Shown: one piece after another, positions 1 through 46,064 of the stretch | How the letters are laid out: every line of letters starts with the position of its first letter | How positions within the stretch are numbered: position 1 is the stretch's first letter | From: Halanaerobium saccharolyticum | GTDB lineage: Bacteria; Bacillota; Halanaerobiia; Halanaerobiales; Halanaerobiaceae | Length of the DNA: 46,064 nucleotides | Direction of reading: 5' to 3' | Assembly (NCBI RefSeq): GCF_004362045.1 | Contig: NZ_SNWX01000025.1 | Coordinates: 1 to 46,064, forward strand | Notes under the pieces: generated by a model | What the model saw: the letters and a program-made list of their open reading frames with translations, nothing else | What the model was told of the DNA's origin: nothing | Database searches by the model: none | Made by a program: the position numbers and the translations under genes

Positions 1-1
1 A

Positions 2-103
2 ATATTTCTAATATTCTTTATTTTGGTACTACTGCTGAGAATACTGTTTGAACGGTATTCTCCTTATTTTTTAAAAATCATTTGCGGAATCTCTGGAAGT
101 TAA
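2..103 (+). CDS. possible 3' end of a membrane protein (partial)
   Basis: The frame starting at base 2 is open from the window edge to a TAA at 101-103. It reads as a strongly hydrophobic stretch (IFLIFFILVLLL) followed by a basic and aromatic tail (RILFERYSPYF), as expected for the last membrane segment of a protein. The 5' part is outside the window, so no family can be named. A competing reading is that the region is already non-coding, because a hairpin lies at 37-62. Low confidence. Confidence 0.25.
   Translation: MFLIFFILVLLLRILFERYSPYFLKIICGISGS
37..75 (+). terminator. possible terminator hairpin near the left edge
   Basis: GAGAATAC (37-44) pairs with GTATTCTC (55-62) across a 10-nt loop, and a T-rich run follows at 67-72. 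It could end the transcript entering from the left. If the frame open to base 103 is coding, the hairpin lies inside the gene and the terminator call is wrong. Confidence 0.35.
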
Positions 104-258
104 AAAGGAATTGTTTTATAACTTAAAGTTTTTCAGCTAAATAAAACAGAATTAAAGGAGAAAAATAACTAATATTGAATATATTAAATAAGAGATAATT
201 TGTATTAGTTATTGAAATTTAATTTATAAGCTTAAAATCTAAAGGAGTGAATAATAAA

Positions 259-1254
259 ATGAAAGTATTATTTATCGGTGGAACAGGAACTATCAGTCAG
301 GCAGTTTCAGAACTGGCAGTAAAAAAAGGTATCGATTTATATTTATTCAATCGAGGTAACAATAACCATCTGGCTCCAGCAAAAGCAAAAATAATTGAAG
401 GAAATATTCGTAATCAAAAAGAGGCAAAAGAAAAATTAGAAGAGCATCATTTTGATGCTGTAGTTGACTGGGTTGCTTTTACTCCAGAACATGTAAAAAA
501 TGATATTGAAATTTTCAGAGGCAAAACTGATCAGTATATCTTTATCAGTTCAGCTTCGGCATATCAAAAACCTCAGACCAGTTATTTAATTGACGAGTCA
601 ACTCCTCTGGCCAATCCTTACTGGGAATACTCTCAAAATAAAATTGCCTGTGAAAATATTTTGATGGCTGAATACAGAAAAAACAATTTTCCAATTACCA
701 TAGTTAGACCATCTCATACTTATGGAAAAACCTCAATTCCGGCAGCATTAAACAGTCACCAGGCTCCCTGGTCAATTGTTGACAGAATGCGCAGGGGTAA
801 AAAAATATTGGTCCATGGAGACGGCAGTTCTCTCTGGACAATGACTCATAACAGTGATTTTGCTCAAGCTTTTGTTGGTCTGCTGTCCAATAGGCAGGCT
901 CTTGGTCATGCCTTCCAGATTACTTCTGATGAAACTCTAAACTGGAATCAAATATTTAGAGAAATTGCCAGAGCGGCCGGGGTTAAAGATATGGAACTTA
1001 TCCATGTTGCTTCCGAAAAAATTGCTGAGTATGATCCAAAATATAGAGGTTCCCTGCTGGGAGATAAGGCAGTAAGTGTTGTATTTGATAACTCTAAAAT
1101 TAAACGTTTCGTACCTGAATTTAAGGCAACCGTATCTTTTGCTCAGGGAATTAAGGAATCAATCGAATGGTTTGATACCCACCCTGAAGAACAAAAAGTT
1201 GATCAGGAATGGAATAAATTAATGGATAAAATTATTGCTGAAAATGGGAGGTAG
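259..1254 (+). CDS. NAD(P)-dependent epimerase/dehydratase (extended SDR family)
   Basis: A cytoplasmic Rossmann-fold oxidoreductase or epimerase of about 331 aa; the substrate cannot be told from sequence. The N-terminal strand and loop read VLFIGGTGTISQ, a GxxGxxS-type dinucleotide site. An acidic stretch with VVDWVAF follows near residue 75 and FISSASAY near residue 100. The usual SDR YxxxK is seen as EYSQNK near residue 127, with VRPSHTYG after it. The start is set at ATG 259 because AAAGGAG (241-247) sits 11 nt upstream. The in-frame GTG at 247 overlaps that ribosome binding site and is unlikely. The HD-domain gene begins 2 nt after the stop, so the two are probably co-transcribed. Nucleotide-sugar epimerase is one possibility, but no sugar genes are adjacent. 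Confidence 0.8.
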   Translation: MKVLFIGGTGTISQAVSELAVKKGIDLYLFNRGNNNHLAPAKAKIIEGNIRNQKEAKEKLEEHHFDAVVDWVAFTPEHVKNDIEIFRGKTDQYIFISSASAYQKPQTSYLIDESTPLANPYWEYSQNKIACENILMAEYRKNNFPITIVRPSHTYGKTSIPAALNSHQAPWSIVDRMRRGKKILVHGDGSSLWTMTHNSDFAQAFVGLLSNRQALGHAFQITSDETLNWNQIFREIARAAGVKDMELIHVASEKIAEYDPKYRGSLLGDKAVSVVFDNSKIKRFVPEFKATVSFAQGIKESIEWFDTHPEEQKVDQEWNKLMDKIIAENGR

Positions 1255-1256
1255 AA

Positions 1257-1775
1257 ATGCTCAAAAATAAGCTGATTGAAGAGCTGGAAAATTATTTTGC
1301 AGAAGATAAGGAAAGAATTAATCATGCTTTAAGAGTTACCTGTTTTGCAGAAGAATTAATAGATATCTTTAAGGAAAAACACCCTAAAAAAGATATCAAT
1401 GAACAGGTAATTATTTATTCTGCAGTTCTCCATGATATAGGTATCAAGAATGCAGAACTTAAATATGACAGCAGTGCCGGCCATTATCAGGAAATTGAAG
1501 GTCCACCTGTAGCCAGAGAAATTATGGAATCATTAAATGTTGATTTTGAAATGATGGACGAAATTGCTGAAATAATAGCTCATCATCATACCCCGGGTAA
1601 AGTTAGCAGCAACAATTTTAAATTGCTTTATGATGCTGACTGGCTGGTAAATTTACCTGAAGTTTATAATTTAAAAAGCAAAAACAAAGTCGAAAAAGAA
1701 AAGTTAATTGAGAAGGTTTTTCTTTGTGAAATAGGAAAAGAATTAGCCAGGAAAGAATTTTTAGCTAATAATTAA
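1257..1775 (+). CDS. HD-domain phosphohydrolase-like protein
   Basis: A 172-aa protein with the HD metal-site pattern: an early His (NHALRV, residue ~22), the HD pair in VLHDIGIK (~62), and a HHH cluster in IAHHHTPG (~105). An Asp in LYDADWLVN (~122) is likely the last ligand. HD proteins hydrolyse phosphomonoesters or nucleotides; the substrate here is unknown. The ribosome binding site GGGAGG overlaps the stop of the preceding SDR gene, which indicates translational coupling. No membrane segment or second domain is visible. A bidirectional terminator follows. Confidence 0.8.
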   Translation: MLKNKLIEELENYFAEDKERINHALRVTCFAEELIDIFKEKHPKKDINEQVIIYSAVLHDIGIKNAELKYDSSAGHYQEIEGPPVAREIMESLNVDFEMMDEIAEIIAHHHTPGKVSSNNFKLLYDADWLVNLPEVYNLKSKNKVEKEKLIEKVFLCEIGKELARKEFLANN

Positions 1776-1784
1776 ATAATAACA

Positions 1785-1815
1785 AAAAACGACCCCGGGA
1801 AAGGGCCGTCTTTTT
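1785..1815. terminator. bidirectional intrinsic terminator between convergent operons
   Basis: An A-rich run, a GC-rich inverted repeat (ACGACCC with GGGCCGT) and a T run, CTTTTT, end the HD gene on the + strand. On the minus strand the single mismatch becomes a G-U wobble and the stem is followed by GTTTTTTG, so the same element can end the dctPQM transcript. A second AT-rich inverted repeat, GCAAATAT/ATATTTGC with TTTT after it (1818-1852), lies next to it. Confidence 0.65.
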
Positions 1816-1905
1816 CTGCAAATATTAATTTAATAAGGAGATATTTGCTTTTACGTATCATCTAATATTTCGTATTACTTTATTTAAATATTATCCTTCT
1901 GGAGG

Positions 1906-3195
1906 TTAGCCCATTAATAAATTGGGTAACCAGAGGGTTAAACCAGGGACAAAGGATAATAGTAATACCATAATTACAAGTACTGCATAGAATGGCATCA
2001 GTGATTTTGCAATATCTTCTATCGGAGCATTACCAATTGAACAACCAACAAATAGTGTCGAACCAACTGGAGGAGTTAAGAGACCTACTCCCAGGTTAAG
2101 CATCATTACAACTCCAAAGGTAATTGGATCCATTCCAATACTTCGTACAACCGGTAATAAAATAGGAGTTGCAATTAAAATCAGTGGTGCCATATCCATA
2201 ATTGTACCCAGGAATAATAAAATCAGATTAACAATTAACATTATAACAATCGGGTTTTCTGATAAATTTAAAAGCGATTCTGTAATCATTCCCGGAACCT
2301 GTAAATAAGACATCATCCAGGCAAAGGCACTTGAAGTTGCAATTATTGCCACCACCATTGATAGAGTACTCAAAGAATTTCTCAAAATATCAACAAACTT
2401 AGAGATCGGTATATCTCGATAAACAAAAAATGTAATAATAAAGGCATAGACTGCAGCTATAGCAGCGGATTCAGTTGCTGTAAAAACCCCGGTTGTTACT
2501 CCACCAATAATAATTACAGCTGTAAAAAGTCCTAGCATACTATCTCTGGTTATTTTTAAAGCTTCTTTGAAAGAAACCTTTTCTTCCCTGGGATAATCTC
2601 TTTTAACTGCAATTGCATAACTTAAAATCATCAGGGCAATTCCTAAAAGAACTCCAGGAACTATTCCACCTAAAAATAACCTTGCTACTGAAATTCCTCC
2701 CCCTGCTGCCAGTGAATAAATAATCATATTATGACTCGGTGGGATAATAATTCCCTGGACAGAAGAAGTTATTGTAACATTGATAGAATAATCTTTATCA
2801 TAGCCTTTCTGCTCCATCATTGGAATCATAATTGATCCAATTGAGGACACATCTGCTACTGAAGAACCAGAAATCCCGCCAAAAAACATACTGGCTAAAA
2901 TATTTACCATGGCTAAACCGCCGCGCATCCAGCCTATAATTACATTAGAAAATTTAATTAAACGATCAGATATTCCACCCTGACCCATAATCTCACCGGC
3001 AATAATGAAAAATGGAATTGCCATTAGTGAAAATGAATTAATCCCACTCACCATCTGCTGTACTACTACCATTGGTGACAGATCAAGATATAAAGCTGTA
3101 AGCATTGTCGAAAGGCCGAGACTAAAGGCAATGGGAATTCTGATAAATAACATTAATAAAAAAGAACCTAATAATAAAATGACTGCTGGATCCAT
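1906..3195 (-). CDS. dctM: TRAP transporter large permease (DctM family)
   Basis: The 12-TM-type translocation subunit of a tripartite ATP-independent periplasmic transporter, 429 aa, the usual length for DctM. It drives Na+ or H+ gradient-coupled uptake of an organic acid. It is hydrophobic throughout. Family landmarks seen are IPFFIIAGEIM (~61), FGGISGSSVADVSSIG (~105, the conserved GxSGS loop), IIPPSHNMIIYS (~150), ATESAAIAAVYAF (~240) and LLTPPVGSTLF (~370). The start ATG overlaps the TAA stop of dctQ (TAATG), so translation is coupled. It is the last gene of the operon before the bidirectional terminator. The substrate cannot be read from the permease. Confidence 0.93.
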   Translation of the reverse strand: MDPAVILLLGSFLLMLFIRIPIAFSLGLSTMLTALYLDLSPMVVVQQMVSGINSFSLMAIPFFIIAGEIMGQGGISDRLIKFSNVIIGWMRGGLAMVNILASMFFGGISGSSVADVSSIGSIMIPMMEQKGYDKDYSINVTITSSVQGIIIPPSHNMIIYSLAAGGGISVARLFLGGIVPGVLLGIALMILSYAIAVKRDYPREEKVSFKEALKITRDSMLGLFTAVIIIGGVTTGVFTATESAAIAAVYAFIITFFVYRDIPISKFVDILRNSLSTLSMVVAIIATSSAFAWMMSYLQVPGMITESLLNLSENPIVIMLIVNLILLFLGTIMDMAPLILIATPILLPVVRSIGMDPITFGVVMMLNLGVGLLTPPVGSTLFVGCSIGNAPIEDIAKSLMPFYAVLVIMVLLLSFVPGLTLWLPNLLMG

Positions 3196-3746
3196 TAATT
3201 CCCCTCCTCTAAAATCTCGTTATCTTCTTCCAGAGCTGCCTCATCAACAATTGAAGACTTGTTTTCCAGTATTCCAAAAAATTGAAAAATTGAATAGACT
3301 AATATAAAAAATCCTGCAACTGGCAAGGGAATAAATAGCAGTCCCCTGGACCACTGAGTAGCAGGTAAAACTGTTGTTTTGAAACGACTAAATAACTGCC
3401 AGCCAAATCTGAGCAAATACCAGCCGAAAAGTCCAACAAGGAAATTTTCAACCCTATAAATATAACCCTGATATTTATCAGGAAATAGACTCATAAAATA
3501 CTCAATACTTAAATGAACAGACTGCTTGACTCCCAGGGCCATCCCTAAAAATCCAAACCAGATCATCATCATTAAAGCAACTTCATCAGTCCAGCGAAAA
3601 GTAAAGTTAATAGTATAACGAGTTAAAACAGTTGTGCTGACTATAATTATCATCACTACTAAAAAAATCATAGCTAAATAACTAATTAGCTCTTCTGATA
3701 AATCCAGTACTGATTTAATTTTCCCCTTTTTCTTTTTCTCAGACAT
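3195..3746 (-). CDS. dctQ: TRAP transporter small permease (DctQ family)
   Basis: A 183-aa membrane protein with four predicted TM segments, the size and layout of DctQ. It bridges the large permease and the solute-binding protein. The family motif region RWTDEVALMMMIWFGFLGMALGV (residues ~54-76; Trp, Asp-Glu and the GMALG end are the landmarks) and VHLSIEYF are present. The start is set at ATG 3746 with GGGTG 6 nt upstream; a GTG at 3755 would add three residues and overlap that site. The stop overlaps the dctM start by 1 nt. A stem-loop separates it from dctP. Confidence 0.9.
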   Translation of the reverse strand: MSEKKKKGKIKSVLDLSEELISYLAMIFLVVMIIIVSTTVLTRYTINFTFRWTDEVALMMMIWFGFLGMALGVKQSVHLSIEYFMSLFPDKYQGYIYRVENFLVGLFGWYLLRFGWQLFSRFKTTVLPATQWSRGLLFIPLPVAGFFILVYSIFQFFGILENKSSIVDEAALEEDNEILEEGN

Positions 3747-3766
3747 AAGCGTCACCCTTTTTTAAA

Positions 3767-3790
3767 AGGTGGAGGTAAAAACCCCCACCT
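3767..3790 (-). terminator. intra-operon stem-loop between dctP and dctQ
   Basis: On the minus strand AGGTGGGGGT pairs with ACCTCCACCT (10 bp, one G-U wobble) around a TTTT loop. Only a short TTTT then A-rich sequence follows, so it is probably a partial terminator or an mRNA 3'-end stabiliser. Such an element would keep the binding-protein message more abundant than the permease message. Confidence 0.6.
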
Positions 3791-3823
3791 AATTTTAAAT
3801 ATTAATTCTTATTTTTAACTTTA

Positions 3824-4807
3824 TTATTTTTCCATTTCAAAGTTTAAAATACTATTTAACAGATCTTCGTAACCTTCACTGTACTTAGGATATAGACCTT
3901 TAACTTTGTCCTGGAAAGCCTGCTTCTGTTCAGCATTTAAAGTAGTAATTGTAGCGCCTTCTTCTACAGCTAATTTCTTAGCTTCTTCAGTACGCTTATC
4001 CCAGGCTGCACGCTGTACTTCAGTAGAATCTACAGCTGCCTGCTTGATAATTTTCTGATCTTCCGGGCTCAACTTATCCCAGGTCATTTTACTCATGATA
4101 ATCAATTCTGGGATACGATTATGTTGATCTTCAACAAAGTAAGGAGCAACTTCATGGTGACTGTTATAGTACCAACCTGGATAGTTATTTTCACCAGCAT
4201 CTACTACACCAGTCTGAAGTGCACTGTAAACCTCACCCCAGGCAATAGGAGTAGGAGAAGCACCTAAAGCTTCAACCATATCCATCATTAACTGACTTTC
4301 CTGAACTCGAATTCTTAAACCTTCTAAATCTTCAGGACTTGTAACCTTTGTGTCAGCAGTATAGAAACTGCGAGCACCAGAGTCATACCAGGTTAAACCA
4401 ACAATACCTGCATCTTTAAGACCTTCTAATACTCCATCTCCAATATCACTCTGAAGAACCTGGAACATATATTCTTCACTGGGATATAAATAGGGAAGAG
4501 ATAAAACATTCATTGCTGGCTCAAAGTTAGCCATTGGTGTAATTGAGGTTCTTACAAAGTCAATAGCACCAAACTGAACCTGTTCGATTGTAGAACTTTC
4601 GTCTCCCAGGATTCCACCAGGATAAACTTCAATCTCAATTCTACCATTTGTTCTTTCTTCAACTAAACGAGCAAATTCTTTTGCACCGACAACTGTTGGG
4701 TAACCTTCTGGCTGATTATCTGCCAGACGCAAGGTCATTTCCTGAGCCGAGACTGCGAAAGAGAAAATCAAAAGACTAGCTAAAACTAAAACTAAAACTT
4801 TTTTCAT
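3824..4807 (-). CDS. dctP: TRAP transporter solute-binding protein (DctP family)
   Basis: The extracytoplasmic binding protein of the TRAP system, 327 aa. A signal peptide is clear: KK, then a hydrophobic core VLVLVLASLLIFSFA, ending VSAQ-E near residue 22. The mature protein opens with LRLADNQPEGYP and has the family regions FARLVEERTNGRIEIEVYPG (~46-65) and GLRIRVQESQLMMDM (~163). The Arg of RIRVQES is the conserved carboxylate-binding residue of DctP proteins, so an organic acid ligand (dicarboxylate or sugar acid) is expected. ASPTPIAWGEVYSALQTGVVDAGENN matches the ligand-cleft region. AAGGGGGA lies upstream of the start. The YesMN-like pair upstream on the same strand probably controls it. 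Confidence 0.92.
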   Translation of the reverse strand: MKKVLVLVLASLLIFSFAVSAQEMTLRLADNQPEGYPTVVGAKEFARLVEERTNGRIEIEVYPGGILGDESSTIEQVQFGAIDFVRTSITPMANFEPAMNVLSLPYLYPSEEYMFQVLQSDIGDGVLEGLKDAGIVGLTWYDSGARSFYTADTKVTSPEDLEGLRIRVQESQLMMDMVEALGASPTPIAWGEVYSALQTGVVDAGENNYPGWYYNSHHEVAPYFVEDQHNRIPELIIMSKMTWDKLSPEDQKIIKQAAVDSTEVQRAAWDKRTEEAKKLAVEEGATITTLNAEQKQAFQDKVKGLYPKYSEGYEDLLNSILNFEMEK

Positions 4808-4933
4808 TATTTTTCCCCCTTAAATTTTATTCTAAACTTATTGTATCAGGCAAATTCCAGGAATACTATAGACTAATTTGTTATCTTATTCATTTACTTG
4901 TTTGTTTTCAGAAAATTAGGCTTAAAACTTCAA

Positions 4934-6442
4934 TTATTGGAATTTGCCCGGGGAAAGTCCAGTGTATTTTTTAAATGCTCTACTGAAATAATTGCGGTCA
5001 GAGTAGCCAACTTCACCGGCAACAACTTTAATTTTATCTCCTTTTTTTAGTCTTTTCTTGGCTTCTTCCATCCTAACTTTGATTAAATAATCCTTATAAT
5101 TTATCCCTTCAACTTCTTTAAATAATTTACTTAAATAATATTTACTAAAAGAAATGTAGTCTGCTACATCATCCAGACTAATATCTTTACTATAATTTTC
5201 TCTTATATAATCTTTGACAGTTTCTATAATATCAACTTTCTTTTCCTTGGCATTATTATCAAGATCAGCAATCAAATTATCAATTAGCTGTTCAAAATAG
5301 TTTTGAAGTCCTTCTAAATTATTAATCTGTTTAATTTCATTTTCTAATCTCTGCATTTCCAGAAAAGGCTGCTGTTCATTATAATATTCCATTAAGCGTC
5401 GATTGAGGAAGACCAAAAACCTTCGTAAAAAAGATTTTATTTTATTTAAATTACAATTTTCTACCTGCAGTAAATAATCATAAATTTCGTTAAACTCTTT
5501 TTTTGCAGATTCTTTATTTTTATCAATAATTTTGGCAAAAACCTTCTTTTCATTCTGATAGGGATAATTATTGATAGAATATTGAGTATCAGGAGTATTG
5601 TTTTTGGTTTGATTATAAATCTCACTAATTTTACTGAAATCAGAAGAACAATCACTATTATTAATATACACTGATTTACTGCTGTTTTTAGTCTTAGTTT
5701 TTATTAGCTTTTCCAACTCTTGATACTGCTGAGAATTAATTTTAGAATTCAAATTATTGTCAATAATTAAATAAATGCTGTTAATTAAACCATTATAAGA
5801 AATAACTCCTGCGAAAATTTCTTTTAATTTAGCTTTTATAGAATTGTAAAAAGAATCATTGATTTTACTATTATCCGCATAATTAATGGTCAGAAAAAAA
5901 TATTTGCTGCCCTGAATACCCAGCATTTTTTTATGCTCCAAAAAATCGGCTAAAGAGGTTTCAGTATTATAGACGATATTTAAAATGCTCTCTTTTTCTA
6001 AGACAGGAGTTATATTTTTAATTTTTTCGAGCATTCTTTTTTCTTTTTCATTATTTTTTTTCTGTTTTCGGATTTTTTGAATTGCATTATCTACTACTTC
6101 TTTAAAATCTGCTTCCACATATGGTTTAACAAGATAATCACTAACTCCAATTTTTATTGATTTTCTGGCATAATCAAACTCACTGTGAGCAGTTAAAATT
6201 ATAATTTCCATTTCAGGATCTTTTTCTTTTAACTTTTCGGCTGCTTCCAGGCCGTTAACTTTGGGCATCTTGATATCCATTAAAACCAGATCCACCTTGT
6301 TTTCTAAAGCCTGAAAAATTGCCTCCTGACCATTGCTGACTTCTGCCACCACTTTTATTTCCTGTTGATAAAGTTTATTTATAAAGAATCTTATTGCTTT
6401 TCTTTCTAAATGTTCATCTTCTGCAATTAATAACCTGATCAT
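4934..6442 (-). CDS. YesN-like response regulator (receiver + AraC-type HTH)
   Basis: A two-component response regulator of about 502 aa. An N-terminal receiver domain reads LLIAEDE, then LVLMDIKMP with the phospho-acceptor Asp near residue 56, IILTAHS, and DYLVKPY with the conserved Lys. A middle region of ~250 aa is poorly conserved. A C-terminal AraC/XylS double HTH covers the last ~100 aa (DDVADYISFSKYYLSKLFKE ... VGYSDRNYFSRAFKKYTG). The start is set at ATG 6442, 7 nt after GGAGG; ATG 6445 is only 4 nt away. A longer frame would run into the kinase gene and is rejected. It lies 34 nt downstream of the YesM-like kinase and 126 nt upstream of dctP, so the TRAP operon is its likely target. 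Confidence 0.88.
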   Translation of the reverse strand: MIRLLIAEDEHLERKAIRFFINKLYQQEIKVVAEVSNGQEAIFQALENKVDLVLMDIKMPKVNGLEAAEKLKEKDPEMEIIILTAHSEFDYARKSIKIGVSDYLVKPYVEADFKEVVDNAIQKIRKQKKNNEKEKRMLEKIKNITPVLEKESILNIVYNTETSLADFLEHKKMLGIQGSKYFFLTINYADNSKINDSFYNSIKAKLKEIFAGVISYNGLINSIYLIIDNNLNSKINSQQYQELEKLIKTKTKNSSKSVYINNSDCSSDFSKISEIYNQTKNNTPDTQYSINNYPYQNEKKVFAKIIDKNKESAKKEFNEIYDYLLQVENCNLNKIKSFLRRFLVFLNRRLMEYYNEQQPFLEMQRLENEIKQINNLEGLQNYFEQLIDNLIADLDNNAKEKKVDIIETVKDYIRENYSKDISLDDVADYISFSKYYLSKLFKEVEGINYKDYLIKVRMEEAKKRLKKGDKIKVVAGEVGYSDRNYFSRAFKKYTGLSPGKFQ

Positions 6443-6476
6443 CATTTTTCCTCCAAATTCTAATTTTATTAAATTT

Positions 6477-8000
6477 CTAATCTTTATTAATTTCATCATT
6501 AACAGGTATTTCTATTATAACTTCAGTTCCCTCATTAATTGTAGAGTTGATTCTTAATAAATTTTCTCCATAATAAAGCTTTAGCCTTTTAATCACATTT
6601 AAAATACCTAAACTCTCTCTTTCTTCTTTGTTTCTTGATTTTTGCTCTTTATCAGTCAGGATTTCTTTTAGTTTTTCACTTTCTATACCTACCCCATTAT
6701 CTTTAACTTTGATTTCTACTTTTTCTTTTAACCTTTTAATCTCAATTAAAACTTTACCTTCTGAATCAGTATCGGCAAGACCATGAATGATTGAGTTTTC
6801 TACAATAGGTTGAATAATCATCGGCGGGATTTTAATGTTTTCTAAATCACCATTTGTATTAACTTCAAAATCCATCTGTTCCTTAAAACGAGTTTCCTGA
6901 ATTGTAAGATAGGCTTTCAAAACTTCAATTTCTTTTTTAAGTTCCACCATTTTCCCCTTATGATCAAGGTTATAGCGCATAATTTTTGAGATAGCAATAA
7001 TTAAATTTTGAGTTTCAGCTGCATTTTCAAACATAGCTGTTCTGGAAACCGTATTTAGAGTGTTAAATAAAAAATGAGGATCCATCTGCATCTGCAGATT
7101 TAAAAGCTGAGACTCTTTTAAAAGCCTTTCTTTTTCTATATTTTCCATCTTTTTCTGGTTTAGTTTATTCTCAAGCACTGATTTTTCTTTAAGTTCTTTA
7201 ATATAATTTCTGATATTATTTTTCATTATATTAAATGTCTGTGCCAGAATATTGAGCTCCCGATAATTAATTTCCTCAATATCCTCAATCTCCCAGTGAC
7301 CCAGAGAGAGATATCGAGCTGAAGAAGATAATTTTTCAATTGTATTCAAAATGTTATTGGCCATTAAGACTGCAAATATGAAAACAGCTACACTAATTAA
7401 GATCACAACTGCGTAAATTGTTTTAGATCTGTTTTGTGTATCAACAAGCAAATTAACATAATTGCTGCTGTGATAAGCAAGATAAGAATTAATTAAATTT
7501 TGGGTATGGCTGTTCATATAAGAATAGAGGGTCCCAATCTTGGTTAATTTTTGATAGGTTCTCTGATTTAAAACTGTGGTATTTAATAGATCAGAGGCCA
7601 GTTGTTTTTGATAATCCAGCATATTGTTTAAGTTCCTATAAAATGTCTTGCTTTTTGGATCTCGACTAACTTCAGCTTCAATTTCAGTCATCAATTCTGA
7701 AATTTTATTTCTAGAATTCTGATAAAGTTCTCTATTTTCTTCATTTCTCTCCTGAAAAAGCAATTCAAAGTGGCGTGAGTTCTCAGTAATTTTTAGGGAT
7801 AGTTGATTTAGTTTAAAATTGACATCCACATTGTCCTGATAGATTTCAATTTCTCGATCCCGGCGAATAAACGAAAGAAAAAATACTATATTTAATATAA
7901 TAATTATAATAATAAAAATGCTGATTATTCTACTTCGAATTGATCTTTTTGGTTTTTTAATAAAATCTATAATTCTGGAAAATATGATTAACACCTCCAC
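6477..8000 (-). CDS. YesM-like sensor histidine kinase
   Basis: A membrane sensor kinase of up to 507 aa. TM1 lies at residues ~24-44 and TM2 at ~196-216, flanking an extracytoplasmic helical sensor region. A HAMP-like linker and a coiled coil precede a His_kinase domain with the phospho-acceptor His in MDPHFLFNTLN (~312). The ATPase domain shows PIVENSIIHGL (N box), DNGVGI and SLGILNVIKRLKLYYG. It is the partner of the adjacent YesN-like regulator and probably senses a carbohydrate or organic acid. The start is unclear. GGAGG at 7998-7994 has no ATG/GTG/TTG at normal spacing; the in-frame codon 8 nt downstream is ATA (7985). GTG 8000 has only a weak AAAGAG upstream. Confidence 0.88.
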   Translation of the reverse strand: MEVLIIFSRIIDFIKKPKRSIRSRIISIFIIIIIILNIVFFLSFIRRDREIEIYQDNVDVNFKLNQLSLKITENSRHFELLFQERNEENRELYQNSRNKISELMTEIEAEVSRDPKSKTFYRNLNNMLDYQKQLASDLLNTTVLNQRTYQKLTKIGTLYSYMNSHTQNLINSYLAYHSSNYVNLLVDTQNRSKTIYAVVILISVAVFIFAVLMANNILNTIEKLSSSARYLSLGHWEIEDIEEINYRELNILAQTFNIMKNNIRNYIKELKEKSVLENKLNQKKMENIEKERLLKESQLLNLQMQMDPHFLFNTLNTVSRTAMFENAAETQNLIIAISKIMRYNLDHKGKMVELKKEIEVLKAYLTIQETRFKEQMDFEVNTNGDLENIKIPPMIIQPIVENSIIHGLADTDSEGKVLIEIKRLKEKVEIKVKDNGVGIESEKLKEILTDKEQKSRNKEERESLGILNVIKRLKLYYGENLLRINSTINEGTEVIIEIPVNDEINKD

Positions 8001-8055
8001 CGGTAAGCTCTTTCAATCTATAATATCTTAGACAACTATTTAAAACCTACTTATA

Positions 8056-8085
8056 ATGATACTACTTTAACCGCAACAGTGTCAA
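8056..8085 (-). promoter_or_regulatory. sigma-A-type promoter for the YesMN-TRAP block
   Basis: On the minus strand TTGACA (8085-8080) and TATCAT (8061-8056) are separated by 18 nt. It lies about 55 nt upstream of the kinase coding region, with no other gene between. Confidence 0.55.
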
Positions 8086-8103
8086 AATATTGAGTAATTT
8101 AAA

Positions 8104-8982
8104 TTATTTATCATTAATAAACATTTTACAAAATTCATAAACTAAATCCGCATCAAACTGGCTTCCTGAACATTCTTTTAATTCTTTAAATGCCTGCTCA
8201 ACGCTTATAGCTTCAGTGTATGGCCTGGCATGAGTCATTACATCAAAAGAATCAACAATTGTAATTATTCTTGATAATAATGGGATTTCTTCTCCCATTA
8301 AACCCTCGGGGTAACCTCGGCCATCCCATCTTTCATGATGATATAATATATATTTTGCAATTGGAGAAAATTCAGTAATAGAATTAGCAATTTCATAACC
8401 TCTTTTACAATGCTGCTGCATTATACTCCATTCATTTTTATTTAATTTACCTGGTTTTTTTAAAATCTCTTCGGAAATAGATACTTTTCCAATGTCATGT
8501 AATTTAGCTAAAAGTGATAAATTAATAATTTCTTGATAGTCCAGATTTAAATATTCTCCAAATTTTTCTGATAATTGCTCAACTCTCATAACATGTTCTT
8601 TAGTTTCATTACTTTTTACATCGTAAATTATTATGTAATTATCTGCAAAAGCTTTGACTGTAATCTCAAATCATTCTTTCTGACTATTTTTTGATATATT
8701 GTGTAAACACTCCACTGAAAATTTATTCAAATCCCCAATAGTTAAGCTCTCTAACTTGCTTTTGATTTCTCTAACTTTATTATGGGACAATAAACCCAAA
8801 TTATTAAATTCTGATAAATAGTTTTGCCCGATCATTTCTTCGAAAGATTTATCAAAATTAATTTCTAAATAATCTTCCCATTCTCGATTAAATAATTTAA
8901 TTTTAAAATCTGCGTCTAATATTATTGCTTTATTGTTCATAATATCAATAAAAGATTTAATATCCAAAACTTTCCCCCCCAT
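8104..8982 (-). pseudogene. PAS/HD-GYP protein interrupted by an in-frame TGA
   Basis: Two open stretches, 8671-8982 and 8104-8589, lie in the same frame and are separated by one TGA at 8673-8671. The first encodes a PAS-like sensor (AIILDADFKIKLFNREWEDYL near the N terminus). The second encodes an HD-GYP c-di-GMP phosphodiesterase core: LLAKLHDIGKVSI, HHERWDGRGYPEGL, then FDVMTHARPY. Reading through the stop gives NSQKE-[stop]-FEITVKAFADNYIIIYD. PAS domains commonly carry Trp before such a strand (WFEI), so the stop is best explained as TGG to TGA. TGA ends other genes here (nagB, and the secreted protein at 32492). Restart at ATG 8589 would lose the first HD-GYP histidine (KEHVMRV). The start could be ATG 8982 or TTG 8967; the latter has a G-rich site 6 nt upstream. 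Confidence 0.85.
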
Positions 8983-9097
8983 GAGATTATATCCCCAAAT
9001 ATGTATGTTATATTATGAATATTATCATTTTATTTCATAATAGTAAATAATTTGAATATTCATATTAAATATATGGCTGCAAAAGGGCTGCAAAACT

Positions 9098-9128
9098 AAA
9101 AAAAGCCCTACCGATTAGCCGGTGGACT
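9098..9128 (-). terminator. terminator after tRNA-Arg(CCT)
   Basis: On the minus strand AGTCCACCG pairs with CGGTAGGGCT (one bulged A, one G-U) around GCTAAT, followed directly by a run of T residues. It lies about 36 nt beyond the tRNA 3' end. Confidence 0.8.
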
Positions 9129-9163
9129 TTAGTTGTCTTTACTGTTATATCAGGCATTATAAG

Positions 9164-9240
9164 TGGTGGGGTTAGGCGGATTTGAACCGCCGGCCTACAG
9201 ATTAGGAATCTGTTGCTCTATCCAGCTGAGCTATAACCCC
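9164..9240 (-). tRNA. tRNA-Arg (anticodon CCT)
   Basis: A 77-nt tRNA with encoded CCA. The acceptor GGGGTTA (from 9240) pairs with TAACCCC, with discriminator A. The anticodon stem-loop is ACAGA-TTCCTAA-TCTGT, giving CCT (reads AGG). The T-loop GTTCAAATC is present. A weak promoter may lie upstream: TTAAAA (9280-9275), 17 nt, TATGAT (9257-9252). Confidence 0.95.
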
Positions 9241-9285
9241 TCGTGAGCTCAATCATATCGGGAATTGGAAAATATTTTAATACCT

Positions 9286-9335
9286 AATAGAGCATCAGAT
9301 TATCTGTGATTTTTGAGATAATCTGTTGCTCTATT
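9286..9335. repeat. 20-bp inverted repeat sharing 15 nt with tRNA-Arg
   Basis: Arms 9286-9305 and 9316-9335 are complementary at 19 of 20 positions around a 10-nt loop. Bases 9320-9334 are identical to bases 9207-9221 inside the neighbouring tRNA-Arg(CCT) gene (D-arm to anticodon stem). No T run follows on the minus strand, so it is not a typical terminator for the upstream polyprenyl synthase gene, although it lies where one would be expected. Confidence 0.75.
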
Positions 9336-9431
9336 CTTTATTGGGAGATTTAAGGACTATCGAAAATAAATAACAGCTTATTATTACCTCTTACTCAAAT
9401 AATAATATAATATTTTGTAGTTTTTTTCAAT

Positions 9432-10391
9432 CTAAAATTTGCGTTCAACCTGAACTTCGATTAACTTTTTCAATTTCTTTTTCGCCTTATTATCCGGTAA
9501 TTGGACCAGATATTTTTTTACTCTACTAATAAAGAGATGAAGAATGTCCCGGCTTTCTTCCAGCACACCTGAACTTTTTACATCAGCAATAATCTCATTT
9601 ACTACTTTATCATTTAAAATAGTTTTATTGTATACCTCATATTTATTTTTATACTTATCCTTATTAAGAAGTAAAATCACAGGGAGAGTAATTACTCCTT
9701 CTTTTAAATCCTGAGCAAGTAATTTCCCGGTCTCTTTTTCATTACCTTCAAAATCAAGAAGATCATCCTGAATCTGAAAAGCCATCCCAATTTCTAAACC
9801 CAGTTTATATAAAATATTTAACCTTCTACCTCTTATTCCACTGACATAAGCCCCAAGATAACTGCTTAAAGCAAAAAGAAGAGCTGTTTTATGTCTTATC
9901 CTTCTATAATAATCTCTTATTCCAATCTGAAAATCGAATCGTTTTTCCGATTGTTCAATTTCTCCTTCACATAAAAGTCTTACATTTTTATTCATTTTTC
10001 GGAGAGTCTTTTTATCCAGATATTCAAAAAAGATATCAAAGGTTCGAGATAACAAAAAGTCACCAATAAAAACTGCCTCTTTTTTGCCAAATCTTTTTTG
10101 AGCAGTTTTCTTACCCCGCCTCAGAGCTGCATTATCTATAATATCATCATGGACCAGGGAAGCCATATGCAGCAGCTCAATTCCACTTCCCAGCTGCAGC
10201 AGTTTTTCTTTATCATAATCTCCAAAAGAAGCAGCAAGAAACATTAAAAAGGGCCGTAACTTCTTACCACCACCATTAATCAAATCTTCCACTGCTTGAT
10301 TAATTATTGGTCTTTTTGATTTCGTAATTTTAATAATATTTTCATTTAATTCCTTGCGTATTTTCTGATAGAGTTTATCTTCAATTAGCAA
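9432..10391 (-). CDS. hepT: polyprenyl diphosphate synthase (heptaprenyl-type)
   Basis: A trans-isoprenyl diphosphate synthase of about 319 aa that condenses IPP onto an allylic primer to make a quinone side chain. The first Asp-rich motif is LVHDDIIDNAALRRG (DDxxD, ~75) and the second is FQIQDDLLDFEGN (~200); KKLRPF and RFG are also present. TTG 10391 is chosen because AAGGTG lies 6 nt upstream; the frame overlaps the end of apbE by 11 nt, so translation is coupled. Being joined to an ApbE-type protein and divergent from ndh2 suggests it makes the (demethyl)menaquinone chain used by that dehydrogenase, like DmkB of Listeria. Chain length cannot be proven from sequence. The symbol is approximate. 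Confidence 0.88.
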   Translation of the reverse strand: MLIEDKLYQKIRKELNENIIKITKSKRPIINQAVEDLINGGGKKLRPFLMFLAASFGDYDKEKLLQLGSGIELLHMASLVHDDIIDNAALRRGKKTAQKRFGKKEAVFIGDFLLSRTFDIFFEYLDKKTLRKMNKNVRLLCEGEIEQSEKRFDFQIGIRDYYRRIRHKTALLFALSSYLGAYVSGIRGRRLNILYKLGLEIGMAFQIQDDLLDFEGNEKETGKLLAQDLKEGVITLPVILLLNKDKYKNKYEVYNKTILNDKVVNEIIADVKSSGVLEESRDILHLFISRVKKYLVQLPDNKAKKKLKKLIEVQVERKF

Positions 10392-11430
10392 AGCTTTCAC
10401 CTTCAATTATATTAAAATCAGAATCAGTAATCTCTATTATATCTTTTAAACCTGAAGAAAGATAAACATCCAACTTTTCTGTAATAAACATAACTTCAAC
10501 ATTTTCCAGAGACTCAATAAAGTTCATCCCTTTTTCCAGACCCATTACATAAACAGCTGTGGAAAGTGCATCAGCATCAAAAGAATTCTCACTAATAATA
10601 CTGGCACTTAAAAGATTATTTCGAGCTGGATAGCCAGTTTCAGGATTTATTATATGATGATAGAGCTTACCGTTTTCTTCAAAATATCTTTCATAATTAC
10701 CAGAAGTAACTATAGTTGAATCAACTGCATCAACAATAGCCATCACATTTCCTCTTCCCTCCCGGGGATCCTGAATTCCAATTTTCCAGGGAGAACCATC
10801 TACTTTATTACCAATTACCAGAACATTGCCACCGAGATTTACAAAAGCATGTTGAATCCCATGTTTCTGCACTACATCTTTAACCTCTTCGGCAGCATAT
10901 CCCTTGGCAATTCCTCCCAGATCAATTTTAACTCCTGGATTAGTAATTTTGGCTGAATTCTCGTACAGCTTTAAGTACTGATAGCCTGTATTTGATAAAG
11001 CTTTTTCAATTTCAGATTGAGTCGGAACGGCAGCATCTTCAGTTCCGATACCCCATAATTCAACTAGTGCTCCAATTGTTGGATCAAAACTACCATCAGT
11101 CATTTTAGCATATTCTAATGCTTTTTTTAAAACAGCCATGCTTGCTTGAGAAATCTGTATTTTTGTTTTGGGATTATGGTTCAATTCATAAATATCGCTG
11201 GATTTAATAGTTTTACTCATCAAATTTTCAATTTCTCTAATTCTTTCCATGCTTTCTTCAACTGCAACTTCTGCATTTTCTCCATGGGCCTGCATCTGAA
11301 CTAAAGTATCCATTAAAAACGCAGTATCTTTTGCCTGAGGCAATTCCTCTGCCTTATTTCCACAGGCGGTTAAAATCAATAAAAATACTGCAAGTATAGT
11401 AATCAGAATTAACTTTTTGTTCTTAAACAA
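10381..11430 (-). CDS. apbE: ApbE-family FAD:protein FMN transferase lipoprotein
   Basis: A membrane-anchored flavin transferase (349 aa) that attaches FMN to Thr/Ser of target proteins outside the membrane. The N terminus is a lipoprotein signal: a basic FKNKK, a hydrophobic core, and lipobox LTAC-G with Cys ~23. Family landmarks are FLMDTLVQMQAHG (~40), VKIDLGGIAKGYAAEEV (~170), HAFVNLGGNVLVIG, IINPETGYPARN (~260) and SFDADALSTAVYVMG (~285, the metal-binding D-A-x-S/T region). It overlaps the polyprenyl synthase start and is divergent from ndh2. In Listeria the homologous FmnB acts in extracellular electron transfer. Other ApbE proteins flavinylate Rnf or Nqr subunits, so the target remains open. 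Confidence 0.92.
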   Translation of the reverse strand: MFKNKKLILITILAVFLLILTACGNKAEELPQAKDTAFLMDTLVQMQAHGENAEVAVEESMERIREIENLMSKTIKSSDIYELNHNPKTKIQISQASMAVLKKALEYAKMTDGSFDPTIGALVELWGIGTEDAAVPTQSEIEKALSNTGYQYLKLYENSAKITNPGVKIDLGGIAKGYAAEEVKDVVQKHGIQHAFVNLGGNVLVIGNKVDGSPWKIGIQDPREGRGNVMAIVDAVDSTIVTSGNYERYFEENGKLYHHIINPETGYPARNNLLSASIISENSFDADALSTAVYVMGLEKGMNFIESLENVEVMFITEKLDVYLSSGLKDIIEITDSDFNIIEGESFAN

Positions 11431-11528
11431 ATTATCACTTCCTATTTGATAAAATTTATTCTACAACTAAATTAATTTTTACACAAAATAATAAAAAATA
11501 TCCTGAAAACCTCGGGTAAATCACTTAC

Positions 11529-11556
11529 ATTTTATCATAAATACTTGAAATTGCAA
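11529..11556 (-). promoter_or_regulatory. promoter for apbE-hepT
   Basis: On the minus strand TTGCAA (11556-11551), 16 nt, TAAAAT (11534-11529). The flanks, TTTGCAATTT and TTATGATAAAATG, mirror those of the ndh2 promoter on the other strand. Confidence 0.55.
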
Positions 11557-11584
11557 AAATAACCTGAGTATTTAACTAAGAAAT

Positions 11585-11612
11585 TTGCAATTTATTTATA
11601 TTATGCTATAAT
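11585..11612 (+). promoter_or_regulatory. extended -10 promoter for ndh2
   Basis: TTGCAA (11585-11590), 16 nt, then TGCTATAAT, a perfect -10 (11607-11612) with an extended TGn. The start codon is 133 nt further on. Confidence 0.7.
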
Positions 11613-11744
11613 GATAGTGTGAAAAAAATAACTCATGACTGTTATTTTAGTGTATGTGAATTTAAAAATTTAAGCTTAATAAATCGGTCATGACAGGATA
11701 AAGCTAATAAAAATAAGGGAAAATAAATTAAAGGAGGTAAAAAA

Positions 11745-13523
11745 TTGAGTAATAATATTATTATACTTGGAGCAGGTTATGGTGGAGTAGCTGCTGCTCA
11801 AACTCTACATAAAAAATTAAAAAAACACCCTGACTCTACAATTACTCTCATTGACAGGAATTCATATCATACCCTGTTAACAGAATTACATGAGGTGGCA
11901 GGTAATAGGATTGATGAAGATGCTCTCGAAATTGATTTAGAGAGAATTTTTTCTTCAACCAGGGTAAATGTAATTCAGGATGAGATTAATAATATCGATT
12001 TTGAAAATCAGATTTTAAGTTCTGAAGATCATCAATATACCTATGATTATTTAATTATGGGAGCCGGCAGCAAGCCGAGTCACTGTGGAGTTGAGGGTGT
12101 AGGGGAACATGCCTTTACTTTATGGTCGATGGATGATGCAAATAGTATCAAAAAACATGTTGAGAATTGTATGCAGGAAGCAAGAATCACTAATGATCCT
12201 GCTGAACGAAAGGAACTGCTATCCTTTGCAGTTGCCGGTGGAGGTTTTACCGGAGTTGAGATGGTTGGTGAGTTACTTGAATGGCTTGATGAATACAGCA
12301 AAGAATATAATATACCCCGAGATGAAATAGAAATTTATAACTTTGAAGGCCTTGATCAAATACTTCCAAATCTCAGTGATGAACTGGTAGAAAAAGCAAT
12401 GAATTATATGAGAGATAACGGAGTTAATATCAAAACAGGTGAATTTGTTGACAAAATAGAAGAAAATAAGTTAATCTTAAATGATGGAGTGGAAGTTGAT
12501 GCCCGGACTATTATCTGGACCTGTGGTGTACAGGCAGCTGACTTTGCTGCAAATTCTGGTCTGGCTACTGACCGTGCAAATCGGATAAAAGTAAATGAAT
12601 ATCTGCAGACAGAAGATTATTCCAATGTATATGCTATTGGTGATAATGCAGCGGCTCCCTGGAAAGATGATCAGATCTTACCTGCATTAGTCGAGTCTGC
12701 TCAGCAGACAGGAGAATGTGCAGCTAAAAATGTGGTAGCTGAAATTAAAGGTGGTTCTAAAGAAGAACTTGAACCAAACTTACATGGAGTAATGGTTTCA
12801 GTTGGAAGCAGCTATGCAGTTGCTGAAGTTATGGGCTTATCATTAACAGGAATTCCAGCTATGTTTATGAAACACTCTGTTAATATGTTCTACCGTTTTG
12901 AAATAGGTGGAATAAAAGAAACATACAGTATGATTACTGAATATATGAAAGAACAGGCTTCTCATAAAGGCTTACTGCCACAGCTGTTTGGCTTTGTCAG
13001 TGAGACTTCGAGATCACTCTGGTTAGTTCTTTTGCGTGTTTTTGTTGGAATTATGTGGCTTTATGAAGGCTATACTAAAGTAAGAGACGGCTGGTTATGG
13101 AGTCCAGATTATTTAGTCTCTGGAGCTTCAGCATCACCGATTGGTGACTATGCTGTTGGCTGGTATGTCTGGCTAAATGAAGCTATCATCTTTAAGTTTC
13201 CACTTTTCTTTCAAATTGTAGTAACTCTAAGTATGATAGGAATAGGTATTTCCTTAATCTTTGGTTTATTTGCAACACTGGGCGCCTTAGGTTCTGCTGG
13301 ATTTTCAGTTAACTTTTTACTGGCCGGCCAATATGCCCACTGGTCCAGTGACTATCCCGGACACTTTAGTCCTTTATTCTGGTTCCTCTTTGGCTCAATC
13401 GCTTTAATAGGTTCCGGACGTTCTTTCGGGCTCGATTATTATGTTCTACCGTGGCTTAAAAGCAAGATCTGGAGCAGACCGAAAGATAAGGATCAGGATC
13501 TGCAAAAAGTAGTTAAACAATAG
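11745..13523 (+). CDS. ndh2: type II NADH dehydrogenase with C-terminal membrane domain
   Basis: A 592-aa fusion. Residues ~1-400 are an NDH-2 flavoenzyme moving electrons from NADH to quinone: FAD site IIILGAGYGGVAAAQ, NADH site FAVAGGGFTGVEMVGEL (~160), and VYAIGDNAA (~297), the FAD-binding ATG/GD motif. Residues ~415-592 form four or five membrane segments resembling DoxX-like proteins (LLRVFVGIMWLYEGYTKV, SMIGIGISLIFGLFATLG, LFWFLFGSIALIGSG). Ordinary NDH-2 is ~400 aa and only peripherally bound. Ndh2 of the Listeria flavin-based extracellular electron transfer locus has this same extra membrane domain. The start is TTG with AAAGGAGG 7 nt upstream. A strong terminator follows. No terminal oxidase is seen, so export of electrons is a plausible role. 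Confidence 0.9.
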   Translation: MSNNIIILGAGYGGVAAAQTLHKKLKKHPDSTITLIDRNSYHTLLTELHEVAGNRIDEDALEIDLERIFSSTRVNVIQDEINNIDFENQILSSEDHQYTYDYLIMGAGSKPSHCGVEGVGEHAFTLWSMDDANSIKKHVENCMQEARITNDPAERKELLSFAVAGGGFTGVEMVGELLEWLDEYSKEYNIPRDEIEIYNFEGLDQILPNLSDELVEKAMNYMRDNGVNIKTGEFVDKIEENKLILNDGVEVDARTIIWTCGVQAADFAANSGLATDRANRIKVNEYLQTEDYSNVYAIGDNAAAPWKDDQILPALVESAQQTGECAAKNVVAEIKGGSKEELEPNLHGVMVSVGSSYAVAEVMGLSLTGIPAMFMKHSVNMFYRFEIGGIKETYSMITEYMKEQASHKGLLPQLFGFVSETSRSLWLVLLRVFVGIMWLYEGYTKVRDGWLWSPDYLVSGASASPIGDYAVGWYVWLNEAIIFKFPLFFQIVVTLSMIGIGISLIFGLFATLGALGSAGFSVNFLLAGQYAHWSSDYPGHFSPLFWFLFGSIALIGSGRSFGLDYYVLPWLKSKIWSRPKDKDQDLQKVVKQ

Positions 13524-13565
13524 ATTATAGATTAAATCATTTTTAATAAAAACTAGAATAAGAAA

Positions 13566-13599
13566 AAAAGCAGGAGCTTTAATTAAGGCTCCTGCTTTT
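13566..13599. terminator. bidirectional intrinsic terminator
   Basis: AAAAGCAGGAGC (13566-13577) pairs perfectly with GCTCCTGCTTTT (13588-13599). It sits between convergent ndh2 and the methyltransferase gene and serves both directions. Confidence 0.9.
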
Positions 13600-13644
13600 C
13601 TAATTTAAATGTTATTTTCAGCTGCAAAGTTTCTTTAAGAAATA

Positions 13645-14574
13645 CTAGAATAAATATTTTAAGCTAACCAAAAAGTAATCAATTCTATTTTTGGCTCCAT
13701 AATATATTTTTTTAAGTTTACCCTGATTATTTTGCAATCTACCTTCATTTTTTGCAGCAGCAAAGTAAAGACGATCCGAATTGTTTTTTCCTTTTGCAAA
13801 GCTGAAGGCATTATAAACATCTACAGTTTTAAAACCACTATTTTTGAGCAGCCTTAAGATAGTCTCAATTTTATAGCCCCGCTCACTGTGCGTTTCCTCA
13901 AAACAGGGCAGCTGGTCATTATCCGGACAGATTTTTAATTTAACCTGCCATAAATTCTCCTTTGATTTTACAAGATCTTCCCAGAAACACTCATAACTAT
14001 CTCCTTCAATTACAAATGACTTTTCCTCAATTGTTTTGATTCTACCAATTGAATTCATGTCAAAGATAAAAAGACCATCTTTGGTCAAGGAATCTGCAGC
14101 ACTCTCAAAACAATTCTTTAGTTGATCTATATCAGTCAAATAATTTAGGCTATCAAAGAATGATACTACTAGATCGAACTTGTTTTCAAAGGAAAAATCG
14201 GTCATATTTAGAGCCTTAAAGTTAATACTCAGCTGACGCTTTCCCTGCTCCAGCTGATAACTCATTTCATTTTCTTCAGTAAAAAAATAATTGAAGTCCT
14301 GAGAGTTCTTAATTTTAGTTTCTAATTTTTCTGCAGCCTTAGCCAGCATAGCTGAGGATAAATCCAGCGCAGTAATTCTATTGATAAACTGCAGTTCAAT
14401 CAACTTAAAGGTCATATTAGAGGTTCCAGAAGCCAGTTCCAGTACTGACTCTGGCTGATGTTTATAATATTTTAAAAGATCTTTTAAATATCTGGACCAG
14501 TATTGATAAGGTACATTTTTCATTACATCATCATAGATTTCAGCAAAATATGTGGTATAGCTGTGCTCCACCAT
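13645..14574 (-). CDS. class I SAM-dependent methyltransferase
   Basis: A 309-aa cytoplasmic methyltransferase of unknown substrate. The SAM-binding motif I reads VLELASGTSNMTF (~42), ALDLSSAMLAKA is motif II (~75), and DLVVSFFDSLNYLTD (~140) and GLFIFDMNS (~175) follow. The C-terminal ~60 residues are basic and unassigned. The start ATG lies 2 nt after the engB stop with AGGGG upstream, so it is the distal gene of a lon-engB-methyltransferase operon. Nothing in the context points to a specific target; small-molecule or ubiquinone/menaquinone-type methylation is only a guess. Confidence 0.82.
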   Translation of the reverse strand: MVEHSYTTYFAEIYDDVMKNVPYQYWSRYLKDLLKYYKHQPESVLELASGTSNMTFKLIELQFINRITALDLSSAMLAKAAEKLETKIKNSQDFNYFFTEENEMSYQLEQGKRQLSINFKALNMTDFSFENKFDLVVSFFDSLNYLTDIDQLKNCFESAADSLTKDGLFIFDMNSIGRIKTIEEKSFVIEGDSYECFWEDLVKSKENLWQVKLKICPDNDQLPCFEETHSERGYKIETILRLLKNSGFKTVDVYNAFSFAKGKNNSDRLYFAAAKNEGRLQNNQGKLKKIYYGAKNRIDYFLVSLKYLF

Positions 14575-14576
14575 TT

Positions 14577-15179
14577 TTAGCCCCTATCTTTTGCCAGCTG
14601 CATCAAAAAATCAAGATACTCATAAACTTCTCTACTTCCTTCTCCAGTCTGAGCGGAAAAGTAAGTAAAATTATCCTCTTCTGTCAAGTTTAGCTCCTTG
14701 TAAATTAATTTTTTTTGTTTAGCCTTTTTGTTATTTGATATTTTATCCACTTTAGTAGCAGCAATCCGATAGCTTAAACCACTGGCTTGAAGCCATTCGA
14801 CCATCATTTTATCATCTTTAGTTGGTTTATGGCGGCAGTCAATAATCTGAACTACTCCAATTAAATTTTCCCTGTAATTTAAATAAGTATCAATTAATTC
14901 TGCCCAGTCGTCTTTAACCTTCTGCGGTACATTGGCAAAACCATAGCCAGGTAAATCTACTAAATAAAATTTATCTTCAATATTATAATAATTTAAGGAT
15001 TGAGTTCTACCCGGAGTATTACTGGTCCTGGCCAGTTTTTTTTGTCTGGTGAGTCTATTGATCAAAGATGACTTACCTACATTAGAACGACCACTGAAAG
15101 CTACCTCAGGCTGCTGCAGCCTGGGGCAGTCTTCATATTTAAATACACTTGTATAAAATTCTGCATTACTAATCTGCAT
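14577..15179 (-). CDS. engB: ribosome-biogenesis GTPase EngB/YsxC
   Basis: A 200-aa GTPase needed for assembly of the 50S ribosomal subunit. All G motifs are present: G1 SGRSNVGKSSLIN (~27), G2 region NTPGRTQSLNYY, G3 DLPGYGFANV (~75), G4 ATKVDK (~143) and G5 YFSAQTGEG (~175). ATG 15179 is chosen because GAGG lies 9 nt upstream; ATG 15188 has no spacing from that site. The frame overlaps the end of lon by 11 nt. The lon-engB order is standard in Firmicutes and shows co-transcription. Confidence 0.95.
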   Translation of the reverse strand: MQISNAEFYTSVFKYEDCPRLQQPEVAFSGRSNVGKSSLINRLTRQKKLARTSNTPGRTQSLNYYNIEDKFYLVDLPGYGFANVPQKVKDDWAELIDTYLNYRENLIGVVQIIDCRHKPTKDDKMMVEWLQASGLSYRIAATKVDKISNNKKAKQKKLIYKELNLTEEDNFTYFSAQTGEGSREVYEYLDFLMQLAKDRG

Positions 15180-17517
15180 GATTCTCATCCTCTAATAATA
15201 AAAGATCCATTACCTCATCCATATGAGAGACAAAACTCACATTAAGATCTCTGGTGATTTCTTTTTCAATTTCTTTAAACATATTTTCGTTCTTTTTCGG
15301 TAAAATAAAGTTTTCTATTCCCGCTCTGCGTCCAGCAAGAATTTTAGTTTTCAAACCACCGATTGGAAGTACTCTTCCTCTTAAAGAAATTTCTCCAGTC
15401 ATTGCATAATCTCCTCTAACCTTACGTCCGGTTAAAGCAGAAGCTAACGCAATAGCAATTGTGATACCTGCTGAAGGTCCATCCTTGGGAACTGCTCCCT
15501 GAGGAACATGAATATGAATATCATATTTCTTATAAAATCCATCACTTAAATTTAATTCATTCTGCTTGGAGCGAACATAACTTAAGGCTGCCTGTGCAGA
15601 TTCTTTCATTACATCTCCTAAAGAACCAGTCAGAGTTAGCTCTCCTTTTCCAGGGACTACTGCAACCTCAATATCTAAAATATCTCCTCCAGCCTGATTA
15701 TAGGCCAGACCGGTTGCCACTCCAACTCTATTCTCCAGATTAGTTTCCTGATGTTCATAATCAGGTAAGCCCAGATGTTTTTCCACACTATTGACTGCTA
15801 CCAGAGCTTTGCGATCTCTTCCTTCCACAAATTCCTTGGCCACCTTACGAGTAATGGCAGCAAGTTTGCGCTCCAGATTTCTCACTCCAGCTTCCCTGGT
15901 ATATTCCCTAATCACTTTTAAAATCGCATTGGAAGAAATGTTAATCTGATCTTCTTTTAAACCGTGATCTTCATAAATCTTGGGCAGCAGATGTCCCTCT
16001 GCAATTTTAAGCTTTTCATCCTCGGTATAGCCTGGAATCTCAATCAATTCCATTCGATCAAGCAGTGGTGCCGGAATTGTATGAGCCACATTGGCAGTTG
16101 TTACAAATAAAACCTGTGAAAGATCAAAAGGAACTTCCAGATAGTGATCACCAAACTCCTTGTTCTGCTCTGGATCCAGGACTTCAAGCAGGGCAGAAGC
16201 AGGATCACCTCTAAAATCAGAACTCATTTTATCAACCTCATCCAGCAGAAAAACCGGGTTTTTGCTGCCGGCATCACGCATTGCATTAATGATTCTTCCG
16301 GGACGAGAACCGATATAGGTTCGGCGGTGACCTCTAATCTCTGCCTCATCTCTAATTCCACCTAAGGAGAGGCGGACAAAATCTCTATCCAGAGCTCTGG
16401 CAATTGAACGTCCGAGAGAAGTTTTACCAACACCTGGTGCTCCTACCAGACATAAGATTGGACTCTTTTTGGCTGGAGCCATTTTGCGAACTGCCAGATA
16501 TTCTAAAATCCTTTCTTTAACATCTTTCAGACCATAATGGTCTGCTTCTAAAATCTCCTCCGAATTCTTAATATCAATTTCATTATCTTTTTCATAATTC
16601 CAGGGAAGATCCAGAATACAATCCAGATAATTACGAATAACTGTGGCTTCCGGTGACATATTGGGAGTTCGATCAAGTTTCTCAATTTCCTCTTCAACCT
16701 TTTCAGCTACCTTTTCGGGTAAATCAGCTTCTTCCAGTTTTTCATAATAATCATCTATTTCGTCAGTTGTACTTTTATCTTCATCAAGTTCATCCTGAAT
16801 AACTTTCATTTTTTCTCTTAAATAATATTCTTTTTGATTTTTTTCTACTTTCTTTTTGACTCTTTTATTTATATCCTGCTCAATTTTTAAAACTTCAATT
16901 TCATCCTGCAGCAGACTCAGCATTTTTTCTAAACGGACTATAATATCAGTTGCTTCTAATAATTCCTGCAGCTGCTTATATTTTAATTCAACCTGAGAAG
17001 AAATAACATCTGCCAGACGACCAGGATCTTCAATGTTGCTGACTGACATAATCGTTTCAGCAGGTAAATTGCGGTTATATTTAATGTACTCCTCAAATTC
17101 TTTAACTACTGTTCTCATTAAAGCCTTAACATCTGTAGTAACTTCAACTTTTTCTTCTGGTCGACTTGCTGCTTCTACCAGAAAATATTCTTCTGTATCA
17201 AGATATTCAATAACCTCAGCTCTTTCTAAACCTTCTACAACAACTTTAATCATTCCATTGGGAAGTTTAACCAATTGCTTAACTTCTGCAATTGTTCCAA
17301 AACTGTATATTTCATCAATTTCCGGTTCTTCTACTGTTTCATCCTTCTGGGCAGCTATAATAATTTTCTTTTCCTCCATCATTGCTTCCTCCAGAGCAGC
17401 AACAGACTTATCTCTGCCAACTAAAAGAGGAATTACCATATGTGGAAAAACAATTACCCCACGGGATGCCAGTAGAGGCAGCTCCATTACTTCTTTAATT
17501 TCATTTTCTTCAGCCAT
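15169..17517 (-). CDS. lon: ATP-dependent protease Lon
   Basis: A 782-aa LonA protease, full length. The N-terminal substrate-recognition domain (ELPLLASRGVIVFPHMVIPL, ~12-31) is followed by a coiled-coil region, the AAA+ module (GAPGVGKTSLG ~357, FLLDEVDKM ~425), and the C-terminal Ser-Lys protease with the catalytic Ser in PKDGPSAGITIAIAL (~678) and Lys in GGLKTKILAGRRAG (~720). It degrades misfolded and regulatory proteins in the cytoplasm. AGAGGTG lies 7 nt before the ATG. It follows clpX but a strong terminator lies between, so it has its own promoter; none was confidently identified, and no CIRCE-like repeat was seen. Confidence 0.98.
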   Translation of the reverse strand: MAEENEIKEVMELPLLASRGVIVFPHMVIPLLVGRDKSVAALEEAMMEEKKIIIAAQKDETVEEPEIDEIYSFGTIAEVKQLVKLPNGMIKVVVEGLERAEVIEYLDTEEYFLVEAASRPEEKVEVTTDVKALMRTVVKEFEEYIKYNRNLPAETIMSVSNIEDPGRLADVISSQVELKYKQLQELLEATDIIVRLEKMLSLLQDEIEVLKIEQDINKRVKKKVEKNQKEYYLREKMKVIQDELDEDKSTTDEIDDYYEKLEEADLPEKVAEKVEEEIEKLDRTPNMSPEATVIRNYLDCILDLPWNYEKDNEIDIKNSEEILEADHYGLKDVKERILEYLAVRKMAPAKKSPILCLVGAPGVGKTSLGRSIARALDRDFVRLSLGGIRDEAEIRGHRRTYIGSRPGRIINAMRDAGSKNPVFLLDEVDKMSSDFRGDPASALLEVLDPEQNKEFGDHYLEVPFDLSQVLFVTTANVAHTIPAPLLDRMELIEIPGYTEDEKLKIAEGHLLPKIYEDHGLKEDQINISSNAILKVIREYTREAGVRNLERKLAAITRKVAKEFVEGRDRKALVAVNSVEKHLGLPDYEHQETNLENRVGVATGLAYNQAGGDILDIEVAVVPGKGELTLTGSLGDVMKESAQAALSYVRSKQNELNLSDGFYKKYDIHIHVPQGAVPKDGPSAGITIAIALASALTGRKVRGDYAMTGEISLRGRVLPIGGLKTKILAGRRAGIENFILPKKNENMFKEIEKEITRDLNVSFVSHMDEVMDLLLLEDENHAD

Positions 17518-17625
17518 TAATTTTCACCTCTATCAATTATATTTAAATAACTAATTACTTATTGCTTATAATCTATTCTATTTTTATAATTCGGGATTAC
17601 TTAACTTTCCCCTCCAATATTCTTC

Positions 17626-17678
17626 AAAAAAAACGAAAGAGATAATACCACTCACTCTTTAGGAGTAATATTATCTCT
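17626..17678 (-). terminator. terminator after clpX
   Basis: On the minus strand 17678-17663 pairs with 17653-17638 over 16 bp (two G-U wobbles) around a 9-nt loop. The stem is followed by TTTCGTTTTTTTT. It separates the tig-clpP-clpX operon from lon. Confidence 0.88.
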
Positions 17679-17736
17679 AGATCTTATCACAGCTTAATTT
17701 ATCTTAAACAGTTTCTATTATTTAATCTTTTAGCTG

Positions 17737-19008
17737 TTAGGCGCTTTCTTCCTCTTCCAGAAGTTCATCTTCAATTTCCAGAATTGGATCAGCATTTTCT
17801 TCTATAACTTCCTTAGTAATAATACACTTTCTAATTTCAGGTCTTGATGGCAGTTCATACATAATATCTAAAACAGTATTTTCTACAACTGATCTCAAAC
17901 CACGGGCTCCTGTGTCCCGCTCTAAGGCTTTAGAAGCGATTGCTATCAGAGCATCATCTGTAAATTCTAACTCAATATCATCCATGGCAAAGAACTTCTC
18001 ATACTGCTTTACTAAAGCATTACGTGGTTCCTTCATAATCCGGACCATATCTTCTTCCTCAAGCTGATCTAAGGTTACCTGAACCGGCATTCTACCTATA
18101 AATTCAGGAATTAAACCATAGTGCAGTAAATCCTGAGGCTGAATATGCTTTAAAGTATCTCCAATATTTTTGTTTTCCTCTTTGGTTTTGATATCAGCAC
18201 CAAAACCCATAACCTTTTCGCTGATCCGGGAGTCAATCAATTTCTCCAGCCCGTCAAAGGCTCCACCAGCGATAAAGAGAATATTTGTTGTATCTATCTG
18301 AATAAATTCCTGATGAGGATGTTTGCGTCCACCCTGGGGTGGAACACTGGCAACTGTACCTTCTATAATTTTAAGCAGTGCCTGCTGAACTCCCTCTCCA
18401 GACACATCTCTAGTAATAGATGTGTTTTCAGATTTGCGGGCAATTTTATCAATTTCATCAACATAAATAATACCTTTTTCTGCTTTTTCTACATCATAAT
18501 CAGCAGCCTGAATTAACTTAAGCAGGATATTTTCCACATCTTCTCCTACATAACCGGCTTCTGTTAAGGAAGTAGCATCGGTTATCGCAATTGGTACATC
18601 TATTATCTTGGCCAGAGTTTGGGCCATTAGTGTTTTTCCACAGCCTGTTGGTCCAACCATCATAATATTACTTTTCTGCAGTTCTACATCATCAACCATC
18701 ATATTAGAATTAACTCTTTTATAATGATTATAAACTGCTACGGAAAGTGATTTTTTAGCTCTTTCCTGACCAATTACATACTCATCTAAATATTTTTTTA
18801 TTTCTTTAGGTTTCGGAACACTCTCAAACTCAAGATCCAGTTCCTCATCTAATTCTTCTTCTACAATTTCATTACAGAGTTCTATACATTCATCACAAAT
18901 ATAGACTCCTGGACCGGCAACTAATTTTTTGACCTGGTCCTGGCTCTTACCACAGAAGGAACATTTCAATTCCCCATCTTCGTGATCGTGGTCACCAAAT
19001 TTAAACAT
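17737..19008 (-). CDS. clpX: ATP-dependent Clp protease ATP-binding subunit ClpX
   Basis: A 423-aa AAA+ unfoldase that feeds substrates, including tmRNA-tagged proteins, to ClpP. An N-terminal zinc-binding domain has C-x2-C (CSFCGK, ~16) and C-x2-C (CDECIELC, ~38). Walker A is [12 protein letters not shown] (~118), Walker B is [13 protein letters not shown], sensor and pore regions follow, and the ClpP-contact IGF-type loop is VMGFGAD (~265). GAGGTG lies upstream of the ATG. It is 21 nt downstream of clpP in the usual tig-clpP-clpX order. ssrA tmRNA, whose tags it recognises, is also encoded in this window. Confidence 0.98.
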
Positions 19009-19029
19009 TTTATCACCTCTTGGGCTAAA

Positions 19030-19626
19030 TTACTTTTCATTTAATTCATTACGTGTAATTACTTCATCAATCAATCCATAATCTACAGCTTCTTCTGCAG
19101 TCATGAAATAGTCTTTTTCTACATCCTGAGCAATTTTTTCCGCACTCTGACCTGTATGGTCACTGAGAATTTGATTCAGTAATTCTCTAATTCTCATTAA
19201 TTCTTTAATATGGATTTCGGCTTCAGTTGCCTTACCCTGTGCTCCACCAGCTGGCTGATGAATCATAACTCTTGCATAAGGAAGAGCATAGCGCTTACCA
19301 TCTGCACCAGCAGCAAGCAGCAGTGCACCTGCACTTGCAGCCTGACCCATACCAATTGTCACTACATCAGGTTTAATATACTGCATTGTATCATACATTG
19401 CCAGAGCAGCTGTTACTGAACCACCTGGACTGTTAATATATAAATAAATATCTTTATCTGGATTATCTGCTTCTAAAAAAAGCAGTTGAGCAATAACAGT
19501 ATTTGCCACATCATCTGTTACTGGAGAACCTAAAAATACAATTCTATCTTTTAAAAGTCGGGAATAAATATCATAAGATCTTTCCCCACGGTTGGTCTGT
19601 TCAACGACCATTGGAATTAGGCTCAT
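19030..19626 (-). CDS. clpP: ATP-dependent Clp protease proteolytic subunit ClpP
   Basis: A 198-aa serine protease forming the tetradecameric ClpP barrel. The catalytic Ser lies in [15 protein letters not shown] (~98), the His in [10 protein letters not shown] (~123) and the Asp near residue 172 ([11 protein letters not shown]). The N-terminal [17 protein letters not shown] is typical. GGGAGG lies upstream of the ATG. It sits between tig and clpX, but the 137-bp gap to tig holds a repeat cluster and could contain its own promoter. Confidence 0.98.
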
Positions 19627-19650
19627 AGTTTAAAACCTCCCTGAATTATT

Positions 19651-19704
19651 TTGTACCTATTTTTGGTACCTGGCACCCGAAAACGATTTTTGTACCTGGT
19701 ACCT
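19651..19704. repeat. short GGTACC/GGCACC-type repeat cluster
   Basis: Within 54 bp the core GTACC occurs four times: TTTTGTACCTAT, GGTACCTGGCACC (19665-19677), TTTTTGTACC and GTACCTGGTACC (19692-19703). The last two cores are near-palindromic and could pair. It lies between tig and clpP outside any coding region and may belong to a dispersed REP-like family. Confidence 0.65.
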
Positions 19705-19763
19705 ATAAATTATATCTAAAAACACATTGAAAAACAGTTAATGTTTAACAATCTAATCAAATA

Positions 19764-21044
19764 TTAGTTGTTTTCTGTTAAGAAATCAATTGTCTTTTGT
19801 CTGATAATATCTTCTTTTAGCTGTGAAAGCTGGCCCTGCATCTGTAAAATAGCTTTTATTTGTTCAGGATCCTGATCATGCATTTCTGCAATTTCATTAA
19901 CTTCTTCTTCAATTTCTTCCTCTGTTACTTCAATATTTTCAACATCGGCAATAGCTTCCAGAACAAGAAGTTCTTTTGCACGTTCAGAAGCTGTTTCTCT
20001 ATTCTGTTCTCTCCAGGCATCTTCGTCCATACCCATATAATTCAGGTACTCTTCTATATCCATTCCCTGCTGGGAGATAGACTGTGTTAATCTCTGGAAC
20101 ATCTGATCCAGCTGTTCATCAACCAGAGTATCAGTCATATTTACTTCAGCGTTTTCGCTTGCCTTTTTAATAATCTCTTCTCTAAAGTTATTTTCTACAG
20201 ATTCTTTCTTCTGTTCAGCAATTTCTTCTTCAATACTAACTCTTAATTGATCCATAGTCTCATAATCACTTGCTTCAACAGCAAAGTCATCATCAAGTTC
20301 AGGTCTTTCTTTAACTTTAATTTCTTTCAGAACAACATCAAAGGAAACATCTGCACCAGCAAGATCATCTGCCTGATAATCCTCGGGGAATGTAACCTCT
20401 ACAGTTTTTTCTTCTCCTACTTTCATTCCAACTAACTGTTCCTCAAAACCCGGAATAAAGCTGCCGGAACCGATCTCTAAACTGTACTCTTCTGCAGAAC
20501 CACCCGGGAATTCTTCACCATCTACATAACCGGTAAAGTCAATAATAGCAAAGTCACCTTCCTGCAGTTCTTCTCGCTCTGCAGTAACTAACTGGCTGTA
20601 TTCATCCTGCATTTTTTCCAGACGCTGTTTGATTTCTTTTTCCTGAACTTCAGCATCTTCTTTTTCAATACCTAAATCTTTATATTCACCAAGCTCAACC
20701 TCTGGTTTTACTTCAACCATTGCGGTAAAAGTAGCAGGCTCTCCTTTGGAAATATAAAAATCTTCTATATCAGGCTGTGCTACTGGCTCAATATCAGCTT
20801 CTTCTACAGCTTCACTATATCCCTGTGGAATCAGAATATCAAGTGCATCTTTGTGCAGCACCTCTTCACCAAATCTCTGTTCAATAATTTTTCGAGGGGC
20901 CTTTCCTTTTCTAAAACCAGGAATTTCTATATCTTTAACCACCTGACGATATGCCTGTTCTAGAGCTTCATCTACCCGGTCACTTTCTATTTCAACGTCC
21001 AGTTTAACTTTATTACCTTCTAAAACTTCTTTTTTTACTTCCAT
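19764..21044 (-). CDS. tig: trigger factor
   Basis: A 426-aa ribosome-associated chaperone. The N-terminal ribosome-binding domain contains the tail signature in IPGFRKGKAPRKIIEQRFG (~41-59). The PPIase domain shows GDFAIIDFTGYVDGEEFPGG (~162-181) and SFIPGFEEQLVGM (~195). The long, acidic, helical C-terminal domain follows. It binds nascent chains at the ribosome exit. AGGAGG is upstream of the ATG. It starts the tig-clpP-clpX cluster; tRNA-Leu and a hairpin lie immediately upstream. Confidence 0.97.
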   Translation of the reverse strand: MEVKKEVLEGNKVKLDVEIESDRVDEALEQAYRQVVKDIEIPGFRKGKAPRKIIEQRFGEEVLHKDALDILIPQGYSEAVEEADIEPVAQPDIEDFYISKGEPATFTAMVEVKPEVELGEYKDLGIEKEDAEVQEKEIKQRLEKMQDEYSQLVTAEREELQEGDFAIIDFTGYVDGEEFPGGSAEEYSLEIGSGSFIPGFEEQLVGMKVGEEKTVEVTFPEDYQADDLAGADVSFDVVLKEIKVKERPELDDDFAVEASDYETMDQLRVSIEEEIAEQKKESVENNFREEIIKKASENAEVNMTDTLVDEQLDQMFQRLTQSISQQGMDIEEYLNYMGMDEDAWREQNRETASERAKELLVLEAIADVENIEVTEEEIEEEVNEIAEMHDQDPEQIKAILQMQGQLSQLKEDIIRQKTIDFLTENN

Positions 21045-21106
21045 TAATATTCCTCCTAACTGATATTTAAATAAAACTTTTTAAAAACTCTCTATATGTT
21101 AATAAT

Positions 21107-21136
21107 CCCCGATCTGGCACCGGGCCAATATCGGGG
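21107..21136 (-). terminator. stem-loop after tRNA-Leu
   Basis: CCCCGAT (21107-21113) pairs with ATCGGGG (21130-21136), with a nested TGGC/GCCA-type pairing in the loop. On the minus strand there is no immediate T run, so it may be a weak terminator or a processing hairpin between tRNA-Leu and tig. Confidence 0.5.
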
Positions 21137-21157
21137 GTCAATGACAGAATTATTAAA

Positions 21158-21243
21158 TGGTGCGAAAGGTGGGACTCGAACCCACACGGGGATTGCCCAC
21201 TAGATCCTAAATCTAGCGCGTCTGCCAATTCCGCCACTTTCGC
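21158..21243 (-). tRNA. tRNA-Leu (anticodon TAG)
   Basis: An 86-nt class II tRNA with encoded CCA. Acceptor GCGAAAG pairs with CTTTCGC, discriminator A. The anticodon stem-loop is CTAGA-TTTAGGA-TCTAG, giving TAG. The long variable arm (GTGGGCAATCCCCGT region) and T-loop GTTCGAGTC are clear. Confidence 0.96.
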
Positions 21244-21301
21244 AAGTAAATAATGCTGTGAGTGAAAATTAGTTTTTTCTTTTTCACAAAAAGCACATAT
21301 A

Positions 21302-21330
21302 ATGGTAGCATAGCTTTCTACTCTTGTCAA
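21302..21330 (-). promoter_or_regulatory. promoter for tRNA-Leu
   Basis: On the minus strand TTGACA (21330-21325), 17 nt, TACCAT (21307-21302) with TGC just before the -10. A second TTGACA lies 14 nt further upstream. Confidence 0.55.
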
Positions 21331-21460
21331 GGATTTTTTGTCAATTATCAAATTATCTTCGGTTTTTTATTGAATAAATATATAATCCCTGCCCTAAAAT
21401 TTTCATCTTTTCAATTATATAATAAATGAAAGAAAATATCCAGTAAATTTTAAAAATAAT

Positions 21461-21874
21461 TTATTCTATTTCAATATCTATAGTTTCTGACTCTGACTCC
21501 TTCCATTCACGAAAATTTTCAAGTTCCTGGGAAAGCTGTTTGAATGCCAGAATAAAAGCTGCTGCATCATCAGTAAAACCAACACCCGGCAAAAAATCAG
21601 GAATTAAATCGGTTGGTAAAATTAAATAAGCAAGAGCTGCAACAATCCAACCCACTGCTGCATCATTTAGTTTGAAATTTCCTTTTGAGTATTCACTTAA
21701 CATTTCCAGCAGTTCAGTTACTTTATCAATAAAGGGAAGTTTATAATCTTTAGACTCAATAAAATTACGAGATTTATCCAGGATTTTACTCACACTCTGA
21801 TGCCCTGTTCCCCATTTATTAGCCAGTCTACCCAGAAACGCCAGCAGTTGATTATCACTAAAATCTTTTTTCAT
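21461..21874 (-). CDS. DUF1232 (YkvA-like) membrane protein
   Basis: A 137-aa protein with the DUF1232 signature in its second half: WIVAALAYLILPTDLIPDF followed by LPGVGFTDDAAAFILAF (~80-115), where LPxDxIPD and the TDDxA pattern are diagnostic. One membrane-associated hairpin is expected there. The function of this family is not established. The start is set at ATG 21874 with GGTGGTG upstream; an earlier in-frame ATG at 21925 lacks a ribosome binding site. It lies 71 nt downstream of the TetR gene on the same strand and may be co-transcribed and controlled by it. Confidence 0.82.
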   Translation of the reverse strand: MKKDFSDNQLLAFLGRLANKWGTGHQSVSKILDKSRNFIESKDYKLPFIDKVTELLEMLSEYSKGNFKLNDAAVGWIVAALAYLILPTDLIPDFLPGVGFTDDAAAFILAFKQLSQELENFREWKESESETIDIEIE

Positions 21875-21945
21875 GTTTTCACCACCAGTATCTAATGTTA
21901 TTAACTCAGAAACTAAAGCTCTCAATTATTTTGAATTTAAATCAC

Positions 21946-22581
21946 TTATGATTTTTCGGGTTTCATTAAAGATAAATCAATTTTTCTTTCTTTTAAGTTT
22001 AGAGCTCTATTTAATAATTCTTCCACAGCTGCAAATTTATCTACATACATTTCTTCTGTTGTAAATTTAGCATAATGCCGGTGTAGAAAATTATCAATTC
22101 CCATAAATAAAATTTCTGTAACTTCTTCCGGATAATCAGTTTCAAACTCTCCTCTTTCAACACCTTCTTTTACTATAGCTGTAAAAATAGGCATAAATTT
22201 ATTCCAGAATTCCTTGTTTCTTTCTTTCATAAATTTAGCATTTTCATCAATCTTAAAAAATTCATATACCTTAAAATTACCTCTTCTGCTGAAAATCAGT
22301 CGTAAAATTACCTTTTCTAATTTTTCTAAAGAGGTCATTTCCTTACTTTTTAAAACATGTTTTGCCTTTTTTTCAGTCTTTCTATATCTTTTTTCCAATA
22401 GAGAAGAAATTATATCTTCTTTGGTATCGAAATAATAGTAAAATGTTCCCTTAGCAACTCCTGCCTTTTGTGCAATATCCTTAACAGTGGTCTTCTCAAA
22501 ACCTTCCGCTATAAATAATTTTTCCGCTTCATTTAAAATTGTATTACGCCTCTTAAGCGATTTTTTTGTTTGCTTAGCCAC
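21946..22581 (-). CDS. TetR/AcrR-family transcriptional regulator
   Basis: A 211-aa repressor-like protein. The N-terminal HTH reads ILNEAEKLFIAEGFEKTTV (~15-33), DIAQKAGVAKGTFYYYFDTK (~36-55), the TetR signature. The C-terminal all-helical ligand domain gives no ligand clue. The start is GTG 22581 with GGGGGT 8 nt upstream. A palindrome TGACTaaaAGTCA lies 24-36 nt upstream of the start, just downstream of the promoter, so autoregulation is likely. Downstream genes on the same strand are the DUF1232 protein, so the regulon cannot be guessed from context. Confidence 0.9.
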   Translation of the reverse strand: MAKQTKKSLKRRNTILNEAEKLFIAEGFEKTTVKDIAQKAGVAKGTFYYYFDTKEDIISSLLEKRYRKTEKKAKHVLKSKEMTSLEKLEKVILRLIFSRRGNFKVYEFFKIDENAKFMKERNKEFWNKFMPIFTAIVKEGVERGEFETDYPEEVTEILFMGIDNFLHRHYAKFTTEEMYVDKFAAVEELLNRALNLKERKIDLSLMKPEKS

Positions 22582-22605
22582 TCTTAGTTACCCCCACTTG
22601 TTTTT

Positions 22606-22639
22606 TGACTTTTAGTCAGTATAGAGTGAATATATTATA
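22606..22639 (-). promoter_or_regulatory. extended -10 promoter and palindromic operator of the TetR gene
   Basis: On the minus strand TGCTATAAT has its -10 at 22639-22634; the -35 is weak. The 13-bp perfect palindrome TGACTttTAGTCA-type element (22606-22618, 5-bp arms, 3-nt centre) begins about 10 nt after the expected transcription start, the usual place for a blocking operator. Confidence 0.6.
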
Positions 22640-22696
22640 GCATATCTTTTTATTAAATTAAAGAAATGTTGATAATATTATATATCCAGCCAGAGA

Positions 22697-24244
22697 TTAA
22701 ACCATTTTAGATATCTTAAATTCTTCCTCTAAGATTTCTTCAAGCTCAGATAAGGGAAGTGGTTTATAAAAATAATAGCCCTGAATCTGATCACAATTTA
22801 AATCTTTCATTGTTTTTAGCTGTTCGGCAGTTTCAATTCCTTCTGCAACTACTTTCAGCTTCATTTTATGGGAGAGGTCTATAATAGAATCGATTAATAT
22901 CATATTTTTCTCATCATTTAATTTGTCGATAAATGATTTATCGATCTTAAGAGTATCAATTGGAAGTCTGCTTAAATAACTAAAAGAAGAATATCCTATT
23001 CCAAAATCATCCAGTGCAATTGAAAAACCAAGCCTTTTTAGCTGTTGAAGTATCTGGAGGGGATTTCCCCTATTGTCCAGCATTACATTTTCAGTTATTT
23101 CAAATTCCAGTAAATCTTTTTTTATTTGATACTGCTGCTGAAGTTTTTTTATCTTATTAATCTTCTGCTGATCATAAAGTTCCATTGGTGAGAGGTTAAC
23201 AGAAAGACCGATTTGGCCCTTATATTTCTGCTGCCATTTTAAAAGCTGTTTAAAACCCTGTTCGAGAACCCAGTCTCCAATATCTATAATCAATCCTGTT
23301 TCTTCTGCCAGTTTAATAAATTTATAAGGGGATATCATTCCTCTATCTGGGTGCTGCCAGCGGATTAAAGCTTCCAGACCGCAGATTTTATGATCAGAAC
23401 ATCGGATTTTAGGTTGATAATATAACTCGAATTCTTCTTTTTTAATTGCAGTTCTTAAATCTCTTTTTAAATTTTCTAATTCCAGTTTATCCAGAAACAG
23501 ATAGTGATTATAAATCTGAAATCCTTTATTTCCCGAATCACATTTACTTGCTGCCAGCTGAGAGGCCGAAATTAATGTTTCAACATCTCTTCCAGAATCA
23601 GGATAAGTGGAAATACCTATTTTTAAATCGATAAAATAGTCAATCTCGTCTTTATTCCAGAGATTATTGATTTTATCAATAATTTTATTAGCTTCTTCTT
23701 GATAAACAATATTTTTACCTGGATTATTGTAAACTAAAATGAATTTATTATAATTATAACTGTAAAGTTTACAATCATGATGATTACAAATATCATTTTT
23801 TAAAGTTTTAGCTATTTTTTTAATGAGGTCACTACCATGGGTATAGCCTCTAATTTCTGTCAAATTATCAATATCACTTAGATCAAGATAAAAAACGGCG
23901 AAAGTAAACTGGATTCTATTTTTTTGACTATTTTCAATTTTATTGGATAAATCATGATAAAGAGATCTCTTATTGGGGAGTGAAGTTAAATTATCGAAAT
24001 ACGCCTGTTGATAAAGTTTTTGTTCTTTTTCTGTAATCTCTTTAAGATTAGTTTTTAGAAGAAAGTATAGAAAAATTCCTGTAACAAATATAAAAATAAT
24101 ACCTTTAATAGATTGAAAACTCTGATAAAAATTCAGATCATTAATCATATAACCCGCCAGGATATCAGAAAACAGAATCCAGAGTATACCAAAAATAAAA
24201 TAAGCTAAAACAATATTCTTAATCGGTCGAGATTTTTTTCCCAT
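22697..24244 (-). CDS. membrane GGDEF/EAL protein, probable c-di-GMP phosphodiesterase
   Basis: A 515-aa protein. Two TM segments lie at ~8-30 and ~42-62. A GGDEF domain follows (DNLTSLPNKRSLYHDL) but its active site is degenerate: the GGDEF position reads YNYNK, so cyclase activity is unlikely. The EAL domain is intact: YQPKIRC, GLEALIRWQHP, ITENVML, ALDDFGIGYSSFSYL, KIDKSFID, VAEGIETAEQL and CDQIQGYYFYKPL, covering the metal-binding residues. It should hydrolyse c-di-GMP to pGpG, with GTP possibly acting on the degenerate domain. GGAGAG is upstream of ATG. No sensory domain beyond the membrane hairpin is seen. It stands alone as a transcription unit. Confidence 0.92.
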   Translation of the reverse strand: MGKKSRPIKNIVLAYFIFGILWILFSDILAGYMINDLNFYQSFQSIKGIIFIFVTGIFLYFLLKTNLKEITEKEQKLYQQAYFDNLTSLPNKRSLYHDLSNKIENSQKNRIQFTFAVFYLDLSDIDNLTEIRGYTHGSDLIKKIAKTLKNDICNHHDCKLYSYNYNKFILVYNNPGKNIVYQEEANKIIDKINNLWNKDEIDYFIDLKIGISTYPDSGRDVETLISASQLAASKCDSGNKGFQIYNHYLFLDKLELENLKRDLRTAIKKEEFELYYQPKIRCSDHKICGLEALIRWQHPDRGMISPYKFIKLAEETGLIIDIGDWVLEQGFKQLLKWQQKYKGQIGLSVNLSPMELYDQQKINKIKKLQQQYQIKKDLLEFEITENVMLDNRGNPLQILQQLKRLGFSIALDDFGIGYSSFSYLSRLPIDTLKIDKSFIDKLNDEKNMILIDSIIDLSHKMKLKVVAEGIETAEQLKTMKDLNCDQIQGYYFYKPLPLSELEEILEEEFKISKMV

Positions 24245-24432
24245 CTTTATCTCTCCTAAGTTTTCAATCTAGGCAAAATGTTTCAGTTAGAACTTTAAAT
24301 CATTAACTGAATTTATAACTTCCTATCTAATCTCTGAACTTAAGTTAATTATATCTTTTTTAAAAGTTATTAGTCAAGATTATTAATAAGAAATAGAAAA
24401 AAAGCTGCAAAATAGCCATAAAATTTAATCTA

Positions 24433-24465
24433 AAAATAAAAAAAATACATCCTAATAGATGTATT
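24433..24465 (-). terminator. terminator of the Pro-Gly-Arg-His tRNA operon
   Basis: AATACATC (24444-24451) pairs with GATGTATT (24458-24465) around 6 nt. On the minus strand a T8 run follows. Confidence 0.88.
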
Positions 24466-24468
24466 AAA

Positions 24469-24546
24469 TGGGGTGGATGATGGGGCTTGAACCCACGGCC
24501 TCAGGAGCCACAATCCTGCGCTCTAGCCAACTGAGCTACATCCACC
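24469..24546 (-). tRNA. tRNA-His (anticodon GTG)
   Basis: The anticodon stem-loop is CAGGA-TTGTGGC-TCCTG, giving GTG. The extra 5' G at position -1 (24546) is encoded opposite C73, the tRNA-His identity pair. CCA is encoded. Confidence 0.96.
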
Positions 24547-24571
24547 ATATTAGGTTGTTGTGAGTTTTAAA

Positions 24572-24649
24572 TGGCGCGCCCGACAGGATTCGAACCTGTG
24601 GCCTACGGATTAGAAGTCCGTTGCTCTATCCTGGCTGAGCTACGGGCGC
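24572..24649 (-). tRNA. tRNA-Arg (anticodon TCT)
   Basis: Acceptor GCGCCCG pairs with CGGGCGC, discriminator G, CCA encoded. The anticodon stem-loop ACGGA-CTTCTAA-TCCGT gives TCT. It decodes AGA, a major Arg codon in this AT-rich genome. Confidence 0.96.
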
Positions 24650-24661
24650 AATAAAATAAAA

Positions 24662-24738
<77 letters not shown>

Positions 24739-24762
24739 TCAAAAATTTTCTATAATTTAAAA

Positions 24763-24839
24763 TGGTCGGAGCGAAAGGATTTGAACCTTCGACCCCCTGC
24801 TCCCAAAGCAGGTGCGCTACCAAACTGCGCCACGCTCCG
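24763..24839 (-). tRNA. tRNA-Pro (anticodon TGG)
   Basis: Acceptor CGGAGCG pairs with CGCTCCG, discriminator A, CCA encoded. The anticodon stem-loop CCTGC-TTTGGGA-GCAGG gives TGG. It is the first gene of the four-tRNA transcript. Confidence 0.96.
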
Positions 24840-24890
24840 ACGTGTTTTGTGCCCCAAAAATTAATAACTTTTTTCGCGGCGACAATTAAT

Positions 24891-24919
24891 AGTATATAGT
24901 AAATGCCGCTTTCGGTCAA
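24891..24919 (-). promoter_or_regulatory. promoter of the four-tRNA operon
   Basis: On the minus strand TTGACC (24919-24914), 17 nt, TATACT (24896-24891). The -35 lies in the loop of the upstream operon's terminator-like hairpin. Confidence 0.75.
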
Positions 24920-24936
24920 AGAAGAAAACGGCACTT
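24901..24936 (-). terminator. terminator-like hairpin after rdgB
   Basis: AAATGCCGCTTT (24901-24912) pairs with AAAACGGCACTT (24925-24936) over 12 bp, two of them G-U on the minus strand. The following sequence is only AT-rich, without a clean T run. It lies just after rdgB and overlaps the tRNA promoter. Confidence 0.55.
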
Positions 24937-24978
24937 ATATGGCTTTAGATTGATTTAAACTTCTAAAACTTCTTTTTA

Positions 24979-25578
24979 CTAGTTATAACTCTCTTTTATT
25001 CTAGTTTTCATTTTCTGAAGAGCCCGACCTCGATGACTAATTTTATTCTTTTCTTCCTGACTAATCTGAGCCATTGTCTTATCATATTCCGGAAGATAAA
25101 ATATTGGATCATAGCCAAATCCATTTTCTCCTGCTGGTTCTTTTGCAATTATACCTTCACATTTACCTTTAACAGTAATTTCTATATTTCGGAAAGGATC
25201 TACAAGTGCAATTACTGAAATAAAGGCTGCTTTTCTTTTCGCCTCCGGCTGTCCTTTTAAAAGTTCCAGAACTTTTAAATATTTTTCTTGATCATTTAAA
25301 TCAGCTCCACCAAAACGAGCAGAATAAATTCCCGGTGCCCCATCTAAATACTCAACCGAAAGCCCTGAATCATCAGCAAGTACAATCTCATTTAATTCTT
25401 CAGCCCGCTGCCTGGCTTTTTTTAATGCATTCTCTTGATAGCTTTTTCCATCTTCTATAACTTCTGGCAGTTCTAATTCCGGATCCAGACCCTCAAAATC
25501 AAATTCCAAATCCGAAAAAAAAGCTTTGATTTCTTCTATTTTGTGCTGGTTTCCACTTCCAATAACAATTTTCCTCAT
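24979..25578 (-). CDS. rdgB: XTP/dITP pyrophosphatase (RdgB/HAM1)
   Basis: A 199-aa house-cleaning enzyme that hydrolyses ITP, XTP and dITP to monophosphates. Family motifs: IGSGNQHKIEEI (~5), SYQENALKKAR (~48), VLADDSGLSVEYLDGAPGIY (~65-84, with the metal-binding Asp pair), ENGFGYDPIFY (~148) and KNKISHRGRAL (~177). ATG 25578 is chosen because it falls 1 nt after the rph stop and opens with the canonical MRKIVIGSGN; a longer frame would add residues from inside rph. The rph-rdgB order is common in bacteria. Confidence 0.96.
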   Translation of the reverse strand: MRKIVIGSGNQHKIEEIKAFFSDLEFDFEGLDPELELPEVIEDGKSYQENALKKARQRAEELNEIVLADDSGLSVEYLDGAPGIYSARFGGADLNDQEKYLKVLELLKGQPEAKRKAAFISVIALVDPFRNIEITVKGKCEGIIAKEPAGENGFGYDPIFYLPEYDKTMAQISQEEKNKISHRGRALQKMKTRIKESYN

Positions 25579-25579
25579 T

Positions 25580-26299
25580 TTACTTACCAACCAGAGCCAG
25601 TTTTTGTTCTTCAATAAGTTCCAGAATCCCTTTTTCTGCCAGATCATATAGTTGATCTAACTCTTCTCTACTAAAGGGATGCTCTTCTGCGGTCCCCTGA
25701 ATTTCTATAATTTCTCCAGCCTCAGTCATTGCAATATTCATATCAACCTGAGCTTTAAAGTCTTCTTCATAGCATAAATCGAGCATTGGAGTTCCCTCAA
25801 CTATCCCTACACTTGTTGCTGCCATAAATCCCTGGAGAGGGTTTTCACTTAACTTTCCTTCGTCAATCATAAAATTAATTGCATCCACTAAAGCAACATA
25901 AGCACCGGTAATTGAAGCAGTTCTGGTCCCTCCATCAGCCTGGAGAACATCACAGTCAACCCAGATGGTTCTTTCTCCCATTTTATCCAGATCGATAATC
26001 GCTCTTAAACTTCTTCCAATTAAACGCTGAATTTCCTGAGTTCTGCCGCTCAATTTTCGTTTGGCAGCTTCTCTAATATTTCTATCCTGAGTTGCTCTCG
26101 GTAATAAAGAGTACTCCGCAGTCAACCAGCCCTTATTCTGGCCTCTTAAAAAATAAGGGACACTATCCTCTATAGATACATTACATAAAACCATGGTGTC
26201 ACCAGTCTCAACTAAAACAGAACCCTCAGCATACTTGGTGTAATTCCTTGTTATTTCCACATCTCTTAATTGATTAACTTTTCTTCCATCTGTACGCAT
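25580..26299 (-). CDS. rph: ribonuclease PH
   Basis: A 239-aa phosphorolytic 3'-5' exoribonuclease that trims tRNA 3' ends. Family landmarks are [14 protein letters not shown] at the start, [11 protein letters not shown] (~79), [16 protein letters not shown] (~95), [16 protein letters not shown] (~115, the phosphate-binding region) and [17 protein letters not shown] (~160). Its ATG overlaps the murI stop by 1 nt. Transcribed with murI and rdgB. Confidence 0.97.
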
Positions 26300-27153
26300 T
26301 ATATACTTTCCTCCCAGTTGTATTCTTTGCTAAATATATTTTCTTCTTTAAAATTTAAAACTTCTAAACCTAAAAATTTACGGCCATGCTCTAAAAACCT
26401 TCTTGATATTCTGGAACGATCACTCACTATAAATCTATGCCTGGGATGTTCTAGGGATGATTTTTTAAGCAGATCTATTTCAGTTAAATTATCTCGCACT
26501 TCAACTGCCATTTCGTGAGCAGGATTGATTAAGGTAACCCTGCTCCCCATTATTTCGGACAAGAGAGGACTTAAATAAGGAAAATGAGTACAGCCCAGAA
26601 TCAAAGAATCGACCTCAGCCTCGATTAAAGGTAAAAGATAATTGCGGGCAGTTTTTTCTACCTCTGCTCCATCAAATTTACCCTGCTCTACTAAATCAAC
26701 AAATTTCGGACAGGCTTCAGCATATAGTTCAGCTCTATTATTTAGATTTAAAATTTCATTTTGATAGGCAAAACTATTAACTGTACCCTCTGTCCCAATC
26801 ACTGCTATTTTTTGCCTGGCACTTATATCTACTGCTTTTAAGGCAGCACTTTTGATCATGCCAAAGATAGGTATCTCAAATTTTTTTTGAACATGGTCTA
26901 AAGCTGCAGATGTAGCAGTATTACAGGCAATAACAACTGCTTTAACATTTTTTTTATTAATTAAATACTTTATTATTTTTTCTACATATTCCCTGACTAA
27001 GTTTAAATCTTTTGGTCCATAGGGAAGATGCAGAGTATCACCATAATAAATAATATCTTCTTTCGGCAGCAGTCTAAAAATTTCGCGAGCAACTGTCAGG
27101 CCGCCAACACCTGAATCTAATAATCCTATTGCTCTACTTGAATCTTCCAACAA
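26299..27153 (-). CDS. murI: glutamate racemase
   Basis: A 284-aa cofactor-independent racemase making D-glutamate for peptidoglycan. The N-terminal catalytic Cys lies in [12 protein letters not shown] (~78), the second Cys in [11 protein letters not shown] (~190), and [15 protein letters not shown] (~11) with [11 protein letters not shown] (~37) are the substrate-binding loops. Three TTG codons stand near the start (27159, 27153, 27150). TTG 27153 is chosen because GGAG lies 6 nt upstream, with 27150 also possible. It sits between the cell-wall amidase/GerMN genes and rph, consistent with an envelope operon. Confidence 0.95.
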
Positions 27154-27174
27154 AACCAACTCCTATCTCGATCA

Positions 27175-27708
27175 TTAATTACCCTCAGTCAGTTTTTGAT
27201 TGTACATCAAGGGACGGCTTAAGTCAAGATGTCCGACCAGACTTTCCACCTCTTCTCCCTCCAGCAGTATTTTTACCCTCTCAACCTCGGAGAGGGCTGT
27301 GTAAGAATTTACAATAGAATACACTGTCAGCCTTTCGCCAGTACTTCCTCCCCAGTGGTTATCTTTCAGGGCTCGATTAAAATTCAGGGTTAATAGTTGA
27401 TCGTCAAGCTGATAATCAATTAATTGACTGCCTTCAGGAATTGTTTTTGTTAAATTATCACTTTCTGGGCCAGCTTTAAGTTCTTCAAATATTTGAAGAT
27501 ATATATCAATATCTGGATCCAGGGTTCTACTTTCCGCCTGCAGATAACTGGCATTGTCAGCTGCAAAATAAACTTTTATTTTTTTCTCTAATAGATAATT
27601 ATTGTAGCCAAGAAAAATAAGATATAATACTGCTGCAGTCAGCAGTAAAATCCTGAAAATAAGCAGCCCTTTTCTTTTCTGATCAGCACTTAACATTTTT
27701 GCAGACAT
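27175..27708 (-). CDS. GerMN-domain membrane protein
   Basis: A 177-aa protein with one N-terminal membrane anchor (~13-35, GLLIFRILLLTAAVLYLIF). Outside it is a GerMN domain (~70-165): TKTIPEGSQLIDYQLDDQ, TLNFNRAL, GSTGERLTVYSIVNSY, ILLEGEEVESLVGHLDLSRP. GerMN domains occur in the spore protein GerM and in several envelope lipoproteins; their biochemical role is not settled. The start is ATG 27708 with GGGGG upstream, overlapping the region of the amidase stop by a few nt. Coupling to a peptidoglycan amidase suggests a cell-wall function rather than sporulation as such. Confidence 0.85.
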   Translation of the reverse strand: MSAKMLSADQKRKGLLIFRILLLTAAVLYLIFLGYNNYLLEKKIKVYFAADNASYLQAESRTLDPDIDIYLQIFEELKAGPESDNLTKTIPEGSQLIDYQLDDQLLTLNFNRALKDNHWGGSTGERLTVYSIVNSYTALSEVERVKILLEGEEVESLVGHLDLSRPLMYNQKLTEGN

Positions 27709-27709
27709 A

Positions 27710-29965
27710 TTATTTACCCCCGCTTTCTTCCAGGTAATCAAGTATTCCATCCACAATTAAAGCTGCTGCTTTATGCTGAAAATCCTGGCTTTTTAAAAGT
27801 TTTTCCTCAAGAGGATTACTTAAAAAGGCAACTTCAATTAAAGCTGAAGGCATATTAGTATATTTAATTACATAAAAATTACTTTCTTTAATTCCCCGGT
27901 CGAAAATGCCTAAGTTTCTACCTAACTTATCATGTATTTTTTCAGCTAAAAGTCTATTCTGGTTATTACTGCTTTGATTATAATATGTTTCTACTCCTCC
28001 AGTTTGAGAATTGTTAAAAGAATTAGCGTGAATGCTTACAAAAAGATCTGCATTTTTATTATTTGCAAATTTAACTCTCTGCTGTAAAGAAAGAAATTTA
28101 TCAGAGCTTCTTGTCAAAAGCACTTTATGCTTTTTATCAGCAAGTAACCTCGCTATTTCTCTGGCTATAGCCAGATTAGGTATTTTTTCTTCAAATCCAT
28201 TTGCTCCTATTGCACCAGGATCAAATCCTCCGTGACCGGCATCAACAACTATTAAATGACTTTTAATTTTCTGATCCTGTTTCATTTCCTTACTTAAGAA
28301 TTCCTTAGCAAGAGCTATTTTAATTCCCTTCCCACTCTGATAAGATTTCACTTTATGACTGTAGTATTCATTTAGTTCAAAAACCAGTCTTGTAACTTCT
28401 TCTCCTTCCAGCTGATAATTGCTGCTTCTAATATCTTTAATTAATGAGCTTTTTTCAATTGAATTAAAGTTACTTAAATTATTTAATGTGTTTTTGAAAT
28501 CAACAACAATCCGGTGAGGATAATTAAACTTCTTAACCTCGTACTCAGCCTGAGATTCCATTAATATATTTAAATACTGATAATCATGATTATCCTTAGT
28601 TGTTATCTTTGAGAATTTATTTTTTAAATTAACTGTATAATAATAGAGACCATTTTTTTGTTTTTCCACCCAGTTATAGCCAGTTAGTTCTTCTAGATCA
28701 GCAACAATCCTTACTGTCTGCTCATCAAATCTTGCCGTTCTCAGACTTTTAATCTGAGAATTATTAACTTCAATTTTGTCGACTATGCCACTACCCCTAT
28801 TAACATGATAGAGATTCATAACTAATCTGGGTGGTGACTTAAGCAAAAACAGCTCTGGATTTAAAGCAGAAGAAGATGTAAAACTAAAACTTCCAGCTGC
28901 ATATTCCAGGTTACTAATTTCGGAGCGCTGACCTGGTTTAAATGTCAGCAGATTATTTTTTTCCCGCTGGACAGGTTTAAATATATCACCATTGGCCATT
29001 GTGGCCTCAATTCTTAGAATAACCGGATCCAGATCATGCTGAGTTACTTTAATATCCTTAATTAAAGGATGATCTTCAATCTGCTGATCAAAATTACCGA
29101 TTACCACTGAAGGAATATCAATAATCATTTTTCTACTATCAGAAAGATATTTAGTTTTAGCCTCAGGAATTTTACCTGTTGCTTCTACTCTTAAAAGATT
29201 GTTTTCATTAATTGTAATATCTTTTAACTGCGGTAAAAAACTCAGCACAAGCGAATCTTCGTGTTCGTAAACCCCTCCGTCAATTTGAAAAGGAATTGGA
29301 GTTTTACTTTTAATAACCAATCTTAACAAAGCTCGATCGGGAACATTTATCACTTTCAGATAATAATTGTTATTAGAGATATTATCGCTAAATTCCTGAT
29401 CTATTTTCGCCTTATCAATCTCTATTGTTATTTTAGTTCCATCCTCACTATGTAAAACTCTATAAGGTGTAATCTCATCCATTTTTATCATGAGTTGATT
29501 ACCATCTTCCTGCCAGGAAACATTTTTAATTGTTGTTTCTGGCTGAAAAATATATAATTCTTCGTTATCCCTCTGGTACTCAAGCAAATATCCAAATGCC
29601 TCAATAGATTTTGCCAGGGGAATATAAGCCTGATTATCAACAAGCTGCAGACCAGCCTCAGTTCTGATTGCATCATTTTCAATCTGAATATAACGACTGT
29701 TGGCCATAATTTTAATTGTAACACCCTGAGATTCCATTTCCAGTGATTTTAAAGCAGGTCTCCAGGTTAACTCTGCATCCAGAAGTTCTGCCAGGTCCCT
29801 TGCTCTGATAAGAAGCTCACCCTCACGGCTGATAGTTTTAATTTGAGAAGAAATATCCTGACCATTAAAATAAATTGTATTTTGAGCTGCTGCACTATTA
29901 GTTAAAATCAAAGATAATAAAATTATTACTACGATTATAGCTGTAAACTTTTTGAGCACTGACAA
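27710..29965 (-). CDS. N-acetylmuramoyl-L-alanine amidase with AMIN domains
   Basis: A 751-aa exported peptidoglycan hydrolase. A signal peptide spans ~1-27 (VVIILLSLILTNSAAA-Q). Next come a copper-amine-oxidase-N-like cell-wall domain (~30-140), several AMIN-type beta segments (~155-540, e.g. VVDFKNTLNNL), and a C-terminal amidase_3 domain (~560-745). Zinc ligands are visible in VDAGHGGFDPGAIG, GFEEKI and FVSIHANSF; the catalytic Glu lies in ALIEVAFLSN. It cleaves the MurNAc-L-Ala bond. The start is TTG 29965 with GGAGGGG about 7 nt upstream. First gene of the amidase-gerMN-murI-rph-rdgB operon. Confidence 0.92.
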   Translation of the reverse strand: MSVLKKFTAIIVVIILLSLILTNSAAAQNTIYFNGQDISSQIKTISREGELLIRARDLAELLDAELTWRPALKSLEMESQGVTIKIMANSRYIQIENDAIRTEAGLQLVDNQAYIPLAKSIEAFGYLLEYQRDNEELYIFQPETTIKNVSWQEDGNQLMIKMDEITPYRVLHSEDGTKITIEIDKAKIDQEFSDNISNNNYYLKVINVPDRALLRLVIKSKTPIPFQIDGGVYEHEDSLVLSFLPQLKDITINENNLLRVEATGKIPEAKTKYLSDSRKMIIDIPSVVIGNFDQQIEDHPLIKDIKVTQHDLDPVILRIEATMANGDIFKPVQREKNNLLTFKPGQRSEISNLEYAAGSFSFTSSSALNPELFLLKSPPRLVMNLYHVNRGSGIVDKIEVNNSQIKSLRTARFDEQTVRIVADLEELTGYNWVEKQKNGLYYYTVNLKNKFSKITTKDNHDYQYLNILMESQAEYEVKKFNYPHRIVVDFKNTLNNLSNFNSIEKSSLIKDIRSSNYQLEGEEVTRLVFELNEYYSHKVKSYQSGKGIKIALAKEFLSKEMKQDQKIKSHLIVVDAGHGGFDPGAIGANGFEEKIPNLAIAREIARLLADKKHKVLLTRSSDKFLSLQQRVKFANNKNADLFVSIHANSFNNSQTGGVETYYNQSSNNQNRLLAEKIHDKLGRNLGIFDRGIKESNFYVIKYTNMPSALIEVAFLSNPLEEKLLKSQDFQHKAAALIVDGILDYLEESGGK

Positions 29966-29983
29966 GGAAACCCCTCCTTACTT

Positions 29984-31552
29984 CTAAATGTAATTAATAT
30001 CGCTGAACTCCAGTTCTACCTTATTTAAAAGGCTGTCAGCAGAATAACTTTCTGCCGCCAGCGTTTTTTTGTCAATTTTTTCTAGTGGTAAATAGATATT
30101 AAAACAGCTGTAAATACCATAAATGCTGTCTAAAGTTATTTTCCCACCGTGCATTTCCACAATAGATTTAACCAGAGATAATCCTATACCACTACCTTCT
30201 CTTTTTTTGTTGAAATTTTGATCAACCTGTCTAAACTGTTCAAATATAATATCCTGATTCTCTTTTTTGATTCCTATTCCGGTATCTCTGAGAGATATTT
30301 TAACCTGAGCTTCCTCTTTTTCAATTCTTAATAAAATTTCATCTCCTTCTGCTGTAAATTTTACAGCATTTGAGATTAAATTTAAAATTACTCTTTCTAT
30401 ATTAAAAGGATCACAGGCAATAATTTGGGAATCCAGCTCACTTTCAAAACGAAAGTTTCTATTTTTTGCCTCCAGATAATCTCCAGTACTTTTAACTACT
30501 GATTTCACAAGCTCTATAATATCAAAATTACCTCGATGCAGCTGAAAAGTATTAACATCAATTTTAGTTAGATCAATTAAATTATTAACCAGGCGCAAAA
30601 GTCTAAACCCATTATTTCTGATTGAGCTTAAATATTTATCAAATTGATTATTCTGTTGGGCCTCTGAATTCTGAAGTTTATATTCCAGCAGCTGCAGACT
30701 TGAAAAAATTAAGTTTAATGGAGTTTTCAGTTCATGAGAAATATTGGCGAAAAACTGAGTTCTTAGCTCACTATATTTCAATTCTTCTTTCTGATTTTCT
30801 ATTCTTTTTCTGGTCCTTATCTTTTCGCTGATATCCTGAGCAATAGAAATAATCTCCAGTACCTTATCGTTTTTATCTTTTATCAAAGCAGTATTCCACT
30901 CACAGTAAAGTTCGCTGCCGTCTTTTGCTATATTTTTATTAATGTTATAACTTTTTTTCTCTTCAAAAACATTCTCTATTACATCTGTAATTTCAGCATA
31001 GGATTCCTCTGCCACAATAAGATTAAAGTTTTTATTTACAACCTCTTCTTTCTGCCAGCCAAAAATCTCCTCCGCCTTATCATTCCAGTCAATAATATTG
31101 GTTTTCCTGTCTGAAACAACAAAAGCCAGAGGTGCTTTTTTAAAAATACTGCTGTATCTTTTTTTGTTCCTATAAAATCTCTCTTCTTTTTTTATTTCAG
31201 CAGTAATATCCTCTGCCAGACAGAGTAAATAATCAACTTCACCATCCTGATTATGATGAGGTATTGTATCAACCTCAATTATGTGTAATTCTGTATTTAT
31301 TTCAATTTCCATTTTAGCACTTTTGCGTAAACCCTCTTCAAAAATTTTCTGATTAAACTTTTTAACTTTTTCTATTTCATCTTGATCCAGGATAACTGAT
31401 ATTGATTGGCCTTCCAATTCGTAAATTTCACAGGAACAAAAATCAGCCATTTTTTGATTAACAGGACCAAAACGAGTGGGATTAAAAAAAATATAGGCCA
31501 TTTTATTTAGATTATTAAAAAGAAAATCAAAGTGAGGTGAAATTCCCTGCAT
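29984..31552 (-). CDS. cytoplasmic two-PAS sensor histidine kinase
   Basis: A 522-aa kinase without membrane segments. Two PAS-type regions precede the kinase: ~10-120 and ~135-245 (second: PLAFVVSDRKTNIIDWNDKA, GWQKEEVVNKNF). The HisKA box is FFANISHELKTPLNLIFSSL (His ~271). The ATPase part shows NLISNAVKFT (N box), DTGIGI (G1), FEQFRQVD, and GSGIGLSLVKSIVEMHGG. No response regulator is adjacent, so it is an orphan kinase. It could signal to a distant regulator or feed a phosphorelay. GGGGGAG is upstream of ATG. Gap to the amidase gene is 18 nt, so it may head that operon. Confidence 0.92.
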   Translation of the reverse strand: MQGISPHFDFLFNNLNKMAYIFFNPTRFGPVNQKMADFCSCEIYELEGQSISVILDQDEIEKVKKFNQKIFEEGLRKSAKMEIEINTELHIIEVDTIPHHNQDGEVDYLLCLAEDITAEIKKEERFYRNKKRYSSIFKKAPLAFVVSDRKTNIIDWNDKAEEIFGWQKEEVVNKNFNLIVAEESYAEITDVIENVFEEKKSYNINKNIAKDGSELYCEWNTALIKDKNDKVLEIISIAQDISEKIRTRKRIENQKEELKYSELRTQFFANISHELKTPLNLIFSSLQLLEYKLQNSEAQQNNQFDKYLSSIRNNGFRLLRLVNNLIDLTKIDVNTFQLHRGNFDIIELVKSVVKSTGDYLEAKNRNFRFESELDSQIIACDPFNIERVILNLISNAVKFTAEGDEILLRIEKEEAQVKISLRDTGIGIKKENQDIIFEQFRQVDQNFNKKREGSGIGLSLVKSIVEMHGGKITLDSIYGIYSCFNIYLPLEKIDKKTLAAESYSADSLLNKVELEFSDINYI

Positions 31553-31575
31553 CCTATCTCCCCCGATAAGTATCG

Positions 31576-32499
31576 TTAATTATTTAAGTTATTAAAAACT
31601 TGCTGTAAATCAGCCTCTATTTTTTCCAGACCAAGCAGTTTGAATTTAGAGCTAAGCCCTGCCGCCTTTTCGAAAAGCTGCTGATTAATATTTAGCTGCA
31701 GAGTCAAATATCCAGACTGCAGACTATAATTATCATCTGAATCTAAAATCTCTTCTATAAAATCCTGCCTTCTCTGCTCAGACATTTCAGAATCAGCTAA
31801 AAATTTAAGCTCAATGTATTTTTCCTGCAGACTATCTTTAAATACTGCTGGACTATCCACTGCTATTACCTGACCCTGATTAATGAAAGCTATTCGATCA
31901 CAGAGGCGATCTGCCTCTTCCAGATAATGAGTGCACAGAATGACAGTTTTTCCTTCTTTTTTTAAATCCAGAACTTTTTCTCTAATTATTTCAGCGGAAA
32001 TAGGATCAAGACCCCCTGTAGCTTCATCAAGTATTAAAATTTCCGGCTCAGCCAGCAGAGCTCTGCAGATCATCAGTCTCTTTTTCATTCCTTTAGAAAA
32101 TTTCTTAACCTCTTTTCTGGCAGCATCCTGAAGCTGATATTCAGTCAGCAGTTCCTGCACCTTCTCACTGCCTATCTTATTGATTCCAGCAAATAATTTA
32201 AGATTATCCAGTGCATTAAGGCGCAGATATAAATTGCTTTCCTCAAAAACAACTCCTATTTTTGCCTTCAGCCAGGCCGGAAGCTGTTTATCAATTTCTA
32301 CTCCCATAATTTTGATGCTTCCCCGATCAGCATTTAAAAGCCCGGTCAATATTTTAAGGGTGGTTGTTTTACCGGCACCATTAGGACCAAGCAGCCCGAC
32401 TATCTCTCCTTTATTTATCTGAAGATTAATTCCCTGGAGAGCTTTAAAACCAGAAAAAGTTTTTTCTAAATTATTAATCTCAATTATTGGTTCACTCAT
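31576..32499 (-). CDS. ABC-2 type transporter ATP-binding protein (NatA-like)
   Basis: A 307-aa ABC ATPase. Walker A is GLLGPNGAGKTTTLK (~38), the Q-loop follows, the signature is KFSKGMKKRL (~135, a variant LSGGQ), Walker B is EILILDEATGGLDP (~155), and the switch His is in ILCTHYLEEADRL. The C-terminal ~80 aa accessory region is usual for exporters of this class. It energises the ABC-2 permease encoded at 32982. ATG 32499 overlaps the preceding secreted-protein stop (ATGAGTGA), so translation is coupled; a longer frame would begin inside that gene. NatA, a sodium exporter, is the nearest functional model, but drug or lipid export is equally possible. Confidence 0.9.
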   Translation of the reverse strand: MSEPIIEINNLEKTFSGFKALQGINLQINKGEIVGLLGPNGAGKTTTLKILTGLLNADRGSIKIMGVEIDKQLPAWLKAKIGVVFEESNLYLRLNALDNLKLFAGINKIGSEKVQELLTEYQLQDAARKEVKKFSKGMKKRLMICRALLAEPEILILDEATGGLDPISAEIIREKVLDLKKEGKTVILCTHYLEEADRLCDRIAFINQGQVIAVDSPAVFKDSLQEKYIELKFLADSEMSEQRRQDFIEEILDSDDNYSLQSGYLTLQLNINQQLFEKAAGLSSKFKLLGLEKIEADLQQVFNNLNN

Positions 32500-32992
32500 C
32501 CTGATCATCTCTATCGGCAGCCTGATCATCATTTAAGGCACTCTTATAATCCCAGAAGATTTGAAAGTCATCATTAATTTTTCTGAGATAAACATCTTTT
32601 TCGGATCTCTCTTCCCGCTGTCCCAGACGATTAAATTTTAGCAGATAACTTACCTGGAGCTTGTAATAGCGGCCGAAATCTTCTGCATAATCAAATTTGT
32701 CCTTAATTTTTTCAAATTCAATTTCCTCAGCTGTACCTACTTCAATTTCTGTATATTCCAGTTCGTATTTTTCAAAATTATGCTGCTGAAATTTCAGATA
32801 ATCTTCTTCGGCAAGTATTCTTTTTAATTCGGCAGCAAAATTATTATAAACCTCTTCAAAATTCTCTGCTGCATAATTAGCATAAATGTATTCTGTAAAG
32901 TCTTCAGGACTTTTAAAGCTTTCCGCCTGAACAAAAGGAGTGGCTAAAAATATCAACAGAACTACTAAAAAAATAATTTTATTATTCAACAA
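32492..32992 (-). CDS. secreted protein of unknown function in the ABC exporter operon
   Basis: A 166-aa protein with a clear signal peptide (IIFLVVLLIFLATPFVQA-E). The mature part is acidic and rich in Tyr and Phe, with SPEDFTEYIYANYAAENFEE near its start, reminiscent of small NTF2-like or DUF4878-type secreted domains. That resemblance is weak. The end is very acidic (DDQAADRDDQDE). The start is TTG 32992 or TTG 32989, overlapping the permease stop; its own stop overlaps the ATPase start. Tight coupling on both sides suggests it works with the exporter as an accessory or substrate-handling subunit. Confidence 0.75.
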   Translation of the reverse strand: MLNNKIIFLVVLLIFLATPFVQAESFKSPEDFTEYIYANYAAENFEEVYNNFAAELKRILAEEDYLKFQQHNFEKYELEYTEIEVGTAEEIEFEKIKDKFDYAEDFGRYYKLQVSYLLKFNRLGQREERSEKDVYLRKINDDFQIFWDYKSALNDDQAADRDDQDE

Positions 32993-34043
32993 TAGAATCA
33001 GCCTTTCTGATATAGATCAAAATAATAAGATAAAAAATAATGGCAAATAAAAATAAAATCGATAATTCTAAGCTTAAATTACTATTTCCTCCCTGATAAA
33101 CCAGAACTTTGTCCAGAGCCTGATAAAGATAATGGGTTGGGAAAAACAGAGCTAATTTTTGAGTTAATGGAGAAACATCTGCAACCAGAGCTGGAAAAAT
33201 AATTGGAAAATAAATCACAGTCGAAATTGATCTGGAAGAAGATTGAGAGCTGCTTAAAAGACTGATGATTAATCCCAGACCGCTAAAAACAAAGGCAGCC
33301 AGGGAAACAATTATAAAGGCAAGTAATAATCTATTAAGTCCAATTGTAAGAACTCCATTTAAAGCCCCCATTAAAACTGTGGTAATTAAAGTTAAAATCC
33401 AGGCAAATACGGTTTTAGCAGCTATTACCTGATAAATATTTACTCTGCTCACAAGTAAAGCTGACAGAGTTTTATTATCCTTTTCTTCGGATAAAGAAGC
33501 AGAAATTAACATTAAGCCGATCATGGTAATTGTCACAGTTAACCAGACCGGTAAAATAGAACTGCTGGCTTTAAAATCTGCAGCAGGTTTAAAATTAAAT
33601 TGTGGTCCACTATCTAAATTATGATAGCTGGCTAATATCTGGGAAATATTTTCTCTTAAAATAAAAAAATTAACCGAGTTTCTGCTGTCCAGATATATTT
33701 GATAGCGGTCTTCTATCTCTGCTGCTTCCGGATTATAATTAAGCGCAGCGTCAATATTACCTGCAGCTGTATCTGCCCTACCAGCTTCTATATTCGCATA
33801 TTCTTCGATTTCAAAGTTTTGAAAATTATTATTGATAAATGATATAAGTTCCTTGCTTTCCTGTCCACTTACTGCCAGTTCGAAATTACGCACCAGCTGC
33901 TGTGAACTGACCAGAGAAAACATTAATGAAGCAAAAAGCGGCAGCATAATAATCATCAAGGCAGTTCTGTTTTTTAAAGATTCTTTTAAATCTTTTTTAA
34001 CTAATAAAAGTATAATCTTTAGATTTCCTATAATATTAGACAT
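32982..34043 (-). CDS. ABC-2 type permease (NatB-like)
   Basis: A 353-aa membrane subunit. One TM lies near the N terminus (~30-48), followed by a ~120-aa extracytoplasmic domain (FELAVSGQESKEL onward) and five TM segments from ~165 on (LTVTITMIGLMLISASLSEE, then ILTLITTVLMGALNGVLTIG and others). KDLKESLKNRTALMIIMLPL at the start and SEEKDNKTLSALLVS (~190) are the ABC-2/NatB landmarks; E-x2-x-T-L is the cytoplasmic coupling region. GGGGAG is upstream of the ATG. It is the first gene of permease-secreted protein-ATPase. A Na+ extrusion role would suit a halophile, but the substrate is inferred. Confidence 0.88.
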   Translation of the reverse strand: MSNIIGNLKIILLLVKKDLKESLKNRTALMIIMLPLFASLMFSLVSSQQLVRNFELAVSGQESKELISFINNNFQNFEIEEYANIEAGRADTAAGNIDAALNYNPEAAEIEDRYQIYLDSRNSVNFFILRENISQILASYHNLDSGPQFNFKPAADFKASSSILPVWLTVTITMIGLMLISASLSEEKDNKTLSALLVSRVNIYQVIAAKTVFAWILTLITTVLMGALNGVLTIGLNRLLLAFIIVSLAAFVFSGLGLIISLLSSSQSSSRSISTVIYFPIIFPALVADVSPLTQKLALFFPTHYLYQALDKVLVYQGGNSNLSLELSILFLFAIIFYLIILIYIRKADSIVE

Positions 34044-34092
34044 TATTACTCCCCTATTAACTTAAAATTTATTATTCTAATCACCTGTAAAA

Positions 34093-34122
34093 GAAGGGAG
34101 AAATCAGATTGATTCTCCCTTC
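34093..34122 (-). terminator. terminator-like hairpin after the 23-aa microprotein gene
   Basis: On the minus strand GAAGGGAGAA pairs with TTCTCCCTTC over 10 bp, followed by TTTTA. It begins 18 nt after the microprotein stop and ends about 50 nt before the ABC permease start, so it can terminate or attenuate transcription between them. Confidence 0.75.
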
Positions 34123-34140
34123 AATTTTATCTTCTTATTT

Positions 34141-34212
34141 TTATGGAGCCATTCTGTCAAAAAAGTAAACGATAGCCCATACTATAACCACAATTCCTAC
34201 TATTTCTGCCAC
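34141..34212 (-). CDS. 23-aa single-span membrane microprotein
   Basis: A very short gene. GTG 34212 is preceded by AAAGGGGG 8 nt upstream. The product starts MAEIVGIVV, continues with a hydrophobic run containing one Trp and one Tyr, and ends FFDRMAP before TAA at 34143-34141. The uninterrupted hydrophobic stretch (~residues 4-18) with a charged DR near the C terminus fits a single membrane helix. A 10-bp terminator-like hairpin follows at once. No known family was recognised. It lies upstream of the NatAB-like operon on the same strand, so it may be its small accessory subunit or an independent unit. An IS element now sits 87 nt upstream and may have removed its native promoter. Confidence 0.6.
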   Translation of the reverse strand: MAEIVGIVVIVWAIVYFFDRMAP

Positions 34213-34365
34213 AATAAAAACCCCCTTTCACTTTCATAGATAAAGTTATCACCTTAACAGATAAACTTAACAAATATTTTAATAAATCTAGTGTTATATA
34301 CTCAAACTTCGCACTTGTAAAAGTGCTTTTGCACCTTGAAATTTCAATATTATTTAGCAAAAAAA

Positions 34366-34436
34366 TAGCATGAAACCCCCGTTTTTGGTATAATTGAATA
34401 GCAACAAACAAAAAACCATAACGGAGGTTCATGCTA
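34366..34436 (+). promoter_or_regulatory. transposase promoter and RBS-sequestering inverted repeat
   Basis: TGGTATAAT gives an extended -10 at 34389-34394. A left arm (34366-34389, TAGCATGAA...CCGTTTTTGGT) is complementary to a right arm (34415-34436) that contains GGAGG (34423-34427) and reaches the start codon. The transposase's own transcript should begin after the left arm and leave the ribosome binding site free. A read-through transcript from outside includes both arms and would hide it. IS10 and IS50 use this kind of protection. Confidence 0.65.
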
Positions 34437-35809
34437 TGAAAATTATACCACAAATTTACCAGAATGATAAGAGAATTTTTTCTACTGTCTCAACTTTTTT
34501 TAAAAAATATCGAGTTGCTTCTGTACTAAAGGCTGCAAATGCCTATAAATCTAAAGGGATACCGACACTTTCAATCTTTTTCTATCTGTTTTCTCTGATT
34601 TTTGATAATCGTTCCATGTATATGGATATTTTAACAGGAAAAAACGAAAAAGACTTTGCCAAAGATACTGTTTATCGCTTTATGAAATCTATCAACATCA
34701 ACTGGATACAGTTCACAACTCTTTTAGCTGGTAGAATCATTGATGACAGTATTGAACATTTAACAAAAAATGATCGTGTAAATGTCCTGATTATTGATGA
34801 TACAACCTTTGAGCGTTCAAGATCCAAAAAGGTTGAGTTGCTCTCTAAAATATATGACCATGCAAAAAAGCAGTACAAATTTGGATTTAGACTACTTACT
34901 CTAGGCTGGTCAGATGGAAACACCTTTTTGCCAGTTAATGGCTGTCTGCTTTCTACAAAGAATTCTAAAAACCGCATTAATGAAGCAGCTGAAGTTGACA
35001 AACGGACTGTTGGATATGCCAGAAGAAAACTTGCTCAGACTAAAGCCCCTAAAGTTATGCTTGAACTGCTTGAAGCTGCTAAAAAAGCGGCTATTCCAGC
35101 ATCTCATGTGCTTTTTGATACCTGGTTTTGTTCACCATCTTCCCTGATTGCTGTCAAAAATATTGGTTATGATGTAATAGCCATGGCCAAAAAAACATCA
35201 AAAGTTCATTATCTTTACAATGGTAAAATGCAGCCTTTGACAAAGATCTTTAGAGAAAACAGAAAACGTCGTGGCAGATCTCGTTATCTCTTATCAGTGG
35301 AAGTAACTATAGTTAAGGGTGAACAATCCATTCCTGCCCGTATTGTCTATGTTCGCAACCGAAACAAAAGAAATGAATATCTTGCTCTAATAACTACTGA
35401 CATGAACTTAACTGAAGAAGAAGTTATCAGAATTTACGGCAAACGCTGGGAGATAGAAGTATTCTTTAAGGTTTGCAAGTCATATTTAAAACTGAGTAAA
35501 GAATGTAGATCATTATCGTATGATGCTATGACAGCTCATGCAGCAATAGTTTTTACCAGATATATGTTGCTGTCAGTAGAAAACAGAAAATATGCAGATG
35601 ACAGAACACTTGGTCAAATGTTTTATCTTCTGGTTGATGAAATGGCAGATATCAGCTGGATTCAGGCTATACATATGTTGATGGAAGTTTTTATTACTAC
35701 AATTAAAGATAAATTATCATTAACTACAAAACAGCTGGATCAGCTTTTAGAAGCATTTATCATGGCGCTTCCAGAAAACTTAGTAGAACATCTTCCAATT
35801 TCTGCCTAA
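34436..35809 (+). CDS. IS4-family (DDE/YREK) transposase
   Basis: A 457-aa DDE transposase that cuts and pastes its own element. Catalytic residues: first Asp in LIIDDTTFERS (~120), second Asp in HVLFDTWF (~228), and the Glu in the YREK signature YGKRWEIEVFFKVCK (~339, Y-x2-R-x3-E-x6-K). ATG 34436 has GGAGG 8 nt upstream; the longer open frame from 34394 lacks a ribosome binding site and begins before or at the transcription start. The ATG at 34431 is out of frame and stops after one codon. The gene is intact. Confidence 0.92.
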   Translation: MKIIPQIYQNDKRIFSTVSTFFKKYRVASVLKAANAYKSKGIPTLSIFFYLFSLIFDNRSMYMDILTGKNEKDFAKDTVYRFMKSININWIQFTTLLAGRIIDDSIEHLTKNDRVNVLIIDDTTFERSRSKKVELLSKIYDHAKKQYKFGFRLLTLGWSDGNTFLPVNGCLLSTKNSKNRINEAAEVDKRTVGYARRKLAQTKAPKVMLELLEAAKKAAIPASHVLFDTWFCSPSSLIAVKNIGYDVIAMAKKTSKVHYLYNGKMQPLTKIFRENRKRRGRSRYLLSVEVTIVKGEQSIPARIVYVRNRNKRNEYLALITTDMNLTEEEVIRIYGKRWEIEVFFKVCKSYLKLSKECRSLSYDAMTAHAAIVFTRYMLLSVENRKYADDRTLGQMFYLLVDEMADISWIQAIHMLMEVFITTIKDKLSLTTKQLDQLLEAFIMALPENLVEHLPISA

Positions 35810-35986
35810 AACAGTGAAAATCACATTACTTTAATTCTGCTAAATATTGAAATTTCAAGGTGCAAAAGAGTTATTTATGTGCGAAGTTTGAGTTATATAT
35901 ATATTTATTCTCTAAAAACTGCCATAATCCTTTTTATTCAGGCAGGGAAATAGGGTTTTATGCGAAATTATCAAAAATTTTAGCCA

Positions 35987-36009
35987 TAATTTTTTTATTG
36001 TGTTATAAT
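35987..36009 (+). promoter_or_regulatory. extended -10 promoter for the chromate transporter genes
   Basis: TGTTATAAT with -10 at 36004-36009, preceded by an AT-rich spacer; the -35 is poor. GGAGG for the first gene lies 8 nt after it, so the leader is very short, or another upstream promoter is used. Confidence 0.45.
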
Positions 36010-36032
36010 ATTAGCCGGAGGTTGAATAAAAA

Positions 36033-36620
36033 GTGAAAAAATTACTGACAATATTTCTGGTTTTTTTTAAAATTGGATCATTTACCTTTGGTGGTGGTTA
36101 TGCAATGCTGCCAATAATTAAAAGAGAATTGGTAGATAATTTAGGCTGGATTAAAGAAAATGATATCTACAATTATTATGCAATTGGTCAGAGCACTCCC
36201 GGTATCATAGCAGTTAATACTGCAACAATGACCGGCTACAGCCTCTGCGGTGTTAAAGGTGCACTGGCAGCAACTTCTGGTTTTATCATGCCCTCACTTA
36301 TTATTATAACTCTTATTGCCTCATTTTTTAAGCGTTTTCAGCAAATTAATCTTTTTCAGCATGCTTTTGCAGCTATTCAGGTTGCAGTAGTGGCCTTAAT
36401 TATTGATATAGTAATTAAAATGTGGCAGAAATCAGATAAAAGTAAAATTAGTTTGCTCATATTTTTACTTGCCTTTTTACTGCTGGTAATCTTTGATCTA
36501 TCACCGGTTTTTGTTATTCTGGGGTCTGCAGCAGCCGGTATTTCAATCCAATATTATAGAGGTAATCTCCAGTCTGCCTATCACAACTACCACAACCAGA
36601 ATCAGGAAAGTGATAAATAA
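36033..36620 (+). CDS. chromate transporter subunit (short CHR family), first half
   Basis: A 195-aa membrane protein with about five TM segments. The CHR signature FFKIGSFTFGGGYAMLPIIK (~11-30) and QSTPGIIAVNTATMTGY (~53) are clear. Short CHR proteins work in pairs, one N- and one C-terminal half; the partner follows with a 1-nt overlap (TAATG). Characterised members export chromate, but many in anaerobes have unknown natural anions. GTG 36033 is the start, with GGAGG 11 nt upstream. The C-terminal tail (YHNYHNQNQESDK) is soluble. Confidence 0.9.
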   Translation: MKKLLTIFLVFFKIGSFTFGGGYAMLPIIKRELVDNLGWIKENDIYNYYAIGQSTPGIIAVNTATMTGYSLCGVKGALAATSGFIMPSLIIITLIASFFKRFQQINLFQHAFAAIQVAVVALIIDIVIKMWQKSDKSKISLLIFLLAFLLLVIFDLSPVFVILGSAAAGISIQYYRGNLQSAYHNYHNQNQESDK

Positions 36621-37183
36621 TGATCTATCTTATTTTATTTTTAGAATTCTTTAAAGTTGGTCTGTTTGCACTGGGAGGTGGACTGGCTGCTCTCCCCTTT
36701 TTACAGGATTTAATCGCAAAATACGGCTGGATGACCGCTGCCGAACTGCTGAATATGATTGCTATTTCAGAATCAACACCGGGAGCAATTGGAATTAATA
36801 CAGCCACCTTTATTGGTAATAATACTGCTGGAATTACGGGTGGAATTATTGCGACAGCTGGTCTCGCAGCTCCATCAATTATTATAATTACGATCATTGC
36901 TCATTATTTTGAAAGCTTTAATCAGCACCCCCTGGTAAAATCAGCATTTAGCGGCATTAGACCTGCAGTGGCAGGATTAATTGGCTCAGCTGCCTTTGAG
37001 CTGGCCCGGGGAGGAATTTTTAATCTAAATAATTTACAGTTAAATAATAATCTGCTTCAATTTTTTGATTTCAAATCATTATTATTATTAATTATTATTT
37101 TTGCAGCAATTCGTAAATTTAAAAAACACCCCATATTTTACATAATGGCAGCAGCACTGATCGGTATTATTTTTAAATTTTAA
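36620..37183 (+). CDS. chromate transporter subunit (short CHR family), second half
   Basis: A 187-aa partner of the previous gene. FFKVGLFALGGGLAALPFL (~10-28) and SESTPGAIGINTATFIGN (~52-69) repeat the CHR signature, and five TM segments are expected. Its ATG overlaps the previous TAA, so the two halves are made together in equal amounts and should sit antiparallel in the membrane. It is followed by the NagR-type promoter, so nagR and nagB are separately controlled. Confidence 0.9.
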   Translation: MIYLILFLEFFKVGLFALGGGLAALPFLQDLIAKYGWMTAAELLNMIAISESTPGAIGINTATFIGNNTAGITGGIIATAGLAAPSIIIITIIAHYFESFNQHPLVKSAFSGIRPAVAGLIGSAAFELARGGIFNLNNLQLNNNLLQFFDFKSLLLLIIIFAAIRKFKKHPIFYIMAAALIGIIFKF

Positions 37184-37215
37184 TATATCTTTAAAAATTA
37201 TTGTCTCTTTTAAAC

Positions 37216-37256
37216 TTGCAGATGATAATTTTTTGTATTATAATTGGTATAGACCA
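37216..37256 (+). promoter_or_regulatory. nagR promoter with NagR/DasR-type operator
   Basis: TTGCAG (37216-37221), 17 nt, TATAAT (37239-37244), directly followed by TGGTATAGACCA (37245-37256). This is one mismatch away from the symmetric TGGTCTAGACCA core of the dre operator bound by DasR and NagR/YvoA. Binding there would block RNA polymerase, pointing to autoregulation of the nagR-nagB operon. Confidence 0.78.
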
Positions 37257-37290
37257 CATGTTGTATATTCCTATTCTAGGAGGCAAAATT

Positions 37291-38022
37291 ATGCAGGAAA
37301 TTAATAAAAAAAGTCCTTTACCCCTTTATTATCAGCTCAAAGAAAGTATTCTTAATGCAGTTAAAAATAAAGAGTTTGAGGTGGGTGATCGGCTGCCATC
37401 AGAAAGAGAACTGGCTGAATATCATAATATCAGTCGGATGACGGTTAAAAAGGCAGTTGATATCCTGGTTGATAATGGCTATCTGATTAGAAAACAGGGG
37501 AGCGGCACCTTTGTCAGCGATTATCAGCAGAGCTGCAGCATTTCTCCCCTTTTGAGTTTTACTAAAGAAATGGAGAAAAAAGGGTTAAACTATACTACCA
37601 GAATTTTAAATTTTGCTAAAATCAAAGAAAAAAAAATTGCTGTAAAAATGAACCTGAATCCTGAAGCGGATCTTTTCAAGCTGGAAAGACTCAGATTAAT
37701 AGAAAATAAACCTTTTCTGCTGGAAAACACCTATTTAGCTGTAGAACATTTTAGCGATTTAAAAAAAGATGAACTAAAAAACAATTCTCTATTTAAGCTT
37801 ATTAAAAACAAATATAATATCCAGCTGAGTAATGCAGAAGCAGAAATTGAAGCCGTTATTTTGGATGGCGATATTGCAGATAAAATGCAGGTCAAGGAGG
37901 GACTGCTCGGACTCTACTTTGAGCAGTTCAGTAAAAATGAAAATGCTGAAATAATAGAATATACCTCAGCTTATTACAGAAATGATAACTACAAATTTAA
38001 ATTTAATTTTGATTTAGATTAA
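37291..38022 (+). CDS. nagR: GntR-family regulator (HutC subfamily, NagR/YvoA-like)
   Basis: A 243-aa repressor. An N-terminal winged HTH reads PLYYQLKESILNAVKNKEF (~10) and RLPSERELAEYHNISRMTVK (~34-53), then GYLIRKQGSGTFVS. A C-terminal UTRA effector domain (~85-240) shows LERLRLIENKPFLLENTYL. Known relatives bind GlcNAc-6-P or GlcN-6-P and control amino-sugar use. ATG 37291 is chosen from AGGAGG 7 nt upstream; the longer frame from 37201 would run through promoter and operator. It is 30 nt upstream of nagB and has a dre-type operator at its promoter. Confidence 0.9.
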   Translation: MQEINKKSPLPLYYQLKESILNAVKNKEFEVGDRLPSERELAEYHNISRMTVKKAVDILVDNGYLIRKQGSGTFVSDYQQSCSISPLLSFTKEMEKKGLNYTTRILNFAKIKEKKIAVKMNLNPEADLFKLERLRLIENKPFLLENTYLAVEHFSDLKKDELKNNSLFKLIKNKYNIQLSNAEAEIEAVILDGDIADKMQVKEGLLGLYFEQFSKNENAEIIEYTSAYYRNDNYKFKFNFDLD

Positions 38023-38052
38023 TTTTAAAATTATTATAAAGGATGTGTAAAA

Positions 38053-38823
38053 ATGAGAATTATTGTAGAAAAAAATTATCAGGCAATGAGTAAAAAAGCA
38101 GCCTTAATGGTTGCAAGTCAGATCACTTTAAAACCAGATAGTAATCTGGGACTGGCTACAGGAGGAACTCCACTGGGAATGTATAATAATTTAATTGAAA
38201 TGTATCAAAATGATGAAATAGATTTTAGTGAGGTCCAGACTTTCAATCTGGATGAATACTATGGGCTAAAAGCAGATCATCCCAACAGCTATCACCATTA
38301 TATGTTTGAGAATTTATTTAATGAAATAAATATTCAAAAAGAAAATATCCATATTCCAGACGGTACTGCAGAAGATTCCAGGCAGGAATGCAGAAAATAC
38401 GAAAAGTCTATTAAAAAAGCCCGGGGGATTGATCTGCAGATTCTGGGTATTGGTTCAAATGGACATATAGGCTTTAATGAACCTGCTGAAAACTTAAATG
38501 TAGCAACCGAGGTAGTGGATTTAACTGAAGAGACTATTAAGGCCAACAGCCGCTATTTTGAAAGTAAAGACGAAGTCCCCAGAAAAGCAATTTCAATGGG
38601 AATGGCAACTATTTTAAAGGCAGATAGAATTGTTCTGCTGGCAAGTGGAAAAAGCAAAGCTGAAGCCATAAAGAAGACTGTCAGCGGTCAAATTTCTACC
38701 CAGGTTCCAGCTACTTTACTGCAGACACACCCGGAAATCACTATTCTGCTTGATCAGGAAGCTGCTTCCTTAATTAATAAAGATGATTTATCGGCTGATT
38801 GTCACTTCGAAATCTGTGAGTGA
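38053..38823 (+). CDS. nagB: glucosamine-6-phosphate deaminase
   Basis: A 256-aa enzyme that converts GlcN-6-P to fructose-6-P and ammonia. Motifs: LGLATGGTPLGMY (~31), FNLDEYYGL (~66, catalytic Asp), GIGSNGHIGFNEPA (~131, catalytic His), and SMGMATILKADRIVLLASG (~180). AAAGGATG precedes the ATG. No nagA (GlcNAc-6-P deacetylase) lies next to it, so the deacetylase must be elsewhere or glucosamine is the direct source. The gene ends in TGA and its last 36 nt overlap the convergent DUF503 gene. Confidence 0.96.
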   Translation: MRIIVEKNYQAMSKKAALMVASQITLKPDSNLGLATGGTPLGMYNNLIEMYQNDEIDFSEVQTFNLDEYYGLKADHPNSYHHYMFENLFNEINIQKENIHIPDGTAEDSRQECRKYEKSIKKARGIDLQILGIGSNGHIGFNEPAENLNVATEVVDLTEETIKANSRYFESKDEVPRKAISMGMATILKADRIVLLASGKSKAEAIKKTVSGQISTQVPATLLQTHPEITILLDQEAASLINKDDLSADCHFEICE

Positions 38824-39072
38824 GAATTCTGGAAAAGACTCGATAAAATCAAGATATTTATCCATCAGACTCTGCAGTTGATTATAATCACTGCCAACTG
38901 CAGCTACTCCAAGTACAGCAGTCTGAATATAATCCTGAGCATCTACCTCTGCTGCAGCAAGATTAAATCTATTTTTACTCTTCTGCAGCAGACTTTTTAT
39001 TATCTGCCGCTTATCTTTTAAAGTCGCCGCTCCTGGTAAGTATAATTTAATTTCACAGCTCGCAATTAACAT
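38788..39072 (-). CDS. DUF503 (YlxP-like) protein
   Basis: A 94-aa protein. The family pattern is clear: ASCEIKLYLPGAATLKDKRQ (~4-23), KSKNRFNLAAAEVDAQD (~31-47), TAVLGVAAVGSD (~52). YlxP-type proteins are often encoded with rbfA or infB and are thought to act in ribosome or RNA metabolism; the function is not established. ATG 39072 follows the mscS stop directly (TAG|ATG), so it is co-translated with the channel gene. Its 3' end overlaps nagB by 36 nt on the opposite strand. Confidence 0.9.
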   Translation of the reverse strand: MLIASCEIKLYLPGAATLKDKRQIIKSLLQKSKNRFNLAAAEVDAQDYIQTAVLGVAAVGSDYNQLQSLMDKYLDFIESFPEFSLTDFEVTISR

Positions 39073-40227
39073 CTAATTACTCTTCCTTTCTAAATTTAAT
39101 TGATCATTGTCTGGCTGATTCTCAATTGTTTCAGTACTATTTTTTTGAATATCTTCAAGTTTAGTGCTTAAATTGTTTTGATTGGAAAAATTAATAGTCT
39201 GAGTTGGGAAAGCAAAACTAGCTCCCAGTTCCTCAATTTTTTCCTTTAAGCTGAAATTAATCTGCTGCTGAATTTCCATATACACTTTATAATCACTATC
39301 TTTGACATAATAAACAACCTGAAATAGGAGACTGGAAGCTGCAAATTCGGTAAAGTGAGCCCGATCAAATTCTGTTTTATCAATAGATCTAATAATTTCC
39401 TCTACAATCCCGGGTACTTTTTTTAATTTCTCCAGAGAAGTATCATAGGTCAGCCCAAAACTAAAGTTAATCCTTCTCTGTTTCATCCTTTTGTAATTAT
39501 TAATCCGCGAATTAACAAGATCAGTATTAGAAATAATCAGCTGTTCTCCACTTAAACTTCTAATTCTGGTTGATTTTACTCCGATATGTTCTATTGTACC
39601 TCTGTACTCTCCAGTAATAATAAAATCACCAATATCAAAAGGTTTATCAAAAAAGATAGTAAAATAATTAAAGAGATCAGTTAAAATATTCTGGGCAGCA
39701 AAGGCAATTGCAACACCACCAATTCCAAGTCCGGTTACCAGCCCTGTAATTTGAATATCTAAATTATCTAAAACAAATAAAAAGGCAATTATCCAGACAA
39801 TAATTTTGGCCAGAAAAAGTGAAATAGTTAAAACCTTCTGCTGTTCTTCACTTCTCTGTTTTTTGGCCCAGTATTTTTTTAAACTGTAAGTAATCAGATC
39901 AAGAGCAGCTAAAACTACAAAAACAACTGTTAAGATCATTAAAGTCAGATTGATAAAGTTATCAATCTGAGTACTCGCCTCAAGTTCTTTAAAGGCTAAA
40001 TAAAGAGTAAAAAGGTAGAGTAAGGGGTATATTCGCTTTTTTATTGTTTTCTTTAATAAGACTGAAAAAGAACGCGAAAATCTGCCCACAAATAAATTCA
40101 TCTTTTCCAGCAAAAATTTATCGAAAATTTTTACTATAAAAACCACTGTAAATAAAAATAAAAGCGCTAAAATATAATTTCCCAGACTATTATTTAATAA
40201 TATTGTCCCAAGTCCAATTTCCTGCAT
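39073..40227 (-). CDS. MscS-family mechanosensitive channel
   Basis: A 384-aa membrane protein. Hydrophobic segments lie at ~12-35, ~60-78, ~88-108 and ~130-150. The pore helix and beta domain follow: GLGIGGVAIAFAAQNILTDL (~170, the MscS pore-lining signature), then FDKPFDIGDFIITG and IGVKSTRIRSLSGEQLIISN (~210). It opens on membrane tension and releases solutes during hypo-osmotic shock, important for a salt-adapted cell. ATG 40227 is chosen from GGAGG 7 nt upstream; the longer frame overlaps the cyclase gene. It is 13 nt downstream of the PAS-GGDEF gene and coupled to DUF503. Confidence 0.92.
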   Translation of the reverse strand: MQEIGLGTILLNNSLGNYILALLFLFTVVFIVKIFDKFLLEKMNLFVGRFSRSFSVLLKKTIKKRIYPLLYLFTLYLAFKELEASTQIDNFINLTLMILTVVFVVLAALDLITYSLKKYWAKKQRSEEQQKVLTISLFLAKIIVWIIAFLFVLDNLDIQITGLVTGLGIGGVAIAFAAQNILTDLFNYFTIFFDKPFDIGDFIITGEYRGTIEHIGVKSTRIRSLSGEQLIISNTDLVNSRINNYKRMKQRRINFSFGLTYDTSLEKLKKVPGIVEEIIRSIDKTEFDRAHFTEFAASSLLFQVVYYVKDSDYKVYMEIQQQINFSLKEKIEELGASFAFPTQTINFSNQNNLSTKLEDIQKNSTETIENQPDNDQLNLERKSN

Positions 40228-40240
40228 CAAACTTCCTCCT

Positions 40241-41209
40241 TTATCTGATATCAGATTCAGATTTGATTTTTTTCTTTTCTTCATACATTTCATGATCTGC
40301 CTGATTGATAAGTTGGTCTAAACTTTTTTGATAATCAGGGCTGTATTCGGCAGCACCATGGCTGGCCGAAATTTCATAATCTTTTTCATTGGCTGCCGCA
40401 GCCTGTTTTAATTTTTCTTCAATTCGCAGCCAAACTTTCTCTGCTGCTCTCTTATTACTCTGGGGTAAAATTAACAAAAATTCATCTCCTCCGAGCCTGA
40501 CAACCTTATCATCCTGCCGCAGAGAATGCTGTAAAATCTTGCTGATCATTTGCAGCAGTTCATCACCTTCTTGATGACCGAAGTTATCATTAACCAGTTT
40601 AAGATCATTGACATCAATAAAAATAAGTGAGAGAGTATTTTCGGTCTTTTCAGCCTTTTCCATTTCGTCCTTAAGATAATCAAGCCCGGCTCTTCTATTT
40701 AAAACTTCAATTAAACGGTCAGTAGCAGCATATTTTTTTAATTGTGCCTCCATATCTTTTCTCTGACTGATCTCCCTGAAAATAATAACTTTACCCTGAG
40801 TTTTTTCTACCAAAGCTGCTGAAAGATCAATTTTTAGTTCTTCAGCTTCAGAAATTTCACCTGAAATAATCTCTATATTATGATCATTATTTTTTTCAAT
40901 TAAAATTTTAAAAATTTCTGTACACTTTTTACCTCTTGCCTCTTTTTGAGACCAGCCCAGCATTTCTTCGGCCTTAGCATTTAAATAGACTATCAAATCA
41001 TCCCGGTCAGCAGTAATTACTCCATCTGACTGGTTGGCAGCTATCAAAATAATATCACTATCCAGGTTGTTAAGTACAATAAAAATATATGACTCTGATT
41101 TTTTCCCGAATTTCAGATTGACTTCTCTTCCAAAAACTACCTCTTTTATCTGACTGTCATCATTTATCTTTAAAATAAAACCACTGCTCTGTTGATTTTT
41201 TTTAATCAT
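40241..41209 (-). CDS. PAS-GGDEF diguanylate cyclase
   Basis: A 322-aa cytoplasmic protein. A PAS domain (~50-150) reads SDGVITADRDDLIVYLNAKA and GWSQKEARGKKCTEIF. The GGDEF domain (~155-318) is complete: DRLIEVLNRRAG, LIFIDVNDLKLVNDNFGHQE, an intact GGDEF in VVRLGGDEFLLILP, and the inhibitory I-site RQDD five residues before it. It should make c-di-GMP from GTP with product inhibition. Its ATG overlaps the restored TGA of the decayed cobalamin-sensor gene (ATGA), so the two were once translated together. Downstream is mscS. Confidence 0.93.
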   Translation of the reverse strand: MIKKNQQSSGFILKINDDSQIKEVVFGREVNLKFGKKSESYIFIVLNNLDSDIILIAANQSDGVITADRDDLIVYLNAKAEEMLGWSQKEARGKKCTEIFKILIEKNNDHNIEIISGEISEAEELKIDLSAALVEKTQGKVIIFREISQRKDMEAQLKKYAATDRLIEVLNRRAGLDYLKDEMEKAEKTENTLSLIFIDVNDLKLVNDNFGHQEGDELLQMISKILQHSLRQDDKVVRLGGDEFLLILPQSNKRAAEKVWLRIEEKLKQAAAANEKDYEISASHGAAEYSPDYQKSLDQLINQADHEMYEEKKKIKSESDIR

Positions 41210-41690
41210 AATAATGAATCAGCCACCTTTACTGCTTCTTTTGCGTCATCTGCAAAACTATCTGCTCCTATTTTCTGCCAGAGATTACTTTTTCAAGAAA
41301 AAGCCTCCCACCAACCATAATTTTAAGATTAGTAAATTTATTATTTTCGCGAACAGCGTTTATTAAACTTTTACTTTCTTCTAATTGGGTGGGTAAAGTA
41401 GCAGAAATTGCCAGCAGGTGTTTTTTTAAAACATCTATCCCAATCCCTCGTTCTTTTAGAACAGTATAAAGCCAGTTATAATAATTAGAAAAGGTACTCT
41501 TCTCATCTATAAAAACAGCCTGAGTCAGATAGTTTAAGTTATATGAAGTATCACTTTTAGTCTTTTCAACCATAGCAGTATTGTATTTTTCTTTTAATTC
41601 GGGCATTAACCGCCACTGCCGGGCCATAATTTTTTCTACCAGACTCTCTCTATTATTTAAGATATATTCCTTAATTTCAATCCTGGACAT
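41206..41690 (-). pseudogene. decayed cobalamin-binding sensor protein (internal deletion + frameshift)
   Basis: The open part (41268-41690) starts at ATG 41690 with AAGGGGTG upstream. Its N-terminal ~90 aa match the helical domain found before B12-binding domains (RQWRLMPELKEKY, YNLNYLTQAVFID, WLYTVLKERGIGIDVLKKH). It then jumps straight to the second half of a cobalamin-binding domain (LLAISATLPTQLEESKSLIN, LKIMVGGRLFLEK). The stretch with the DxHxxG cobalamin ligand is missing. After EK the frame fails: an A5 tract (41293-41289) would need six A. With one A added it continues KSNLWQKIGADSFADDAKE and ends at TGA 41208-41206, overlapping the cyclase ATG as ATGA. It was probably a light- or B12-responsive input to the cyclase. 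Confidence 0.8.
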
Positions 41691-41799
41691 AAGGGCACCC
41701 CTTTTCAGATTTCTATTATATATATTAAACATTTGAGCATAATTTCCTTCTTTTTTACTAAATAAGCAGCCCAACATTATGTATAACTTCTTAGCTCAT

Positions 41800-41827
41800 A
41801 AAAAAAAGAACCCTTTTAATCAGGTTC
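41800..41827 (-). terminator. terminator of tmRNA
   Basis: On the minus strand GAACC (41827-41823) pairs with GGTTC (41812-41808), followed by T8 (41807-41800). It begins about 30 nt after the tmRNA 3' end. Confidence 0.75.
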
Positions 41828-41856
41828 CAAGATTTATGTTATATTATTTTTTTATT

Positions 41857-42211
41857 TGGTGGAGGTGGTGGGAGTCGAACCCACGTACTAAATAGCTCAC
41901 CCAGTAGTTTCTACGAGCGTAGTTCAGCTTTTCGTCTCACAGTAAACACTCCGCTGAACAGGATTGCTTACTGCCAGCCTGTTAAATGTCCCTTCTTCCT
42001 ACAGACATCAGAAGAAGGTGAGCCTGTTTTGTATGGCACCTAAGACGACTCCACAGACAGGATCCGCTCAGGCGTTAACTGCCTACGCGGCAGCTAAAGT
42101 GTAATTATTATCGTTTGCAGATAATTTATATTCCCAGTGTTTAACGAGTGAAAGGAACTCCTCGGCTCGCTTCTAAAGGGTTCACTATCCAGGCGAAGCC
42201 AGAACACCCCC
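41857..42211 (-). ncRNA. ssrA: transfer-messenger RNA (tmRNA)
   Basis: A 355-nt tmRNA that rescues stalled ribosomes. The 5' end GGGGGTG (from 42211) pairs with CACCTCC near the 3' end, then A and encoded CCA (41857-41859). The tRNA-like T-arm GTTCGACTC is present. The tag frame starts at the resume codon GCA 42118 and reads ANDNNYTLAAA with TAG at 42085-42083; the LAAA end is the ClpXP recognition signal. Pseudoknot-type GC-rich segments follow. ClpX and ClpP are encoded in the same window. Confidence 0.97.
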
Positions 42212-42237
42212 GAATAAGTCTTTCTTTTACATTTAAT

Positions 42238-42266
42238 ATTATACCGTAAAGGTCAGAGAATGTCAA
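42238..42266 (-). promoter_or_regulatory. consensus promoter of tmRNA
   Basis: On the minus strand TTGACA (42266-42261), 17 nt, TATAAT (42243-42238): full consensus. The mature 5' end is 27 nt after the -10. Confidence 0.88.
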
Positions 42267-42304
42267 ATTATATATCAAAAAAAATTAAATTAATTCTACG
42301 CTGT

Positions 42305-42339
42305 TATAGCCAAAAAAGGGAGCTCCTTTTTTGGCTATA
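42305..42339. terminator. terminator of the sugar ABC operon
   Basis: A perfect 15-bp inverted repeat (42305-42319 and 42325-42339) with a GAGCT loop contains A6 and T6 inside the stem, so a shorter GG/CC hairpin followed by T6 can form in either direction. It lies about 30 nt after the permease stop. Confidence 0.75.
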
Positions 42340-42371
42340 AACTTAAGATCTTTCTTTATTATTTACAATTA

Positions 42372-43379
42372 TTACTCACTATTAGAAGTATACTTAACAT
42401 TTACAATTACTGCTAAAACAATAACTAAACCAATTAAAGCCTGTTTAAAGTAAGCACTTGTCCCAATTAAGGTTAATCCATTCCTGACTACTCCCATAAT
42501 AGAAGCACCAAGAAAGGCACCAACAATAGATCCAGAACCACCAAATAGAGCAGTTCCACCAATTACACTAGCAGCAATTACTTCTAATTCTAAGCCCGAA
42601 CCCTGAGTAGGGGAAACTGAACCTAAATATCCCAGATCAGTAAGTCCGGCAAAAGTTGCAGTTAAAGCTGTTAAAATAAAGCATATCATTTTAATTTTAT
42701 CAGTATTTATTCCTGAGAGTTGAGCTGCTTCTTTATTACCTCCAGTGGCAAATATTTTATATCCAAATTTAGATCTCTCAAAAACTACATAGCCAATCAG
42801 AACTATAATTATAAACCAGATAGACTGCATCGGAATACTAAAAAATTGACCGCCAACTATTGAATAAAATGCAGAATCAGGTAGACCTGCAATTGGCCAG
42901 CCATCAGATAAAATAAGAGTTAAACCCCTAAAAAACATCATAGTTCCAAGGGTTGTTATAAAAGATGGTATTCCAATTTTAACAGTAATAAATCCGTTTA
43001 TTAAACCTGCTATAACTGCAACACCAGCTGTTATTATTACTGCAACCCAGATATTTAAGCCAAAATCTCTAACCAGGAGGCCAGCAATAATTGGTGTTAA
43101 AGCATATATAGATCCTACAGATAGATCAAATTCCTGACTTGTAATCAACATGGTCATTCCTACAGTTATTATTCCCAGAACTGCCGTCTGCCTTAAGACA
43201 TTCATCAAGTTTCCGACTGTTAAAAATCTATCGGTCATAATAGTAAAGAAAAGTCCTATCAATAAAAGTGCCAGGAAAACACCAAATTCTTTTTTTCTTA
43301 AAAGTTCTTTAAACTTAGTTCCCGGACTTATCTGACTTTCATTATCAAGATTACCTTTTTGGGGGTTATTATCTGCCAT
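42372..43379 (-). CDS. sugar ABC transporter permease (RbsC-like)
   Basis: A 335-aa inner-membrane permease of the ribose/galactose importer class with 8-10 TM segments. Family landmarks: FDLSVGSIYALTPIIAGLL (~88), FITTLGTMMFFRGLTLILS (~140), ATGGNKEAAQLSGINT (~215, the EAA-type loop contacting the ATPase), and AASVIGGTALFGGSGSIVGA (~275). It imports a simple sugar with the ATPase and binding protein upstream. The gap to the ATPase stop is 39 nt. It is the last gene of the operon. Confidence 0.93.
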   Translation of the reverse strand: MADNNPQKGNLDNESQISPGTKFKELLRKKEFGVFLALLLIGLFFTIMTDRFLTVGNLMNVLRQTAVLGIITVGMTMLITSQEFDLSVGSIYALTPIIAGLLVRDFGLNIWVAVIITAGVAVIAGLINGFITVKIGIPSFITTLGTMMFFRGLTLILSDGWPIAGLPDSAFYSIVGGQFFSIPMQSIWFIIIVLIGYVVFERSKFGYKIFATGGNKEAAQLSGINTDKIKMICFILTALTATFAGLTDLGYLGSVSPTQGSGLELEVIAASVIGGTALFGGSGSIVGAFLGASIMGVVRNGLTLIGTSAYFKQALIGLVIVLAVIVNVKYTSNSE

Positions 43380-43418
43380 GAAATCACATCCTCATTATCT
43401 GTTTTTTAAACGATATTA

Positions 43419-44924
43419 TTAACCTGTTCTTTCAGCTACTGCAGCTTTCATAATTTTTTCTTCTGTAGCCTCTTTCTGTGAGAACTCTCCTGATATTCTC
43501 CCCTGACTCATTACCAGGATTCGATCTGAGATTGCCATCACTTCTAACATTTCAGAAGAAATCATAATAATTGAGAAATTCTGTTTAACTAATTCCATTA
43601 TAAGCTTTCTTATTTCAGTTTTTGTTCCCACATCAATACCTCTTGTAGGTTCGTCCATTATCAATATCTTGGGTTTAACCGCAAGCCAGCGAGCAATCAA
43701 AACTTTTTGCTGGTTTCCTCCACTTAAACTTATAATATTTTGATTAAGGGAATGCATTTTAATTTCCAAATCCTTTTTATACTTCTCTGAAACTTGATTC
43801 ATTTTTTTTCTATTTACTAAACCAGCCTTATCGGCAAAATTATCTATTTCAGCCATACATATATTATCCCTCACACTTAACTTATGAAAAAGACCAAGTG
43901 CTCCTCTATCTTCCGGTAAATAGCCTATTCCATTTTTTATTGCATCTCTAGGTGAATTTATCTCTACTTTCTTGCCCTCAACTAAAATTTCACCAGCATC
44001 AATTTTATAATTTCCTATAATGCTCCGGGCCAGCTCAGTTCTTCCAGCCCCTCTCAAACCAGCTATTCCCAGAATTTCTCCTTCTTTAAGCTCCAGATTT
44101 ATATCATGTAATCCTAAACCCTGCTGAGTTAGATTCTTTACTTCAAGAACATTTTTATCAGAAATATCTTCATTTTCCTCTTTGGAAATTATTTTTACAT
44201 CTCTTCCAACCATCATACTGGCAATCTTATCTTCACTGGCTTCTTCTTTGCTCAAACTTCCAACATACTCGCCATCTTTTAAAACACAAATTCGGTCTGA
44301 AACTCTCTGGACTTCATTTAATCTGTGGCTTATAAATACAACACTAATCCCTTCTTCTTTTAGCCGATCAATTACATTATATAAAACTTTTACTTCTTTT
44401 GGAGACAGAGCAGTTGTAGGTTCATCCATTAAGATGAATTTAGCATCTCTACTTATAGCTCTGGCAATCATAATCAACTGCTGTTCTCCCATACTGCATC
44501 TACTTACATCTTTATGAGGATCTATATCTACATCTAAACGATCAAATAATTTTTTAGCTTCTTGATACATATATTTTTTATCTGGAAATCCCCATTTACC
44601 GGGAAGTTCAGGACCTAAAAAAATATTTTGAACCACATTTAAATTTTTACAGATTGGAAGCTCCTGATGGACAAAACTGATTCCCATACTTTCTGCCTGG
44701 CGGGGAGATTTAATGGAAATTTTTTTTCCTTCTAAAATTATTTCTCCTTCATCAGGATGAAATACTCCGCCACATATTTTAACTAAAGTTGATTTTCCAG
44801 CTCCATTTTCACCAACTAAACCAGTAACCTGACCTTTTTTAACTGTAAACGAAACATGATCTAGAGCAGTGGTACCTCCGAAATTCTTTGTAATATCTTT
44901 GAATTCTATAATATTTTCCGACAT
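43419..44924 (-). CDS. sugar ABC transporter ATP-binding protein (RbsA/MglA-like)
   Basis: A 501-aa double-ABC ATPase. First domain: Walker A GENGAGKSTLVKI (~35), signature CSMGEQQLIMIARA (~140), Walker B FILMDEPTTAL. Second domain: Walker A is the variant GLRGAGRTELARS (~290, Arg for Lys, usual for this family), signature LSGGNQQKVLIARWL (~400), Walker B ILIMDEPTRGID. One site is therefore probably weak in hydrolysis, as known for sugar ABC ATPases. It powers the RbsC-like permease. It lies downstream of the binding protein, separated by a strong stem-loop. Confidence 0.94.
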   Translation of the reverse strand: MSENIIEFKDITKNFGGTTALDHVSFTVKKGQVTGLVGENGAGKSTLVKICGGVFHPDEGEIILEGKKISIKSPRQAESMGISFVHQELPICKNLNVVQNIFLGPELPGKWGFPDKKYMYQEAKKLFDRLDVDIDPHKDVSRCSMGEQQLIMIARAISRDAKFILMDEPTTALSPKEVKVLYNVIDRLKEEGISVVFISHRLNEVQRVSDRICVLKDGEYVGSLSKEEASEDKIASMMVGRDVKIISKEENEDISDKNVLEVKNLTQQGLGLHDINLELKEGEILGIAGLRGAGRTELARSIIGNYKIDAGEILVEGKKVEINSPRDAIKNGIGYLPEDRGALGLFHKLSVRDNICMAEIDNFADKAGLVNRKKMNQVSEKYKKDLEIKMHSLNQNIISLSGGNQQKVLIARWLAVKPKILIMDEPTRGIDVGTKTEIRKLIMELVKQNFSIIMISSEMLEVMAISDRILVMSQGRISGEFSQKEATEEKIMKAAVAERTG

Positions 44925-44945
44925 TAATTGATCCCCCCTTTATAA

Positions 44946-44971
44946 AATAGGAGGGGCAGGCCCCTCCTATT
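44946..44971 (-). terminator. intra-operon stem-loop after the sugar-binding protein gene
   Basis: A perfect 12-bp inverted repeat (44946-44957 and 44960-44971) with a 2-nt centre; on the minus strand it is followed by TTATAAAG. It is probably a partial terminator or 3'-end stabiliser that raises binding-protein mRNA over the ATPase and permease. Confidence 0.7.
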
Positions 44972-44985
44972 AATTAGGTTAAATT

Positions 44986-45945
44986 TTATCTATATCCCTG
45001 CTGGGCTAAGTCTATAACTTTTTCTACATTTGAAGAATCAATAATTCCTCCACCGGTATTAATATTAGAGGGAGAAAGAGCATATTTATTATAAAGGTAT
45101 AGAGCATGAACAGTATAATAACCCTGTAAATAGGGGTTTTGATCTACAGTGAATTTAGCATATCCATCTTTAATAGCCTGTAAAGTAGTTGGTGTTAAAT
45201 CAAAACCTCCGGCTACAATTTCACCTTTTAATCCTAATTTTTCGGCAGCTTTAGCTCCACCAGCAGTTGCTGTGGCACTTACACCAAACCAGCCAGCTAC
45301 ATCTTGATGGCCTCGATAATAATTCATTACTGTACTTACTGCATTAGCCAGATCAGTTGTAGTATCAATTACATCATAACTTATATTATGTTGATCCAGA
45401 ATCTGTTGAGCTCCTTTTAAGCGAGCCTGAAGAGCTGTATGGCCTGGATCACCAATTAAAAATGCTATTTTTGATCCATCTTCAATATATTCTACTATTT
45501 CCTGTCCCATTCTCTTTCCAGCTTCAACTGGAGTCTGACCAATATATGCCATTCTTGGATTAGGGGTTGTATCATCAGTGTTAAATGCTATTACAGGAAT
45601 GCCATTATCCAGTGCTTTCTGAACAATATTATCATAAGCTGTAGGACTGGTAATTGTGGTACCAATTCCATCTACATTAGAAGAAATTAAGTTTTCAATT
45701 ATTGCTACCTGTCTACTGTGATTCATCTTGGGAGGTCCGGTAAAATTAACCTTTACTCCTAATTGTTCTGCAGCATCCTGCATACCCCGTTTAACAGGTC
45801 TCCAGAAAGAAATTGCCGCTGAGTGTGCTACTAAAGTGAATTCCATTTGTTCATCTTCCTGAGCTTTGGCCTGCTGACCCACAAATGCTAAAGATAACGT
45901 CAAGACCATAACAACAACTAATAAGGACGATAAATACTTTTTCAT
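44986..45945 (-). CDS. sugar ABC transporter substrate-binding protein (RbsB-like)
   Basis: A 319-aa secreted type I binding protein. The signal peptide is clear (SSLLVVVMVLTLSLAFVGQQ, cleaved near AKAQE, ~30). The periplasmic-binding fold shows FTLVAHSAAISFWRPVKRGM (~36-55), IIENLISSNVDGIGTTITSP (~86), GIPVIAFNTDDTTPNPRMAY (~114-133), GAQQILDQ, and FDLTPTTLQAIKDGYAKFTV (~249). NTDD followed by the Gly-rich hinge is typical of ribose-type proteins. The sugar cannot be assigned. AAGGAGGG is upstream of the ATG. It heads the three-gene importer operon; the regulator is outside the window. Confidence 0.93.
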   Translation of the reverse strand: MKKYLSSLLVVVMVLTLSLAFVGQQAKAQEDEQMEFTLVAHSAAISFWRPVKRGMQDAAEQLGVKVNFTGPPKMNHSRQVAIIENLISSNVDGIGTTITSPTAYDNIVQKALDNGIPVIAFNTDDTTPNPRMAYIGQTPVEAGKRMGQEIVEYIEDGSKIAFLIGDPGHTALQARLKGAQQILDQHNISYDVIDTTTDLANAVSTVMNYYRGHQDVAGWFGVSATATAGGAKAAEKLGLKGEIVAGGFDLTPTTLQAIKDGYAKFTVDQNPYLQGYYTVHALYLYNKYALSPSNINTGGGIIDSSNVEKVIDLAQQGYR

Positions 45946-45997
45946 TATTTTCCCTCCTTAAAATTAAAGCGTTACGTCAAATCTAATAGTTTTTTTA

Positions 45998-46026
45998 AAA
46001 ATATTAATAGTTATCATGGTTGTCAG
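45998..46026 (-). promoter_or_regulatory. possible promoter of the sugar ABC operon
   Basis: On the minus strand CTGACA (46026-46021), 17 nt, TATTTT (46003-45998). It lies about 53 nt before the binding-protein start. The match is moderate. Confidence 0.35.
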
Positions 46027-46035
46027 GTTAGAAAT

Positions 46036-46050
46036 CTGCATTAAATGCAG
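46036..46050. promoter_or_regulatory. 15-bp palindrome upstream of the sugar ABC operon
   Basis: CTGCATTAAATGCAG has perfect 7-bp arms around one base. It sits just upstream of the possible -35 and may be an operator; a hairpin ending an upstream gene outside the window is the alternative. Confidence 0.45.
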
Positions 46051-46064
46051 GAATCCCTCCCCCT

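Follow-up and report, generated by a model that had tools for sequence, protein, structure and literature searches.

Halanaerobium saccharolyticum appears, on balance, to carry a pruned locus for flavin-based extracellular electron transfer (FLEET), in which the flavin transferase ApbE would flavinylate the Rnf complex and the type II NADH dehydrogenase Ndh2 would reduce scavenged naphthoquinones. The locus lies in a window of 46,064 nucleotides, the whole stretch of DNA analyzed here, and consists of ndh2 and, divergently oriented, apbE followed by a polyprenyl diphosphate synthase gene, hepT (Table 1). The initial annotation had recognized this trio and placed it in a probable halophilic fermenter; the three open reading frames and their Pfam families are confirmed, and the host is indeed such a fermenter, a Halanaerobium.

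Table 1. Features of the ndh2 / apbE-hepT locus (positions in the window).
Feature	Position	Strand	Evidence
Polyprenyl diphosphate synthase, HepT/DmkB-like, trans-type	9432-10406	-	Pfam polyprenyl_synt 8e-64
ApbE flavin transferase lipoprotein, FmnB-like	10381-11430	-	Pfam ApbE 3.5e-95, lipobox LTAC
Intergenic region, site of the PplA-like FMN protein gene in relatives	11431-11744	.	No remnant here
Promoter-like TTGCAA-N16-TAAAAT, apbE-hepT	11529-11556	-	Consensus match only
Promoter-like TTGCAA-N16-TATAAT, ndh2	11585-11612	+	Consensus match only
Ndh2, type II NADH dehydrogenase fused to membrane domain	11745-13523	+	592 aa; Pyr_redox_2 3.8e-41
Ndh2 residues 395-592, DoxX-like helical membrane domain common to FLEET Ndh2	12927-13520	+	

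A chance grouping of the three genes is ruled out, as their divergent arrangement is conserved throughout the Halanaerobiales, with further occurrences in other Bacillota and among spirochaetes. Methyltransferase, YsxC and Lon genes adjoin it in nearly all Halanaerobiales loci that were read to a sufficient distance. Among the fetched loci, 61 ApbE genes have an Ndh2 gene within 6 kb. Ndh2 is present in all 12 genomes of the genus Halanaerobium, the copy in the window being 92% identical to that of H. kushneri, and its dN/dS of about 0.07-0.09 between close species points to strong purifying selection. Organisms with this Ndh2 family include Orenia metallireducens, Fervidicola ferrireducens and Geosporobacter ferrireducens, all named for metal reduction. 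The 3′ end of apbE and the start of the synthase gene share 26 bases, and the dN/dS of hepT is 0.09-0.10 within the genus. The best NCBIfam model for the synthase is HepT component II (266 bits, the cut-off of 457 bits not being reached), a match at family level that does not specify the chain length of the product. The methyltransferase encoded at 13645-14574 was considered as MenG and rejected, since it scores far under the UbiE/MenG cut-offs.

In relatives, the gap between ndh2 and apbE encodes a secreted PplA-like FMN protein, in most cases with two [ST]GAT-type motifs. Here the gap (314 bp) is empty. A tblastn search with eight PplA-like proteins gave short chance matches only (control, 9e-167), with no trace of a pplA pseudogene. 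The sole features found in the gap are the divergent pair of promoter-like sites, both largely conserved in an alignment of nine Halanaerobium loci. The pattern tried for a Rex operator upstream of ndh2 had no match, and a search for structured RNAs and riboswitches in the locus region returned only a tRNA (9167-9240).

The NADH/FAD domain of Ndh2 shares its fold with canonical NDH-2 from Caldalkalibacillus and S. aureus (TM-score 0.92-0.93, normalised to the target). The protein differs from these enzymes in an extra membrane domain of approximately 190 residues and in a Glu where the canonical enzymes have Gln317. This Glu occurs in 80 of 84 Ndh2 homologues, whereas the two Lactobacillales sequences displayed carry Gln, and the pocket residues E172, K376 and Q321 are invariant or nearly so across the 84. 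The fused membrane domain (residues 395-592; pLDDT of the predicted structure, 80) matches DoxX weakly over residues 427-522, exceeding the Pfam cut-off with 25.0 against 23.6 bits. Among 55 homologous C-terminal domains, DoxX is matched by 46 and DoxD by 28. By profile comparison, the domain is homologous to the tail found in typical Lactobacillales FLEET loci, which served as reference in place of Listeria Ndh2: a profile free of Lactobacillales sequences matches the FLEET Ndh2 tails of Ruoffia and Aerococcus with 171 and 155 bits, respectively. These matches favor the FLEET-type tail proposed initially over a grouping with unrelated DoxX proteins. Foldseek found no match to the domain in the PDB at E < 0.001. 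Compared with the vitamin K binding fold of GGCX and VKOR, the domain has structural Z-scores of 6.0-8.6 and 4-5, respectively, and with TMEM35A one of 9.6; values of this size can occur by chance among helical bundles. The domain is strongly constrained, with a dN/dS of 0.06-0.13 between close species.

The nearest solved relative of ApbE is Listeria FmnB (236 bits), the catalytic triad of which is kept (Ser257, His273 and Asp301 aligned). Together with the homology of the Ndh2 tail, this substantiates the kinship to Listeria-type FLEET suggested in the initial annotation. In a phylogenetic tree, the protein groups with Ndh2-linked ApbE, apart from two Rnf-linked ApbE. It is the only ApbE in the genome, and RnfG is the only FMN_bind protein: besides RnfG, the Pfam FMN_bind model, which does recognize the PplA-like proteins of relatives, detects neither a PplA-like nor any other secreted protein of this type in the genome, a 79-contig draft in which a gene counted as absent might in principle fall between contigs. 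The lack of pplA, first noted for the window, thus extends genome-wide. EetA and EetB are likewise missing from the window, as had been noted, but contig C23 of the genome encodes both, immediately downstream of rnfCDGEAB (after rnfB). Since the genome contains one enzyme and one visible target, ApbE probably now serves Rnf by flavinylating it. Supplied with FAD exported by EetB, ApbE would flavinylate RnfG (and RnfD) and so serve the Rnf ion pump. Published work describes FAD export by EetB and frequent colocalization of eetB with rnf in Clostridia (PMC9973259). Two relatives have the order rnf-EetA-ApbE-EetB, and this second ApbE, inside the rnf operon, probably does the job of Rnf flavinylation there. 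A wider EET role does exist in the genus, as some congeners (G002, G003, G005 and G009) carry further FMN_bind proteins.

As to quinone supply, MenB and MenD have no match over cut-off in the genome, and neither MqnA/D nor UbiD is found in it. A MenB-like match on contig C1 is better explained as an enoyl-CoA hydratase, and the MenD-like matches, all far under cut-off, probably represent other thiamine-diphosphate enzymes, about 570-660 aa in length. The gene content indicates a cell without its own naphthoquinone headgroup pathway. Of the two things on which the initial annotation had made its proposal hinge, quinone synthesis and flavinylation targets, the first lacks its headgroup pathway and the second come down to Rnf as the one visible target. 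DmkA, reported as absent from the window, has counterparts elsewhere in the genome: two MenA-like (dmkA-type) prenyltransferases are encoded outside the locus, UbiA1 on contig C2 and UbiA2 on contig C13. UbiA2 exceeds a curated MenA cut-off (343 vs 289 bits) and UbiA1 falls far below the MenA cut-offs; these enzymes may act on another substrate.

The two prenyltransferases leave a scavenged-quinone route open, and the bacterium probably scavenges quinone building blocks. That external supply can stand in for headgroup synthesis has been demonstrated experimentally in L. plantarum, a quinone auxotroph that uses exogenous DHNA via Ndh2 (PMC9888254, PMC10746273). In Halanaerobium, Ndh2 would pass electrons from NADH to a naphthoquinone not made by the cell. 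The scavenged headgroup, for instance DHNA, could serve unmodified, or a MenA-like enzyme could attach the HepT chain to it, and the quinol would be re-oxidized, perhaps by diffusible extracellular quinones or flavins, or by an unrecognized reductase. The outcome would be limited NADH disposal and not PplA-based mineral reduction.

A candidate for the uptake system adjoins the MenA-like gene on contig C2, namely an ABC importer composed of an NMT1/SsuA-like binding protein, an ATPase and a permease. In eight other loci, relatives of this importer flank UbiD-MqnP-UbiX, Ndh2 or ApbE, with other Halanaerobium, Fervidicola ferrireducens and Sphaerochaeta among the hosts, and MqnA/D is absent from all checked genomes with such loci (G003, G004 and G059). 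The surroundings of the importer on C2 contain no riboswitch for TPP, FMN or another vitamin, so RNA control does not indicate its substrate. We tentatively suggest, as a possibility somewhat short of even, that FLEET carriers unable to make the headgroup take up a naphthoate precursor by means of a dedicated ABC importer of this kind. Transporters for menaquinone precursors have been reported as unknown (PMC4746308, PMC5738691); if the suggestion is correct, the C2 importer could fill the place of the uptake system that published work expects, and quinone cross-feeding among anaerobes becomes directly testable.

The initial annotation envisaged, as a possibility, a working route in which Ndh2 takes electrons from NADH, a dedicated demethylmenaquinone hands them to flavinylated surface proteins, and minerals finally receive them. 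All of Ndh2, ApbE, HepT, EetA, EetB and MenA-like enzymes are encoded, and relatives in the Ndh2 family include the species named for metal reduction. Nevertheless, we regard such a functional chain as quite improbable: apart from RnfG it has no PplA or FMN_bind target, MenB, MenD, MqnA/D and UbiD are absent, EetAB sits with rnf, and Lactococcus lactis, which lacks pplA, showed little or no iron reduction when tested (PMC8837199).

The same two gaps, RnfG as sole FMN_bind protein and the absent headgroup pathway, along with the lack of any terminal acceptor among the findings, would also fit a cell in which no quinone or EET role is left. ApbE and EetAB would then act for Rnf only, Ndh2 would be a stand-alone NADH oxidase or diaphorase against quinones or oxygen, and HepT would feed other prenylation. 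This is unlikely, if less so than the complete chain, for the fused membrane domain of Ndh2 is under strong constraint (see above), the pocket residues are conserved, HepT has stayed with the locus throughout the order and both MenA-like genes have been retained.

A pruned locus with a scavenged quinone, the reading preferred here, would show how a FLEET locus can be dismantled: Rnf shares or takes over the flavin transferase, the surface carrier is lost, and the NADH dehydrogenase persists. It also warns that ndh2, apbE and a prenyl synthase found together do not equate to a capacity to reduce minerals.

The FLEET locus of Listeria and the Lactobacillales comprises ndh2, dmkB, pplA, fmnB, dmkA, eetA, eetB and fmnA. 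H. saccharolyticum has in common with it the C-terminal membrane domain of Ndh2, an FmnB-type ApbE, a polyprenyl diphosphate synthase, a MenA-type prenyltransferase and EetA/EetB homologues. It differs in lacking PplA and headgroup synthesis, in the position of EetA-EetB behind rnf and of the MenA-like genes elsewhere, and in having Glu at position 317 of Ndh2 where the two Lactobacillales sequences displayed have Gln. Lactococcus, which has all FLEET genes except pplA (PMC8837199), resembles it in combining FLEET genes with the loss of the surface flavoprotein. On the other hand, L. lactis synthesizes quinones itself (PMC10746273), whereas in H. saccharolyticum the headgroup genes are absent and an Rnf complex is present. 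With the Rnf-associated ApbE/EetB systems of Clostridia (PMC9973259), H. saccharolyticum shares EetA-EetB adjoining rnf, a single ApbE and RnfG as probable flavin acceptor; in contrast to these systems, its ApbE belongs to the Ndh2-linked branch and is encoded in the Ndh2 locus, outside the rnf operon.

The three genes that the initial annotation had named are present as described, judged by ORF positions and families (table). They lie in a 3.36-Mb genome of 79 contigs that is 99.9% complete, the window being all of contig C25. ApbE and Ndh2 are separated by a 314-bp gap in which two divergent promoter-like sites, largely conserved in nine Halanaerobium loci, but no PplA remnant, were found. 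Elsewhere in the window, at 8104-8982, a 161-residue HD_5 domain ORF and a 103-residue ORF lacking a Pfam match may be fragments of a disrupted sensor/phosphodiesterase gene.

Genes of the FLEET-type locus in the window
Gene	Position	Strand	Remark
Polyprenyl diphosphate synthase (HepT)	9432-10406	-	
ApbE lipoprotein	10381-11430	-	
Ndh2	11745-13523	+	592 residues; strand opposite to ApbE and synthase

Ndh2 was matched at E 1e-60 or better in 39 of 121 genomes (the window's own and 120 relatives), including 12 of 12 Halanaerobium genomes. The order Lon-YsxC-methyltransferase, Ndh2, ApbE-HepT is kept in the Halanaerobiales, and the grouping of the last three genes is old. In other Halanaerobiales, related orders and beyond, the Ndh2-ApbE interval often encodes a secreted protein, 223-234 residues long and distantly matched by the NCBI PplA model; most such proteins have two FMN_bind domains together with [ST]GAT-like flavinylation motifs. 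EetA and EetB often stand between ApbE and HepT. Typical Lactobacillales FLEET loci (Ruoffia, Aerococcus) read Ndh2-HepT-PplA-ApbE-MenA, with EetA and EetB nearby. Given the PplA-like gene and EetA/EetB in relatives and the Lactobacillales gene content, the proposed kinship to the FLEET family is correct, and the window locus is a pruned variant of this known type. In another Halanaerobium species (G006), a TnpB-like fragment lies between Ndh2 and ApbE (L049:10905-11360) and an extra 482-residue ORF between RnfB and EetA (L153:8445-9893), which suggests insertions at both the Ndh2 and rnf loci.

The host is a Halanaerobium, its Ndh2 being closest, among named proteins, to those of H. kushneri (92%) and H. 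saccharolyticum (91%). Its N-terminal 390 residues match structures of bacterial NDH-2. Among 84 FLEET-type homologues E172, K376 and Q321 vary little or not at all. Position 317, where the usual NDH-2 motif has Gln, as in Caldalkalibacillus NDH-2, is Glu in 80, including the window protein, and Gln in the two Lactobacillales proteins displayed. These residues are expected to line the quinone pocket, as in NDH-2 generally. The tail (residues 395-592) is a DoxX-type domain (of 55 homologues, 46 match DoxX and 28 DoxD) and is homologous to the tail of Lactobacillales FLEET enzymes. The similarity of its predicted structure, a helical bundle, to TMEM35A (Z 9.6) and to the vitamin K-dependent carboxylase (Z 6.0-8.6) is a lead only. 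Ndh2 has a dN/dS of 0.07-0.09 between close species, similar to that of HepT; for the tail alone the range is 0.06-0.13.

An FMN_bind search that does detect the PplA-like proteins of relatives found only RnfG in this genome. EetA and EetB directly follow rnfCDGEAB on contig C23, an order also seen in other Halanaerobium. In Listeria, EetB has been shown to export FAD, and in Clostridia it often lies together with rnf (PMC9973259). Two relatives, one of the same family and the other of a different family within the order, read rnf-EetA-ApbE-EetB; each therefore has two ApbE, that at rnf and that of its Ndh2 locus. The window ApbE joins the Ndh2-linked proteins, apart from the two rnf-linked ones, in a quick tree where one rnf row is a long branch. 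This organism has a single ApbE and a single visible target, which is most simply read as the Ndh2-linked ApbE flavinylating Rnf here.

Other FMN_bind proteins occur in relatives. A second Rnf-like cluster (L138, L142 and L143, from three other Halanaerobium genomes, G003, G002 and G009) has RnfC, then a fusion of RnfD with several FMN_bind domains; the 840-residue L142 protein has four of these. FMN_bind plus FAD_binding_2 proteins of 577-590 residues, like flavinylated extracellular reductases, adjoin EetA-EetB or EetA (L140:4606-7360, G003; L148:4940-7326, G013). Proteins of 616-632 residues (L139:3538-5391, G003; L141:4262-6160, G005) match Pfam only through a single FMN_bind domain at the N terminus; near both is an ORF starting MKAKKLTGEKAAEYIE.

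As to quinone supply, MenB, MenD, MqnA/D and UbiD are absent from the genome or far below curated cut-offs. Two MenA-like prenyltransferases are kept, one above a curated MenA cut-off. One lead lies beyond the window, on contig C2 (270.3-273.8 kb; L146:9808-13306), where a MenA-like gene and an ABC importer comprising an NMT1/SsuA-like binding protein, ATPase and permease are divergently arranged. A profile of three binding proteins, the C2 copy and those encoded behind UbiD-MqnP-UbiX in two further Halanaerobium genomes, found six more in 1.73 Mb of loci chosen for Ndh2, UbiA or UbiD, each adjoining UbiX, MqnP, Ndh2 or ApbE when importer genes are counted as one block. Besides L146, the family occurs at eight loci (L055, L058, L071, L084, L089, L114, L144 and L145), beside UbiD-MqnP-UbiX, Ndh2 or ApbE. 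In Fervidicola ferrireducens, UbiD-MqnP-UbiX-SBP-ATPase-permease-Ndh2 all run in one direction. MqnA/D is missing from the checked genomes with UbiD-MqnP and the importer (G003, G004 and G059). Chance adjacency to quinone genes is 0-0.4 per locus, so not rare within any one locus; the strength of this lead is repetition across loci. No family model assigns a substrate, and no riboswitch was found near the three Halanaerobium copies. Menaquinone-precursor transporters should exist but were undescribed according to papers of 2016 and 2017 (PMC4746308, PMC5738691), and none described since was found in the literature searched.

The initial interpretation, in which NADH might be discharged to minerals or flavins, is partly supported. 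The FLEET kinship holds; a working route from NADH to the surface is not supported, as PplA has left no trace, RnfG is the sole FMN_bind protein and headgroup synthesis is not in evidence. Absent headgroup synthesis alone does not exclude quinone use, because L. plantarum, a quinone auxotroph, uses external DHNA through Ndh2 (PMC9888254, PMC10746273). Electron export would be expected to be weak or shuttle-dependent at most. Of the FLEET genes Lactococcus lacks only pplA, and the tested L. lactis reduced iron little or not at all (PMC8837199); the genome studied here likewise has no PplA.
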